From contig NC_092670.1 in assembly GCF_964355755.1 (NCBI RefSeq), positions 17,979,201 through 18,043,200 on the forward strand: DNA of 64,000 bases, in the 5' to 3' direction. Positions 1 through 64,000 of this stretch are shown here, piece by piece. Source of the stretch: Antedon mediterranea. Lineage: Eukaryota; Echinodermata; Crinoidea; Comatulida; Antedonidae. Within the stretch, counting starts at the first letter, position 1, and the number at the start of each line of letters is the position of its first letter. Both the position numbers and the translations under genes were made by a program. The notes under the pieces were generated by a model, which saw only the letters and a list, made by a program, of their open reading frames with translations, had not been told where the DNA came from and ran no database searches.

Positions 1-2244
1 ATTTAGTTACCTTACTTGCCTTAGCTAAAAGTAAATAAAACTAAAAACATTAAATTAAAGTACTGGAACGGAGAACAAAATAGTGGTTTAAAGACCTTTT
101 GATCACACAGAGATTGAAGTTTTTGTTGCTATTATATTTAACTACTTTTATTCATTCAGAAATCGGTAAAGTTTATGAAAATACATTTTGAACGTTATAT
201 TGAGTAGACTTATTGGAAGACAAGGTTAGGCTGCCCTAGAACCACAGTTTAGTTGTAGCTATTGTGACCGACATGGCGCGTAAACTTTCCAATTTTAGTT
301 TATCGTCTGAGTCATAGGAAGCCAAGTAATTACAGCAAATAGGTGTTTCCATCTAGGATTAAACCACTTTATTAATGGGGGTGTTACAACGTGCACACAT
401 TATGAATCCGTAAATATACATGACTACATTGACTCTTCTTACATAAAGTGGTTTACGTCAATGGGAAATGTTACATGATGTGTTTGATTACCACTAAGTT
501 TTAGTCTGAGAAACGTTGAGCACTCAGATCAAGTGTTTGGCAAGTTATTAAATAGTCACTCTTCTATATTTAGATCTTAGTTTACTATCCTATTTTGACT
601 ACTGTTAATTAAATAAGAACCTATAGGCATATGCATATGCATAGAATTCAAATAATTTAACATATTTTCACGTGAAAAAATCCACAGTTATTTTATTGTT
701 AATAATGCTTTTCTTATAACAGAAACTCGGCAGACAATATAAATACTTTCAACCACCGCCCACTACCTTAAATAATTTTCAATGTTACTCATGATATTAT
801 ACACCTCAGCAAATATAATAATTAAATCGATCAAATCAAATTGTATCCGATCCTTTGAACATAAACGTGTTCAGTACTGTAGAGTGCTGGATGATGATGA
901 TACACCAACATTCCACAAAATATATTTAAATTCCACATTTGTTTCAATAGACATTAAAAGATTGTAGCCACTCTATGCCATATATTATAATAGGCTATTG
1001 ACACGGTTTCATTATGCCATCTATTATATAATAGGCTATTGACACGGCTTAATTAAAGGCACTATTCGAACGGAAACGTTCACGACAAATGGAAACATAT
1101 TCCGTAATTAGAATTGAATGTAACATTTCTATAGCTACATAGAAAAGGAAATTATAAGATGCGTCACATTCTGTGCTCGTGATTGACGATCATGCAATAA
1201 TTTACTAAAACACATTTTGAATGTAATTTAATACAAAATTTATAACTATAGATTTGAACTCGACACTAGGCCGAGTTAGGTGATCTGCGCAAAGAAAGTG
1301 AAGACTAGAGATCTTTGAGCTTGACAAGTCTAGTCTACTGACAAACCTTTTTGCAAACTTAAACTCTGATTTAGCAAGAAAAGTTTTCCAAGGTTTGCTA
1401 ATTGTAGACCAGTTGACAAACGGCAAACTGCAGAAAACAAGCTTGCAGAAGTCTACACAAGATAACTTTAGTTTGCAAACGAACGAAAACTCTGAGTTTT
1501 CCAAATTTGCAAAAGTCTACAGTAGCAAATTATGCAAACAATACTAATGTATTTGCTAATGTTTAAGACTATCTTGCATTTCAGATTATTAGGCGCGGCA
1601 GATAAACTTACTAGATATGGAAAGCGGCAATGTTAGAGTTCTTCTTAATATAAAGGCAGCTTGATAAACAAAAGCCTGTTTAAATAAGATAAACAAATTA
1701 GAAAACGTATATCTATTTCGAAAATTGGTTTCTTGATAAAAGGGTTTATTATGGTTGAAAGCCTTTCTGAACTTTGCAACAACCAAACGACACAGCAAAA
1801 CGGATTTTAAGATAAGTCAACCTCAACCCCCTAATTAATTGTGTATGTATAATTTAGCTCTGTGTTTGTTTTAGTAATAATTGTTTTGGGCAGCTTAGGG
1901 GGCATATCTAAAATTGAGTGTAGGCCTATCTATCTATGAAATTGAACAGCTTTACTAATTATAAACCTGTGAGTAGGCTATAGCGTTTGCAAAAATCTGT
2001 ACATGCATTACTTCCCAAATTCAATACATGCCAACTGTAGCTTGCAAGAGATCCACAGGCAGGTTATAAACGAGTGAATCATACAACTTCCCCAGCTAAT
2101 ACTACGTCATCAAAACTTGCTTACTTCTAAACGCCCGTTAGCATTCACAATTTGAGACCATTCCACAGCGATAGACTGGGACAGACCATACCCGTGCGGC
2201 ACTTACGACCGCCATTGCACATTTTTACGACAAAAGTGACGACA
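1..2244. other. Gene-free 5' flank
   Basis: No coding region is recognisable. The short ORFs here have no family resemblance and no splice context. A doublet of about 45 bp (roughly 971-1050, ending in AGGCTATTGACACGG twice) is a small tandem duplication. The stretch 1300-1530 holds several scattered copies of a GCAAA/GTCTAC-type word, which look like a decayed repeat. The final 150 bp would be promoter or 5'UTR of the otopetrin first exon, and a CRE-like TACGTCATC lies at about 2104. Confidence 0.5.
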
Positions 2245-2362
2245 ATGTATAACTACGGATCGCATTCGTACGATTACAGTGGAGGCGGTGGTTACAATCG
2301 TAACTCGTTCGTTGAGACTGTCGGTAACTTTATTTCAAGAACGAAGAAGAACATGTCAAAAG
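2245..2362 (+). CDS. Otopetrin, first coding exon (isoform A, candidate)
   Basis: The ATG at 2245 opens 39 codons rich in Gly, Tyr and Ser (begins MYNYGSHSYDYSGGGG). They end at a good donor, G|GTAAGA, leaving one base of the next codon (phase 1). That phase is what exon 2 at 13190 needs, giving an unbroken 622-residue protein. The exon encodes a cytosolic N-terminal tail with no membrane segment, as otopetrins usually have. The codons upstream to 2152 are open but begin at TTG, so the ATG is chosen. The link across a 10.8-kb intron rests on phase and position only. A competing first exon lies at 8635. Transcript data would decide. Confidence 0.5.
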
Positions 2363-3847
2363 GTAAGACATAGATTATGTGATAGTTTTTGCAATATTTA
2401 TGCATTATTACAATTTTTCTACAACGTTTCTGCAACAGAGGTAAGTGGCATTTCCAGGATAGGAAGTGCCAGAATCGAGGTACTGATTATTCGAGAGAGA
2501 CCAGAGTAGTTTATCTGGATTGGATATCTTAGGGTGTAGATCAGGATAACAAATAAAATAGTGTATTATGTCTACGGAAGTTAATAAAAGCGCAAAGAAA
2601 GCCACCAAAAAGAGGACCGGCCGTCCACCCCTGGAACCACGAATAATCACAACTTGTGGCTATTAAACTTGACGGCATAAACTCTAACCACCCTAGAATA
2701 ATTTAGCTCTAACTTAATTACTGTTTTAAGCATAAGTTCTCTATTATCAACAAACTAAAATTGATGACTAATGAAGTGCTTGAGTGTAAACATAGAGTCG
2801 TTGCGACAGGCGGAAATATCTTAAACGGAACGTTTTGAAACGCATGCAACAAATCGCTGGCAATAAATTAAATAATTTTTTTCGGACTGTTTTCATTTCT
2901 GATTAACAGAAGAAAGACTCGTTCAATAACAATTAACAAACGATGATAAGATATTCTATAATATTTTTCAAACTTTACTGAATGAATTCGGTCTTTCTGC
3001 CTGAATACGCTGTGTTTCCGGGTTAGTTGTTGTTTTTATTTATTCAAAAACATATGTAGACAGGATAAAAACATATTAAGCCCTAGGTATAGATGTTGCA
3101 CCTGTTTTACATGGTCCTGTTTTTTTAGAGCAATATATTAAAAACATTCATAAAAGACATTAAAAAACTTACAAACAAACTTTAAAATCAAAATACAAAG
3201 ACAGACAAAATGTAGGCCTACAATGTTTTAAAAGGAGTGAAAAATTCATGGGAATGAATTGTTCTGAACATGTTTACAAATAATTATATTAATAAAATAG
3301 TCTAAAAAGAGAAAAATTTTAAAATTCGGTTGTCAATTAAACAAATACCTGTACATGATATAGAAAATAGCAAATGTTTCCAATAAAGATTGGTTAAAAT
3401 GCAGACAGTGATGGAAAGATAAATAGGCCTATAGGCTATACTGAATTCTTAGCTATTCAATTTCACAATAATACAATAATCCATAGAAATTATGATTTGT
3501 GAATAAAAATAGTTGTGTTTCATCCCCTCTTAAAGTACCGAAATCACGTGAACCAATTACGTCATATTCATACAATTTTCGTAATAAATAATATTTTTAA
3601 TTCAATTATAACTCTTTAAAAAACGGAAACGGTAATCCGATATTAAAGAAAGAGATATTTACTGCATGAACAGGGAACAGTGTAATTAATATAATTTGAA
3701 TATATAAATGAATGAAAATAAATATTTAAAATGAACTGAACTTAAAGAATAGCTACTTTGGCATCTTTCCTACTATTTTATAATTGCCAACAAAGCATAA
3801 CACTTTGTATATAGTATATGTTGATATTTAAAAGATATCTGTGTTAT

Positions 3848-3944
3848 AGACCAATACTTCGGACGTAAGATTTTGCCATTGCAGTATGGAATATCACACT
3901 GCACATTTACTAAACCTATTAAGTAATCTTACAAGTATTGGTCT
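3848..3944. mobile_element. Short TIR element (MITE), about 97 bp
   Basis: The segment starts AGACCAATACTT and ends AAGTATTGGTCT, a perfect 12-bp terminal inverted repeat. Partial further pairing continues inward (CGTAAGATT against AATCTTAC). It has no coding capacity. Size and structure fit a miniature inverted-repeat element, but I see no clear target duplication. Confidence 0.5.
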
Positions 3945-4191
3945 GTCTGAGAAGTCCATAGGGATGGACGTTCACTGAATACATTATTCCTGTCACACGA
4001 ACTTATCGAACACATTTTAATAAATGATTTCCCATCAAATTGACTATTACATTCAATCAGAGTATTAATCACTTTGTTTTGGTGTATGAATTTCCTAGAA
4101 ACGTATAGCATTGCTCTTTAATAAAAAAAAAAAGAGTTCGATACACTTTTTATACCTAAAACAAAAGAATTTTTAAAAGTTATCATCTTAC

Positions 4192-4376
4192 AACTATAGG
4201 ATTATCATCTATGCTGCCTTTGATGAAAATAGTATTTCCTCACGTCCAATCAAATGAAGTCATGATTAGTAAGAGCAATAATACAACAATTTTATTGCTT
4301 TTATTGATCATAACGTTGATTGGATTTTAAAAATATTATTTTTATCAAATACAGCATACACGATTATCCTATAGTT
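4192..4376. mobile_element. Palindromic MITE, about 185 bp
   Basis: The left end AACTATAGGATTATC and right end GATTATCCTATAGTT are inverted repeats. Pairing continues inward for about 45 bp with mismatches (ATGCTG...TTTGAT against ATCAAAT...CAGCAT). The element is non-coding and lies inside otopetrin intron 1. Confidence 0.55.
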
Positions 4377-4754
4377 CTAGAAGGAAAACAGTTAATTTAT
4401 CGTCGATCGTTATCGCCCTAGTGTAAATGGGACTTAAGAATGTTTGATAGATAGGCCTATTAGTTTAATTCTAAAAACGATAGAGCATGTTTTCCACTAG
4501 CCGCATTTATTCCCGCGAATAAGTGATATCTAAAGCTGGTTTTACACGTTGCATAGCGTTTACTAATTTGCATGCCTATTCACATTTCAAACTACGACCG
4601 TATCAATGACGCGAAAATTGTGCAACCAATCAGAACTAATGAATGTTCGCGCAAATATATTCGTCTTATAGTTACTAATTGTGATGCGCAAACAATGTGC
4701 AACAATCAAATAAATTAATTTTAACTATAAGCGTGGTATATTGTTCATCAGGAC

Positions 4755-4955
4755 CTAATAATATTCACAATACAATTGGAAATCGTATAACCAATCTTTA
4801 AGAGAGATATCACTCGGAGACCGAGGAACGCCTTGATAATTTAACGGGAGGTGTTTTCTGGTGTTGATTCCCTTGAATGCATTAGTAAGCGCCGCGATCA
4901 TGTCACCTACGTCGACCGGTAGCTTCAGGCTTTTAGGCAGATTTCTAGTCGCCAT
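4755..4955 (-). pseudogene. Gag start of a truncated LTR retrotransposon
   Basis: A 66-codon ORF begins at ATG 4955 on the minus strand, about 390 bp downstream of the LTR and primer-binding site at 5347-5841. The text near its end (LKDWLYDFQLYCEYY) resembles the early part of Ty3/Gypsy-type Gag proteins. It stops after 66 residues, where a Gag would run for several hundred. No protease, reverse transcriptase or integrase follows. This is the 5' stub of a deleted element. The assignment rests mainly on its position relative to the LTR and on weak motif resemblance. Confidence 0.5.
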
Positions 4956-5346
4956 ATTGCAGAAGGAATTATAAATTTGAATATCTTATAATTATAAAAC
5001 AAATAAATATATTAATAAACTACAGAACAACTTCAGGTATAGTTCGGTAAACTGCAAACTGTCAATATTAAGTACTCTAAACATATAACATACGATCAAC
5101 AATACAATTCACATGAATATATGTAAAAACATATAAAAATTGTTTCGAAATATCGGAATACTCAACAATCACAATCTGTGACACAGCAATTATTATTTCT
5201 TATAATTTTAATATAAAATAAACCTCTTTCTTTCTTTCTCTGCACCATATTGATTCAGGGCTTCCGCTTGTAGGTCCCAAGATGAACTCGACTCGTTGAC
5301 TTTCCAATCTTGCCCAACCCTATCCAATCCTCTCCGTGACGCCAAT

Positions 5347-5841
5347 TGTTATGGTTCGGGGAATTGCCGACATCGATTTAGCGTATTTCTGCCTTCAGCA
5401 GCCAGGTCATAAGGCTGAACCCATGGATGGAAATGAGTCGGGACAACACAAAGGACTTTAGGCCTATACCCAGTACTTAATTCTTTCTCGTATTTTAATC
5501 ACGAACGAACCGCATAACCATTCAAACAACAGTACAAGAAGTCAACGTAAGCATGCAAAACGTTATCAAAACGGAACGGAAACAGAAGCCCTGCAAATAT
5601 AATAAGGTATTGATACCAGATTCTCACACAAGAGATGAAAACATTATACTAGTAAATGACATCGTATACATATTTTAACTGTGTAAAATATTCAGAAAAC
5701 CGTTATTGAACTGAAAAAAATACACTGTCAACCATATTAAACTACGAGGACAGAAATGTCACAAACCAACAGCCAGACCAACACGGAGAGGAATATTAGT
5801 AATACAAACCAACAAACAAACCAACCCACTGGGCCATGACA
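5347..5841 (-). mobile_element. LTR of a retrotransposon (minus orientation), with adjacent PBS
   Basis: The segment is bounded by TGTTATGG and CCATGACA, the imperfect short inverted repeats typical of LTR ends (TG...CA), giving a 495-bp LTR. On the minus strand the LTR ends in ...CATAACA and is followed, after two bases, by TGGCGTCACGGAGAGGA. That matches the form of a primer-binding site complementary to a tRNA 3' end in CCA. A Gag-like ORF follows at 4955. I found no second LTR in the window, so the element is 3'-truncated. Confidence 0.65.
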
Positions 5842-7182
5842 ATAAATAAGTTAATGATTAAATTCGCGCGAATAAAAACCGGCATATCTAAAAAAACTAC
5901 TCGAATTGAGGCTAACAGGTAAATGGTTAGATTTCTCCAAGAAAGATAAACCTATAGATGGATCATTTCTGTACGGTTTCAGATCATATAGACACGCAAC
6001 CAATTGATACCTGGGCATTAATTAGATCCGCTTGTCCTATTAACCAATCGTTGGTTTAAATCCTAATTACGACATTCGAAACATCTGCGTACTTCTGCAA
6101 TTAGTAGACATAATTAATTTCTATCATAATCATGTAATTGTCACTTGTACATTCTCGATGAGCTACAGTCTCAAGAATTTTTTCTTATTTTATTTTGCAT
6201 CTCTACTGAAATCCAGCCAGTAATTTGCCTTTGGATTTATATATTTATTTATACATTTGCACTGAGTGTACCGGTATTATAGTTATTAATCCATCAGACC
6301 ATGTTGGCAAAGATTAATGTCTGAACGAAGCCTTAGTAGAAATAAAGCTTATCCTCAGCAAGAAAATTATGACCCTGACACTGACCTGGTTATTTTACTT
6401 ATTTCCTTGAAAATTAATAATTAGTAGTCATAACGTTATTTTAAATTGTTTGCATATCGATTAAAAGTTTCGTACTCCAATAATCTTCACCTCCTTCTGT
6501 CGAAATTATTGCAGATCAAAACAGTCATAAAGCGATGATGAAATGATGACGATGATGATGATGATGATAAAGCGGTAAAGGCCAACTAAGACAGCGTCTT
6601 AAAGTTCTCGCGACGACCAAAAAACTATCGTCCCGTCGGGATTCAACTCAGACAGCACCGACGAGTCAAGACTATATTATAAGTGTTAACAAGATTATTA
6701 ATTATTATTATTATTATTGGAGGAGGGTGAATAACGTACCAAAACATACGATATAGAATTATCTGAAATCAAGGTTGGTTCTTTCTACGGTAATTACGCT
6801 TGATCGTCTAAACTCTCGTTTGTGATTGGTAAAATAGTTTAAGTCCTTGCACTAGGTCATGTGCAACAAAGCTTAACTGATTATTACCAACACAATTCAG
6901 TATAACTTTTTTAAATCATGATACAATTAAAAGAATTGGCGTTTTATTTGGTTTGGTGGGTTTGACAGAAGACCTTTTAAATTCAATTACATTGTTATAT
7001 ACAATATTGCAGGGATCTTACAAAGACAAGTTTATTTTCTGTAGTCGTAAGACCCTTTGAATAAAAATAAAAAAGAAAATTATGAGATAAAGTTTCATAC
7101 AAGTTGAGGAAGAAAAAAGCATTTTTTTAAATAATAAAACGAACAATATAGGCCTATGTCACACGTGACATGACGAATACAA

Positions 7183-7270
7183 AGTTTATTTATTTATTTT
7201 ATTTACCAGATTTCTATAGCGCCCTTTTCATGAAAACTCATGCTCAAAGGCGCTTCACATCATAAAGACA
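7183..7270 (-). repeat. SINE/LINE-tail-like repeat segment
   Basis: A TTTATT-rich stretch is followed by TTTCTATAGCGCCC and GCTCAAAGGCGCTTCACA. The pairing of AGCGCC with a GCTCAAAGGCGCTT block is a recurrent design in invertebrate and fish SINE or LINE 3' tails. I infer a retroposon tail in minus orientation. It has no coding potential. Confidence 0.4.
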
Positions 7271-8634
7271 AACATCATAAGCAATAATTACAAAAGTAAC
7301 CTCAAATTATTCGAAATAAGATTTCTTAAACTAAGTTATAAATATTCTTACTGTACATTAATTAAAATCGCATAAAATAGAAAAATAAAATGAACGATAT
7401 ACAAAATAGGTCGGAATTTCTTAAACTACGATTACAAAAATACAATTTATTTACATATTAATTATTATTTAATTTATTTATTTTATTTATTTATTTATTT
7501 TTTTTTTAATTTTAATTTAATTAAATTGATTAAAAATATTATTGCACAGTAATTGACCAAACAAATTGCAGTAGAAAAATACAAGATTACAAAAATAGGC
7601 ATCAATACTATATACTATATTCAAATTGAAATCAAGTTAACGAATTTGCACAAAGTCAATACCATTTTCACTAGAGATTTTGTACGCACTTGTGACATTC
7701 CAGAGTGAGCCCCTCACCGTTGAATAATCCACCAAATTATACTATTAAAAGTGGACATAATACGTTAATATGGTTAGTAACAAGAAACGGATGTCGTCTC
7801 ACATGAGTCAGGTGTTACAGACACAATCCTTTGAACAATAATGAATAAAATAAAAATCTTACCACACTGATAAAATCAAAATGTGTATTTATTAAATAAG
7901 TGTATTCGTTAAAAACTTTGGTAAAGTTTTTTTTTAATTATAAAGGTCATAAAATCAAATATCATTAACTTCGACAAATTAAAAAGAATTCGTTAAAATT
8001 CGTTTTCATATTTTGACAAAAACTGTAACAAAATCTGTAAACAAAACAACTACGTCTGGTTTAGGCCGAATAAAACGTCACATGGCGTCAACATATGCGT
8101 ACGTCTCTCGTGCCATAGTAACGGAATCTTGTCTTGTTGTTAGGCCTAAATGACGTAGCCGGATTGCTTTAATTTTTAGGCGGTAGTGGTCACACTCTTA
8201 ATAAGGTTAGACAAAGATCGAGGCCATTTCAGATTACATAATGAGTAAAGGAACTACTTTTGAGAAGTTACCAGCGACGGCCTGTAGAATTCACCACTAA
8301 CAGATATTGAAGGACGCACACATTTTTTACACGAGTTAAAGCGCAATCTATAACTACGAGTAAACGCTTTACACCAGTTGCGGTTAAACATTAAATTAAA
8401 TTGTTAACCGGATGATTATATTCTATAGGCCCGTTGTAGTTACCAACCTACTACTTGATATTTTCCGATAGGACGGGTTCAACAACAACAACAACCGGAC
8501 GCCGTGTACAAAGACGCTTCGAGGCTGCTATATCCACCCATTAGGTATACTTTAATGGGATAACCGTCGTCCGGTAAAAACAGACACACATACAATTTTG
8601 TTTTTTTCTCGAATTATCTGTTAATTCTTGAAAC

Positions 8635-8701
8635 ATGACAAGGATTTCGGACTGGTTTCGGGATAGTTTATATCGAACAAGAAATTATGGCGATAAGTAC
8701 C
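8635..8701 (+). CDS. Otopetrin, alternative first coding exon (isoform B, candidate)
   Basis: The ATG at 8635 opens 22 codons (MTRISDWFRDSLYRTRNYGD...) ending in C|GTGAGTATA, a strong donor. It leaves the same phase 1 as the 2245-2362 exon, so it also joins exon 2 at 13190 in frame (1818 nt, 605 aa). The roughly 500 bp upstream are richer in CpG than the flanking intron, which would fit a second promoter. The exon has no acceptor-like sequence just before its ATG, as expected for a first exon. It could be a chance ORF with a donor, although exact phase agreement makes that less likely. Confidence 0.45.
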
Positions 8702-9051
8702 GTGAGTATATAATTAAATTCCTCCAAATTAACCGTTAAATGGCCTTTTTCCGGCCTATTGTAGTTGGTTTTTTTTTCAAATATAATGTAGCCTGGAACG
8801 AAAAAAAACCCCAAATAGTTGTATTACAATTTGCAAAATGTTTTGACGTTGGGCTATCAAAGTACACTTCCTTAAACGGTTTATAAACGTTTGTAAATGT
8901 GCTTAGAACCTTCAACCGTTTTACCTAATCAGTTTTAAATTGTTAGAAAGATCACTGTCTGTGTGTTAGGCTAAACTAAATTGACAGAAAAATAAGAGTT
9001 GTGTAGTATCATGACTCGTGTTTTCAGCCTGTTTTAGAAAGACTATTTTAA

Positions 9052-9207
9052 AACTTTGTCTACACTATCAAACTTTATGACAACAAAAATATGTGCCCAT
9101 ATATGGACATGATGATGTCATATCACTACCATATTTAAGCATATCATTACCATTTGGGCACATCACACTTTTTTTGTCAAACTATTTTGATAGTGAGACA
9201 GAGCTTA
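9052..9207. mobile_element. Harbinger-type MITE, family 1, copy a
   Basis: Left end resembles CTTTGTCTACACTATCAAAC and the right end is an inverted TTTTGATAGTG..GACAGAGCTT. The interior carries GTGCCCATATATGGACAT and the CATATTTAAGCATATC block. The same structure recurs at 30567, 44327, 47538, 52951 and 55743. Confidence 0.7.
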
Positions 9208-9710
9208 ATGTTGGCTTCTGCGACGCGTCGCATAACAGTCTCGTCAACAATTGATCTTTTAAGGTAAGCCTATGTTAGTAAGGCATATTAAACGTGGTCG
9301 TTGCGACGCCTCCACAAATAATACGTAACCTATTTTGTTTATGTACACCTAAGATTATTCAAAAAGTAAAAAGAAACAAACGTACAGTAATTGGCTATTA
9401 AGTCACCCACAGATAAACAAAAATCTTGCTCTTCTCTTCAGAAGGCAACTTTTAACTTTCTTACTTTACAGTTTCTTTTCTTTTGAAACTTGTTCCAACC
9501 GTTTGTTTTTTACCAAAACGTGCACAATAGTAAGAATTAGTCATAAGTAAAGCCTTTTACTATTTGAAGGAAATCAGAAAATCATAGTGATTCCGATTTA
9601 ACTTGTCCTATCGGCTAGGTCATCCGTTACTTGGTTTAGTGCATAGAGAAACAACGTGTATTTGTAATGGCATTCTATGCCGGCAGCAATGAAAATAACA
9701 CAAGAGAAAG

Positions 9711-10030
9711 ATTGGTTCCTACTAGAGATGTAAACGCAATGCAAGTACGTAAACGCAACGCTTGCGAGTTGACCAATGACAAGCGACAGTTCAAATATCC
9801 CATCGCTTTTGATTGGTAAATCACTTATGATTGGTTCCCATTAGAACGCAACGCAAGGACGTAAGCGCAACGCAAGTAAGTTGACCAATGGCAATCGACA
9901 GTTCGAATAATTCATCGTTTGTGGTTGTTCAAATCCCTTACGTTGCGTTACGTCCTTGCGTTGCGTTTCTAGTGGGAACCAAGCATTACCGGTATGTTGA
10001 GCTGACGTCCTTGCGTTGTATATCTAGGCC
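9711..10030. mobile_element. MITE family 2 cluster (CGCAACGCAA type)
   Basis: The stretch contains GATTGGTTCCTACTAG, repeated CGCAACGC and TTGACCAATGACAAGCGACAGTTC blocks, and the inverted GTCCTTGCGTTGCGTTTCTAGTGGGAACC at its right side. It appears to be two nested or tandem copies of the family also seen at 14545, 15050, 31477, 31995, 39250, 43365, 45103, 55639, 56518 and 61067. Confidence 0.6.
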
Positions 10031-11327
10031 TATAGTGGGAAAACTCGTCTTGAAACATGTACTAGGTCCACACGACTATTAACTCTGATTCATAGTATAT
10101 CTGTAATGTTTACATTTTTACATTAACTACACTATAGTACAGATACTTCATCTTTCAGCAGTAGTGACATCATATGTCACATAACAAGAACATTCTAAAT
10201 ATCTGATTCAGTATAATGACAAGCCGTGTGGTATAAGTACACACTTCATAAAGCACACTTTGTCGGCTGCAATATTTCAACACACTACATGAAATAAATA
10301 AATAAATAGATAACCAAACTGTAGGCCTATTCTAAATCATTCTGAATTAGTTCAGTGCGTATGGTTTACTATTAGGAACGGTACCGGTACATAGTCGATC
10401 TTAATGTAACATCTATATACTATTTTGTTCAAAACGAACTAATAGTAATAGATGATTACCGGTTTGGTTCTAGGCAGCTGCAGTTTACCACTTGCTAATA
10501 ATCAGACCACGTTAGATACAAATTCATGCCGATACACAACCAGGGTTTTGATTTATCAAATAATGCTTAGAAAAAAAAATCATCTTAACCCAAAACAAAT
10601 AATACTATTCATATCATGTACTTTAGTTTTGATTCTTCGAATATTGTATTATATTCGAAGTACAATATTGTATCCATTTTGTAAGATGAAAATCACTGAT
10701 TTGATAAATAAACGTCAGATTTTCATTTAAGCACTTCTTTAACTGTTTGACATAAGCAAACAGATTGATAAATTCCAGCTCAATTCTGTATAAAATAAAA
10801 CATTTTGTCTATTGGTTTACCACTGGCATCACGAAAAGTAGATGAAAATATGTATATACGCATGCGCATAAAACAACTTTTCGATTCGCGTGAATAAATT
10901 ACAAAACATCCCTTTCTGATAAAATGTCAAGGGAGAGGAATAATAGAAAGTGAATTATTATTAGTGTAATTTCTGGGATAGTTCTAGGGACTGTTTGTTG
11001 AAAATACTTTTCTTCCACTTTCGCATAATTATAATTATGTGTTGTCATCAAAGGTACTATTGATAAGCCTAATTGTATTACTCACTGTGTGTCTTCAATT
11101 CCATTTCAAAAATCATACATTTAGCTAAGACATTATTACATACAAGATTCGTAATTTAATAACAGAAATTAGTCACTGTTTATTTTTAGACCTCGTCTAG
11201 ATATTCGGGAGTTTTTTTCTCCATATTTTTTTACCAGTAGTATTTATTTCGTTCTAAACATTAAATGTTTTCTGATGTCAACTCGTTTCGTCGTCTATGC
11301 GGAACCAAGTTTAATACGACATTCTAA

Positions 11328-11757
11328 CTACGGTTGCCATACTATTAGAGTCCTCTATCTACGGTTGCCATACTATTAGAGTCCTCTATCTACAGTTGCC
11401 ATACTATTATAGTTATCTATATACGGTTGTCATACTATTAGAGTCCTCTATCTAAGGTTGCCGTACTATTAGAGTCCTCTAACTACGGTTGCCGTACTAT
11501 TAGAGTCCTCTATCTACGGTTGCCATACTATTAGAGTCCTCTATCTACGGTTGCCATACTATTAGAGTCATCTATACCGTTGCCATACTATTAGAGTTAT
11601 CTATATACGGTTGCCGCACTCTAGAGTCCTCTAAATACGGTTGCCATACTATTAGAGTTCTCTATTTACGGTTGCCATACTATTAGAGTTGTCTATCTAC
11701 GGTTGCCGTACTATTAGAGTTCTCTATCTACGGTTGCCATACTATTAGAGTTCTCTC
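11328..11757. repeat. 31-bp minisatellite, 14 copies
   Basis: The unit is CTACGGTTGCCATACTATTA followed by GAGTCCTCTAT (31 bp), repeated about 14 times with point changes such as GCCAT/GCCGT and TCC/TTC/TTA before TCTAT. It lies in otopetrin intron 1. Confidence 0.9.
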
Positions 11758-12146
11758 TTTATAATTCTGTACAATCTTGTTTCTTGTTTTCCTGTGTATT
11801 CAGATTTTGTAAATAAATGTTTATTGAATGAATGAATACGGTCCTCTAAGCTTTCACTCTTTTATCGTTTTCATCAACTTCCATGAATATTATAGTAAGT
11901 ATAATTACTCCCATGAATATTATAGTAACTTATACTTCTAATAATAATTAACATTACGCTGCATTATTATCCCAAGACCTAATTCATTGACCCTATCTCA
12001 CCGTGTATTGATCAGTATCAATCACCCGAGAATTCTTATCATTAATAACATAAAGTTTTAATTTCAGTTTTGATTCCGGTGACCTTAATGTCTAGTGATA
12101 TAAAAGAAGCTGGAAAAACTACAAGAGGTTACCGAAAAGTTACATA

Positions 12147-12395
12147 AAATTGAACACCGCGTAAATTGAACACCGCTTAAAATGAACACCGCGTAAATTG
12201 AACACCGCGTAAAATGAACACAGCGTAAATTGAACACCGCGTAAAATGAACACCGCGTAAAATGAACACCGCCTAAAATGAACACCGCGTAAAATGAACA
12301 CCACTTAAAATGAACACCGCGTAAATTGAACACCGCGTAAAATTAACACCGCGTAAAATGAACACCGTCTAAAATGAACACCGCGTAAAATGAAT
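12147..12395. repeat. 15-16-bp minisatellite, about 15 copies
   Basis: The unit is AAAATGAACACCGCGT or AAATTGAACACCGCGT. About 15 copies alternate irregularly between 15 and 16 bp. The array produces spurious minus-strand ORFs whose translations repeat (FTRCSIYAVF-like), which should not be annotated as genes. Confidence 0.9.
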
Positions 12396-13189
12396 AAAAA
12401 TGTAGTTACGTAACAAGAGCAATCAGAGAGTTCCAACCTCCGCCAGGAGTAAAAAAGAGAAAAAGAATCAAAAATTGAGATAAATATCCGTCTTGTAGAT
12501 TTAACGTAAGCACTAAATTTAGCAAAACAATAAAAAAGTGGTCCAGAATTGGGTCCTGGTCCGTGACAACATATCTGGTATACATTTGGTAAAGACTCGT
12601 CTTTTATGTGGTTAATGAACAACAAACCACTGAGTAGAGCAGTGATTGAAATAGCTTTCACTGATTTTTAAATTGTAAGTAAAGCCGTGGTTTAAATAAA
12701 ATGCTACAATTAAAACAATTATTGTTTGTAACCCACATGAAAATAGACAGGTCTTCTATATTGGTCTTGCCGTGTACACATACTAAATAATAAAACCCAA
12801 TTTGGACACAATTATTCGCCAGATCTACAATGACATTTTATTAAGTGTGACATTTACGTCTTATTTCTTGAATTGGACCGCGTTGAATAGACTGCATGTT
12901 CCTATAATTCAATCTTCCTCCCCTTCTTTACTATGCATCAATAATCTTTTTTTATTATCATATTCCCAGTGGGTACTCCAGATCAACGATTGGTTGTTTT
13001 AGCCTACGTGTATACATACACGTACACAAAGTCTGTCTTTTTATAAAGCCTGCAACAGTAACAGACAGTAATACAACGATAAGAATATATATAATGTTAG
13101 GCTACCACTGTTTCTTTATGTGTTGGTTGAATATTTGAATATATAAAATACAATAAAATAACTTTGTAACTTATTTTTGTCTTTTTTAG

Positions 13190-13337
13190 CAGCTCACGAC
13201 TTGATGCCTTCTTCACATTACGATGCCCGCAACACATCGCTCGAGCTGAGTTTAAGATTTCCACACGGATCTGCTCCTCATATAATAGAAGACCACGGGT
13301 ATGGCGGACACGGTCACGAGGAACATGACAATCCCGA
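13190..13337 (+). CDS. Otopetrin, coding exon 2
   Basis: A pyrimidine tract followed by TTTTTTAG|CAG opens an exon ending at A|GTGAGTATA. The only open frame is the one fixed by phase 1 from either first exon, and it leaves phase 2 for exon 3. It encodes about 49 residues of hydrophilic N-terminal tail ending in a His-rich patch (HGYGGHGHEEHDNPE) just before the first membrane helix. The acceptor is a tandem TAGCAG, so splicing at 13190 or at 13193 are both in frame and differ by one Ala. A MITE copy sits in the following short intron at about 13420-13520. Confidence 0.75.
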
Positions 13338-13625
13338 GTGAGTATACATTATTCATTATTTTAGATATCTGAATTGCAGTGTGGCTGTAAAACGAGGCAT
13401 CTAAGGTATCTGTCTTCTCTTCACAACGCAAGAAGTTGACCAATACACGTATTTGGGGATCCATCGCGTCGTGATTGGTCAAATTAATTTCAGCGCGCTT
13501 ACGCCTTTGAGTTGCCTACAAGAAATGGAAATCTAGCTTTAAAACTATGTAACCAGACATCTGCGGACATCTGTGTTAACTAATATTTTTATCATAAATG
13601 TTACGACATTTTTCTCATTTTACAG

Positions 13626-13885
13626 AGATGTTTGGTCAGCTCTCTCGTCACTCCATTGTCTAATAGTCGTAATACTTGCTGCCACACTCGATATGGCCTA
13701 CGTCTTCCTTAAATTCAACACAGACTACAAGCCGATAACTCTGGAACACGTTGAGGGATACTTCATCTTTCTTTATCTTGTTTCTTTAACTTGGCTTATC
13801 CTGGTTCCAATTGCCAAGAAGCCGCTTCCAGACACGGCTGATGAGGAACGATGGGATCTCCATGCCAGCAATAAATACGTAAATG
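13626..13885 (+). CDS. Otopetrin, coding exon 3 (TM1-TM2)
   Basis: Acceptor TTTTACAG|A and donor G|GTAAGG bound 260 nt in phase with exons 2 and 4. The exon encodes the first two predicted membrane helices: LIVVILAATLDMAYVF and, after a short loop, YFIFLYLVSLTWLILVPI. This matches the otopetrin layout, in which a hydrophilic N-terminus is followed by the first pair of twelve helices. Confidence 0.85.
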
Positions 13886-14241
13886 GTAAGGTTAACTCAT
13901 ACGTAAAGACGTAGACTAAATGGCAAGGTAAACTAAGTTCGTAAATAGTAAGAGAACTATGTACGTAAACCCGTCGATTTTAATATATCTAAATATGTAA
14001 ACGACAATGGAATTAAATACGTACACACTAGATCAGGAAACTAAATACGTAAACACACGTAAATGGCAAGGGAACTAAATACGTTAAACGCTTAAATGCT
14101 AAAGGAACTAAATAGGGCTACACGTACGTAAATAGTAAAATGAAGGAATACGCAGAAACGTGACGTAAATGGTAGAGACCTAATATGTAAATAGATAAGA
14201 GAACTAAATACATATACATTCTGCTAATTTTTATTCTGCAG

Positions 14242-14440
14242 TTGGCCTATTATTCTTCGGATGTGGCGGGTGCCTATGGGCCATTATGCGAACAGCTCTG
14301 TACGTGGAGACCGGAGAGCCTTGTTACAGCAATGCCATGGCCTTTGGATCTATCCTCAGTGTCACCTTCACAATGTTACAAATCTACTTCTTCTGGAGAT
14401 TTTCATCTGTGTGCTTGGTGAGATGGACGCCTCTTTGCAG
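14242..14440 (+). CDS. Otopetrin, coding exon 4
   Basis: Acceptor TTCTGCAG|TT and donor CAG|GTAAGA bound 199 nt. It encodes two helices, VGLLFFGCGGCLWAIMRTA and MAFGSILSVTFTMLQIYFFW, with an extracellular-type ETGEPC loop between. The FxxLQxYFxWRF run is characteristic of the otopetrin N-terminal domain. The flanking introns both carry copies of MITE family 2 (about 14545-14690 in the next intron). Confidence 0.88.
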
Positions 14441-14743
14441 GTAAGAACACTAGGCTGAACGGAAAACCACACAACCACGCATCTGCCGGTTTTCAAAGTT
14501 AGTCTGCGCATAGCGCATGTTTAGAGTGCGCACAATGGCATTATTGGAAAGCTATCGATTTGTAATGACCGACCGAGGATCGACCGACGACCTTAACCCA
14601 ACCTAGGTCAGATTCATCGCGTCTGGTTAAATGATTGCGTTGCGCGTACGTACTTAATTGCGTTGCGCCCAAGTGCAGCAAACAAAGCTTAATGTTGCAA
14701 TGACTTGACACGATAATAAATATCGTTCGTTTTATCTTCACAG

Positions 14744-14979
14744 AATGGCACTTATGCACCTAGTAGCAACCAACCTTTCCATCTGGATTCGAACACTTAT
14801 TGAAGAGACGTGGGAAGACTTTTTAATAAAGACGTTTAAATTCGATAGCTACGGCGGAGGATACAGCGAAAAGAAAAACACAGGTGACGCGGGAGCTGAC
14901 TATGGAGCCGAGAAAGCTGGATATTTGTACGGCCGTGCTCCATATATGGGAGACAAAACAGACTTATTTTACGGATCGA
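14744..14979 (+). CDS. Otopetrin, coding exon 5
   Basis: Acceptor TTCACAG|A and donor A|GTAAGT bound 236 nt. It begins MALMHLVATNLSIWIRTLIEE, which matches the conserved otopetrin segment MHxxATNLxxWxRTLxxE. It continues into a long hydrophilic Gly/Tyr-rich loop (for example YGGGYSEKKNTGDAG), the variable linker seen between otopetrin helices. Intron 5 (14980-15366) again contains a family-2 MITE, at about 15050-15165. Confidence 0.9.
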
Positions 14980-15366
14980 GTAAGTCCAATTTGAATATTA
15001 AATACTTTACTGAATACTAAATACTGTAGCCATTGCATTTTCCTAAATACAGTACAACCAACGCAAGGTCCAATCACGATGCGATGAATCATCCCAACTG
15101 TCGCTTGTGATTGGTCAACTCATTTGTGTTGTGCCTACGTCGTTGCATTGCTTCCGAATGTCTCGTGAATAGAGACAACCGTAGAGTTGAAACATAGTGT
15201 CATTCGTTTCACCCTTATAAGAGTATATATTTTTACGAGTCGAAGCCAAGTGAAAATATAACCTTTCCAGCTTTCACCGAATGAAATTATTTGTACTATA
15301 ACACATATATAAAACTAGTGAAATATTTCATTACTTTAATCATATTCAATCATGTTTTTTGTTCAG

Positions 15367-16274
15367 GTTATAACTCGACGAATCAAACAACGGAGCTATA
15401 CCAATGTGACAAGGGCGAAGGTTTAAGTAAAGCTGTTTACTACGCCTCCAAGTACCTATACTCATTCACAGTCGAGTACAGCATCATGGCTGCTGGTTTA
15501 GCGTACGTCATGTGGCAGAACATTAATCGACGCATTGAGCACAGTCACAACCACAACCACTCTGCACATACCAGTCACGACTACACGTTTAGCTTCGAGT
15601 GTGGTTTACTTCTCGGTGTCATCATGACAATGTGTGGTGTGATTATACTTATCTTAAACATCATCTATACCAAAGACCCGCTAAAGAAAGACATGTCGTT
15701 TGAAACCTACCACGGGTATCGTATATTCCTCAACATTATATGCAGCATAGCGTGCGCGATGGCTTTTTATGGAATATATAAAGGTGGCTGGAAATATGAA
15801 CACGTTGAAGGGCCTATGCATCATTTCGACGTCAGTATGTTATTCTTGTGCGTTGCCGGTTCGTTTCTTCAGAGTCTGTTTACGTTCGTGGCTTCCATCG
15901 CGACTCTCGGAACGTACAAACACGCCGGGCTGTTACTGTTTGATGAATTGACCCATATGGGACAGACTGTCATTCAGATGTTGCTTATGTTGGCAGCTAT
16001 GAGTCGAAAACCTCCTGAAGATTTCAAAGAAACGCGTACCAAGCAGATTCTGATGTTCTTGCTTGTCTGCAATGTTGCCTGGTGGATCTTATGCTCATAC
16101 GAGTTAAAAGGTGGATACGACCTCTTTGCTATGGAAAATGATTACTACGGATCCAGTGCCTGGTATGTGGTGATCCATCTGGCCGCACCTCTGGAGATCC
16201 TCTTTCGCTTCCATTCGACCGCTTGCTTTTTCGAGATCTGGAGTTCTGGCAAACCAGTCGATTCCGATGCATAA
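15367..16274 (+). CDS. Otopetrin proton channel, last coding exon
   Basis: This exon completes an otopetrin, a plasma-membrane channel that conducts protons inward at low extracellular pH. In vertebrates the founding member is needed for otoconia and for sour taste. The exon is 908 nt, follows acceptor TTGTTCAG|GT, and ends with TAA at 16272. It encodes about 300 residues with at least six hydrophobic helices, such as LLLGVIMTMCGVIILILNII, FLNIICSIACAMAFYGIY and ILMFLLVCNVAWWILCSYEL. The end, ILFRFHSTACFFEIW, is the conserved otopetrin C-terminus. A His-rich loop (IEHSHNHNHSAHTSHD) follows the first helix and is unusual. The whole model is 622 aa, normal for the family. The family assignment is firm; which of the duplicated otopetrins this is cannot be said. 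Confidence 0.92.
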
Positions 16275-17769
16275 TATGCACATGATGACTAAATAATATC
16301 ATTTTTTACAGGGTAATACCAATTTCTTTAAACGCCATGGATATTTTTCGGTAGTGAAAGCATTACGATTCTAAATGAACGGACTTTTTTGGTCAGGTCA
16401 AAGCCAAGTCCAAACAACCAATCGGATATCAGTATTTGATTTTAGTTCTTTTGCGGAAAAATATTCACCGTGTTTAACATTTTTATGATGATTTACAATG
16501 GAATTTTATACATAGGCCTAACCAACAATTATTGCCACTGGGAAATACGGTGTCTTATATGCCGAATCATACGTTGTAGTGTATTACTGTTGAAATAATG
16601 CTTACAAATTAATATACATACAACAAAATATGAGTTAGCTGAAAATTAGCAAAATATATTTTTATTTGATTGTTGATATAGTGTTTGAGATTCGCTGGCG
16701 AAAATATACTGCGAGTGGAACAATGATTTACTTACATAACAAAAGAATACATACATATAATATACATACAAACAAACAATTAGCAATCATTTTTTAAATA
16801 GAATCAATTAACTATTGTTTACACACTATTACAGAATATTTTATTTCGTTCAAGGTGAAATGTATAATAGACAATTTTTTTTTAGAAATCAACATTAGTA
16901 ATCATTTCACTCGATTCTCTGTAGAATAATGTCTAGTATCATAGGCGAATTCTGCAATACAGTGTCACATGTGTAACACATGTGACGTTTGTACTATGTT
17001 AAGCTTTATTTAGGCTTATTGCCTATGATGAAGTTGTTACATGTGATACATATGTGACGCTGTACATAATTTGCCTGTGCATACAGAATCGGCTAATCGA
17101 TTACAAAACTCGCAGCGTAAAATTATACAGAACTAGGATTGTATATAGCTTAATGTTTGCTGGTTCTAAACTGAATCTTTGATAAATATTTCGTTTTAGA
17201 GTAAATTAAAGCAAGTGTCCTACAATGTAGGCAGGCTCTATGATACTGATATATTTAGCGAAGAATGGGGCGCGCATCCATGAACGGACCATAAATAACT
17301 GAGTTCCTGTGCTCTGTTGCTTTGGTTTTAGCATGGACCATTAGCAGGTACAATTTCGCTGCCTCCGGTCAACCTGCACTTAAACAATTCTAGGCCTACA
17401 TGAAATTACTGCACATTTTGTATTGCTGCTGTAAAATTAGCATTCTTAAAAACCAATATATACGCACATTATATAAATATATTTTTGTATTTTACACCAA
17501 AGCTTTGAAAGCCTTGTAATAATTCTAAAGAAATAGATCTGAATTCATTAAGCATTGTAAAACATTATTTGCATGGAATTACAAATGTACCGATACTATA
17601 AATAAAACTTGTTAAATATATACATGTAGCCTATTGGCATTTTGTTGCGTGACTGGGTCTATAGAAAATTTGATGATTGTGAAGATACGGTAGCTTGTTT
17701 CGTTTCCGGAACGGTATCGTGACGGTTTCGTAATCTTTACCAACGTCATCGTGATTGTTTTTCTAAAAC
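16275..17769. other. Convergent 3' flank between otopetrin and LRR-Ig gene
   Basis: This is a non-coding spacer between two convergent genes. A canonical AATAAA at 17601 could end the otopetrin transcript, although it is 1.3 kb past the stop. A 23-bp palindrome (GTCACATGTG...CACATGTGAC, 16964-16986) has a degenerate second copy at about 17036-17057, which may mark a decayed foldback element. No obvious polyadenylation signal for the minus-strand gene stands out near 17770. Confidence 0.45.
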
Positions 17770-20346
17770 TCAAAAATATGTCTCCGATGTGTCTTGTTCA
17801 TAAGATGAATTAAAGATGGCACCGATCATTTCTTCTTCATTATCTCTTTGTTCTGTACGTGGAGGAACATGGTCTGCATATGCTGTGATGTTATGAGTCG
17901 CCACCAAACCGCTTTTGTGTTCCTTCTTTTGATCATTCAGTTTTGTTGTAGACGACCTCACTTTAGACCTTTTAGCATTAGCTTCTGCAGTATTCTGTCT
18001 CACAACATGTGGCTTTAAGTTGGTTATACTGTGAAACTTTTCTGTAGATTGTAAATCAATTTGATTGTCATGTTTTGAATCTAGTGAAATATCAATGGCG
18101 TCCACGTTAGTAGCATTTTCTATCGTCACATCATCCGTAAGCAGCACACTTTGAATTTCTTGATACGTCGTCTGCGCAGGTCTATTTAAAGCGCCATTTG
18201 CAACATCAACATCATCAGGTTTTAAAATCGATTTCGTACTGTGACGATCAATGCGTTCTATTGGATACGCTTTGGCCAATAACTTGTTGTTAGTCTTTCT
18301 AGGCTGCACTGTGCGCGACATCCAGTAGTAAATCAAACAACAAGCTATAAACGTCTGGACAAAGACGGCTATTCCAATCGCTAGTCCCGCCACCATCCCG
18401 GCATCCTCTAGTGTTTCTCGTACATGTATAGGGTAAATTTGAATAGTTTCCTTAACAGTTCCAACAAAGTTAGATGCTACGCACGAATAACCACCTCGAT
18501 CTTTCCAGACGATATTCGTAATTTTAAGAGAACTGTTGGAAAACATTTGAAATTTTGGAGCGTCGGTTTCGGTGAGTGCGGTATCGTTTAGTAATAACCA
18601 GGAAACAATGGGTTTGGGAATTCCAGACGATTCACAAATCAGTAAAACATCCTCACCTTCATTTATATAAAGCATAGTATCGTTTAGATGAACACGTGGC
18701 AGAGAACATAGCAGTTGTGTCTCCGTAAGATCGACTACTTTATTTCCTTTTAGATTAGGCGGTCCATCACAGACAACCAGATCAATAAAATGGTTCTGTT
18801 TTAACCACGTGTGGTATGCTTTCAAACGACAATCACAATGTACTGGATTACTGTTCATGTTCAGTTCTGTCAGATGTATCTGATTTTGAAAGAAGTCATC
18901 ATCAATTGTTTCAATCAAGTTCTTTCTTACGTCGAGTACTTCAATGACGTCAGCATTCAAGAACTGTGACGTCTTCAAAGTAGCCAACATATTATCAGTT
19001 AGTATAAGATGGATTAAACTTCTTCCAAGAACATAAAAAAATCCTGAAGGAATATTAATTATATTGTTACCCGAGATATCAAGAACTCTGAGATATGTTG
19101 AAGTGTTAAAGGCAATAGACAAGTTACTGAGCCATTGAGAGTCGTGGTTTCCACCAATTTGGATTTTAGAAAGCCCAGGAAGATCTGCACATGCACCAGT
19201 TTCAAGAACACGTATATAATTGCCGCTGATATCAATCGTCTTTAGTCGGAGTAACTGTGAAAATGTCCCGTCACGAATTTTTTGAATATTATTATTATTG
19301 AGATAAATTTGTTCGATAAAGTTCAATTTGGTGAATGCAAACGGCGAAACATCAAATACTCTGTTGTGATTTAAAGAAATGACGTCAACGTTTGTAATTA
19401 TATTTTGAAATGAAGATGGTACGATAAACTCAACCTGGTTGTAATCCATAAGTAGCTTTGTCAGAGACACCCCAGCGTGGCTATCTTCATCATCATCAAT
19501 GGCATCTACAGTTAAACTAACATCCAAAAGATCCGCTATGGAGTTACTTTCTATGTTGAGCAACCTTAAGGCCCCGGCTCTAACGACTAACTCACTCAAA
19601 TGGTTGTAAGATAAGTCAAAAACATCCATAGCACTATCAGTTTCAAAATGGAAACTCGTCAGGGAATTGTGACTAACATCAACGTTTCTAATGTTTAAAA
19701 AACTCGTAGATCGATCTAAAGCAATAAATGCATTTATCTTGTTCATACTCATGTCCAAATTGACCAATGAGGGTAGTCCTTTAAAACTGTCATCAACCAC
19801 GTGATTTATATAATTCCGTTTAAGAGATAGTTTCGTGAGTTTTGGTAAATTTAGTTCAGGTGTAGATAAGAAATCATTATTTTCAGCAAGTAGTGTTTTA
19901 AGAGAAACAAGTTCATTCAGATCTGGAAGATGACTAAGACGATTACTAGATAAATCTAAAGACCTCAGTTTAGATAATCCTTCAAACGCTCCAATGCTAA
20001 CATCACTGATATGATTTCCACTTAAGTCGATCTCAATAAGACGATTAGCTTCAACAAAAGACCCTTCAACCAGAAGATCAACAAGGTTATCCCGCATCTG
20101 GAGAACTTGAAGATTTGTCGAATTCTTCAGATCATCCTCCTCAATGTATTGGATATGATTATTATTCAAGATAAGGATTTTTGTTCGAAGATTAAAATTT
20201 GGAATACATGTCAGGTTCATTGAGATGCAGACTGTCGTGTCCGTTGTATCGTCAAAGTCACACGTGACGTCACAATGCCCTATTACATAACCAATGATAT
20301 TCAGAGTAAAGACCAGTGTAATGATCCAGCGAGTAGATCTATCCAT
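17770..20346 (-). CDS. LRR-Ig single-pass transmembrane receptor
   Basis: One uninterrupted coding exon gives 858 residues. A signal peptide (about 1-24, hydrophobic WIITLVFTLNIIGYVIG) is followed by a Cys-rich LRR N-cap (Cys25, Cys29, Cys40, Cys47). Leucine-rich repeats run from about 54 to 498 (for example LIEIDLSGNHISDVSIGAF). Then come an LRR C-cap (NPVHCDCRLKAYHTWL, about 500-548), one C2-type Ig domain (Cys571, Trp583, Cys622 in a GYSCVASN motif), a transmembrane helix at about 650-676, and a tail of about 180 residues ending ETYF. This layout is that of cell-surface adhesion or signalling proteins of the LRR-Ig type (Kekkon/LINGO/LRFN/LRIG-like). No kinase or TIR domain is present. The start is set at 20346 because a strong splice acceptor lies just upstream, making the further in-frame codons to 20400 intronic. 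The subfamily is undecided. Confidence 0.88.
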   Translation of the reverse strand: MDRSTRWIITLVFTLNIIGYVIGHCDVTCDFDDTTDTTVCISMNLTCIPNFNLRTKILILNNNHIQYIEEDDLKNSTNLQVLQMRDNLVDLLVEGSFVEANRLIEIDLSGNHISDVSIGAFEGLSKLRSLDLSSNRLSHLPDLNELVSLKTLLAENNDFLSTPELNLPKLTKLSLKRNYINHVVDDSFKGLPSLVNLDMSMNKINAFIALDRSTSFLNIRNVDVSHNSLTSFHFETDSAMDVFDLSYNHLSELVVRAGALRLLNIESNSIADLLDVSLTVDAIDDDEDSHAGVSLTKLLMDYNQVEFIVPSSFQNIITNVDVISLNHNRVFDVSPFAFTKLNFIEQIYLNNNNIQKIRDGTFSQLLRLKTIDISGNYIRVLETGACADLPGLSKIQIGGNHDSQWLSNLSIAFNTSTYLRVLDISGNNIINIPSGFFYVLGRSLIHLILTDNMLATLKTSQFLNADVIEVLDVRKNLIETIDDDFFQNQIHLTELNMNSNPVHCDCRLKAYHTWLKQNHFIDLVVCDGPPNLKGNKVVDLTETQLLCSLPRVHLNDTMLYINEGEDVLLICESSGIPKPIVSWLLLNDTALTETDAPKFQMFSNSSLKITNIVWKDRGGYSCVASNFVGTVKETIQIYPIHVRETLEDAGMVAGLAIGIAVFVQTFIACCLIYYWMSRTVQPRKTNNKLLAKAYPIERIDRHSTKSILKPDDVDVANGALNRPAQTTYQEIQSVLLTDDVTIENATNVDAIDISLDSKHDNQIDLQSTEKFHSITNLKPHVVRQNTAEANAKRSKVRSSTTKLNDQKKEHKSGLVATHNITAYADHVPPRTEQRDNEEEMIGAIFNSSYEQDTSETYF

Positions 20347-20360
20347 TGTATAATGTGTTA

Positions 20361-20375
20361 TCTGAAAGGTAAGTA
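20361..20375 (-). promoter_or_regulatory. 5'UTR splice acceptor of the LRR-Ig gene
   Basis: On the minus strand TTTACTTACCTTTCAG ends at 20362, 15 nt before the ATG at 20346. It is a near-ideal 3' splice site, so the gene probably has at least one upstream non-coding exon. This decides the start codon. Confidence 0.65.
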
Positions 20376-20401
20376 AAAAGTCGACAATGACATATAACAA
20401 T

Positions 20402-23160
20402 GTATAGTACTATGAGTCTAGTCTAGTTGATACACGGTACTTAATTCATTGCAAGCCTAATTAGTAAGCCTAATATGGGTTCCAGCAGGGGTAATTATTT
20501 ACTCTTCCCTAGTTTCAGACCTTATCCTCAGTTTGAATGGTGAATACGGCCACAGGACTCTGTTTGCCGATTGCCTAATAATTTTAGATCCAGAAGAGTC
20601 TGTATATAATAACTTCATGATGAAAAATTCTACGCCACCTACAAACGACTCAGTATCAATTTCAATGTATATTTACGACTAAGCAATTTGTTTTAGGAGT
20701 TTTCCAATAATCAAACTATTACAAACTATTAATAGACACAATGTACTAATAATAATTCTACGTTGATGAGCTACGATTATATCTTCAGCTCAAAAATCAT
20801 TAATTGCGTAATAACAAGATTCTGTGTTAATTGTCAGACGTCATAAATAATAGTACGAATAAAGAATGTATTTTAGGCATTTTCCAATAATTGATCTATT
20901 AAAAAACTATTAATAGACAAAATGTGTTGATAAATTCTATGTTGATAAGCTATATTACTGTATATCTTCAGTCAACCAGTCATATTAATACGAAGCTACT
21001 ATTGAATAAGGGAGTAGGCCTATACAACCTGATAGCCTGACGGTGAGGTGATAGCAAATCGTTCTTACTTAGATCATAGAGATCTCTATGCTTAGATCAT
21101 AGAGATTTTTTTCCTTTCAAGCTTAGAGATCATGTACAACAACCTATATAACATAAGATCTACTGAATAACTCCATATAAAATAAATACGAGAATAAAGT
21201 TACAGAAAATATTATTAACACTTTTAAAATACATAATAATGTGTAGTGAACAATTAAGAAATGTTAGTATTTACCTTGCGATATTATACAATATTCCTGT
21301 GGTTGAATTGATTCGGCCGGTAGTCAATCTCACTCCAATTAAATAGACACGATAGGAGGATGCAACAACCATATGTTGATGGATTTAACAAACACAGTAC
21401 ACTGTTTAAATAGTATGCATGATGACACAACACAAAACGTAGTTGTTTTAATGAAAGCCAATACCGTAGTATGTAGAGTACACGTTTTTATTCGATTATT
21501 TTTCTTCGTTGGTCGAGCATGCGAAAGTAAACACATAACCAAAATGGACGTATTTAACAAGTTCAATGCTGTTATTTTCTTAATTTGTACGCATTTATTT
21601 GCAGGAGTCTGTATCTACAGTGTGTTTCTATTTGGTACATCATTTTTTAGCAAGAGTTAATAAACATCACTGCATGTGTTTTTCAAAAAAACAAAGCATT
21701 AACGCCCACTTGGAAGACAAAACAATGAGATATCACACTAACAGATGATATTTATTGACTGGCTTCATGTGAAGTTTTAAAATAAACGATCTAGGCCCAT
21801 CATACCATGTCATATTGACTTTATGTGAAGTTTTCCAATGATCGAGAATTACGCACGTCACTTTCAATCATTAAATACTCAAAATAAAGTATACTGCAAT
21901 GTAAACACATGTACTTGTACATGACGTCACATCGAACTTAAAACCAATAATAGAATCACAATTACTACATTTATTAATAAAGATATTTTTGTTAAGTGAT
22001 ATAGACACTAACACAATAACAAACCATATTGCCATAAACAGACAAAAATGAAAACAAATTGTGGAAAGCGTAATGTCGGAAGACGGAAAACGTTAAAAAG
22101 AAGAAGACATAGGCCTATTCAATATAAAAAGGCAAAAAATGACAATGCTGTGGGTATCAGACGTGGCTAGACCTCAGTGGAGAAGAAAAGCTAAATCAAT
22201 ACGATAAATTAAAACAGCTAGAAAAAATAGCAGAGCTTTTGGGTAACACTAGCCCTTTATCACTGGAAGTGAGAGTACTTAGACAAAATTGAAGATATGA
22301 ATCAGATAAGCGACAAGAAAAAGAAATATACAATATTGTTTCAATTTCTATCAGTAATAGGAATTCACGTAGCCCTGTTTCATCCATGTTTCTTCCCAAA
22401 AGACTTTTCGTTCAATTAAATTACCCAAGCAATTACTAACAAACATCAACAACAATTATGGCAAATAAAGTTTTAAAAAAAAATTAAAATCAACACTATG
22501 TGTTTCTAAAAGAAAGGTTGAGAATATTTCCAGAATACGACTGAGCATAACAACCGACACAGACGTCAGTTCTACAGCATTTCCCTTTAGCAACATAATT
22601 TACCACAAGCCTAACTTTACTACGATTACGGCAACAATAAACATGTATCTATGTTTTATATCTAATTATAATAAACACAGTAATTTTAGCTGTTGTTAGT
22701 TATATACACTTATCCCCATGTGCAGAACGTTGTGTACATCTAATGTGAACAACGTGTTGTTGTATAATATTTAGAAATAGAGCAGCAATGTGAGGTGTAA
22801 AGAATTAAGTTAACAATACTGCTGCGTGTTCACAGTTTAAATGTGTTTAAAATAGTAATGTTGATTCTGGTCTCACACTTCTTTAGGCGTAATATAAATT
22901 AATAGTATCCGATCACATAGTATCACTATGTCACTATACAGTTATATTATTTATCAGAAAGTATCAGTAGTATACACTATAATATAATATATTATAATCA
23001 TCAGAATATAAAATATAATACATGTATAATTTTCTAATCTTATTTTTTTTATTTTATTTTTTATTTTATTCAGTCAAAACCAACAGCGATAAATACCGCC
23101 ACTAACAGGTTTGAAACATGAAACAATACAACATAAAAAACGGTTAACAATAAAATACAG

Positions 23161-23221
<61 letters not shown>

Positions 23222-23379
23222 CAATGATGTTGCGTAGCACTGTGTAAATTATTATAAATCATACTGTAAATTATAGAAACAGTGCTCATATTCGGAACAT
23301 GATCTCATAATCGCGTCGAGCATAGCTCATTGGCGAAAGTTCCATATTTTTTAGTTGTATGAAAAAATGTCTCTGGCAT
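20402..23379. other. Non-coding region upstream of LRR-Ig gene
   Basis: No gene was recognised. A diverged direct duplication of about 125 bp is present (20676-20805 and 20860-20985; both carry TTTTCCAATAAT, CTATTAATAGACA and TATCTTCAG). A dispersed repeat at about 22130-22440 shares blocks with 25200-25310, 27170-27310 and 30081-30130. A 52-bp AT microsatellite lies at 23167-23218. The 95-codon plus-strand ORF at 21373-21660 has no family resemblance and is not called. Confidence 0.5.
23167..23218. repeat. (AT)n microsatellite
   Basis: An uninterrupted TA/AT run of about 52 bp lies 160 bp from the large palindrome at 23380. It is likely unstable in length. Confidence 0.95.
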
Positions 23380-23455
23380 AAATTGTTTATGGCATGCCGA
23401 TCTATGTTATATATATATATATATATAACATAGATCGGCATGCCATAAACAATTT
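23380..23455. repeat. Perfect 76-bp palindrome
   Basis: Two 38-bp arms are exact reverse complements with no spacer. The outer arm begins AAATTGTTTATGGCATGCCG and the centre is an AT alternation. It lies at the 3' end of the truncated LINE on the minus strand. It could extrude as a cruciform and is the strongest hairpin in the window. Confidence 0.95.
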
Positions 23456-23464
23456 CAATTAATC

Positions 23465-24390
23465 AAACAGGTTATGCAGGCTGTTCAAGAAGTGAACACA
23501 TAATCGTCCTCTTAAAATAACCAAGTCTATCATTAAAAATATCGATATGATTGCTATTTAGATTATTAAATGTAAAAGGTAGTCTATGAAAAAGTCCCCT
23601 CTTAGTACAGTCGACACGGCTAAAAGGAATATGCAATAAATGTCTATTTCGTGTACGACCAGGAACATTTAAACTAAATAGTGAAATTAATGAACAGTCA
23701 TATTTAGAATTTAAAATATTATATAGAAAAACCATATCAGATATCGTTCGACGATTGCTGACAGAATCAATGGAAAAGGCAAAAAAACACAGTTATAAGA
23801 CAGGAATCGTACAAACTTCCGTTGAACAGTATCGATTCGACGGGCCTTGCATGGAGAAATTGAATTGAAAATTACGGAACAATATTCAAGGTGAGGACGT
23901 ATAATAGATTTGTATAAAGATAAAAGTGCCCTGCCGTCGTTCATAAACCTACAATTTCTCCATATTAAGCCCATCATTCTATTAGCTTTTGACAACACAT
24001 GATTAATATGTGAACAAAAATTTAATTTACTATCAATAAAAATACCTAAATCTTTCCATATATAAACCATCTCAAGATCATGTCCATTCAGTTATAATTG
24101 AAGAGCACAGGCCTTTTTTAAGTGTTATAGATAAATATTTGCATTTATTAGCATTAAGTTTTATCCCCCACTTCTCCGTCCATTCCACGAGACCATCCAG
24201 ATCCTCCTGAAGTGAAAAAGCATCCTGTGGAGTGGTAATCACTTTAAACAATTTCAGATCGTCAGCAAATAAAAGAGATTCGGAATGATTAAATTTTAAA
24301 GGAAGATCGTTGATAAATAAATTAAACAAAAGCGGGCCCGGGATCGAGCCCTGCGGAACGCCCGATAACACAGGGGGAGCCAATCATCAA
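23465..24390 (-). pseudogene. 5'-truncated, frameshifted non-LTR retrotransposon (LINE)
   Basis: Three minus-strand frames add up to the end of a LINE reverse transcriptase. 24078-24383 carries the RT motif SGVPQGSIPGPLLF and the catalytic FADD box (LLFADDLKLF). 23711-24070 carries the post-RT thumb region (DLGIFIDSKLNF, IIRPHLEYCSVIF). 23472-23735 carries the C-terminal segment (GLFHRLPFTFNNLN). Frame changes near 24075 and near 23735 break the ORF. The endonuclease and most of the RT are missing upstream. The motifs fit a Jockey/CR1/L2-like clade; the exact clade is not determined. The perfect palindrome follows at its 3' end. Confidence 0.85.
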
Positions 24391-24492
24391 ACGTGAATAA
24401 TTGTATGTATACACATCAGAAAAGTCTTGCAAAAGATAAATAAAACATAATCAAAAAATGTGTATATTTCCGGTTTTACAGTTGAGAAAAAC

Positions 24493-24834
24493 TGCAGTAG
24501 GACTATTTTAAACTGCAGTAGGACTATTTTAAACTGTAGTAGGGCTATTTTAAACTGTAGTAGGACTATTTTAAACTGTAGTAGGGCTATTTTAAACTGT
24601 AGTAGGGCTATTTAAACTGTAGTAGGGCAATTTAAACTGTAGTAGGGCTATTTTAAACTGTAGTAGGGCTATTTAAACTGTAGTAGGGATATTTAAACTG
24701 TAGTAAGGCTATTTAAACTGTAGTAGGGCTATTTAAACTGTAGTAGGGCTATTTTAAACTGTAGTAGGGCTATTTAACCTGTAGTAGGGATATTTAAACT
24801 GTAGTAGGGCTATTTAAACTGTAGTAGGGCTATT
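24493..24834. repeat. 19-21-bp minisatellite, 17 copies
   Basis: The unit is AACTGTAGTAGGGCTATTTTA, with shorter 19-bp variants lacking one or two T. About 17 copies are present, the first two carrying GCAGTAGGAC. The gradient of variants across the array fits slippage or unequal exchange. Confidence 0.92.
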
Positions 24835-25479
24835 TTTTATTATTAATATTATCGATTGTTCAACAGTTGTGTGGAACATGAAAACAATTTGTTCTTTATT
24901 TATTCCGAGATAGATTCAGCAAAATGTAAAAAAACATAAAAAGTAACAAAACAAACAAACATTCCTTAAGATGGCTTAGGATTGACTTTAGTTCGATCGA
25001 GAGCCCGTCAACCTGGTCTTAGGAAACAACTACAAAAATAAAAACAAAACCATCGAAATTCCATATTAAAATAACGGCAACTGAATAAAACGTTTATTTA
25101 GGTCTACAATTTACAATGTACAGTTAAAATTTGGCATTAAATTATCTCGTTTCGTTTTATAAAATTACATTAACTTATCATGGGAAGTCAAACATTTACT
25201 TTTTTAATTCATATCAGTAATAGAATTCCCATACTGTTTTCATCTAGTTTTCCGAAAAGACTTTTCTAAGAACACGGTCTAAAGTTCAATTAAATTGCTC
25301 AAGCAATTTGTTTGTTTGTTTTATTAGTTTCTCCACACATTTTAAAATAAAAGATAAAAATTGCAAAATAAGTTGCGGACAACCTTAAGTCGTGACCACC
25401 AGTTAAAAAATGAAGGTATACAATAGCAGTCCGGCTTACATAAAAAAAACAGAAGCTTAAATTGCTAAGTTAGCAATTA

Positions 25480-26758
25480 CAGTCAACTCTCCCAATACCG
25501 GACTCTCCCAAAACCGGAATTCACGAAAAACCGGACTTTTTTGGAGGGCCCAATTTGTCCCTATTCTAAATGTACTGTAATTTATTATGAAAACCGGAAT
25601 ACCCAATTCCGGAATCCGGACAAATTATGAAGTACAAAACACGAAAATTAGCGTCTGAAAACCGGACTGACAGTTAAAAAACTCCAAATATTTACAAAAA
25701 CAACGTAACATCGTTGTCGCTGACTCGGATTCAATACATGCACAATGTACAAAAGCTTTTAGCCATACCCTGACCATGCATGAAGTGCGCGACGTTTCGC
25801 GGTACGATCAAATAATGTTGCCATGGAGCGCTACACTGTGATTGACAGGTCAGTTCATTGTTAACCCACGAGGCGGCAATTGCTTTGTTGCGTATCGAAC
25901 TGCGGTGGGCTTTTTCACATCGAAGCGCTATTGTTTTTAGCAGGGAGTTGTTAACAACTCCCTCCCTGTTTTTTAGCATATGAATTGTTTTTTAATAAAG
26001 TTCAATTTACATTCCACTTTGTGTCTTTGTTTTGTTTAAATCATTGTTAAATTCACAATTGCAATAGGACTTAAAGGAATGTTTCACTAAAAATGTGCAT
26101 CATTATAAATTTGGAAATCATTATGGCAAAACGGAATGAACTTGACTTAACTAGTGTTAATAAACTTTGAAATGTTACTAATTAATTATTGTGTCATTAT
26201 TACTTGGCTCGTTTACCTAATCAATTTTGATCATTGCTATCAAATTACGTCAAAATAAAGGAGCTTAAAAAACATGTGGTCTAGGTGTGGGCGTTTTTAT
26301 TTGATTATGACACCTCTGCACATGCGCATCAATCAAAGCCCCGCTTTGCTATTTTTATCACCCCATGCTGCTGCTGCTGCAAGCTAGCTCACGAAAAACA
26401 ATAAACAGACCGAAATTATGTTCACTGTACGTACGTAGGCCTTTTTGCCGTTAAAAACACATTGAGAAACAGTTTACTATTGTAACATGTTTTATTGGTA
26501 CTGTACAGTAAATAATGTAACTTTTAAAAAAGGTAATAATATTAATAAAGTAGGCCTAGGCCTATCACTAGCTTGACACAATCATAGCCTAGGCCTTCCC
26601 TACGCTAGACCGTACCGGGCAGCATTCGGACCGGTGATTCAACGCATTTTCAGTGACAACGTGATGACTTTAAAAATATGTTTTCAGGAAACCGGACTTT
26701 CGAAAAACCGGAAAATATATGCCCGCCCAAGGGTGTCCGGTATTGGGAGAGTTGACTG
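25480..26758. mobile_element. TA-flanked DNA transposon (Tc1/mariner-pogo-like), non-autonomous
   Basis: The left end CAGTCAACTCTCCCAATACC and the right end GGTATTGGGAGAGTTGACTG are exact inverted repeats of at least 20 bp, extending through CGGA. Both ends are flanked by TA (25478-25479 and 26759-26760), the target duplication of Tc1/mariner/pogo elements. The subterminal regions repeat AAACCGGA-type words. The 1279-bp interior has only a weak minus-strand ORF (25731-25979) with no recognisable transposase catalytic motif, so the element probably depends on an autonomous relative. Confidence 0.8.
25942..25963. repeat. Perfect 22-bp hairpin (AGGGAGTTGTT/AACAACTCCCT)
   Basis: Exact inverted repeat without spacer inside the TA-flanked element. 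It resembles the short 'GGAGG...CCTCC' hairpins at 27912, 34707, 35674, 35838 and 38833. Confidence 0.6.
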
Positions 26759-26760
26759 TA

Positions 26761-28215
26761 CTAACATGAACAACAATTATATACTTATAAAAAGGTTTTA
26801 TTCATCTCTGACAGACGCTGTCTGTCATTCTTAGCATGCTGACGTCTTTTGACGGTAACAAATGAAAAGTAACTCCTCCCAGGTCTAACCAATCAATACG
26901 AACAATAGACCTTGCGTTTCTATTGTATAACACTCAACTTAATTCAATGTTACAATTAGAGGTATTGTGTAAGGTTGGACCATCGCCATAAGTTTATTTT
27001 AAGGTTAGCTAGAAAGTTTTAAATCTTATTAAGCCCACGTTCACAAAACCCAAACGGAAGCTGAAGATAATGATGATTACTGTACAATGGTAAACATTAG
27101 AATGAGATAAGTGATGGCATGCTGCTTAAGCGGGAACGATGATATTATCAGGGAGATGTATCTAACTGACAATATAAATCAAAAGGCAAATTATTGATAA
27201 AAAATACAATGCTGTGGGTATCTCAATGGCGATAAAAATAAAATAAGCACTGGGAAATGACAATGTTGTGTGTATCATCAGTGGTTGGATCTCAATGGAG
27301 ATACAAAAATGCGAATGATATAATAATCTTATGACGGATGCACACGTGATTCACGTTGAGGTGCATTATTTTGTCAAAAACATGGAAGAAAATAACGACT
27401 CCCTTAATGGCGCTACTCTTTTTCCTCTAAATACTATACTGTACTATATGCAATACTCCGATACATTTTGATTGGTTAATCCGATATAATAAAAGAAAAT
27501 AAGTTTAATTTATTAAATAAAACGAAAATTTGACAGTTTTGGTGTAGGAGACATGTATCTATCGAATTAATTAAGGATATCATGTGTTTGAGAAATAGTT
27601 AGCATATAATATGGTTTTAAATAACTAAATAGTTGTATTCTCGTGTGAAAACGAACCATTTTTTAATTGGGGGAATTTTAAATTGGATTAGGCTTACATA
27701 TCAATACATACTGGAATTATATATGAAATGACTATACTGCAATAGTAATTAACGCTATCAATATTTGCTAAATTTTAATATTATATAATATTTTCATTAC
27801 ATACAAATATCATAAGATAATACACTGTGTATATAAAGTATATTAATATCTTAAAACTGTCAGTAGCAACATTTTAACAATGTATTAAAGAGAATAAAAT
27901 GATGGCATAGTATAATCATGGAGGAATCCTCTTCCTCCATGGTATAATACAAGTAATTACATCATTATCCTAATAACGAGCTCATAGAACAATTAAAGTA
28001 TTGTATAGCGTCATATCTCTCGAAGTGTTACGTAATCGAACTTGTTGGCTTTTGTTTCAGTTTGGGCAGTGACCTTTTGCCTGCTGTTGGCCAATGGGGA
28101 TTCGATTTTAATTATGACGTATTGTATCGTACACAAAGAAGGGGTAAATTTTTAGCAAGGTCTTAAGAAAAGCCGCCGCAGTGAATCACATTCGAAGTTT
28201 TGGTTGAGTTAACCC
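26761..28215. other. Upstream region of the T-box gene
   Basis: Non-coding. It contains diverged copies of a dispersed repeat (about 27170-27310, GACAATG.TGTG.GTATC words), a short hairpin at 27912-27946, and a GGCCAATGGG CCAAT-box-like word at about 28088. No TATA box is evident. The basal promoter of the T-box gene presumably lies in the last few hundred bases. Confidence 0.4.
27912..27946. repeat. Short hairpin (CATGGAGGAA...TTCCTCCATG)
   Basis: ATCATGGAGGAA and TTCCTCCATGGT pair around a four-base loop. It is a member of a small family of dispersed hairpins in the 25-39 kb part of the window. Confidence 0.6.
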
Positions 28216-28928
28216 ATGCCGGATAGTTGTTGTCGGCACAGGAAATCAAAGTGTTACAATAATTGTTATCGTTCTTCCTCACCTGTATTGAACCACGAAT
28301 TGTTGAATATGTTAAGTGCTGTGGATCGCGGTTATGTCGGAACACAAATACCATATTCCTATCCAGGTTTGCTTGAAACTACTAACTTTACAACGTATTT
28401 ATCGTCTGATGCGACGACTCTAGGAGACACAGCTGACAATTCAGATAACTTCTCCATTCATCGATTGTTAAATTACGGACATACTGAAAAAAGCAACCAA
28501 GCCTACGAAGCTGTAACAAACAAACAAGAAGATACTAAAAATACAACTACTTCTACCTTAACACAGAATTGTATCCAAGGGCCTGTGTCGTCAGAAATCA
28601 GTGAAAATAAAGAAGCTTCGTCGTACCCACATCCTGGCTTTCATCAATCGTTTTTCGCTGCGTCTGCGGTGACGTTAAACGATGCTTCCTCAGCCCAGGT
28701 ATCTCAACCAGATCAGCCGTACGTCGCTCCTCCGGCTAGCGTCGTTCCATCAAACGGTGAACATACGCCAAATGTTACCAGGGAGCCAGAGAAAACATTA
28801 CCAGATGCCCAGGACTTGCCATTGAGCCGTTGTGTACAATCTAAAGTGTCAGTGTTTCTATGCAATCGAGAATTGTGGTTAAAATTCCACCAACATGGCA
28901 CCGAGATGATTATTACAAAACAAGGAAG
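28216..28928 (+). CDS. T-brain-type T-box factor, coding exon 1
   Basis: The ATG at 28216 opens 237 codons and ends AG|GTAAGT in phase 2. Residues 1-208 are a low-complexity, Ser/Thr/Asn-rich N-terminal region without a known domain. From about residue 209 the T-box DNA-binding domain starts: [20 protein letters not shown] followed by [10 protein letters not shown]. The [25 protein letters not shown] text is the signature of the T-brain/Eomes/T-bet subfamily. An in-frame Met at residue 32 (NMLSAVDRG) is a possible alternative start. Confidence 0.88.
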
Positions 28929-30382
28929 GTAAGTTCATTTAAGTATTACATTCTTTATTTCTCCGTGTAATAATAATAATCTCAAATATCGTTGTTATTG
29001 GTCAAGCATAAGAATTAGTACAAACGTAAAAGGGTGGTAAAAGTATCAACATACCAGATGATAGACTTCTGTGAATTATATAATTACACGTTTTTTAGGG
29101 ATTGACGTTGTTGGGGTTGGGATACATTAATTAATTGTTATAATATTTTTTATGTTAAGTTTCTTTAAAGTTTGTAAGTAAATACATTTATAATTTTAAA
29201 AAAATACTGCATCTTTCACCATAAAAGAATGACCGTGGAGTAGGGCCTACTTAAAATATTTGTAAATTCGAACATTTTGATAGTGTTTCGTAATCGCATC
29301 GATTGTTTTTGTTGCCTAATTGGAACTGTATTCATGACTAATAGTGAGAACTACCACTTGAAACTGTTGTCAAGATTTCTTCCAAAGTACAATAATCCAC
29401 AAGTTGTTGAGAATCCTTAACACGTGTTTCATTGTTAATTTTCTAGGAACGAAATAGAAGCGTTGCCGATAATCCTTATCGCCGATAAACCCTTTAAAAC
29501 ATAATCTTTGATTAGTGTTATCATCGGCGGTATTTAACATCAGTTTAAGGGTTACTTGTATAGTATCTGATTGATAGCATGGATGAATGCATATTATAGG
29601 CGGATGATCCTCGCCGACAGCACAGTTTATTTATTTTGTATAATCCGTACCGGAAATAATAAGGCAAATAGGTTATTGCAATTAGTAACATTCAAATAAA
29701 TACGATATATAATAATTATACTCTTCCCTGGTTAAACTTACATTTACTGATTTATTATTATGTAAATGTACATGTAGGCAATAAATACATAAACAAATAC
29801 ATGCCGAAATCACCCTAGTAAATGTATATTCACAATTTAGTAACTTTTCAAGAATATCGAACGATAATATGAAATGTCTAATACATCCCTCACAACTCAC
29901 GCAATATTCATCAAAATGAATTCAACTGTTTATTTTCTACAAGAAACAAACAATTAATATTAATTTGGTGACAAAAGTAATTCTAATGCTTTTTATAAAT
30001 CCAAAGGCAACTTAGTGAAAAAAACTAGATCTCAATTAATGAAGATACAACATAAAATAAGCAAAAACAATCATAAAGTAAAACAGCCAGAAAAATTAGC
30101 AGAGTTTTCGGGCAACACTGGCCTTTCATAGTACAAGTTCTGCTTTTTATATTATTTTTACAGTACTGTACTAATACAGTATTTCATTTAAATTAAAAGG
30201 TATCCTCGCTGAATTTTTAGTTATTAGGCCTAATCTATATTTTATTATATCTATATTCAAGGTCACGTGGGGTTCTATGGCTGCTTTATCTGTAATTACA
30301 ATTCGACAAAGATGAGAACAAATTTGTTTAATAAAAGGTTGTTTAGCATCAAAATAATAAATGTGTTTATTTTCTTACACAG

Positions 30383-30537
30383 GCGGATATTCCCACAGTT
30401 AGGTTTCCGCCTAGCCGGTCTGAACCCGACTTCAACCTACAATGTGTTTGTAGACATGCCTCTTGCTGACCCAAACCAGTGGAAGTTTCAAGGAGGAAAA
30501 TGGGTTCCGACAGGCCAAGCTGAACACCTTCCAAAGG
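30383..30537 (+). CDS. T-brain-type T-box factor, coding exon 2
   Basis: Acceptor TTACACAG|G and donor G|GTAAGG bound 155 nt in phase. It encodes [20 protein letters not shown] then [20 protein letters not shown]. The YNVFV...ADPNxWxFQGGKWV run distinguishes T-brain-type factors from Brachyury and Tbx2/3/4/5. The conserved 'GKADNNMQ' of vertebrate Eomes is here GQAEHLPK, a local divergence. Confidence 0.9.
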
Positions 30538-30566
30538 GTAAGGAAAAATAGAATTAATTTAAAATT

Positions 30567-30691
30567 AAGCTGTGTCTACACTCAAACCTGATGTGACAAC
30601 AAAATGTTTGCTCATAATGAGCATGATGACGTCATATCACTACCATTTGAGCATTTTGTTGTCACATAAAGCTTGATAGTGTAAACAGAGC
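30567..30691. mobile_element. Harbinger-type MITE, family 1, copy b
   Basis: Left end AAGCTGTGTCTACACTC and right end GATAGTGTAAACAGAGC pair imperfectly. The interior retains CATGATGACGTCATATCACT. It is the shortest copy and lies inside intron 2 of the T-box gene. Confidence 0.65.
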
Positions 30692-31043
30692 ATTCGACAA
30701 AAAGAGAGGTAATGAAAATAATAGAAAACTACTGTATATACAAGAAATTAGTATGATGTAGAACATAGTAGGCCTACAAAGTAAAATGTTTAACAATATC
30801 ACACATAAATTGATATATTCTGTGGGCTAATGAATTGAGTACAGTACGTAGGCCCTATATCCATTGTCGATAGCTAAACGTGCTGAAGCCAACTAAACGC
30901 GCAGGAAATTTAACAAGAGGATTCTTTAAAAAAGTTTATAATCTATAGAGGGCGCTATGGCAATTTCTGTGGTTGCAAATCGTTTTGATAGTATAGGCAG
31001 GGAGTTGTATAGGTTATGCATGGGTTATGTTTGCATTTTGCAG

Positions 31044-31159
31044 GGAATACGATGTACATGCACCCAGACTCTCCGAACACTGGCGAACATTGGATGAAAC
31101 AAGACATAACGTTTAACAAACTCAAATTGACCAATAACAAAGGAAAAGAAAATGGATAC
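31044..31159 (+). CDS. T-brain-type T-box factor, coding exon 3
   Basis: Acceptor TTTTGCAG|GG and donor TAC|GTAAGT bound 116 nt, phase 1 in and phase 0 out. It encodes [20 protein letters not shown] then [18 protein letters not shown]. These are the core T-box residues that contact DNA and the dimer interface ([12 protein letters not shown], KLTNNKG). Confidence 0.92.
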
Positions 31160-31321
31160 GTAAGTGAATATTTATACTTTTAGATCATTTTTAATTATGT
31201 ATCAGAAGAGGTATAGTTTCCACTGTCCTTCAATTTTACATACGAAAAAATGCGTACCAGATTACTCGTAAATGGTATTGTTTTAACTATACTATAGTAT
31301 TTTATTCATTCTCTTTTTCAG

Positions 31322-31453
31322 ATTGTTCTTAATTCGATGCACAAGTACCAACCTCGTATACACGTAATGGATATTAGTGAGCGCTACAAGATGCTAACAC
31401 ACTGTTTTCCAGAAACTCAATTCTACGCAGTCACAGCTTATCAAAACACAGAC
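31322..31453 (+). CDS. T-brain-type T-box factor, coding exon 4
   Basis: Acceptor TTTTTCAG|ATT and donor GAC|GTACGT bound 44 codons in phase 0. It encodes IVLNSMHKYQPRIHVMDISE and then a short loop leading into CFPETQFYAVTAYQNTD. The loop is several residues shorter than the acidic insert of vertebrate Eomes/Tbr1 and ends CFPETQF, as Brachyury does, so the gene mixes T-brain and more ancestral features here. Confidence 0.92.
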
Positions 31454-31476
31454 GTACGTACTTTGCAATATTAAGA

Positions 31477-31560
31477 TTGGTTGCCACTAGGACGCAACGC
31501 AACTTGATAATGAGAGGAAGTCATGGTTCGACGTTTCGATCTTTATTGGATCATCGTCTC
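31477..31560. mobile_element. MITE family 2 fragment in T-box intron 4
   Basis: GATTGGTTGCCACTAGGACGCAACGCAACTTG marks one end of the family. The matching inverted right end is not clear, so the copy looks truncated. Confidence 0.45.
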
Positions 31561-31817
31561 TGATGCATCCAGAGATCAAAACATTCAATCATGGCGTCCC
31601 TGTCATTTTTAAAGTTTTTCTAGTACATCATCTATTTAAAAGTCTAAGTACCTTCTTTATGTCATGCTGCGTGCGCAGACAAATGACAGAAATACTTTCG
31701 CAACAATGGATACATTTCAATTGAGATGCAAATACATAAGATAACATCAATCGTTGGAAAAACACTATTCCTTCGTCTAATATTAATAGTATAATAATCT
31801 AGTTCTCTATATTACAG

Positions 31818-31879
31818 GTTACACAACTAAAGATCGACTATAACCCATTTGCAAAAGGATTCCGAGACAGTTATGACGG
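31818..31879 (+). CDS. T-brain-type T-box factor, coding exon 5
   Basis: Acceptor ATTACAG|GTT and donor GG|GTAAGT bound 62 nt. It encodes VTQLKIDYNPFAKGFRDSYD, the last helix of the T-box, which inserts in the minor groove. KGFRDxYD is the T-brain subfamily form, where Brachyury has KAFLDAKE. Confidence 0.92.
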
Positions 31880-31994
31880 GTAAGTTCACATACAGTTTTT
31901 ACACTTTAAAATGTCAAAGGTCAGCAAACATTTCAACATGTACAAGACCGCTTACACTAGTGAAGTCATGTATGTTTGACAAACGTTAATAGAA

Positions 31995-32145
31995 CCCGGC
32001 CTAGTGATCGGTTCCGACTCTGGGGAGGCAACGCAAAAATACGCGCTACTAATTGACCAATCACATGCGACAGATAATTCACAATTTCGCACATGAATGG
32101 TCAATTACTAGCGTCATTGCGTTGCCTTCTAATGGGAACCAATCA
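31995..32145. mobile_element. MITE family 2 copy in T-box intron 5
   Basis: Left ATCGGTTCCGACTCTGG...GGCAACGCAA and right TTGCGTTGCCTTCTAATGGG pair as inverted ends. The interior carries TTGACCAATCACATGCGACAG, as in other copies. Confidence 0.65.
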
Positions 32146-32227
32146 TTAATTAACATTATTAAAATTCTTTACATTATGCATTGTAATTTACCGAAATAAA
32201 TATTGCTTTTATTATCTCTATTCATAG

Positions 32228-32930
32228 ATCGCGCGATCATCATCATCATCACCCATCAACGACACTACATTCTAAAGGACACTCACAATTAGCTTATCCA
32301 TATAAACCAATCCACCAGCATCCGATGCCAGGGATAATGCACGTTGGACAAATGGCAGAAAATATGTCGTATTACCGACATCCACAAAACAATTTTCAGA
32401 TTGGACCACATGCCGTTGATCACTTTCAAGGACGAAACTACCAACCGCATCATACGTCATACAACACGCGGGACTTATTACTAGCAACGACAACGCAGCA
32501 GACCAACTTGAAGCAACAACTACAGTCTATTTATTCATCACCACCAATCACAACCGAACAAATCGCTCACACAGAAATCGACCTACAACTATCGAATCCT
32601 AACTGGTTAGACACAACAACCCCTATAAACCAAGTATACCCGGAATCGGTCGATCGGAAACGAAAGCGAGAAGCCGACAGTACCGACGGTAGCGATTCGT
32701 CATCTTCAACATTCCGAAACGGACAATTGCAAATAGACACGAACAATAGATACAATGGTTACCATGGAAACATTAGATACCAAGAACTGTACTCCAATAG
32801 TGACACCCAAACTCCTTATTTTGATCAAACAGTCATTAGCGCCGAAGCACATTATGGTACTAGTGGATCCAACAATGTACATTCGGTGTTAAAATCTATG
32901 AGACAGACATGTTATGAGCAGGCGCAGTAG
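32228..32930 (+). CDS. T-brain-type T-box factor, last coding exon
   Basis: Acceptor TTCATAG|A opens 703 nt ending at TAG 32928. The exon encodes the 234-residue C-terminal region: a His run (five His from a CATCATCATCATCAC stretch), then Gln/Asn/His-rich low-complexity sequence with no known domain, as expected for a transactivation region. The complete protein is 626 aa. T-brain proteins regulate mesoderm and, in sea urchins, the skeletogenic lineage; its role here is inferred. The last 49 codons, the stop and about 65 bp of 3'UTR make up the first unit of a 215-bp tandem array that continues downstream. Confidence 0.9.
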
Positions 32931-33406
32931 AAAAACATAGTTTACAACATTGTATAGGCCTACACGTATGAGAATGCTTGAACAACATGACAGACGAAGA
33001 ACTGTACTCAAATAGTGACACCCAAACTCCTTATTTTGATCAAACAGTCATTAGCGCCGAAGCACATTATGGTCTAGTGGATCCAACAATGTACATTCGG
33101 TGTTAAAATCTACGAGACAGACATGTTATGAGCAGGCGCAGTAGAAGAACATAGTTTACAACATTGTATAGGCCTACACGTATGAGCATGCGTGAACAAC
33201 ATGACAGACGAAGAACTGTACTCAAATAGTGACACCCAAACTCCTTATTTTGATCAAACAGTCATTAGCGCCGAAGCACATTATGGTACTAGTGGATCCA
33301 ACAATGTACATTCGGTGTTAAAATCTATGAGACAGACATGTTATGAGCAGGCGCAGTAGAAGAACATAGTTTACAACATTGTATAGGCCTACACGTATGA
33401 GCATGC

Positions 33407-33601
33407 GTGAACAACATGACAGACGAAGAACTGTACTCAAATAGTGACACCCAAACTCCTTACTTTGATCAAACAGTCATTAGCACCAAAGCACATTATG
33501 GTACTAGTGGATCCAACAATGTACATTCGGTGTTAAAATCTATGAGACAGACATGTTATGAGCAGGCGCAGGAGAAGAACATAGTTTACAACATTGTATA
33601 G
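33407..33601 (+). pseudogene. Duplicated T-box C-terminal ORF, array unit 4
   Basis: A 64-codon ORF inside unit 4 repeats the T-box C-terminus (ELYSNSDTQTPYFDQTVIS...). Its former TAG reads GAG, so it runs on to KNIVYNIV before TAG. It has its own ATG, created by the repeat junction (MNNMTDE). It is probably untranslated 3'UTR; a nearly identical ORF lies at 33837-34031. Confidence 0.6.
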
Positions 33602-33836
33602 GCCTACACGTATGAGCATGCGTGAACAACATGACAGACGAAGAACTGTACTCAAATAGTGACACCCAAACTCCTTATTTTGATCAAACAGTCATTAGCG
33701 CCGAAGCACATTATGGTACTAGTGGATCCAACAATGTACATTCGGTGTTAAAATCTATGAGACAGACATGTTATGAGCAGGCGCAGTAGAAGAACATAGT
33801 TTACAACATTGTATAGGCCTACACGTATGAGCATGC

Positions 33837-34031
33837 GTGAACAACATGACAGACGAAGAACTGTACTCAAATAGTGACACCCAAACTCCTTACTTTGATC
33901 AAACAGTCATTAGCGCCAAAGCACATTATGGTACTAGTGGATCCAATAATGTACATTCGGTGTTAAAATCTATGAGACAGACATGTTATGAGCAGGCGCA
34001 GGAGAAGAACATAGTTTACAACATTGTATAG
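33837..34031 (+). pseudogene. Duplicated T-box C-terminal ORF, array unit 6
   Basis: Same 64-codon ORF as at 33407, differing by Ala for Thr in the VISAKAHYG stretch. The two copies share the lost stop codon, showing that the change arose once and was then copied with its neighbour unit. Confidence 0.6.
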
Positions 34032-34094
34032 GCCTACACGTATGAGCATGCGTGAACAACATGACAGACGATTACTTACGATCATGCATAGAAC

Positions 34095-34100
34095 AATAAA
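34095..34100 (+). terminator. Polyadenylation signal candidate of the T-box gene
   Basis: AATAAA lies 23 bp after the tandem array and 1.16 kb after the stop. A second AATAAA is at 34483-34488, after a TG/T-rich stretch. Either could end the transcript, in which case the 3'UTR would include the whole array. Confidence 0.45.
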
Positions 34101-34706
34101 ATATAGGCACTATTCTACTACAGTAACAGTAGTCGATGAAGTCTGCCATATTGAATGAAAGTTGTGTGCTTTCTTGTTACTGCAGTAAGTGCAAAAATAC
34201 CGCAGTCGTTAAGGGAGTAAATCTCTTATCCTTCCCTCCATACCAAAAACTACTTTTTTTACACGGATTTTCTTATATATTTCAACATTTTAGCAATAAT
34301 GTACAGTATTATATATGTAACCATTACACTGTTTTATAATACAGAACGGGTTTTATAATACAGAACGGGTTTTATAATACACTGTATAATTTAAGTTGTT
34401 GTTCAATATTAAAATGTAATTGTTTTGTATTTTATTATTGGTGTTGTACATACATAGTTTGTATACTGTTTGTACGTTCTGGAATAAATGAAAATATTTA
34501 TGCAAAATTACGTCAAACTTGTTTTATTTAAAGGTTATTATCGACTGGCTGGTCGTAAGCGCCTTACATGGTTTAATGTTTCTGAAAATATATGTGACTT
34601 GTTTCATAATGGCCGCCAATGTTATATAAAATTGCGTTGTGTTAACGTCATCGTTGCGTTGCGTTCCTATTTGGGATCAAGCTTTATTTAGTAATGGTTA
34701 TTATAT

Positions 34707-34735
34707 CAATGGAGAAATAACTTATTTCTCCATGG
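34707..34735. repeat. Short hairpin (ATGGAGAAATAA...TTATTTCTCCAT)
   Basis: ATGGAGAAATAA pairs with TTATTTCTCCAT almost without a loop. Flanks GGTTAT and ATGGCTAT extend the resemblance to the family. Confidence 0.6.
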
Positions 34736-35673
34736 CTATGAGTACTGTACACGCTGTAAAGTGCTGTGCATTATACAACAAGGACTTGTTAATTAGAACA
34801 GCTTTCTGATAGTAAAGTACTTCTACCAGGCCTTTATTATAGGTCTTATATAAAGCCGATAATTGATCGTCCTTATTTTCATAATGAACAATGAATAAAG
34901 CCCACCGTTGTGGTTGCGATATGCTCTGGTAGTTTGCTCATTGTATGCAATATTGGCGTACAATATAAATACAATTCATGGTTCACTGGTTAATTAAAAG
35001 CAACGACGTATTTAAGTCCGTCTCATGGTGTTTGTAAATCTCCGCCCTGCATTTCTCGTTTAAAAAGATTAACGTGAAAAAGAAGGGGAGAGTTGCATTG
35101 AGTAGGCCTACGTACGACGAGATCCACTACACATTGAAGCTCCACGTAAGTTTTAGGCCTAGCATTAACTGTATATGCTACCTGAGGTAGAGTATATGGC
35201 TCCATATACTGTAGTAACACTCGGGCGGGAAAAACTCTTATGCAATGCAATGATTATCTTTATTTATGTTATTGCAGGCGTGTAATATAGTTTCGCGCGT
35301 ACTATAACAGACATAATATTACTTGAAAGACAAGCTATAGCGGAAATTACAGCGTCAAACGAGTTCCTATATATGCCAATATTACACAATTAATTATGGC
35401 GGTATTAAACATTCATATTCACGACGTGTAGCCTACTATGTGAGTTAAGTATACAACATCACGTAGCTGTTTCTGGAAGCAATAATGAACGTAATACGAA
35501 TAAATAGGACTAAGGTTACTGTATTTGAAATAGCGATTTGTATTTCCTGTTTACTAGTTTGGCGCCATCATCAACGTTTAAAAAACAATGGCATTTCAGG
35601 TGCAATTAAATTGTTTCTATAAGAGCTGTCTAATTAAGTGACAATTAAAAATCAGACAGTTTGCGTCATGGTT

Positions 35674-35724
35674 TAATCAGGGAGGTATAAAATAATTGAT
35701 AATTATTTTAATACCTCCCTGGTT
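35674..35724. repeat. Short hairpin (CAGGGAGGTAT...ATACCTCCCTG)
   Basis: ATCAGGGAGGTATAAAATAATT and its near-complement AATTATTTTAATACCTCCCTGGT form a stem of about 20 bp with one bulge. Confidence 0.65.
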
Positions 35725-35837
35725 AGATCATAGTTCATCAACGTGTGAATCGATAATAACACCCTTGCATTAATGCAATTAAACAAATCCGATAGGAAGC
35801 CTAACGTTATTGGCCTTGTAAAATAGATAAATGGTTT

Positions 35838-35877
35838 TAGCATAGAGGAAATAAATATATATTTCCCCCATGGTTAT
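35838..35877. repeat. Short hairpin (AGAGGAAATA...TATTTCCCCCATGG)
   Basis: AGCATAGAGGAAATAAATAT is partly complementary to ATATATTTCCCCCATGGTTA. It is a decayed member of the same hairpin family. Confidence 0.45.
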
Positions 35878-36127
35878 AGTAAAATACAATAAATACGGTA
35901 CAAATCGCACGTCGATTAAATTACACGAGTCATGTATATTATATATCGTATACGTGTTTACGTCATAAATTCCGTCTTCGTAGTTGGATTTACCTGTAAG
36001 TGTAAGAGTTTGATAACGGTGGGAATTACTTGTGGGTGGGGCGCACGTCATTGTTTACAGGGCGCCGCTTGAGACACTGAAAAACAATAATTAAAGCAAA
36101 ACATTTTAATTCCATTGCCTAAATTAA

Positions 36128-36186
36128 GATTTCGGATCAGGTGCCGTTTTCGGCCACCTCGACTTGTATGGACTATACCATTATAA
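36128..36186 (+). repeat. 59-bp inverted repeat, left copy
   Basis: GATCAGGTGCCGTTTTCGGC...GACTATACCATTAT recurs in reverse complement at 38641-38698 with only a few differences. The 2.5 kb between the copies carries LINE remnants. Confidence 0.85.
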
Positions 36187-36702
36187 AAAGATGGGAAAAT
36201 AGGGGTGTCCCATTTATTAATTGAGTGTGTTAATGTGTTAAAATACTGCTCCTTTTGTTCTTTTGTTTTTCTTGTTGTTTCAGCAACAAAGGGAAAACAA
36301 CTACGCCCTGCATGCTGTAGAATTAATTTCAGTTTTCAAGTTAATGCAGTATATTATAGCTCTTTATTTCTATATAATTTTTACAGATTTATAGATACAG
36401 AAAGTATATAAAGAAAGTTTTTATTCCAGTTACAAATAAAAAATATAATTTACCTAACGATAACACAGTAGTACATTTAATAAAGATGACAGTAGTACAT
36501 TTATCACATACTGATTATTAGGTATGTAAAACAATAAACATTATAATTTTGTCAGTGAATCTGTACCATTTTGTTCCCAGAAAACACAGCGTTTGACATT
36601 GCATGTTTTTAGGTTTGGTCTTTCTAAAATGTTTTAAACACGTTTTTAAACGTTTCTGTGTAGAAATACATGTTTTAATTGAACAACGTTTGCATCAAAA
36701 CG

Positions 36703-36948
36703 TTATAATAGCGAATGTAAAACGGAGCTGATAATGTCGCCATGAAGAGGATGATTGGTGTCTTCCAATATAGCATGGAATACATCGGCAAGCTGTTCGC
36801 TGTAGAACGAGTCAAGCATTTGCATACTAGACAAACCAATTACTTTCCACGCTCTACCCAGCACCTTCTCAATTCGGTCTTTATCCCCCTTACATTCCCT
36901 TACTGATATTCCTAGCCCAATATACAATATGCCCAAATAGAACATCAC
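36703..36948 (-). pseudogene. LINE C-terminal remnant
   Basis: The 81-codon ORF contains RIEKVLGRAWKVIGLS and then ILEDTNHPLHGD. This matches the pattern KxxxRAxKIxG...IxxDxxHPLH found at the C-terminus of many CR1/L2-type non-LTR retrotransposon proteins. No RT is seen upstream on the minus strand. Confidence 0.55.
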
Positions 36949-37542
36949 TGATTAGTAAAACATAAACATTCTATAGTACAAATATCCTGCTTTACCCCAA
37001 AGAACCGAGTTTCCTCAAGCAGTACAGCCTATTATTTAACCTCTTAACTACGATCAACATGTCCACCCATTTAGCTTTAGTCAAACACTACTGCCAGATA
37101 CTTATCAATAATTGTTAACAATCTCTACTTCCTTTACTTTAATTAATGTATACTGTCAGACCAATTATGTTTTCGAAAATCAATCCTTATTTCTTTCGTT
37201 TTATTTATGTTTAGTTCAAGAAAATAAAAAATATGATTTATCTACCGATAGGATTGGGCCGATTAGAATGCATTTGCCAACATTCGTACATATTTCACAA
37301 CATTATAGAGTTTAGGTAATTTAACCGATTGTAATGTAGTATTTAGGATGTTTTAATTCCGATTGTATTGTAGTATTTAAGATTTTCTAATTTCGAATCC
37401 GATTGTACAAAAATTTAAAGTGTTTAAATCTAGATAGGAATAACATAGGCCTAGTATTTAATATGCTTTAATTTTGATTATACTGTAGTGTTTAGTTTAG
37501 TTTTTATATATAATAAGTAAGTATACCTACTTATATAGTTTT

Positions 37543-38465
37543 TATTTATTTATTTATTCATAGGAATCACCTTTATATCGGTGTCACACATTTATCAGTT
37601 AATGGTGCATCCAATTTACAGACAAAATTACAAATAACATAAGCCACAAAGTTCTAAATACTAATACATAACATCAAAACAAAATGTAATTAATTAGATC
37701 TGTATGAAAATACATAATATGTAAATTGTACAATATATAACTACAAAAATAAAAACAGAACAACAAATATACAGGATAGGCCTAATAAATAAAACTTACA
37801 GACACATCCTCATAGAGATGTCTGTAACTTGTTTACTATATTAATCAATTAGTTGAGAGAGGTAATGCGGATAAAATTGTAGATCTAGTAACCCATGCTT
37901 TCATTAAATATGTTTTACAATAAAAATCAAAGATTTTTCCTAATGTTTCATTTTCAGTGAATAAATTGTCTAGCATAAAGTGGTGTTTTAACTGAGGTCC
38001 ACAATTAAAATTATCCCGGTACATACTTAATTATTGTCTAACAGAGTTTAATGAAGGACATTTAAATAAAAAATGGTTTACTGTTTCTTTTTCGTTTGTA
38101 CTACACATCTTACATAATCCTGTGTCATGATTTGACCAGGATTTTCTACGACCCTCAAGATCTAGAGAGTTTGATCTTGCTATAAATTTTAAATTGATAC
38201 TCTTAAAATTAGTTTTATCTAACAAATATTGTTCAAGGTTTGGTTCCTTTATACATAGTATATTCCGTTAACGTTGTTTTGCATGGAATTTCGTTTTGCT
38301 TTGGGCCTTTAAAAACCACTCGTTATGATCAACTTGTTTATTATTTTTCCTAAATGGCTTTATCCAGTTAGTAGATGGTTCTTCATTAAATTTGTCTATA
38401 AAATTTGTTTTATATAAAATATCTTTAGTTAATATAGTAATATTGTTACAAAATCTTGGCATTCC
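37543..38465 (-). pseudogene. LINE 3' end with zinc-knuckle remnant
   Basis: The minus-strand ORF 38031-38225 contains GLCKMCSTNEKETVNHFLFK then CPSL, the CxxC...H...C knuckle found after the RT in several non-LTR retrotransposons. ORF 38268-38462, just upstream in a different frame, looks like the preceding segment. A TTTATTTATTTATT run at about 37545-37560 would be the element's simple-repeat 3' tail. The element is 5'-truncated and frameshifted. Confidence 0.6.
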
Positions 38466-38640
38466 CTAACACAGTAGGCCTACCTAATAATAACATGCCT
38501 TTTTAACATGCTAGTTTTTGATGTTCTGTATTGTTCCTTGTAGTTTGTACTGTAGGTTACATAACAGAACAATTGTATTGTCTTCCCATTAATAGACACC
38601 CTTCTCTACATAAAACATAATACACCACACCCCTATCATA

Positions 38641-38698
38641 ATAATGGTATAGTCCATATAAGTCGAGGTGGCCGAAAACGGCACCTGATCCTAAGATT
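38641..38698 (-). repeat. 59-bp inverted repeat, right copy
   Basis: Reverse complement of 36128-36186 (GTATAGTCCATATAAGTCGA here against TCGACTTGTATGGACTATAC there). The pair could be ends of one composite element or an old inverted insertion. Confidence 0.85.
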
Positions 38699-38832
38699 TC
38701 TTCTACCAAACCGAACCGTTCGATTCTTGTTGTTACATCGAGATTGGGAAGATTTGTGATATAGTTCGAACGATTTCGCACCTGATGAACAGCCGATTAG
38801 AACGTAAGCCTGTGATAGGCGTATTAGGATTA

Positions 38833-38880
38833 TCATAGAGGAAGAAATAGCCTATATTTATTTTTTCCTCCAGGGGATTA
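38833..38880. repeat. Short hairpin (ATAGAGGAAGAAATA...TATTTTTTCCTCC)
   Basis: Imperfect stem of AGAGGAAGAAATAGCC and TTTATTTTTTCCTCC, flanked by ATTATC and GGATTAT. Likely another member of the hairpin family, about 110 bp before the sulfotransferase ATG. Confidence 0.45.
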
Positions 38881-38994
38881 TTAATTCGAAACATGCAGCT
38901 TGGACTTGAAATCATATATTCATATTAACAAAGGATAATAATAGCAGTAATATACATTATTTATTCTCAGGTGATACAGTTACGCGTATTAACA

Positions 38995-39097
38995 ATGCGC
39001 ACTTGTAGGGTCACGATCAACTTCCGGGTCATTTTTTCATTAACTGCTGGTCTTTTATTATATTGGTTGATCTATGGCAAGAAAAGTTACATTCATC
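38995..39097 (+). CDS. Carbohydrate sulfotransferase, coding exon 1 (signal anchor)
   Basis: The ATG at 38995 opens 34 codons and ends C|GTAAGT in phase 1. The peptide MRTCRVTINFRVIFSLTAGL continues LLYWLIYGKK. A short basic head and a hydrophobic span (about residues 8-27) make a type II signal anchor, the expected start of a Golgi sulfotransferase. The phase matches the next exon at 39485. It is too short to show as a long ORF. A CTCAG|GTGATAC just upstream may be an untranslated-exon acceptor. Confidence 0.75.
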
Positions 39098-39249
39098 GTA
39101 AGTAGTAGTATATTCACTGTTATTGGTTTGCTATTTATAAGAAGTTTTGCCACATGATCAGTGGAACACTTTCACTTTTGATTGTATTGCTCGGTGGCCT
39201 TTGACCTTTCGTTTTCGCGATGCGCCACTCGACAATCATATAGCTGTTG

Positions 39250-39430
39250 AGTAAAGATACAACGCAAGAACGTAAGCGCAAATGTGAAAATAAAAAAAAA
39301 AAGAACACAAGGGCACCGCAAGCAATTTGACCAATGACAACACGATGGATCATCGGAACTGTCGCTTGTGATTGGTCATTCTAACTTGCGTTGAGCTTAC
39401 ATCCTTGCGTTGCGTCCAAGTGGGAACCAC
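39250..39430. mobile_element. MITE family 2 copy in sulfotransferase intron 1
   Basis: Left AACGCAAGAACGTAAGCGCAA and right TTGCGTTGCGTCCAAGTGGG are inverted. The interior has TTGACCAATGACAACACGATGG and its complement-like GCTTGTGATTGGTCA. Confidence 0.6.
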
Positions 39431-39484
39431 GTTTAACATATACGTATACATTGACACATATTTATATATTTTTTCAAACTTCAG

Positions 39485-39543
39485 ATAAGCCTAAATTACT
39501 GGAGATGGGATTCGAGGTAGGCCCCAATGGTAAACTCACAAAG
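39485..39543 (+). CDS. Carbohydrate sulfotransferase, coding exon 2
   Basis: A 59-nt exon between acceptor ACTTCAG|AT and donor AAG|GTAAGG. It adds HKPKLLEMGFEVGPNGKLTK (the first His is shared with exon 1) to the stem region between membrane anchor and catalytic domain, and leaves phase 0 for exon 3. Confidence 0.75.
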
Positions 39544-39765
39544 GTAAGGCAAAGTAGGGCGGGTAGCGATATTTTCCCACGGGACTAAATACTAAATAAT
39601 TTCATGAATAATGCATGGTATTAGTTGATTCTATGTTGAATTACAAAACAAGATAGCCGACCTATTTCTTAAATGTAAATGTGAACCTATCCATCTACAG
39701 TAATCGCTCTCAACTATTAAAAAAAAAACCTTTACAGATTTTGATGATGGGTAGGCCTACCCATG

Positions 39766-39948
39766 CTACAGTGGCCGTATTCACCAATCACACTTAAGTG
39801 AGATATTTCCCTTAAATACTACGCATTTCACTTAACATAACTCAATGAATATAAAAATAATATAAAGTATTTCCCTTAAATTGTATTCACTTAAATTTTT
39901 GTTATTTTACGGGTGTTTCTCTTAGCCTAAGTGTGAATACGGCTACAG
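39766..39948. mobile_element. TIR element (MITE) in sulfotransferase intron 2
   Basis: Left end CTACAGTGGCCGTATTCACC and right end GTGAATACGGCTACAG are inverted, and the subterminal CACTTAAG/CCTAAGTG also pair. A related half (GTGAATACGGCCACAG) occurs at about 20540. Confidence 0.6.
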
Positions 39949-40144
39949 GTCCGCAACCTGAAGTCACATTAAGCCGCGGCCACACAACTGGTAAAACAAA
40001 TGGCATAAACTATTTGATAATCTATATCCATGTTTCTATACCACCCCTATAATTTAAGTCATAATTAATCTTATAAATGATTCATGATATTATGTTTTTT
40101 GTAGGTTGCAAAAAATTTATGTTTTTTTCTCATTCTTTCTTAAG

Positions 40145-41014
40145 CGCCTGGACAGCGTCCGAAATATGATGATAGAGAGTGGACAATTGAAAAGAAGACG
40201 TCTTTTCCATCAGCACTGTAGTAGACGTCATAACAATCTGTCGCACTACACCAAGAGGCACTTGTACGTATTGGACGAGTATAAATTAATGTATTGCTTC
40301 ATCCCAAAGGTAGGCTGCAGTAATTGGAAGCGAATATTGATGGTCCTTCACGGGGAAAGAACAAGTGTCGATGGCCTAACATCTGAAGAAGTCCATGCGC
40401 AGAGCAAATTACCTTTCTTTCATAAATACACAAATCAACAGCAAGAACATGCCATATCAAATTATACCAAATTTTTCTTCGTTAGACACCCGTTCAAACG
40501 TGTTCTCTCTGTATATAAAAACAAATTCGAAAACTTGCAAAATTACCAGGCAAAACCATTGTTTCAAAACTACGGTAAAAAGATAATCAAACGGTGGCGG
40601 AAAAATCCAACTCAGCATGACTTGGAAACAGGCGAAGGGGTAACGTGGCCAGAATTTGTCAATTATTTGATACACGTGCGCGAAAGAGAGAAATTCGAAA
40701 AAGACGACTATTGGAGTGATCATTGGCGGGAAATGCATAAACTGTGCTCACCGTGTGAGTTGCAATACGATTTCGTTGGCAAGCTGGAAGAAATTACGAC
40801 AGAATCTAAGTATTTATTGGACAGGTTGAACATCAGTGGCAAAGTCAAGTATTTGTCCTCAGCAAGTAGCCGACCGACAAATAGTTCGGATGAGGTGACT
40901 TACAAGAGTTATTTTTCTATGCTCAGTAAGGAACATATTTTGGGATTGTGGAAATTATATAAAACCGACTTTATATTGTTTGGTTATGATAAACCAGACT
41001 TTGTTCCAAAATAA
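40145..41014 (+). CDS. Carbohydrate sulfotransferase (HNK-1ST/CHST8-14 family), last exon
   Basis: A pyrimidine tract and TTTCTTAAG|C open 289 codons plus TAA. Together with exons 1-2 the protein is 343 aa, usual for the family (Sulfotransfer_2). These Golgi type II enzymes transfer sulfate from PAPS to sugars of glycoproteins or chondroitin/dermatan chains. The 5'-phosphosulfate loop is IPKVGCSNWKR (about 107-117). The 3'-phosphate site is FFFVRHPFKRVLSVYKNKF (about 165-183), with the invariant RHPF and Ser. Later conserved pieces are CELQYDFVGKLEEI and the C-terminal YKTDFILFGYD. Start codons inside the intronic run to 40106 are rejected because the splice frame fits exactly. Substrate specificity cannot be told from the sequence. 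Confidence 0.9.
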   Translation, partial: RLDSVRNMMIESGQLKRRRLFHQHCSRRHNNLSHYTKRHLYVLDEYKLMYCFIPKVGCSNWKRILMVLHGERTSVDGLTSEEVHAQSKLPFFHKYTNQQQEHAISNYTKFFFVRHPFKRVLSVYKNKFENLQNYQAKPLFQNYGKKIIKRWRKNPTQHDLETGEGVTWPEFVNYLIHVREREKFEKDDYWSDHWREMHKLCSPCELQYDFVGKLEEITTESKYLLDRLNISGKVKYLSSASSRPTNSSDEVTYKSYFSMLSKEHILGLWKLYKTDFILFGYDKPDFVPK

Positions 41015-41017
41015 TTA

Positions 41018-41275
41018 CATCAACGATACGTGATCACATCAACGATACGTGATCACATCAACGATACGTGATCACATCGATGTTACGTGATCACATCGGC
41101 GGTACGTGATCGCATCGACGGTACGTGATCGCATCGACGTTACGTGATCGCATCGACGTTACGTAATCGCATCAACATTACGTAATCACATCAACGTTAC
41201 GTAATCACATCAACGATACGTAATCACACTTACGATACGTGATCACATTAATGTTACGTAATCACACCGACGTTC
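41018..41275 (+). repeat. About 19-bp minisatellite in sulfotransferase 3'UTR, 13 copies
   Basis: Unit ACATCAACGATACGTGATC and variants (GACGTTACGTGATCGC, AACGTTACGTAATCAC) begin only a few bases after the stop codon. The ACGT core is itself palindromic in every copy. Confidence 0.92.
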
Positions 41276-41599
41276 AACATTACGGTTTCTCTATGAGAGA
41301 AGCAGACCGTAAACACACTACTACAATGGTTTAAAAAAGTCAACTGCTTTAATACAATGTACATTGGACTATTCTGTATCAGCATTGTATGTGGCGGTGT
41401 CAACAAGAATCTTAAACATAAATTAAAAACTGCCCAAAACAAGATTATATGTTAACGTTTTACGGTTAAAAAAATCTTTTATTTTAAATATATTTTATTT
41501 CATACCCTAATTCCATCCAAGCGAGCAATTCGCCAATTACAGGATGGATAAACTATTTTATAATTTACTGTGCTTATAAAGTCTCCTTTGAGGCTTAGG

Positions 41600-41713
41600 G
41601 AGTGGAGTTAAAAGAGTCATGAGTTACAACCCTAGCACTAGGTCAGGGATTGAACCCTGGAATTTGAGATTGGCAGGCAAGCACTTTAACCACCAATCTA
41701 CAGCTCCACTACG
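41600..41713 (-). repeat. tRNA-derived SINE
   Basis: On the minus strand GTGGAGCTGTAGATTGGTGG and GTTAAAGTGCTTGCCTGCC resemble the 5' half of a tRNA with an A box. CAGGGTTCAATCCCTGACC carries a canonical B box (GGTTCAATCCC) in a T-stem. There is no complete clover leaf or anticodon arm of a functional tRNA, so it is called a SINE head or tRNA pseudogene. Confidence 0.65.
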
Positions 41714-43364
41714 GTACCGTACTACTATTTGTATTTTTGTCAGAAGAAATAAAGATATTTTTAACAAGATATATTTTTATGTCTTTTGTACATGAATGAA
41801 TTGCATTTCAGCATTTAAAATTTGTTGAATAAGTGAGCCGAAACACAATGGACAGACACCGCCATTAAACTAACGTGATTTATAATCTTTTGAGTCATCA
41901 CAAACCAGATTTCTACTAAAACGGAATGACGTCAAACATTAAAAAGACACGATAAATTAATACAATTTACACAGCAATTAATTCTATAATATGTGCACGG
42001 CATTTTAGTCACCTTAGGAACACACCATTAAAGCCAACACATTTTAACTTTACAGTAACATGCGCTAATCTGAAATGTTTAAAATGACCACAATAAAAAT
42101 GACGGCGCTATTCAACAAAGGAAAGTCCATAACAGGATTTAATTTAATTTATTTTTAATTCGTAAGTATTGAAGCTCAGATCTTACAACGGCTAACGCCA
42201 ACAAAATATAACTTTACGACCGGTAATACAAATAAGAATATATGTTATTTCTTATAATTATTTCACACACAACGCGGAACGGACGGGCGGTTTCCGCTCA
42301 GGATAGATACAGATTCTACATGGGACAAGTTACGAAGTTTTCCGCTTATCGTTTACCGCTTCTGTGCAAATAATAGTAGGCCTATATATCAAGTTTTTTT
42401 GTAACACAACGAAAGAGCATTACGTCTTTTGGGATAAGTCAGCATATTGCAAGGTAATATAAGCCCTATCTTCAAAGCGCCTCAAAGAAAACAATTACTC
42501 CAATTCTTAAAACAATGAGTGATGTAATATAGTGTTATACATTTCGTATGGACTGAAGGGAGAAAGTAGGCCCACGGTATAACTTAACTAGACCAGACTG
42601 AGCTTGCAAAGAAGCATGTTCTACCGTACTTAGGCTCATATTAGGATTGCCAGTAACGAATATTATCACTGTCCCAATTATAGATGACAATCCATTAAAA
42701 AACATAATAAACAAATAAGGCCTCAAGATCTATCCAAAGCAATCAACTAAAGTATTCCGAAACAACATAAACCTAAATATACTATAGTATGACGGTGTAG
42801 GTACGTCACTGTATTACATTCTCGTCATTCAATTTGCACAGAAAAGCAGTAAACGGTAAGCAGAAAACGGCATAGCTTGTCCCACGGATACCGCCCGTCC
42901 GTTGTTCCGCGTTGCGTGTAAAAATGATCATACAGAAATAACAGATTCTTATTTGCATTGCCGCTCGTCTGTGTAATTTTCCTCAAAGCTGCGACGTCAC
43001 ACCTATTTCGTTTCATGGAACGGAAGAATGTTAAATAATAGAAAATCGTATACAAAATTGAACAAAGAAAGTTAGAATGTCGCTATAGCCTTAAAAAACA
43101 AAAACCTATATAAATACTGATGAAGAAGTCAATCTATCTTTGACAAATGTAATGAACCCGAGACCTGAATTTTTCGACATTTATTTGATAGAAGTTTTAA
43201 ATAAAAACAAATTTTGTTTACACTTTTAACATTTTGACACATTGTTGCGTTTTGATTGGACACCTGGTTTAATGACATGCGCACTTTTTCTAAATTAATT
43301 ATCTGATTGGTTAAAAAATTAACCGATCATTTTGTTTTGGCTTCGGAAAGACGGCCCTGGTTCA

Positions 43365-43490
43365 CTACATCTTGAACGTAACGCGTAGGCGCAACTTAAG
43401 TGAGTTGACCTATCACAAACGACATTTTGGACGACACACCGTGTTGTGATTGGTCAAATTACTTGCGGTGGACTTGTAAAGCGTGGTTCT
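43365..43490. mobile_element. MITE family 2 copy
   Basis: Contains GAACGTAACGCGTAGGCGCAA, GTTGACCTATCACAAACGACA and the inverted TTGTGATTGGTCAAATTACTTGC. It abuts the next copy at 43484. Confidence 0.55.
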
Positions 43491-43696
43491 CACTAGAACG
43501 CAACGCAACGTAACGCAGCGACGTTTTGACGCAAAGTGATGTATTGCGTAATCGGAAGTGGGAACCGACGCAACAATGCTGCAAACATTGCAGGTTTGAT
43601 TTCACGCAGGCGGGGGCAAACACAATGATTGGAAGAGCATTTTCTTACGTTGCGTAGATTGCGTTACGCTGCGTCGCTAGTGGGAACCACGCTTTA
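43484..43696. mobile_element. MITE family 2, long subtype, copy 1
   Basis: Left GCGTGGTTCTCACTAGAACG and right CGTCGCTAGTGGGAACCACG are inverted ends. The interior (ACGCAAAGTGATGTATTGCG, GATTTCACGCAGGCGGGGGC) matches the copy at 56518-56726 along its whole length, so the two define a subtype of about 210 bp. Confidence 0.8.
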
Positions 43697-44326
43697 GTGG
43701 GAACCAAGCTTTAGTGAGTGAGACGGGCGTTATTCTTTTGGATAGAATTATGGATATCTTTTTAAATCATTTATCATTTATTATTTCAATTTATCATTGT
43801 TTTCAAATTTAATAGAAGCAGTATGCCTAACGGGAATGATCACATAATACCTCAAGTTACTAATTAATCAAATCTGAACAAAATCTTTCGAATTGAGGGG
43901 TTAAAATATCATCCTCCTACTAGGTTTATTGCTAGCAATTAAGAAACAAATTGCTTGTTATCAATTAATCAATATGACATAAATGCAAATTATAATTGTT
44001 TACATGTAATCATTGGCTGAACTCAATATCACATAATTTATTTCGCCTTCAAAAACGAGACAGGGTTAATGTAACACAGGCAGACGATAATGACAGTTGA
44101 AAAGCTATACATGAACACAAATTAAAAATGTATATTCGGGAATAAAAGATTGGGTTTTTTTTCTGTCACTGTCTTACGTATTAATGAATAAATGTTCTAG
44201 GTATCTTGCTAGAAATTAAGGAAATTATACAGTGTTTGCGCCTAGTATTGCAGTACGATATACAATTACGTTGATATGAATGATGGTGCAGTAACACATT
44301 GGGAATACGAAACATTCATACGTGTT

Positions 44327-44470
44327 AAGCTATCTCTACACTATCAAACTTTATGTGACAAAAAAATGAACATATATGAACACATGACTACCATATTTAG
44401 GTATATCACTACCATATTTGGGCACATCACACTTCTTTTGTCAAAATAGTTTGATAGTGTAGACAGAGTT
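44327..44470. mobile_element. Harbinger-type MITE, family 1, copy c
   Basis: Starts AAGCTATCTCTACACTATCA after TTA and ends TTTGATAGTGTAGACAGAG. Interior words CATATTTGGGCACATCACAC match the other copies. Confidence 0.75.
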
Positions 44471-45102
44471 TTATATACAATGCTTTACGATAAATAAGAA
44501 AATAAATTGTACCGTATACCATAGAAAATTATTTGCGTATACTCTCTATTATACGCACTAATACATGTAAAAGAGCATATTATAATAACACAACGATTTG
44601 ATTACTTAACCTATAATACGATTATGCACGTTCATTAATCGAACGCTTTAGGTGACTAGGGTACATTGAATCGAATTGCTGTATTCGTTAATGATCTTGT
44701 GCCATGCTCTGCGAGTAGTTTGTGTATGTCACGCTTGCTATGATATCAAATGAGACGCGGGAGATGATAGTACGGCGAAAAGCTCGTCGCGGGGATGACA
44801 TGCGGAAGACGAAGAATAATTGGGCGTTCTCTTGTGGCAAATAAAGTACCAGATTTACCATTTACTTTTTTATTGTGTACAACAAACCTCAGTTACCGTT
44901 TCCTCTAAGTCATCAAATATGTAAATGCATATTTAACGATCGTCAGTTTACTGGCAAAACAAATTAATGCAGACCATGTGATAAGCAAGCCAATAGACGA
45001 CGATACATCCCATCATCCTCGTACATATCAAGTTTGACGTTGCTGCTGGCTTCAGATTATTTAAAAAGGCATACCAGCAAACGACTTTTGCAGCATTATT
45101 GC

Positions 45103-45335
45103 GTTGTCGGTTCCCACAAGGACGTAACGCAACGCAAGTGAATTGACCAATCACAAGCGATGGCTTATTCGCTTGTGATCACTAACTGTCTATAACTTCG
45201 CTTGTCATTGGTTAAAACGCTTGCGTTGCGTTTACGTCCTTGCGTTACGTTCTAGTGGGAACCAAGCTTTAGCAATACATCACTTTGCGTCAATACGTCG
45301 CTGCGTTGCGTTCTAGTGGGAACCGAGCTTTAGCG
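45103..45335. mobile_element. MITE family 2, two adjacent copies
   Basis: The first (about 45103-45270) runs from CGGTTCCCACAAGGACGTAA to TTCTAGTGGGAACCAAGC with GACCAATCACAAGCGATGG inside. A partial second (to about 45335) ends CGTTCTAGTGGGAACCGAGC and shares the TTTGCGTCAATACGTCGCTG block of the long subtype. Confidence 0.65.
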
Positions 45336-45360
45336 CGTATTCTATCCACGTCACTAATTA

Positions 45361-46166
45361 AGTGGGGAACCTAATGTAATTCTGTGAGATTTTAATGCTC
45401 AAGTTGAGTTCTTGGCAGTTTTGGAATCCTTAGGACTAGTATAATTCATTGCATCTGGGGGCCATTTTTTCCCGACCCTATTTTGGCCGCCATCTTGGAT
45501 TTCAAAATGGCCCCTATTTTTTACTCAAAACTGATAGTAGGCCCTAGCTTCTATTTTAAACCACGTACGAACGTATAGTGTGACAAATCTTACAATATTA
45601 TGATAAATCAGTCCAATGGTACAATTTATAATAATAGCATATGGCAACCATATTGGATTCCAAGATGGCCGCCATTAAAAACGTATATAATGTATGCATT
45701 TATATATTTAATCATCAAATTATGGCTGCCATATGATATTATCATAAATTGTACCATGTGAACTGATTTATCATAATATTGTACGATTTGTCACACAAAT
45801 TACGTTCGTACGTGGTTTAAAATACGAGCTACTATCAGTTTTGAGTAGAATTCATTGCAACTGAGGGCCAATTTTTCTCGACCCTACGTTGGCTGCCATC
45901 TTGAATTTCAAAATGGCCCCCATTTTTACTCAAAACCGATAGTAGCTCCTATTTTAAACCACGTACGAACGTATTGTGTGATAAATCCTACAATATTATG
46001 ATAAATCAGTCCAATGGTACAATTTATAATAATAGCATATGGCAACCATATTGGATTCCAAGATGGCCGCCAATAAAAACGTATATAATGTATGCATTTA
46101 TATATTTAATCATCATAAATATCATATTATATATCGAATTGATATTTGGATATTAGGTTCCCCACT
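45361..46166. mobile_element. 806-bp foldback element with internal direct and inverted copies
   Basis: Ends AGTGGGGAACCTAAT and ATTAGGTTCCCCACT are perfect 15-bp inverted repeats. Inside are two direct copies of a block of about 260 bp (near 45440-45710 and 45845-46115), each with CCATCTTG.ATTTCAAAATGG and TCCAAGATGGCCGCCA. Between them lies an inverted partial copy (about 45720-45835). No ORF of note is present. No clear target duplication was seen. Confidence 0.75.
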
Positions 46167-47536
46167 ATAACGATTATCAAAAAAAGATAGAAAATAAATC
46201 GATAAAACTTGTTTGTCTGCAAAAGTACACACGTGTATGGCGTTTGTGGATATACGCCCCTAGACTTGCCCCAAGTCTGTATTATCTTTTTTTTTTTATT
46301 TATTTGTTTTTATTTCGACCGCGATTTTTGTATCCAAAATCAAGTAGTATACGTATGAAACGCCATATGTGCCAAAATATTTATCTTTTTACTAATATTA
46401 AGACAAAACTCCGTCTGGAACCCAGACTAATACGCCCCCGGCAGTGTTGAATTCTCATACATTTTTTATGATTTTAAATAAATCAGATTGATCGAATATG
46501 AAAGCAAAATACAAACTGTTAATCAATTAATATGATTGATATTGATATTGTATTAGTAATCAAGTAGAAAACGATTAAATCTCCACCAAAAATCGTTTAC
46601 GTTTGTATTGCCATGAATGATTAATTATATTATGTATAAACAAAATATTTTGTGAACTGAACTAAAACGAACTTTATTTTCAGGTCCCTTTCGGAAACAA
46701 TTATTTCTGAAATGATCCTTTTAAAAAAATTTAAACTCATATGTATTATCTCACACATAAATTCATAAACTGTATTTTATTATATATTTAATTGCTATCT
46801 TGAAAGACATATAATTGTAAAACAGTTGAGGAGAAAAAAAATCATTTTAGATTTACGAAGCAAAGAATTGTCAATTAATTGTATAGTAATGAATGATGTA
46901 GTAAAGTTGAGACATTCTCTTTCCAGCAGACTCCTACTTATTAACAATTAGACTTCTAAGATTATAGGAAATATACAGTATATATTAGAAAGACTAAACA
47001 GCTTAATATTAAAGCAATTGTAATTAAAGGTTCTAGCTATTTGCCATTATTAAGATAGATTCGTCTCCTCATAAAATTACATTTTAATGATGTTTATGTC
47101 TCAGATATTGTTTAGCCGATTTCTTAAATGAAAAAACAGAAAGAAAGTCTAAGTTTAGAGTCAATTAAAACTTGAAGCTTAAAACTGTAATAGTAAATCA
47201 ATATTTGTTAATGTTTTCTTCACAAACTAGAACTACATTTCTGCAACCTATAAGGCAGTCAAAATGTATTTCTTTTTAGCATATTTGTTTATAATTTTAA
47301 ATTAAAATTCCTTTTATACACAATTCTATCTTCTATATTGAATATATTTACGTTGCATTTTCATGTTATCGAATTGCTATCAATACTTTACATGATTTAA
47401 TAGAATACTACTGGATAACTAAAGACTAAAATATCTAAACATTTGTATCAAAATGCTTTTTTTAAATGCATGAATCAACCATGCATGAAAATATCGTGTA
47501 GTATTGTTATGTAAAAATTGATCAAACTCGATTCTA

Positions 47537-47697
47537 AAGCTCTGTCTACACTATCAAATTTATGTGACAAAAAAAGTGATATGCTCATATATGGACATAA
47601 TGATGTCATATCATTACCATATTTAAGCATATCACTACCATATATGGGCACATCACACTTTTTGTCAAACAAGATTGATAGTGTAGACACAGAGCTT
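47537..47697. mobile_element. Harbinger-type MITE, family 1, copy d
   Basis: TAA|AGCTCTGTCTACACTATC on the left and GATAGTGTAGACACAGAGCT|TAA on the right. The identical TAA on both sides is a 3-bp target duplication. Confidence 0.8.
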
Positions 47698-47886
47698 AAA
47701 TGTATGCAGTTCAGAAACAACCGAAATACTATGTCCAGAGACACTATTCCCTGGTGTGTCCAACAAATGGTAGGCTTGTGTGACAAAACTCTATTTAGCT
47801 GAGCGATCTACTGTTGCCTTAAAGCTTATAAATATGCCAGTAACCAATGGCCATAAAGGAGGGTCAGGAAAGAGAACAGTTCACAG

Positions 47887-48054
47887 AGGTGAAATGCCAT
47901 CCACATCATGGTACCTGGGAAGGGCAAGAGGTGAAATGCCATCCACATCATGGTACCTGGGAAGGGCAAGAGGTGAAATGCCATCCACATCATGGTACCT
48001 GGGAAGGGCAAGAGGTGAAATGCCATCCACATCATGGTACCTGGGAAGGGCAAG
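47887..48054. repeat. 42-bp minisatellite, four near-identical copies
   Basis: Unit AGGTGAAATGCCATCCACAT then CATGGTACCTGGGAAGGGCA AG (42 bp), four copies. Because 42 is divisible by three, several frames on both strands stay open and translate as 14-residue repeats. This looks coding but has no start, splice or homology support. Confidence 0.9.
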
Positions 48055-48536
48055 TAAGATTTGTGGATGCACCAAAGTAAAAGTAGAGACATATCATCCA
48101 ACAAAATAATTAGCTTTTTTTAAAAAACTCTCTCTCTCTCTCTATATAACAGGAGGGCGTGCTAAAAAAACTCTAGGCTCAGATCCAACCCAACCATTAT
48201 GGTTACCGGTTCCAGTATGTAACTATTCCAATTTTGAAATAGGGGAAATGGGGAGAGGGTGTTGAGTGGTGCTGCACTTAACCTAATGTCCCGTCTTTTG
48301 CATTGTAATTTCCAAAATCCTGGATCTGCTTCCTCATGGAAGACAATTACACCAGTGGAAAGGCTGTAAACTAGAGTTGTTCGTAGGTGTGTGAAATATA
48401 TTAAAAATCAATCATTATATCATGATCATTCTTCAACCGATAGTAGCGCGTCAATCAAAAAAGAACTTGAGAGAGCAGTAGGAATGTTATCAGTAGATTT
48501 TGGAAATCAAATTTGGAATCATAATCATAATCATCT

Positions 48537-49182
48537 TCAGAAAAGATCCAAAGAAGCTTCTTCCCTTCCGCTATTGTTCAGTATATATGCCATGATGTCA
48601 TCATTATCTAAATTAGAATCCGTGTCTGTAGGCTCTGCAAATAAATCATCATACTTTGATACCTTTAATTTGTTTGTTGTATTACTAATACCACTCGTTG
48701 CTTCAGGTTTCTCGGTTGATTTTGGTTCGTTACTGTTTAGATTTGATTCGTCTGTTGCTGGTTTGACACTCATACCAGCTTCTACCGCTGGTTCTGATGA
48801 TGCCACCGGTTCCGTTGGTACCACCGGCTCTGTTGATAACACTGGTTCTGTTGGTACCACCGGTTCTGTTGCCGGTTTGTTTACCAATTTTGGTTTACTT
48901 GCTATGTTTGGTTTGCTTGCTACACTGGGTTTACTTGCTAAGTTTGGTTTGCTTGCTACAGTTGGTTTGCCTGCTATGTTTGGTTTAGTAGCAAGTTTTG
49001 GTTTAGTTGCTACCGATGGTTTGTTGGCTACAATAGGTTTACTTAGTACTGTTGGTTTATTTTTTAAAACAGGTTTAATTGTTACCTCTGGTATTTCTTT
49101 ACTTGGTACATCTTCAGGTACTTTTGTTTCTACTTTCTTCTTTTCCACACTAAGAAACAAGTTGTCTATGTCATCATCAATG
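48537..49182 (-). CDS. Lys-Pro-repeat protein, terminal coding exon
   Basis: On the minus strand a long pyrimidine tract and TTTTCTAG|C open 645 nt to TGA at 48537. It starts IDDDIDNLFLSVEKKK, then has about ten KP-containing units of six to seven residues (NKPSVATKPKLATKPNIAGK), then a block of PTEPV/STEPV repeats. It ends with an acidic tail (KYDDLFAEPTDTDSNLDNDD then IMAYILNN) and LDLF. The composition suggests a disordered scaffold-type protein with short LF/acidic motifs. I do not recognise the family. The frame joins exactly to an upstream exon at 51801-51927. The plus-strand 296-codon ORF across the same region is its shadow. Confidence 0.65.
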
Positions 49183-51800
49183 CTAGAAAAAAAAGAAAAA
49201 CCCATCAACATATTAAAGTTGGCCGTCAAGGCTTCTTGTATACTGGGTCTAAGGTGTGGAACAATCTATAGGACGATATAAAGCAATGTAAAAATATATC
49301 ATTATTTAAAAAGAAAGTAGATTGTATTTATATTGAACGTTATCAGTTTATAAAATATTTGTGTCGAGAAGAAAACTGTCTTATTTGCAGAGAAAAAAAG
49401 TAATCATCATTGTGTATTATTATTATTACTTACAATGTTATTAATTATATGTACTAGATGGTACGCTCGCTTCGCTCGCGTACCATCTAGTTCGTGCCCA
49501 CAGATGGTTCTCGAATACATAGTAATTTCAGCGTAAAAAAACTGGCGATTTCAAATGTACGTACGGCAGGACTATAAAACATTGTCGTTTACAGAAACAA
49601 ATAAATAGACACAATTATTTATGTAGTCAACCAAAATTAGCACCTAGAAACTTGTCACAAAATGAGTCGAAATTTGTTATTTGAACTCATTTAAGCAAAC
49701 CCAATTTTGTTAAATTATTCTTTATATTTCTTTATTATCCAATCAGTAACGAAATATTTTTTTTATAGGCCTATAAATAATATACCACTAAATAGAGTAA
49801 AACATTTCCGATTTAATAATTTATTAAAACTGTCACTGTCTCATGGTCGATTGAAATAGTAAAGTACATTTAAAGACCACTAATACGTTTATATTTTTGT
49901 AATTATTAATTAATACAAACGTTGAGAAACAACTGACAGTAATAAAGTATATTATGTGTTTATAATCTAAAAGTAGGAGCTACCCACACTCACAGTGATA
50001 ACGTTTATTAGTATATTTGTTTATATTCTAACAGTACCAACACACTTTTGATTCAAATGGCAATCAAAAGTGGTTAATACCTATTTCCAGTATTGTATAG
50101 CATTACAATACTATTTCTGTTTATTCTCCAAGGGTCTATAAATTTACCTACTTGTGTTAAACCATGGAGGTATGCAATAATTTGGAATGTTCCATTCATT
50201 GCAAATCAATACATTTCTATAAACGTATATTAAATCTATCAAAATAGTATTTTTTAAAGAAAATCGGCCTGTCTTCAACATTATGATGCTGTACTCGAGC
50301 TGTTCAACCGGTTTTCAGTCATTAAAAACAGTTATCTTAGGAGGAGATAGGAAAATGCGAAGCATCCTCGTATTATTGTTTGCGGGTATTTTTCACAATG
50401 GACATGTATTAGACAGTGTATACCACGATCGGAAAACATCCCTATTTGGGGCAAATCGTTGAACCTAAATTCGTTTTAATTGTCAATAACTAATTATCTG
50501 ACTCAATTTAATTAGTAAAAAGGGTTACATCAGGTGGTTAAAATCAGTACCGAAAGTACGAACCAACTTTATATACCATCGAGTAAACATTATAGAAGTA
50601 AGGCGCGATTTACCGAATTTTGCCCTTACGTAAATTTATATATAGATATATAAGTTAGTATAGTTTCATATTTATTATCTTGCAGTATTATAAAAAACTG
50701 TTTTTAGTAAATTTTCGATTCTTTCATGCATAGGCCTACCATTAAAATAATTTGTTTATATTTTTAAAGGGTGCCACAGTTGTAAAGCTTTGCTTGATCG
50801 TGGTTGCCCTATTCCTTTTCATATTATTGCATTTGTTTTAAAATTGTTAAGTTAAAAATTATGATTTGGAATAAAGTGAAGGAAAAATTCAAAAAAGAGA
50901 GATTAAAGTTTTCCATAGTATGTTATTGAGGCATTCGGAGTCCCAAACCCTTCCTTATGATTGTAAGCCTGTATTAGCACTTATTTCCTGAGATGGGCAA
51001 GAGCTTAGTTTGATAGCAGTGTTGCAGCAAACTGTTAAAAATAGATCAGGCAAAGATCTTTTACAATTATTAAGGTATACAAGGTGTGTCATGAGATTGG
51101 GAAAGTGGGGGAAGAAGGAAGTGAAACAATTGAAAGTTTTAGGCAACGTGGCCGCATGCTCGCTAAAGCCGTGTAGCATGGAGCCATCAACCTGCAGTAT
51201 AATAACCTTCTCACAGCATAGTAGAATCTCAATAGTATTATTTTGAACAAGACAAAATCAGGTCATATTGTGGTATGTTGTAAATATCAAGTAAATTTCA
51301 TGCAAATTATGAGTAACTTGAGGTAACAGACACAACTTACCATTAAAAAACAATGTATAATGACAATATTGAGAATACAGAATTATTTTATAATTTTAAT
51401 GGCGTCATCTGTAAAATTGAGGAACTTAAAATAAAGGTCATAGTGTGTATAATATCAAGCGTCCTCTACTTCTATGGTTTTCTTGTAACGAAATTCTTAA
51501 ATGTGAGTACAATGCATACATTTAATGTAAAACGACAAGCTGAATTTGTTTGTTTTTAACCATGAAGATATAAAAAAGTTTTATTGTGCAAATCTGCTGC
51601 TTATATACATTACATGTGTCTAATATAATATTTTTTTTACGTTGTTAACCATGACATGTTTCTAGACTTTTTAATGTTGTCCAATAAAATGTTTTGAGCC
51701 TTGAAATGAAACTTAGATGAAAATCAGATCTCTTAAAAAATTGTAGAAAAATTGGCGACTGAAAAAATTCTAAACATTAATATTTCTTAAGCAAACTTAC
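49183..51800. other. Intron of the KP-repeat gene
   Basis: Mostly AT-rich non-coding DNA. A 37-bp palindromic motif (TAGATGGTACGC...GCGTACCATCTA, 49454-49491) is a probable mobile-element end. A 35-codon ORF with a signal-peptide-like start lies at 50355-50462 on the plus strand. ORFs at 50955-51246 have no recognisable family. Confidence 0.45.
49454..49491. repeat. GC-rich palindrome (TAGATGGTACGCTCGC/GCGTACCATCTA)
   Basis: CTAGATGGTACGC and GCGTACCATCTAG pair around a TCGCTTCGCTC loop. Such GC-rich hairpins in AT-rich surroundings are typical of transposon ends. No partner end was found. Confidence 0.6.
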
Positions 51801-51927
51801 TTTAGTAATTCTGAGTTGTCCTCGTATGCACTCGTCAGGTCATGTGATGGCGGGCGGTCTGTGGTGTCAACCGCTAAAAAGATGTTACCATCTTCCAGAT
51901 CTGGGTCAGCAAACATACTCACAGATG
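51801..51927 (-). CDS. Lys-Pro-repeat protein, penultimate coding exon
   Basis: On the minus strand ATATCTTACAG|C and AAA|GTAAGT bound 127 nt. Only one frame is open: SVSMFADPDLEDGNIFLAVD followed by TTDRPPSHDLTSAYEDNSEL L. It leaves AA, which with the first C of the 49182 exon makes Asn, giving ...SELLNIDDDIDNLF. The exon needs an upstream exon ending in phase 1, which I could not identify. Strong splice signals and exact frame agreement support it. Confidence 0.6.
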
Positions 51928-52120
51928 CTGTAAGATATAATGTACCAAACCAAATAATAATTGTGTTAGATACTTCTTTAATCTATACAAAATCACTTCC
52001 TTTTCAGTGCTGACGTATCCTCACGTATAACAATATTATTTGTTCAGTATTATAGGAAAATTCCTTAAATATAGCATATTATTTTGGCGCCTGTATGATG
52101 GAAGTTTAGGTTAAGGGCTT

Positions 52121-52330
52121 GGGTTTATGATACAAAGGGCATGTGGCGCATTGTGTTGGACATTGGATTACTGATTGTGAGATCGTGAGAATCCAACTAT
52201 CGCTGCATCGCTTATATCCTTAGGCAAGACACTTTACTTTGCCTCTCTCCACCCAGGTGTATAAATGGGTAACCGGTTAATTCAAGACAACTTAGCGCTG
52301 ATTACTAGCTGCATTATTGGAGCATGTTTC
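52121..52330 (+). repeat. tRNA-derived SINE with conserved central domain
   Basis: A tRNA-like head (GGCATGTGGCGCATTGTG, then a decayed B box GATCGTGAGAATCC) is followed by GGCAAGACACTTTACTTTGC, CTCTCTCCACCCAGGTGTAT and AAATGGGTAACC. This order is the recurrent architecture of widespread animal SINEs with a conserved central domain. Confidence 0.75.
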
Positions 52331-52949
52331 CATAAATGTTCGATAAAAAAAAAAACCAGGATAATAATGTGAAGCACTTAGTAGCATTGTGCAATAAGCC
52401 CAATATAATAATGAAGAACGAATACAGATATCACATGTGAAACACATGTGCTGCTGTATCATAGTAGTTGGATTGGATGGCAACTTAATATCTATTGTGA
52501 TCAACAGATAATAAAATCTGTGAGCATGAAATGAAGATTATCTGCAGCCTACAACAGAGAGTTAGTCCACTAGGCATTCATCTATTAAAAGACTGAAACT
52601 CTTTTCATCATCTATATAATTTATTTATTGTTTTGACAGTTAACTTAAAGGGATGACAAGTGTCAGCACTCATAGGATAGCAACAAACTGTCAAGGGTAT
52701 ACAAATAAATTGAAAAAGTAAATTGTCTATCTAAAAAAATCACAATAGACACAATCCGGAAATAAACTAGATGATTGTGATTTACTTTTAAACCAACTAC
52801 TAAAATAAAGCTCATTAATAACATCAAAGATAAACATGGAAAAAAAACTAGGACATATGATGGAATAGCCATCTTTTTTAATTCTGCTTGATGATCCTTC
52901 AAAACTGTTTACTTTAGACATTGATTGTGAGTCAAATTACTATATGATT

Positions 52950-53098
52950 AAGCTCTGTCTACACTATCCAACTAGTTTGACAAAAAAGTGTGATGTGCCC
53001 AAATATGGTAGTGATATGCCCAAATATGGTATCACCCTGTTCATATATGGGCACATCAAATTTTTTGTCAAGCTAGTTTGATAGTGTAGACAGAGCTT
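52950..53098. mobile_element. Harbinger-type MITE, family 1, copy e
   Basis: TTA|AGCTCTGTCTACACTATC on the left and GATAGTGTAGACAGAGCT|TTA on the right give a clean TTA target duplication. Interior words CCCAAATATGG and TATATGGGCACATCA match other copies. Confidence 0.85.
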
Positions 53099-53151
53099 TA
53101 CGCTTCACAATTTCTTTACCTACTATCACAGAAAAAGGATGAAATTATTTC

Positions 53152-54218
53152 CAGGCCCGTAGCCAGGGGGGGGTTTTTATGGTTCGGGCGAACCCCCCCC
53201 TTTACAGCGAACCTCCCTTAACCGACTGCGAACTCCCATCCCCGACATGCCCAATACCTCACCCTCATCTCCGAAAATCGTCCAAATACGTGCCCCACAG
53301 TACAAAAAGTTGTTCGTAAATTAAAAAATTCGTAAACTCGTTCGGAATAACTCATACAGTACCTTCTTCCCTGTATGAGCGTACTTCGAGCGATATAGTC
53401 TGTAAAGAGTTGCAAATGAATTGCCGATTTTAACCTGAAAAATAAATGTTTGGTCCCTGCATGTAACATGATATTGACGTGTCTCACAGCGAGCTGGGGG
53501 ACGAACGATTCGTACAAAGGACACCGCCAGACAACTGCGTACCAATTGTTTAGATCACTGGCAGTCAGGCAGCATGCATAAAGTATATAGCCTTCCGACA
53601 TACATCAGTATTTATGTGTGGCTATGAAGTATAATGTATCAGAGGATTATAGTGAATATTAATATTTTACACTATAATATCTATGGTATCATGTGCTGTA
53701 GTTCACATTATGGCATCCGATTATTTTTTTCTAGACCACCAGCCGATACGTACTCAAATGTATCAATATCACCTATTTACATTGGCATATTTAATTTCCT
53801 CAACAAATTGCTGTAAATAAATATTATAGATAGAGCTATAATAAGAATTGCATTTGCCTTCACCCAGTGTGCTTTTTTCGGGGCTTCTCCTAGACGTACG
53901 TTCGCATTGAACTTGAACGCAAAACAAAATATCGAGTAAATGATCAAACAATCGGCGGTTTCGCACAGAGCACGCGCATCTAACATACGGCAACAAATGT
54001 TATCGTTTAAATAGTCCACGAGTCCAAGTACGATCGTTTTGCTCATTGGTAGCATGCTGCATGAGAGTGTCTTTTCCGGCCATCTAGGGGTGTCATTTAA
54101 CAAAATTTGCTTCGCCTCTGGGGGGGGGGGTAGGTATGGGGGTGGGGCTGACCCAAATACTTAGTGTGCGAACCCCCCCCCCCCCCCCCCCCCTTGACAG
54201 ATCCTGGCTACGGCCCTG
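53152..54218. mobile_element. 1067-bp DNA transposon with CAGGCCCGTAGCCAGG ends
   Basis: Left end CAGGCCCGTAGCCAGG and right end CCTGGCTACGGCCCTG are inverted with one or two mismatches. ATTTC flanks both sides (53147-53151 and 54219-54223), a probable 5-bp target duplication. Next to each end are G/C homopolymers and GCGAACCCCCCC words. Two minus-strand ORFs (53218-53601, 53777-54103) show no recognisable transposase motif. The end motif is like those of hAT-type elements, but an 8-bp duplication expected for hAT is not evident. Confidence 0.7.
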
Positions 54219-55638
54219 ATTTCAACATAACATTAGTTTAAACTTCCTCAGTTTTACATGTCCGGTTTCATTTAATACAGCTGTATGCACAATAGACCAT
54301 TGAGATTCATATTAAATGTTAATATGCACTTAATACATTTTATATCATAAAACACTACTGGGCGGTAGCAGTATTAATTATTATGATCGCTGTTAAAAAT
54401 TTAAAAATATGGGAATGTTCATGCAAGTAAATGGGATAGAATAATATGGCAAGCACTAAAGCATCAAATTTAAATGACTAAAAAAAGGATTATTTTTCCT
54501 GATTTTTTTGTACTACTGTAGCAAAAAAAAGTTTTGACACGAAAACAAAAATAATAATATTACCAAGAAGAGCAAATGTTTTATAATGAATAATGTAAAT
54601 GAGAATAATAAAGGTGGGTGATACCCACAAAGGGAAAAAACTGTTTTGACACGCTAGTTTTTACATGGTGATGTAAACGTGATAAAAAAACTCATTAGAA
54701 AGATGTACGCATACGCAATAATACATACACCGATTTGTCTTGTTATATCAATGTAACACAGAAATACTTTCACGCAATAATCGTACGAAGGTAACAACTG
54801 GTTACATTTTGTAAGATTAATGTACGTGTGAATCGTGTGTAAAAAAAATCTACTATTTGTTTTCAGAATTGCTTGCAAAAAAGGTATTTCTCAAGTGAGC
54901 TATTCACAGTAAATAAAAATCAATTTGTTGATAGGTATAATGATGATTACCTACAGCAGGCTCCTAAGGGGATACACAATTCTAATACTTTGTCTTTTAA
55001 TCATTTTTAATCTAAGTTTTATTTTAAACATTAATGATATTCAATTCAATCGCAGATATGTAGTGACAAAACTGTATATCTTCTAAATAAGGAATCGGGT
55101 CTGGTGGTTGGATATCAATTACTAGTACATGAAGTGAATACAGTGCCCATTAAATGAGATTTCGTCATCGTCTTGATGCGAATGTAGAATTTTCTTTAAG
55201 TTAAACTTTTTTAAAAATCACAAAAACAAAAATACTGCATATTTTAGACAATTCAGATTACTGTATATAAAAAAATTTTAAGAAAATAATCCTGACATGA
55301 TTCAACATCGCATTACATTTTATTCAATATATTTGACTTAAAACATTGAAACGTATGATATATTAAAATATACTACTGAAATTATTATCTGAAACGAATA
55401 GAATAACGAGATACAATTTTATATTATACATACATATATTTTATTGTACACTCATAATAATTAGTAATATAATAGTATCTACTTACTATAATTTTATAAT
55501 TATATATACAGAAAAAAGGGTATATATAAATATACAATCATGATAAATTGCAATAAATATAATAGATACAGTATATTGTAAGCCTACTTTAGTTGTATCT
55601 TGTAAATGTATATGATACAGAAACAAATAGTATTAGAG

Positions 55639-55730
55639 CTTGACTCCAACTTGGACGTAACGGCAGGATTGACTGATCACAAAGCGATGGACCATTCAAA
55701 CTGTCACATGGGAACCAAGCTTAACGGCAT
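55639..55730. mobile_element. MITE family 2, short copy
   Basis: GAGCTTGACTCCAACTTGGACG at the left and CACATGGGAACCAAGCTTAA at the right. The interior has GACTGATCACAAAGCGATGG. Confidence 0.5.
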
Positions 55731-55741
55731 GCAGTATTGTA

Positions 55742-55904
55742 AAGCTCTGTCTACACTATCAAACTAGTTTGACAAAAAAAGTGTGATGTGCCCAAATATT
55801 GTAGTTATATGCCCAAATATGGTAGTGATATGACATCATCATGTCCATATATGGGCACATCACATTTTTTTGTCACATAAAGTTTGATAGTGTAGACAGA
55901 GCTT
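55742..55904. mobile_element. Harbinger-type MITE, family 1, copy f
   Basis: The best-preserved copy: TAA|AGCTCTGTCTACACTATC... and ...GATAGTGTAGACAGAGCT|TAA. Both halves share the GTGTGATGTGCCCAAATAT / ATATGGGCACATCACA subterminal inverted block. Confidence 0.88.
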
Positions 55905-56517
55905 AATAAATAATTTCATAAACTGTAGCCAGGTAAACGATCAAAGTATGATTGTATTTCATACATTCAGATCACTTTTTTTTATAATTTTCATGTAATT
56001 ATAGATTATTTATACAATTATAATATTATATATATAATTCATCATGAAAATATAGTAAGCATAATCTATATACGTGTATAAATTTACGTAAGGGCATATT
56101 TACAAATCCTAATTAAATAATATATATTGAAAAATTCACATGAAGTTCAATTTTATGTACAATAAAACCTCATTAAGCGAGGGAGGGGGGAGGGGGGGGG
56201 TGGAAATGGGGTGATGGGTGTATGAGTAAAATGGCCTAAGTGGGTATTTCTTTAAAATGCAGTATATTAACTGTAAAACAAACAATATTAAAAAAGGAAA
56301 ATAAATGGTAAGAATGACCAGAATAGTAGTAATGAGAAGTTTATTTTTCACAAATAACATACATCATCACATAGTCATCTGGAGTCGTCATCAATTACCA
56401 TCAACACATACCATGTCATAAACTGCAACATTTAAATCTTCATCACCACCATTGTCAATATATACAAGCTAATGTTAAGTTTTGTTGCTGATCATGAACA
56501 TATAGCCATTCTTAAGC

Positions 56518-56726
56518 GTGGTTCCCACTAGAACGCAACGTAACGCAGCGACGTATCGACGCAAAGTGTTGTATTGCGTAATCAGTGGGAACCGACGATG
56601 CACTAGTGCTGCAAACATCGTAGGTTTGATTTCACGCAGGCAGGGGCAAACACAATTATTAGAAGGGCATTTTCTTAAGTTGCGTAGATTGTGTTACGTT
56701 GCATCGCTAGTGGGAACCAAGCTTTA
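56518..56726. mobile_element. MITE family 2, long subtype, copy 2
   Basis: TTA|AGCGTGGTTCCCACTAGAAC at the left and CTAGTGGGAACCAAGCT|TTA at the right, a 3-bp duplication. The interior is collinear with 43484-43696. Confidence 0.8.
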
Positions 56727-58129
56727 AAATTAACATACTGTTTTGTGTACTATGTCAATGTGCAAATATAATAGTTATTTTACACGCAATCCAAAAAGTT
56801 AAATGTATTTATTCTGATCCTCAAGCTTAACTGTAAATTATGAGAAAATTCAGATTAAGCTCCCAACAGACACGGCAGCCAGCAGTGCAGCGACCAGGAG
56901 ACAATTCCCTACTTTCGAATAGTGTACCAAGCTATGTACACAAGACGGAAACGGCTAAGCATCTTAAAATATAAGAATGTTACAATATTTTTTGCAACAG
57001 TTTTGTTCACTCAAAGTGGCAGTCCAGTACACAAGACAAATATATACATGCTCTACATAAACAAAGCCTTAATATAATACAGCTGGTTTTGTCATGAGAA
57101 TACATGATTAATAAATATAAAAAATTATATAATTATTTCTTCATCCATTCATCATTTTATCAAACTCACTTTCTCCAGATCACTAGCCTGGCATTCATAC
57201 TTCTAGACCACTGAGCTTGTGCTGATGCCCAAGTAAGCAGTGGGTACTGCCCCAGCAGGATCATAATTTTATAGCTTTGCGTCTGGGAGTTGAGTAATTG
57301 GTCAGATGTTTGCCCTACTCCTACTTATATATAGAAATATAATGTTTCTTAAAATTCATATGAAAGACAGAAAGAGATATATATACACAATTTTTTTCGC
57401 AAATTGTAATGCAAAAGATAGGACATCAAATTAAGCTCAGCTATTCATTTCACTATTGTTAGCCCTTTGGGCTCCCCTATTTCAAAATCCTGTGTCCGCC
57501 ACTGATGCCGTTCCATAGACGTGGACCAGAAAGGGATATGAAGTGAACACACTTGCTTTTCCTTTCCTTTAAACAGCAATATTAATCAAATCTCAGATGC
57601 AGTGAATAAGCCAAGCTTTTTTACAATGCATACATCTGAAAGAAAACGGAAACAAATTTAATCAACATTTAGATAAATCAAGGACACAAACTAAAAGGAA
57701 TAGATTAAAATCAAAATTGCTAATATAGTAGCAAACATTTACTACTACTAAAAGCTTTGTATTTTGTTTTTATATTTAAAATAAGAGTTAGGCAAAACCA
57801 TAGAGATATTAAACAAATAAATTTATTACAAGGAAATATTTCTCATATTTTACTAAACTCACCAATTAATGTTTAAAGTCTTTTTATTTTGTGCATTACA
57901 ATTTTTTGTGAAAATATAGGTTTTATGTTTAGCCATTAACAATGTACAACTACTTCAACTTATTTATGGTTTAAAAAAAAATAAAATATTTGCTTTTAAC
58001 AAAATAGTATGTAAAACCATTTCTAATTTATTGCCTGACATGTAGTAAATTTTATTTTCAAAAAACAAACCAAATTCAATAAATTTACCTTTTTAAAAAA
58101 AAAAACGGTTCACTTTAAAAGTTTAAAAC

Positions 58130-58437
58130 TCATACAGGAGACGAAATAGAAGTCATTTGCGTTCTTGTAATACTGTTGTAGCACTTACGGTCCAGTCGTC
58201 GGCGACACCTACCAAAGATCATATCCATAAAAGCGTGTCGAAACTTCTTTGACATCATATTATACAGAATTGGATTTATCATGGCACTTATGTATAAGAA
58301 GGTGATGGATAGAGGGTAACAGTATTTATAATAGAAGTTCACTACAGAGTCTGACCAGTTCTCGAAGCCAAATATGGGCGAAACGCGGATGAGATGATAC
58401 GGTAACCAACAGATTAGGAAACAGATCGCAACAATCG
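58130..58437 (-). CDS. Neuropeptide-type class A GPCR, coding exon 2 (TM6-tail)
   Basis: Acceptor TATATTTTCAG|CG on the minus strand opens 308 nt to TGA at 58130. It encodes most of TM6 with the CWLPYH motif (residues 345-350), TM7 with NPILYN (390-395, an NPxxY variant) and helix 8 plus tail (MMSKKFRHAFMD, then basic GRCRRRLDRK with a possible palmitoylated Cys). The junction A336 is split between the exons. A splice at this place in TM6 occurs in several peptide GPCR genes. Confidence 0.88.
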
Positions 58438-58599
58438 CTGAAAATATAAAAATTACAAGTTTATACAATATTGTAAAAAACTAACAATATTTTAAAATCA
58501 AATTGGAATATTGATTATTTAAACATCCTTCTTCAAAGTTAAGTTAAAATAAAGTATGACATTCACTAATTTTATGCTGTGACTATTTCCCAGAAACTG

Positions 58600-58930
58600 T
58601 ACAGTTACTGCATCAAATTGCAGTAAATTGATATACTGTAGGTATGCAGTAACTGCAGTAAATAAGTATGTAGTTACTTACAGTAAATACACATATGTAT
58701 GCAGTTAATGCATCAATTGCAGAAAAATAACATATCGTATGTACAGTAATTGCAGTAAAGTGACATAATGCAGTCACTGCAGTAATTTCAGTAAATCGAC
58801 CCATTTGTATGTACTGTAGTCACTGCAGTATTTGCAGTAATTGACACATCCATATGCAATCACTGCAGTAATTGCAGTAAAATGACACATACATATGCAG
58901 TAATTACTGCAGTAATTGCAGTAAAATGAA
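58600..58930. repeat. TGCAGTAA minisatellite filling the GPCR intron
   Basis: Irregular repeats of TGCAGTAATTGCAGTAAAAT, GACACATA and (A)TATGCAGT, about ten partial units of 25-45 bp. It occupies some two thirds of the 504-bp intron and reaches within about 10 bp of the donor. Confidence 0.85.
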
Positions 58931-58941
58931 AAAATGCGTAC

Positions 58942-59947
58942 CAAGAAGTTTAACGACCTGACGTCTTAACACATCTACTTTGTCGTCTTCTTGTATTTTA
59001 TCAGTGTGTTTAATTTTGTTTGAGGGACGCAAGGCAGATGACCTCCTCAAATTAATATTCATATACTTTCCACTCAGCGTCCTCGCGATCAACATGTACA
59101 ACACGGTCATTGTACTCATCGGCAGAACGAAGAGAAATACAGCGGACGCCATGTAAAAGTAGTTTAATAATAAATTCACGTCAGTTTTGGTGGTGCAAAC
59201 TTTAGATTCTGAAACACCTGGAATGAAAGTTACGACCTCATATGCTAACAGAAGCGGACTTGATATGGTATAACCTATGATCCATATAGGAATGATCACC
59301 TTCTTTGTACGATTTTTTGAGAGGATGCTCTTCGCTTTGATAGGATGACAAATTGCAACGTAGCGTTCGATCGTAACGGCCGTAATACACATTATCGTAC
59401 AGTATGTTGCCGAGTCGATGATGTAGTAATGACCAACGCAGAAGAATGTCCCGAAAATCCATGGACGGTACTGTACAGCTGAAAAGATCTCTCGTGGTCC
59501 AGTTAACGTTACCAAAACCAAATCGGAGACAGCTAGACACAAGAGATAATAATTAATTGACGTTTGTAAACTTTTCGTTCTTAGTATTACGGAAATTGTT
59601 AACGCGTTGCCGATTAATCCTGCTATGCAAAGAATACCGACAACAAGTACGTAAAAAATCATTTCATTCTTCCCGTTTGTTTTTGGCCCAACCAAACCAT
59701 TTAAAATAACATCAGTTGCGTCATACATACATTTTGACGTGTCTAAGTCAGAAGTGATCCATAAATCTGGATCATGAGCGCTGGAATTAACATGGCACAT
59801 GTCACCGAAATCAGAAGTGCATGGTTCGAGTGAATCCTGAACATTGTAATAGACATCTAACACAGCTGCAGATGTGTTTAGTCTTTTTACTGTTTCGCAT
59901 AGGTAGTTTAAGCTGTGTATATACTTGTCAAATACGGTATCTGTCAT
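58942..59947 (-). CDS. Neuropeptide-type class A GPCR, coding exon 1 (N-terminus-TM6)
   Basis: The ATG at 59947 (the open frame to 59974 begins with GTG and is not used) gives 335 residues before donor G|GTACGC. The full receptor is 437 aa. The N-terminal ectodomain (about 95 residues) has NxS/T sites at Asn24 and Asn54 and several Cys. TM1 has GN (Asn114), TM2 LAVSD (Asp142), TM3 starts after Cys170 and ends TIERYVAICHP (ERY, 194-196). Cys251 in loop 2 would pair with Cys170. TM5 contains FLFVLPMSTMTVLYMLIAR. IERYVAICHPIKAK and RRQVVKLLA resemble TRH and neuromedin U/ghrelin-type receptors, so it is a peptide receptor that probably couples through Gq. The ligand is not determinable. A likely 5'UTR acceptor lies at 60027-60028. 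Confidence 0.88.
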
Positions 59948-60026
59948 TGTTATCAGCTGACTTGAATAAGACACACTAAATGGTCACCAACTAATTCAGC
60001 AACAAATTGTCACAATCATTTCAGTT

Positions 60027-60044
60027 CTAAAAAAAAAAATAATT
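60027..60044 (-). promoter_or_regulatory. 5'UTR splice acceptor candidate of the GPCR
   Basis: On the minus strand ATTATTTTTTTTTTTTAG is followed by AACTGAAATG, about 80 nt before the start codon. It suggests an upstream non-coding exon. Confidence 0.4.
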
Positions 60045-61066
60045 TAAATATGAAAAATTGATTTTATATTTACAAGCTGTATTTATTAATTTAGTTTTAG
60101 TGTAAATAATATTGGATGAAAAATGGATGAATCAATCAATTCAAATCTTTATCTCATTTTTTTCCAAGAATGATGAAAACTTCAGCACATTCAGAAATAG
60201 CGCGAGTTCACAGTGCCTGTATGGATGCCCTACTTTGTTCAACAATATTTACTTGATTGTCCGATTAAATTGTTGTGATTGGGAACACTTTATTGGCAAC
60301 ACTTTATTGGCAACACCGTGTCACACGTAGCACAAAAGTCAATTAATTAATCCTTTTTTAACATACTAATCTTGAAAACCATAATTACTCAATTTCAGAT
60401 GCGAAAGCTGTCAAATTCTAATGATATATAATTGATAAATGTGGTACTGTTATACAAAATCTCCGGAGACTCAAGGCGTCAAATGAAACTTGAACGAACG
60501 TGCCATTACCCAAAAAGTCTTCCTTGCATGTGTACCTTCATTTAACTGACATCCTATTAGATAAATAGTTTTTGGAAAAGGCATGTTTCGGAATCATAAT
60601 TTATTATGTACATTTTCAATATGAAACAAACACATTGTGAATAAAAAAAATCACAACATACATCAGATTCTAATTTAGATAAGGCGAATTATTGGATAAT
60701 TTTTGACAATCAAAACACGGCCAGTAAGTTTTGGAATATTTTTTTATGACGATATGATTGAAAGACTAAAATCATTACCAACTAATAATAGATGAAAATT
60801 TACTACATTAAGTCAGCACTGTAATATAAATAATTATTTAGTGTTAGCAGACTTAACATATTTTCGAGAAAGTATGTCAACTTTTAAGTGTCGTACATTC
60901 ACATCATATCAATTTTTTTATTACAGTATTGTTATCCTATTACGCAGTATAACCTATAGCAATTACTATAATACCTGTTTTTAACAGCATTTCATGCAAT
61001 TTTTTTTCAAATTTGTTTTTAGTATCAAATTTTTACATTTAACCTAGCAGTAGAACAAAAGCTTGG

Positions 61067-61187
61067 TTTGCACTGCAACGCTTCACCGGATAGCGCAACG
61101 CATCAATTTTGACCAATTACAGGCGACAGTTCAGATGATCTGTCACTTGTTATTGGTGGAATTGCGTTCAAGTGAGAACTAAGCATA
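61067..61187. mobile_element. MITE family 2 copy
   Basis: AGCTTGGTTTGCACTGCAACG at the left; the interior has GACCAATTACAGGCGACAG and TGTCACTTGTTATTGGT; the right end is GCGTTCAAGTGAGAACTAAGC. Diverged from the others. Confidence 0.6.
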
Positions 61188-61884
61188 ATGCAGGAAATGG
61201 GAGTTTATTATTCTACTGCAACTACTGCAGTAGCTACACTTTGTTTAAACTGCTTATTTTTTAATTTCTTTCCTTTATTTCGGATAGTATAGTATATCCA
61301 CATACAAAACATACTGTACAAGACAACAAATGTCACCTAGAAATTAACAATATTTTATAAAAAACAGACCTAAATATCCTAAAATATAATTTGCACTATC
61401 TCATAAACTTACAAAATGTAGTCACTGCAGTACTGAACAGTAGAAGTAATCTCGACACGATCCCTATCGTAAACCATTTTTATAATTTTGCTTTATAAAC
61501 ATCACAATAAAATGTATTTTCTCTTTGAAAATCTTGTTTATTTATTTCATGAATATGTTATCATAACCTTTATCTGAATTAAGAATGAATGCAAATCCAT
61601 TTCATTATAAACAACAACATAAAATACAAAGATAATGTCCAAGATTGCTAATTTGTAAGTCCAAAATGACCATTAAATCAAAATAAGTAATAGGTTACGT
61701 TCTCAGAAAGCATTTAAAGTAAATGCCAGACTATTATATTTAAAAAAATGAGGTATTATCATCCACCATAACAATTCATTACAGTATGTACAATGATAAA
61801 TGAATTAAAGGTTCACATTCACATTGTATTCTGAGACAGTTCAACAAAATGAAAAGAATAGTGAAGATTTTACCTGTTGTGTTG

Positions 61885-61970
61885 TAAGCTGTGGTCATTG
61901 ACTAAGAGGTCTTGTGCAGTAGTAAGAGGGCTTTGGTTCAAATCCATTCAGGGAATATATTTACTTAATG
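61885..61970 (+). repeat. tRNA-like SINE head
   Basis: AAGCTGTGGTCATTGACTAAGAG resembles an A-box region and GGCTTTGGTTCAAATCCATT carries a canonical B box (GGTTCAAATCC). It is followed by a TTTACTT tail. No full tRNA fold is present. Confidence 0.55.
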
Positions 61971-62074
61971 CACAATTTCATTGATGGTCATTGATTGAAA
62001 TTGAATGACCATTTTGAAATTACCTTAATTTTAGCTGTTATTCATAGATACTGTTATATATACAGTAACTGGAA

Positions 62075-62190
62075 TCAGGGGTGGATTCAAGTCGATTTCG
62101 ATAAATTTATGTAAATGATAGGACATCAAATTATATTCAGCACTTCATTTCACCATTTTTATGCCCTATTTCAAAATCCTGGGTCCTGGA
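62075..62190 (+). repeat. Dispersed repeat shared with 57405-57500
   Basis: Both copies contain GATAGGACATCAAATTA, TTCAGC/CTCAGC, ATTTCATTTCAC/CATTTCACTA and CCTATTTCAAAATCCTG followed by GTCC. Length is about 95-115 bp, same orientation. It is probably the end of a mobile element. Confidence 0.65.
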
Positions 62191-62734
62191 AAATGCTGAC
62201 TCTTAATTTTAATTGTAACATAGTGCTTCTTTATGTTGGCAAATTTTATGAATCTGTTTTTTTAATGTAATTTAATATGTATTTTTTATTAATAAAAATA
62301 CTAGTAAACATATTTTAATGAATAAATGATGAGACAGGGTTCTCTTAGCTTAATGTATTATTATCTGATCAAAGTAAAAACAATTTTTATTTATTTTTCA
62401 TATTTTCTGAATTATTTCTGTTAGCCTCATGGGCTTATACTAAGTTTCTATCTACCTACTAATCCTCATCAATAAGCTATTGGTTTAAAACTTTTTCTAG
62501 GCATTTAGACTAGAATTATATTATTACCCCCCACCATGAACAAGGTAACTTAATGCTTAACCTGTAACCCCAACCATGAACAAATCACAGATATGACAAT
62601 TCTAATAAACTTATTACAGATACCGTTACAGCTACAATATCAACTTACAGTTTGTGATTTTTTTTTGCACATTCAAAAATTATACTATTCTACCATACCA
62701 ACTGAACCACCAAATCAGCCAATGCATTTACCAA

Positions 62735-63330
62735 CAAACAAACCAAACACACACAACTAACCAACTAATACCAGACACACCTACTAAACCACCTAACCAG
62801 TCAACACATCTACCAATAAACTAACCAACACACAAACCAACACACACAACTAACCAACTAATACCAGACACACCTACTAAACCACCTAACCAGTCAACAC
62901 ATCTACCAATACTAACCAACACACACAACTAACCAACTAATACCAGACACACCTACTAAACCACCTAACCAGTCAACACATCTACCAATACTAACCAACA
63001 CACACAAACCAACACACACAACTAACCAACTAATACCAGACACACCTACTAAACCACCTAACCAGCCGACACATCTACCAACAAAAAAACCAACACACAC
63101 AACTAACCAACTAATACCAGACACACCTACTACACCACCTAACCAGCCAACACATCTACCAACAAACTAGCCAACACACAACAAACCAACTAATACCAGA
63201 CACACCTACTACACCACCTAATCAGTCAACATATCTACCAAAAACTAACCAACCAATACCTGAATCATCTACGGTACTAAACCACTAACACATTAAACCA
63301 AAGAACCAACCACCAATACCAAACCACCTA
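62735..63330. repeat. A/C-only tandem array, about 75-90-bp unit, 6-7 copies
   Basis: Core AACTAATACCAGACACACCT then ACTAAACCACCTAACCAGTC recurs at about 62766, 62855, 62937, 63030, 63110 and 63190, with a degenerate seventh near 63266. The plus strand is almost free of G, giving strong strand asymmetry. The minus-strand ORFs here (62912-63481) are artefacts of the repeat. Confidence 0.9.
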
Positions 63331-63830
63331 ACCAACACATCTGTACAATCCAATACAAAAAAACCAAACCAAACCAGCAACAGACCAACACAAGATGATG
63401 ATTCCACAGTAATAAGCTGGGACAAACGTTTTGCATTGCAACATGTGGAATGACTAGCAAAGGAAAATTAATAGTCCACAAGTACAGTAAAATGCTAATG
63501 CCATTTCATCCAACATCTATTATATTCATTTGTCTATTTATTTAAAAAGTTTGTAGCAAATTTTGTGAGATAAGACGCATATAAATGCCCACTTTCTGTC
63601 ATTTGCCTTTTGCATGGCTTACTGTAGTACATGCCAATTTCAATGTCCAAAATGAGCATTAAATCAAAATAAAAGAAAGAGAAAATAGAAGATTTTTCCA
63701 GATAAACATTTAAAGTAATGCTCTACTATATTTGATAAAAGATGCTGCTTATGTCTGGATTCCACGTCCATTACATTATTTTTCGGCCCAATTTGATTGG
63801 GTCATATCTTGTATCTTATATTTATATTAC

Positions 63831-63892
63831 CTCTGATAACACTACCTAGTTTTAACTGATGATTTTCAAATCTCATAGCATATTTGTTTATA
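63831..63892 (-). CDS. Orphan candidate exon at the right edge
   Basis: On the minus strand CATATTACAG|T and G|GTAATA bound 62 nt with one open frame: INKYAMRFENHQLKLGSVIR. The phase out (1) would match the incoming phase of the KP-repeat exon at 51927, but the GPCR lies between, so the link is only a possibility. I do not recognise the peptide. It could be a chance ORF between splice-like sites. Confidence 0.25.
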
Positions 63893-64000
63893 CTGTAATA
63901 TGCACAACTTGTTTTAAAACTGAAGGATTACATGTTCTTATGTTAAACCGATTTGATATGTTCGCTAATCTTGACTTATAGCTGCAACAAACTGTTATAG

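Follow-up and report, generated by a model that had tools for sequence, protein, structure and literature searches.

A T-brain gene of a crinoid very probably carries at its 3′ end a young minisatellite-type tandem array, in which copy 1 maintains the protein and the further copies belong to the 3′UTR. It lies in a window of 64,000 nucleotides of Antedon mediterranea DNA (i.e. the whole stretch that was analysed, to whose numbering all positions refer). The best-supported interpretation is that the array, which we infer to be neutral or nearly so, straddles the stop codon by happenstance. If it is neutral, it illustrates clearly how a tandem duplication across a stop codon can persist: with the protein safeguarded by copy 1, the others turn into 3′UTR.

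Array structure

TRF reports an array at the gene end with a period of 215 bp, 6.0 copies and 98% matches (span 32782–34071), which bears out the initial annotation of a gene-end tandem amplification, stop codon included, with five extra copies. The six copies of the 215-bp unit are arranged head-to-tail with start-to-start spacings of 215, 214, 215, 215 and 215 bp (Table 1), and pairwise comparison gives 0–8 differences per 215 columns (i.e. 96–100% identity). The array is thus a minisatellite by its head-to-tail order, unit longer than ~10 bp and high identity. Between 31.5 and 35.5 kb, the longest exact repeat has 342 bases, whereas 100 dinucleotide shuffles give no more than 15.

Each unit corresponds to 48 complete codons preceded by 2 bases of another, then the stop and 66 bp of 3′UTR. 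The contents given initially (49 codons and ~65 bp) were right to within one codon, but the array was made to start at 32784, whereas the first copy begins at 32782. Likewise, a uniform 215-bp unit with a stop describes the other copies, but not copy 2 (one base shorter and frame-shifted) or copies 4 and 6, which are without the original stop.

DNA, protein and 25-mer searches of the whole 354-Mb assembly place all six copies at a single locus and find the unit nowhere else. A dispersed satellite or transposon is ruled out because matches are confined to this locus. We also rejected a second T-brain gene as the source of the copies because the C-terminal protein matches only the array locus in the genome.

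Table 1. Window positions of the host gene model, the array copies and the poly(A) signal candidates.
Feature	Start	End	Strand	Remarks
Coding exon 1, T-brain-type gene	28216	28928	+	gene model; first ATG in open frame; further 5′ exon possible
Coding exon 2	30383	30537	+	gene model; T-box
Coding exon 3	31044	31159	+	gene model; T-box
Coding exon 4	31322	31453	+	gene model; T-box
Coding exon 5	31818	31879	+	gene model; T-box end
Last coding exon	32228	32930	+	gene model; stop TAG 32928–32930; final 149 bases form the coding portion of array copy 1
Array copy 1	32782	32996	+	functional gene end
Array copy 2	32997	33210	+	214 bp; frame-shifting 1-bp deletion; one ATG to ACG
Array copy 3	33211	33425	+	same as copy 5
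Array copy 4	33426	33640	+	TAG to GAG, original stop lost; two amino-acid changes
Array copy 5	33641	33855	+	same as copy 3
Array copy 6	33856	34070	+	stop lost; derived bases in common with copy 4
AATAAA	34095	34100	+	first poly(A) signal candidate past the stop; about 25 bases beyond the array
AATAAA	34483	34488	+	second poly(A) signal candidate

Host gene

The gene model consists of six coding exons with GT..AG borders and a single open frame of 626 amino acids, with the TAG of copy 1 as its stop. Its T-box is complete (PF00907, 238 bits, profile positions 3–182 of 182). Among solved structures, the T-box part scores best with TBX21 (233 bits), followed by TBX5 (210) and brachyury (204). 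In the printed alignments, the gene and TBX21 have ITKQGRR, SPNTG and LTNNKG in common, whereas TBX5 has ITKAGRR, SPATG and LTNNH. These T-box scores and shared motifs support a host gene of the T-brain/Eomes/TBX21 type, in agreement with the type first assigned to it. About seven sites in the genome contain T-box exons, and only one tbr gene is present in the echinoderms examined to date (PMC4166925). The gene is undamaged, with frame and stop preserved in copy 1.

Copy history and proposed mechanism

Copies 4 and 6 have three derived bases in common, including the one that turns TAG into GAG, and differ from each other at two positions; copies 3 and 5 do not differ at all. Copy 2 has one further change besides its 1-bp deletion. 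Between copies 1 and 3 there are four differences, three of them in the 3′UTR and the fourth silent. The changes among copies 2–6, although small in number, comprise a frameshift, a stop loss and three amino-acid changes against two silent ones, so that no coding constraint is visible.

We propose that a point ~25 bases ahead of the poly(A) signal was initially joined back into the last exon; the junction of this first duplication (ACAGACG/A/AGAACTG) has 1 bp of microhomology. The second copy would have expanded after this event, and we infer that the array grew by unequal exchange or slippage. The pair of copies 3 and 4 was apparently copied to give copies 5 and 6, and the 342-base exact repeat fits such copying of a unit pair. 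Both the very high identity and the pair-wise growth fit the recent expansion claimed in the initial annotation. Because copy 1 holds the frame and the stop, the protein is unchanged, and the extra copies could be tolerated by selection, becoming 3′UTR and drifting. Variation in copy number between individuals is plausible in view of the identity pattern.

Genomic background

The assembly has 11 contigs of 22–41 Mb and seven small ones, with a genome GC content of about 33%. We sampled 20 stretches of 10 kb (200 kb in all) from the 11 large contigs and scanned them with TRF. The sample contains 84 separate arrays, and tandem repeats make up 13.6% of its bases, a share raised by one stretch (L025, G000:C8:21230001-21240000). 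Tandem repeats with periods of 87 and 408 bp fill nearly all 10 kb of that stretch, which is probably a satellite region. Eight arrays in the sample have a period of at least 100 bp and at least 2.5 copies. None of the sampled arrays with a period of at least 100 bp reaches 95% identity, while shorter-period arrays reach up to 99%.

Extrapolation from the sample gives ~40 long-period arrays per Mb, at which density many gene ends would be expected in or near one. Such abundance of long-period arrays means that arrays at gene ends are to be expected, which weakens the implied exceptionality of this one. Within this abundant class, the T-brain array ranks towards the young and regular extreme, given that no sampled long-period array reaches 95% identity.

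The neighbourhood is itself rich in repeats, as further minisatellite arrays in the window show: 11323–11756 (31 bp), 12145–12394 (16 bp), 24489–24836 (20/61 bp), 41017–41274 (19 bp) and 62697–63253 (79–172 bp).

Transcript and possible effects of the array

None of 11 poly(A) signal variants occurs within the unit, and no splice site in it is competitive: on a crude scale its best donor scores −0.1 and its best acceptor −0.4, below all five true donors (1.2–7.6) and all five true acceptors (1.2–7.4) of the host gene. With poly(A) signals only past the array and good splice sites lacking from the unit, the array should be transcribed unspliced, and transcription is predicted to run through its whole length. 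The five extra copies should then add ~1.07 kb of 3′UTR to the ~110 bases that the first signal would otherwise give. Of the two outcomes envisaged initially, a lengthened 3′UTR fits this anatomy; alternative 3′ ends do not, as the unit offers neither a poly(A) signal nor a competitive splice site.

Read-through of the stop in copy 1 would insert a residue at the stop itself and continue for eight further ones until the next TAG (about nine in total). In-frame extension of the protein by read-through was therefore rejected: as foreseen, in-frame copies cannot be added with a period of 215, which is not a multiple of three. The extra copies have open reading frames (ORFs) of 39, 52, 61, 52 and 61 codons, each from an ATG just upstream of the junction, and annotators should be warned that the array offers spurious ORFs of 52–61 codons.

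We regard it as unlikely, though the strongest of the alternatives, that the array affects T-brain expression, with its ~1.07 kb of repeated 3′UTR or its small ORFs, if translated, altering mRNA stability or translation in a copy-number-dependent manner. The array necessarily lies in the 3′UTR if the poly(A) signal at 34095 or 34483 is used, and a 52- or 61-codon ORF persists in four of the five extra copies, but the in-frame ATG from which it starts, close before the junction, could easily have arisen by chance. In other genes, effects on expression have been looked for with a 40-bp VNTR in the DAT1/SLC6A3 3′UTR (PMC549191, PMC1325255), and downstream ORFs, when translated, can increase main-ORF translation (PMC7459409). 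The copies themselves argue otherwise: copies 2–6 have accumulated the frameshift, stop loss and amino-acid changes described above, the RNA of the unit is no more stably folded than shuffled versions of it (z −0.72), and the few motifs checked, i.e. the Pumilio-type TGTAHATA and ATTTA, are absent from the unit. A structured RNA was also rejected, given this fold and the lack of any Rfam match in the window. A regulatory effect via 3′UTR length or downstream ORFs is possible, but nothing in our analysis points to one. It is more doubtful still that the array acts as a copy-number-variable 3′UTR controller of crinoid T-brain dosage, via translated downstream ORFs or repeated RNA-binding sites.

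There is very little chance that noisy or haplotype-mixed reads were mis-assembled into an array from a single gene end. Each copy has distinct diagnostic variants that form an ordered pattern, the array (1.29 kb) is short relative to long reads, the assembly is chromosome-scale, and the window is without N.

Finally, although each copy contains coding sequence, stop and 3′UTR, the copies can hardly be alternative last exons or alternative poly(A) cassettes with different C-termini, since the unit has no poly(A) signal, its best acceptor falls short of the gene's own, no donor in it is competitive, and the C-termini from the copies would be nearly the same anyway.

Other features of the window and genome

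The 8-base palindrome TAGGCCTA is ~40 times commoner than expected from a trinucleotide model, with ~94 sites in the 264 kb made up of the whole window and the 20 sampled stretches (L007–L026). It is not simply a piece of a single longer repeat, since the 12 bases flanking it on each side have no consensus; a literature search for the string found nothing relevant among the 15 papers listed.

Four identical 42-bp units at 47885–48054 lie in an open frame and encode the repeat peptide GEMPSTSWYLGRAR; their 100% identity suggests a very recent expansion. On the minus strand, a 242-codon open frame (48540–49265) contains degenerate 18-bp coding repeats (KPxxAx and TEPVVP types) and has no Pfam match, and RVT_1 reverse transcriptase fragments with broken frames (23475–24383, minus strand) mark a decayed retroelement. 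Neighbouring genes identified by Pfam encode an otopetrin (15285–16271), an LRR-Ig protein (17773–20409), a sulfotransferase (Sulfotransfer_2; 40088–41011) and a rhodopsin-family GPCR (58907–59983).

Crinotocin (CFWRTCPVG) is a crinoid peptide of A. mediterranea (PMC9793003). Its codons have exactly one exact match in the genome, while the reversed control has none; the match is preceded by a signal-peptide-like stretch, and GKR follows the peptide. This exact match marks the host as a crinoid, probably an Antedon-like feather star, whereas mitochondrial COX1 had no match in the assembly.

Comparison with known systems

We found nothing specific in the literature on tandem arrays that span a stop codon, and several known systems resemble this one in part. 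Coding VNTRs, as generally known, are likewise tandem repeats that include coding sequence, and their unit is a multiple of three. We rejected this identity for the crinoid array because its period is 215 and stops are present in every copy, so that the protein is not repeated.

The 3′UTR minisatellite of DAT1/SLC6A3 is similar in its head-to-tail order, its location in the terminal exon past the stop and the fact that extra copies leave the protein unaffected. In contrast to its 40-bp unit, the crinoid unit is 215 bp long and takes in the host gene's stop together with 48 codons; the crinoid array comes from one assembly.

In a partial tandem duplication of a gene end, one breakpoint lies in the last exon and the other beyond the stop, and the original gene stays intact. 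The crinoid array is alike in its breakpoints and intact gene, but differs in having six copies that arose partly as unit pairs.

The units of D4Z4/DUX4 are kilobases long and contain a whole ORF, which is expressed from the last unit, with a poly(A) signal only after the last copy. Both arrays include coding sequence and a stop in the unit and have a poly(A) signal only beyond the last copy. In the crinoid array, by contrast, the unit is only 215 bp long and the expressed gene end is the first copy.
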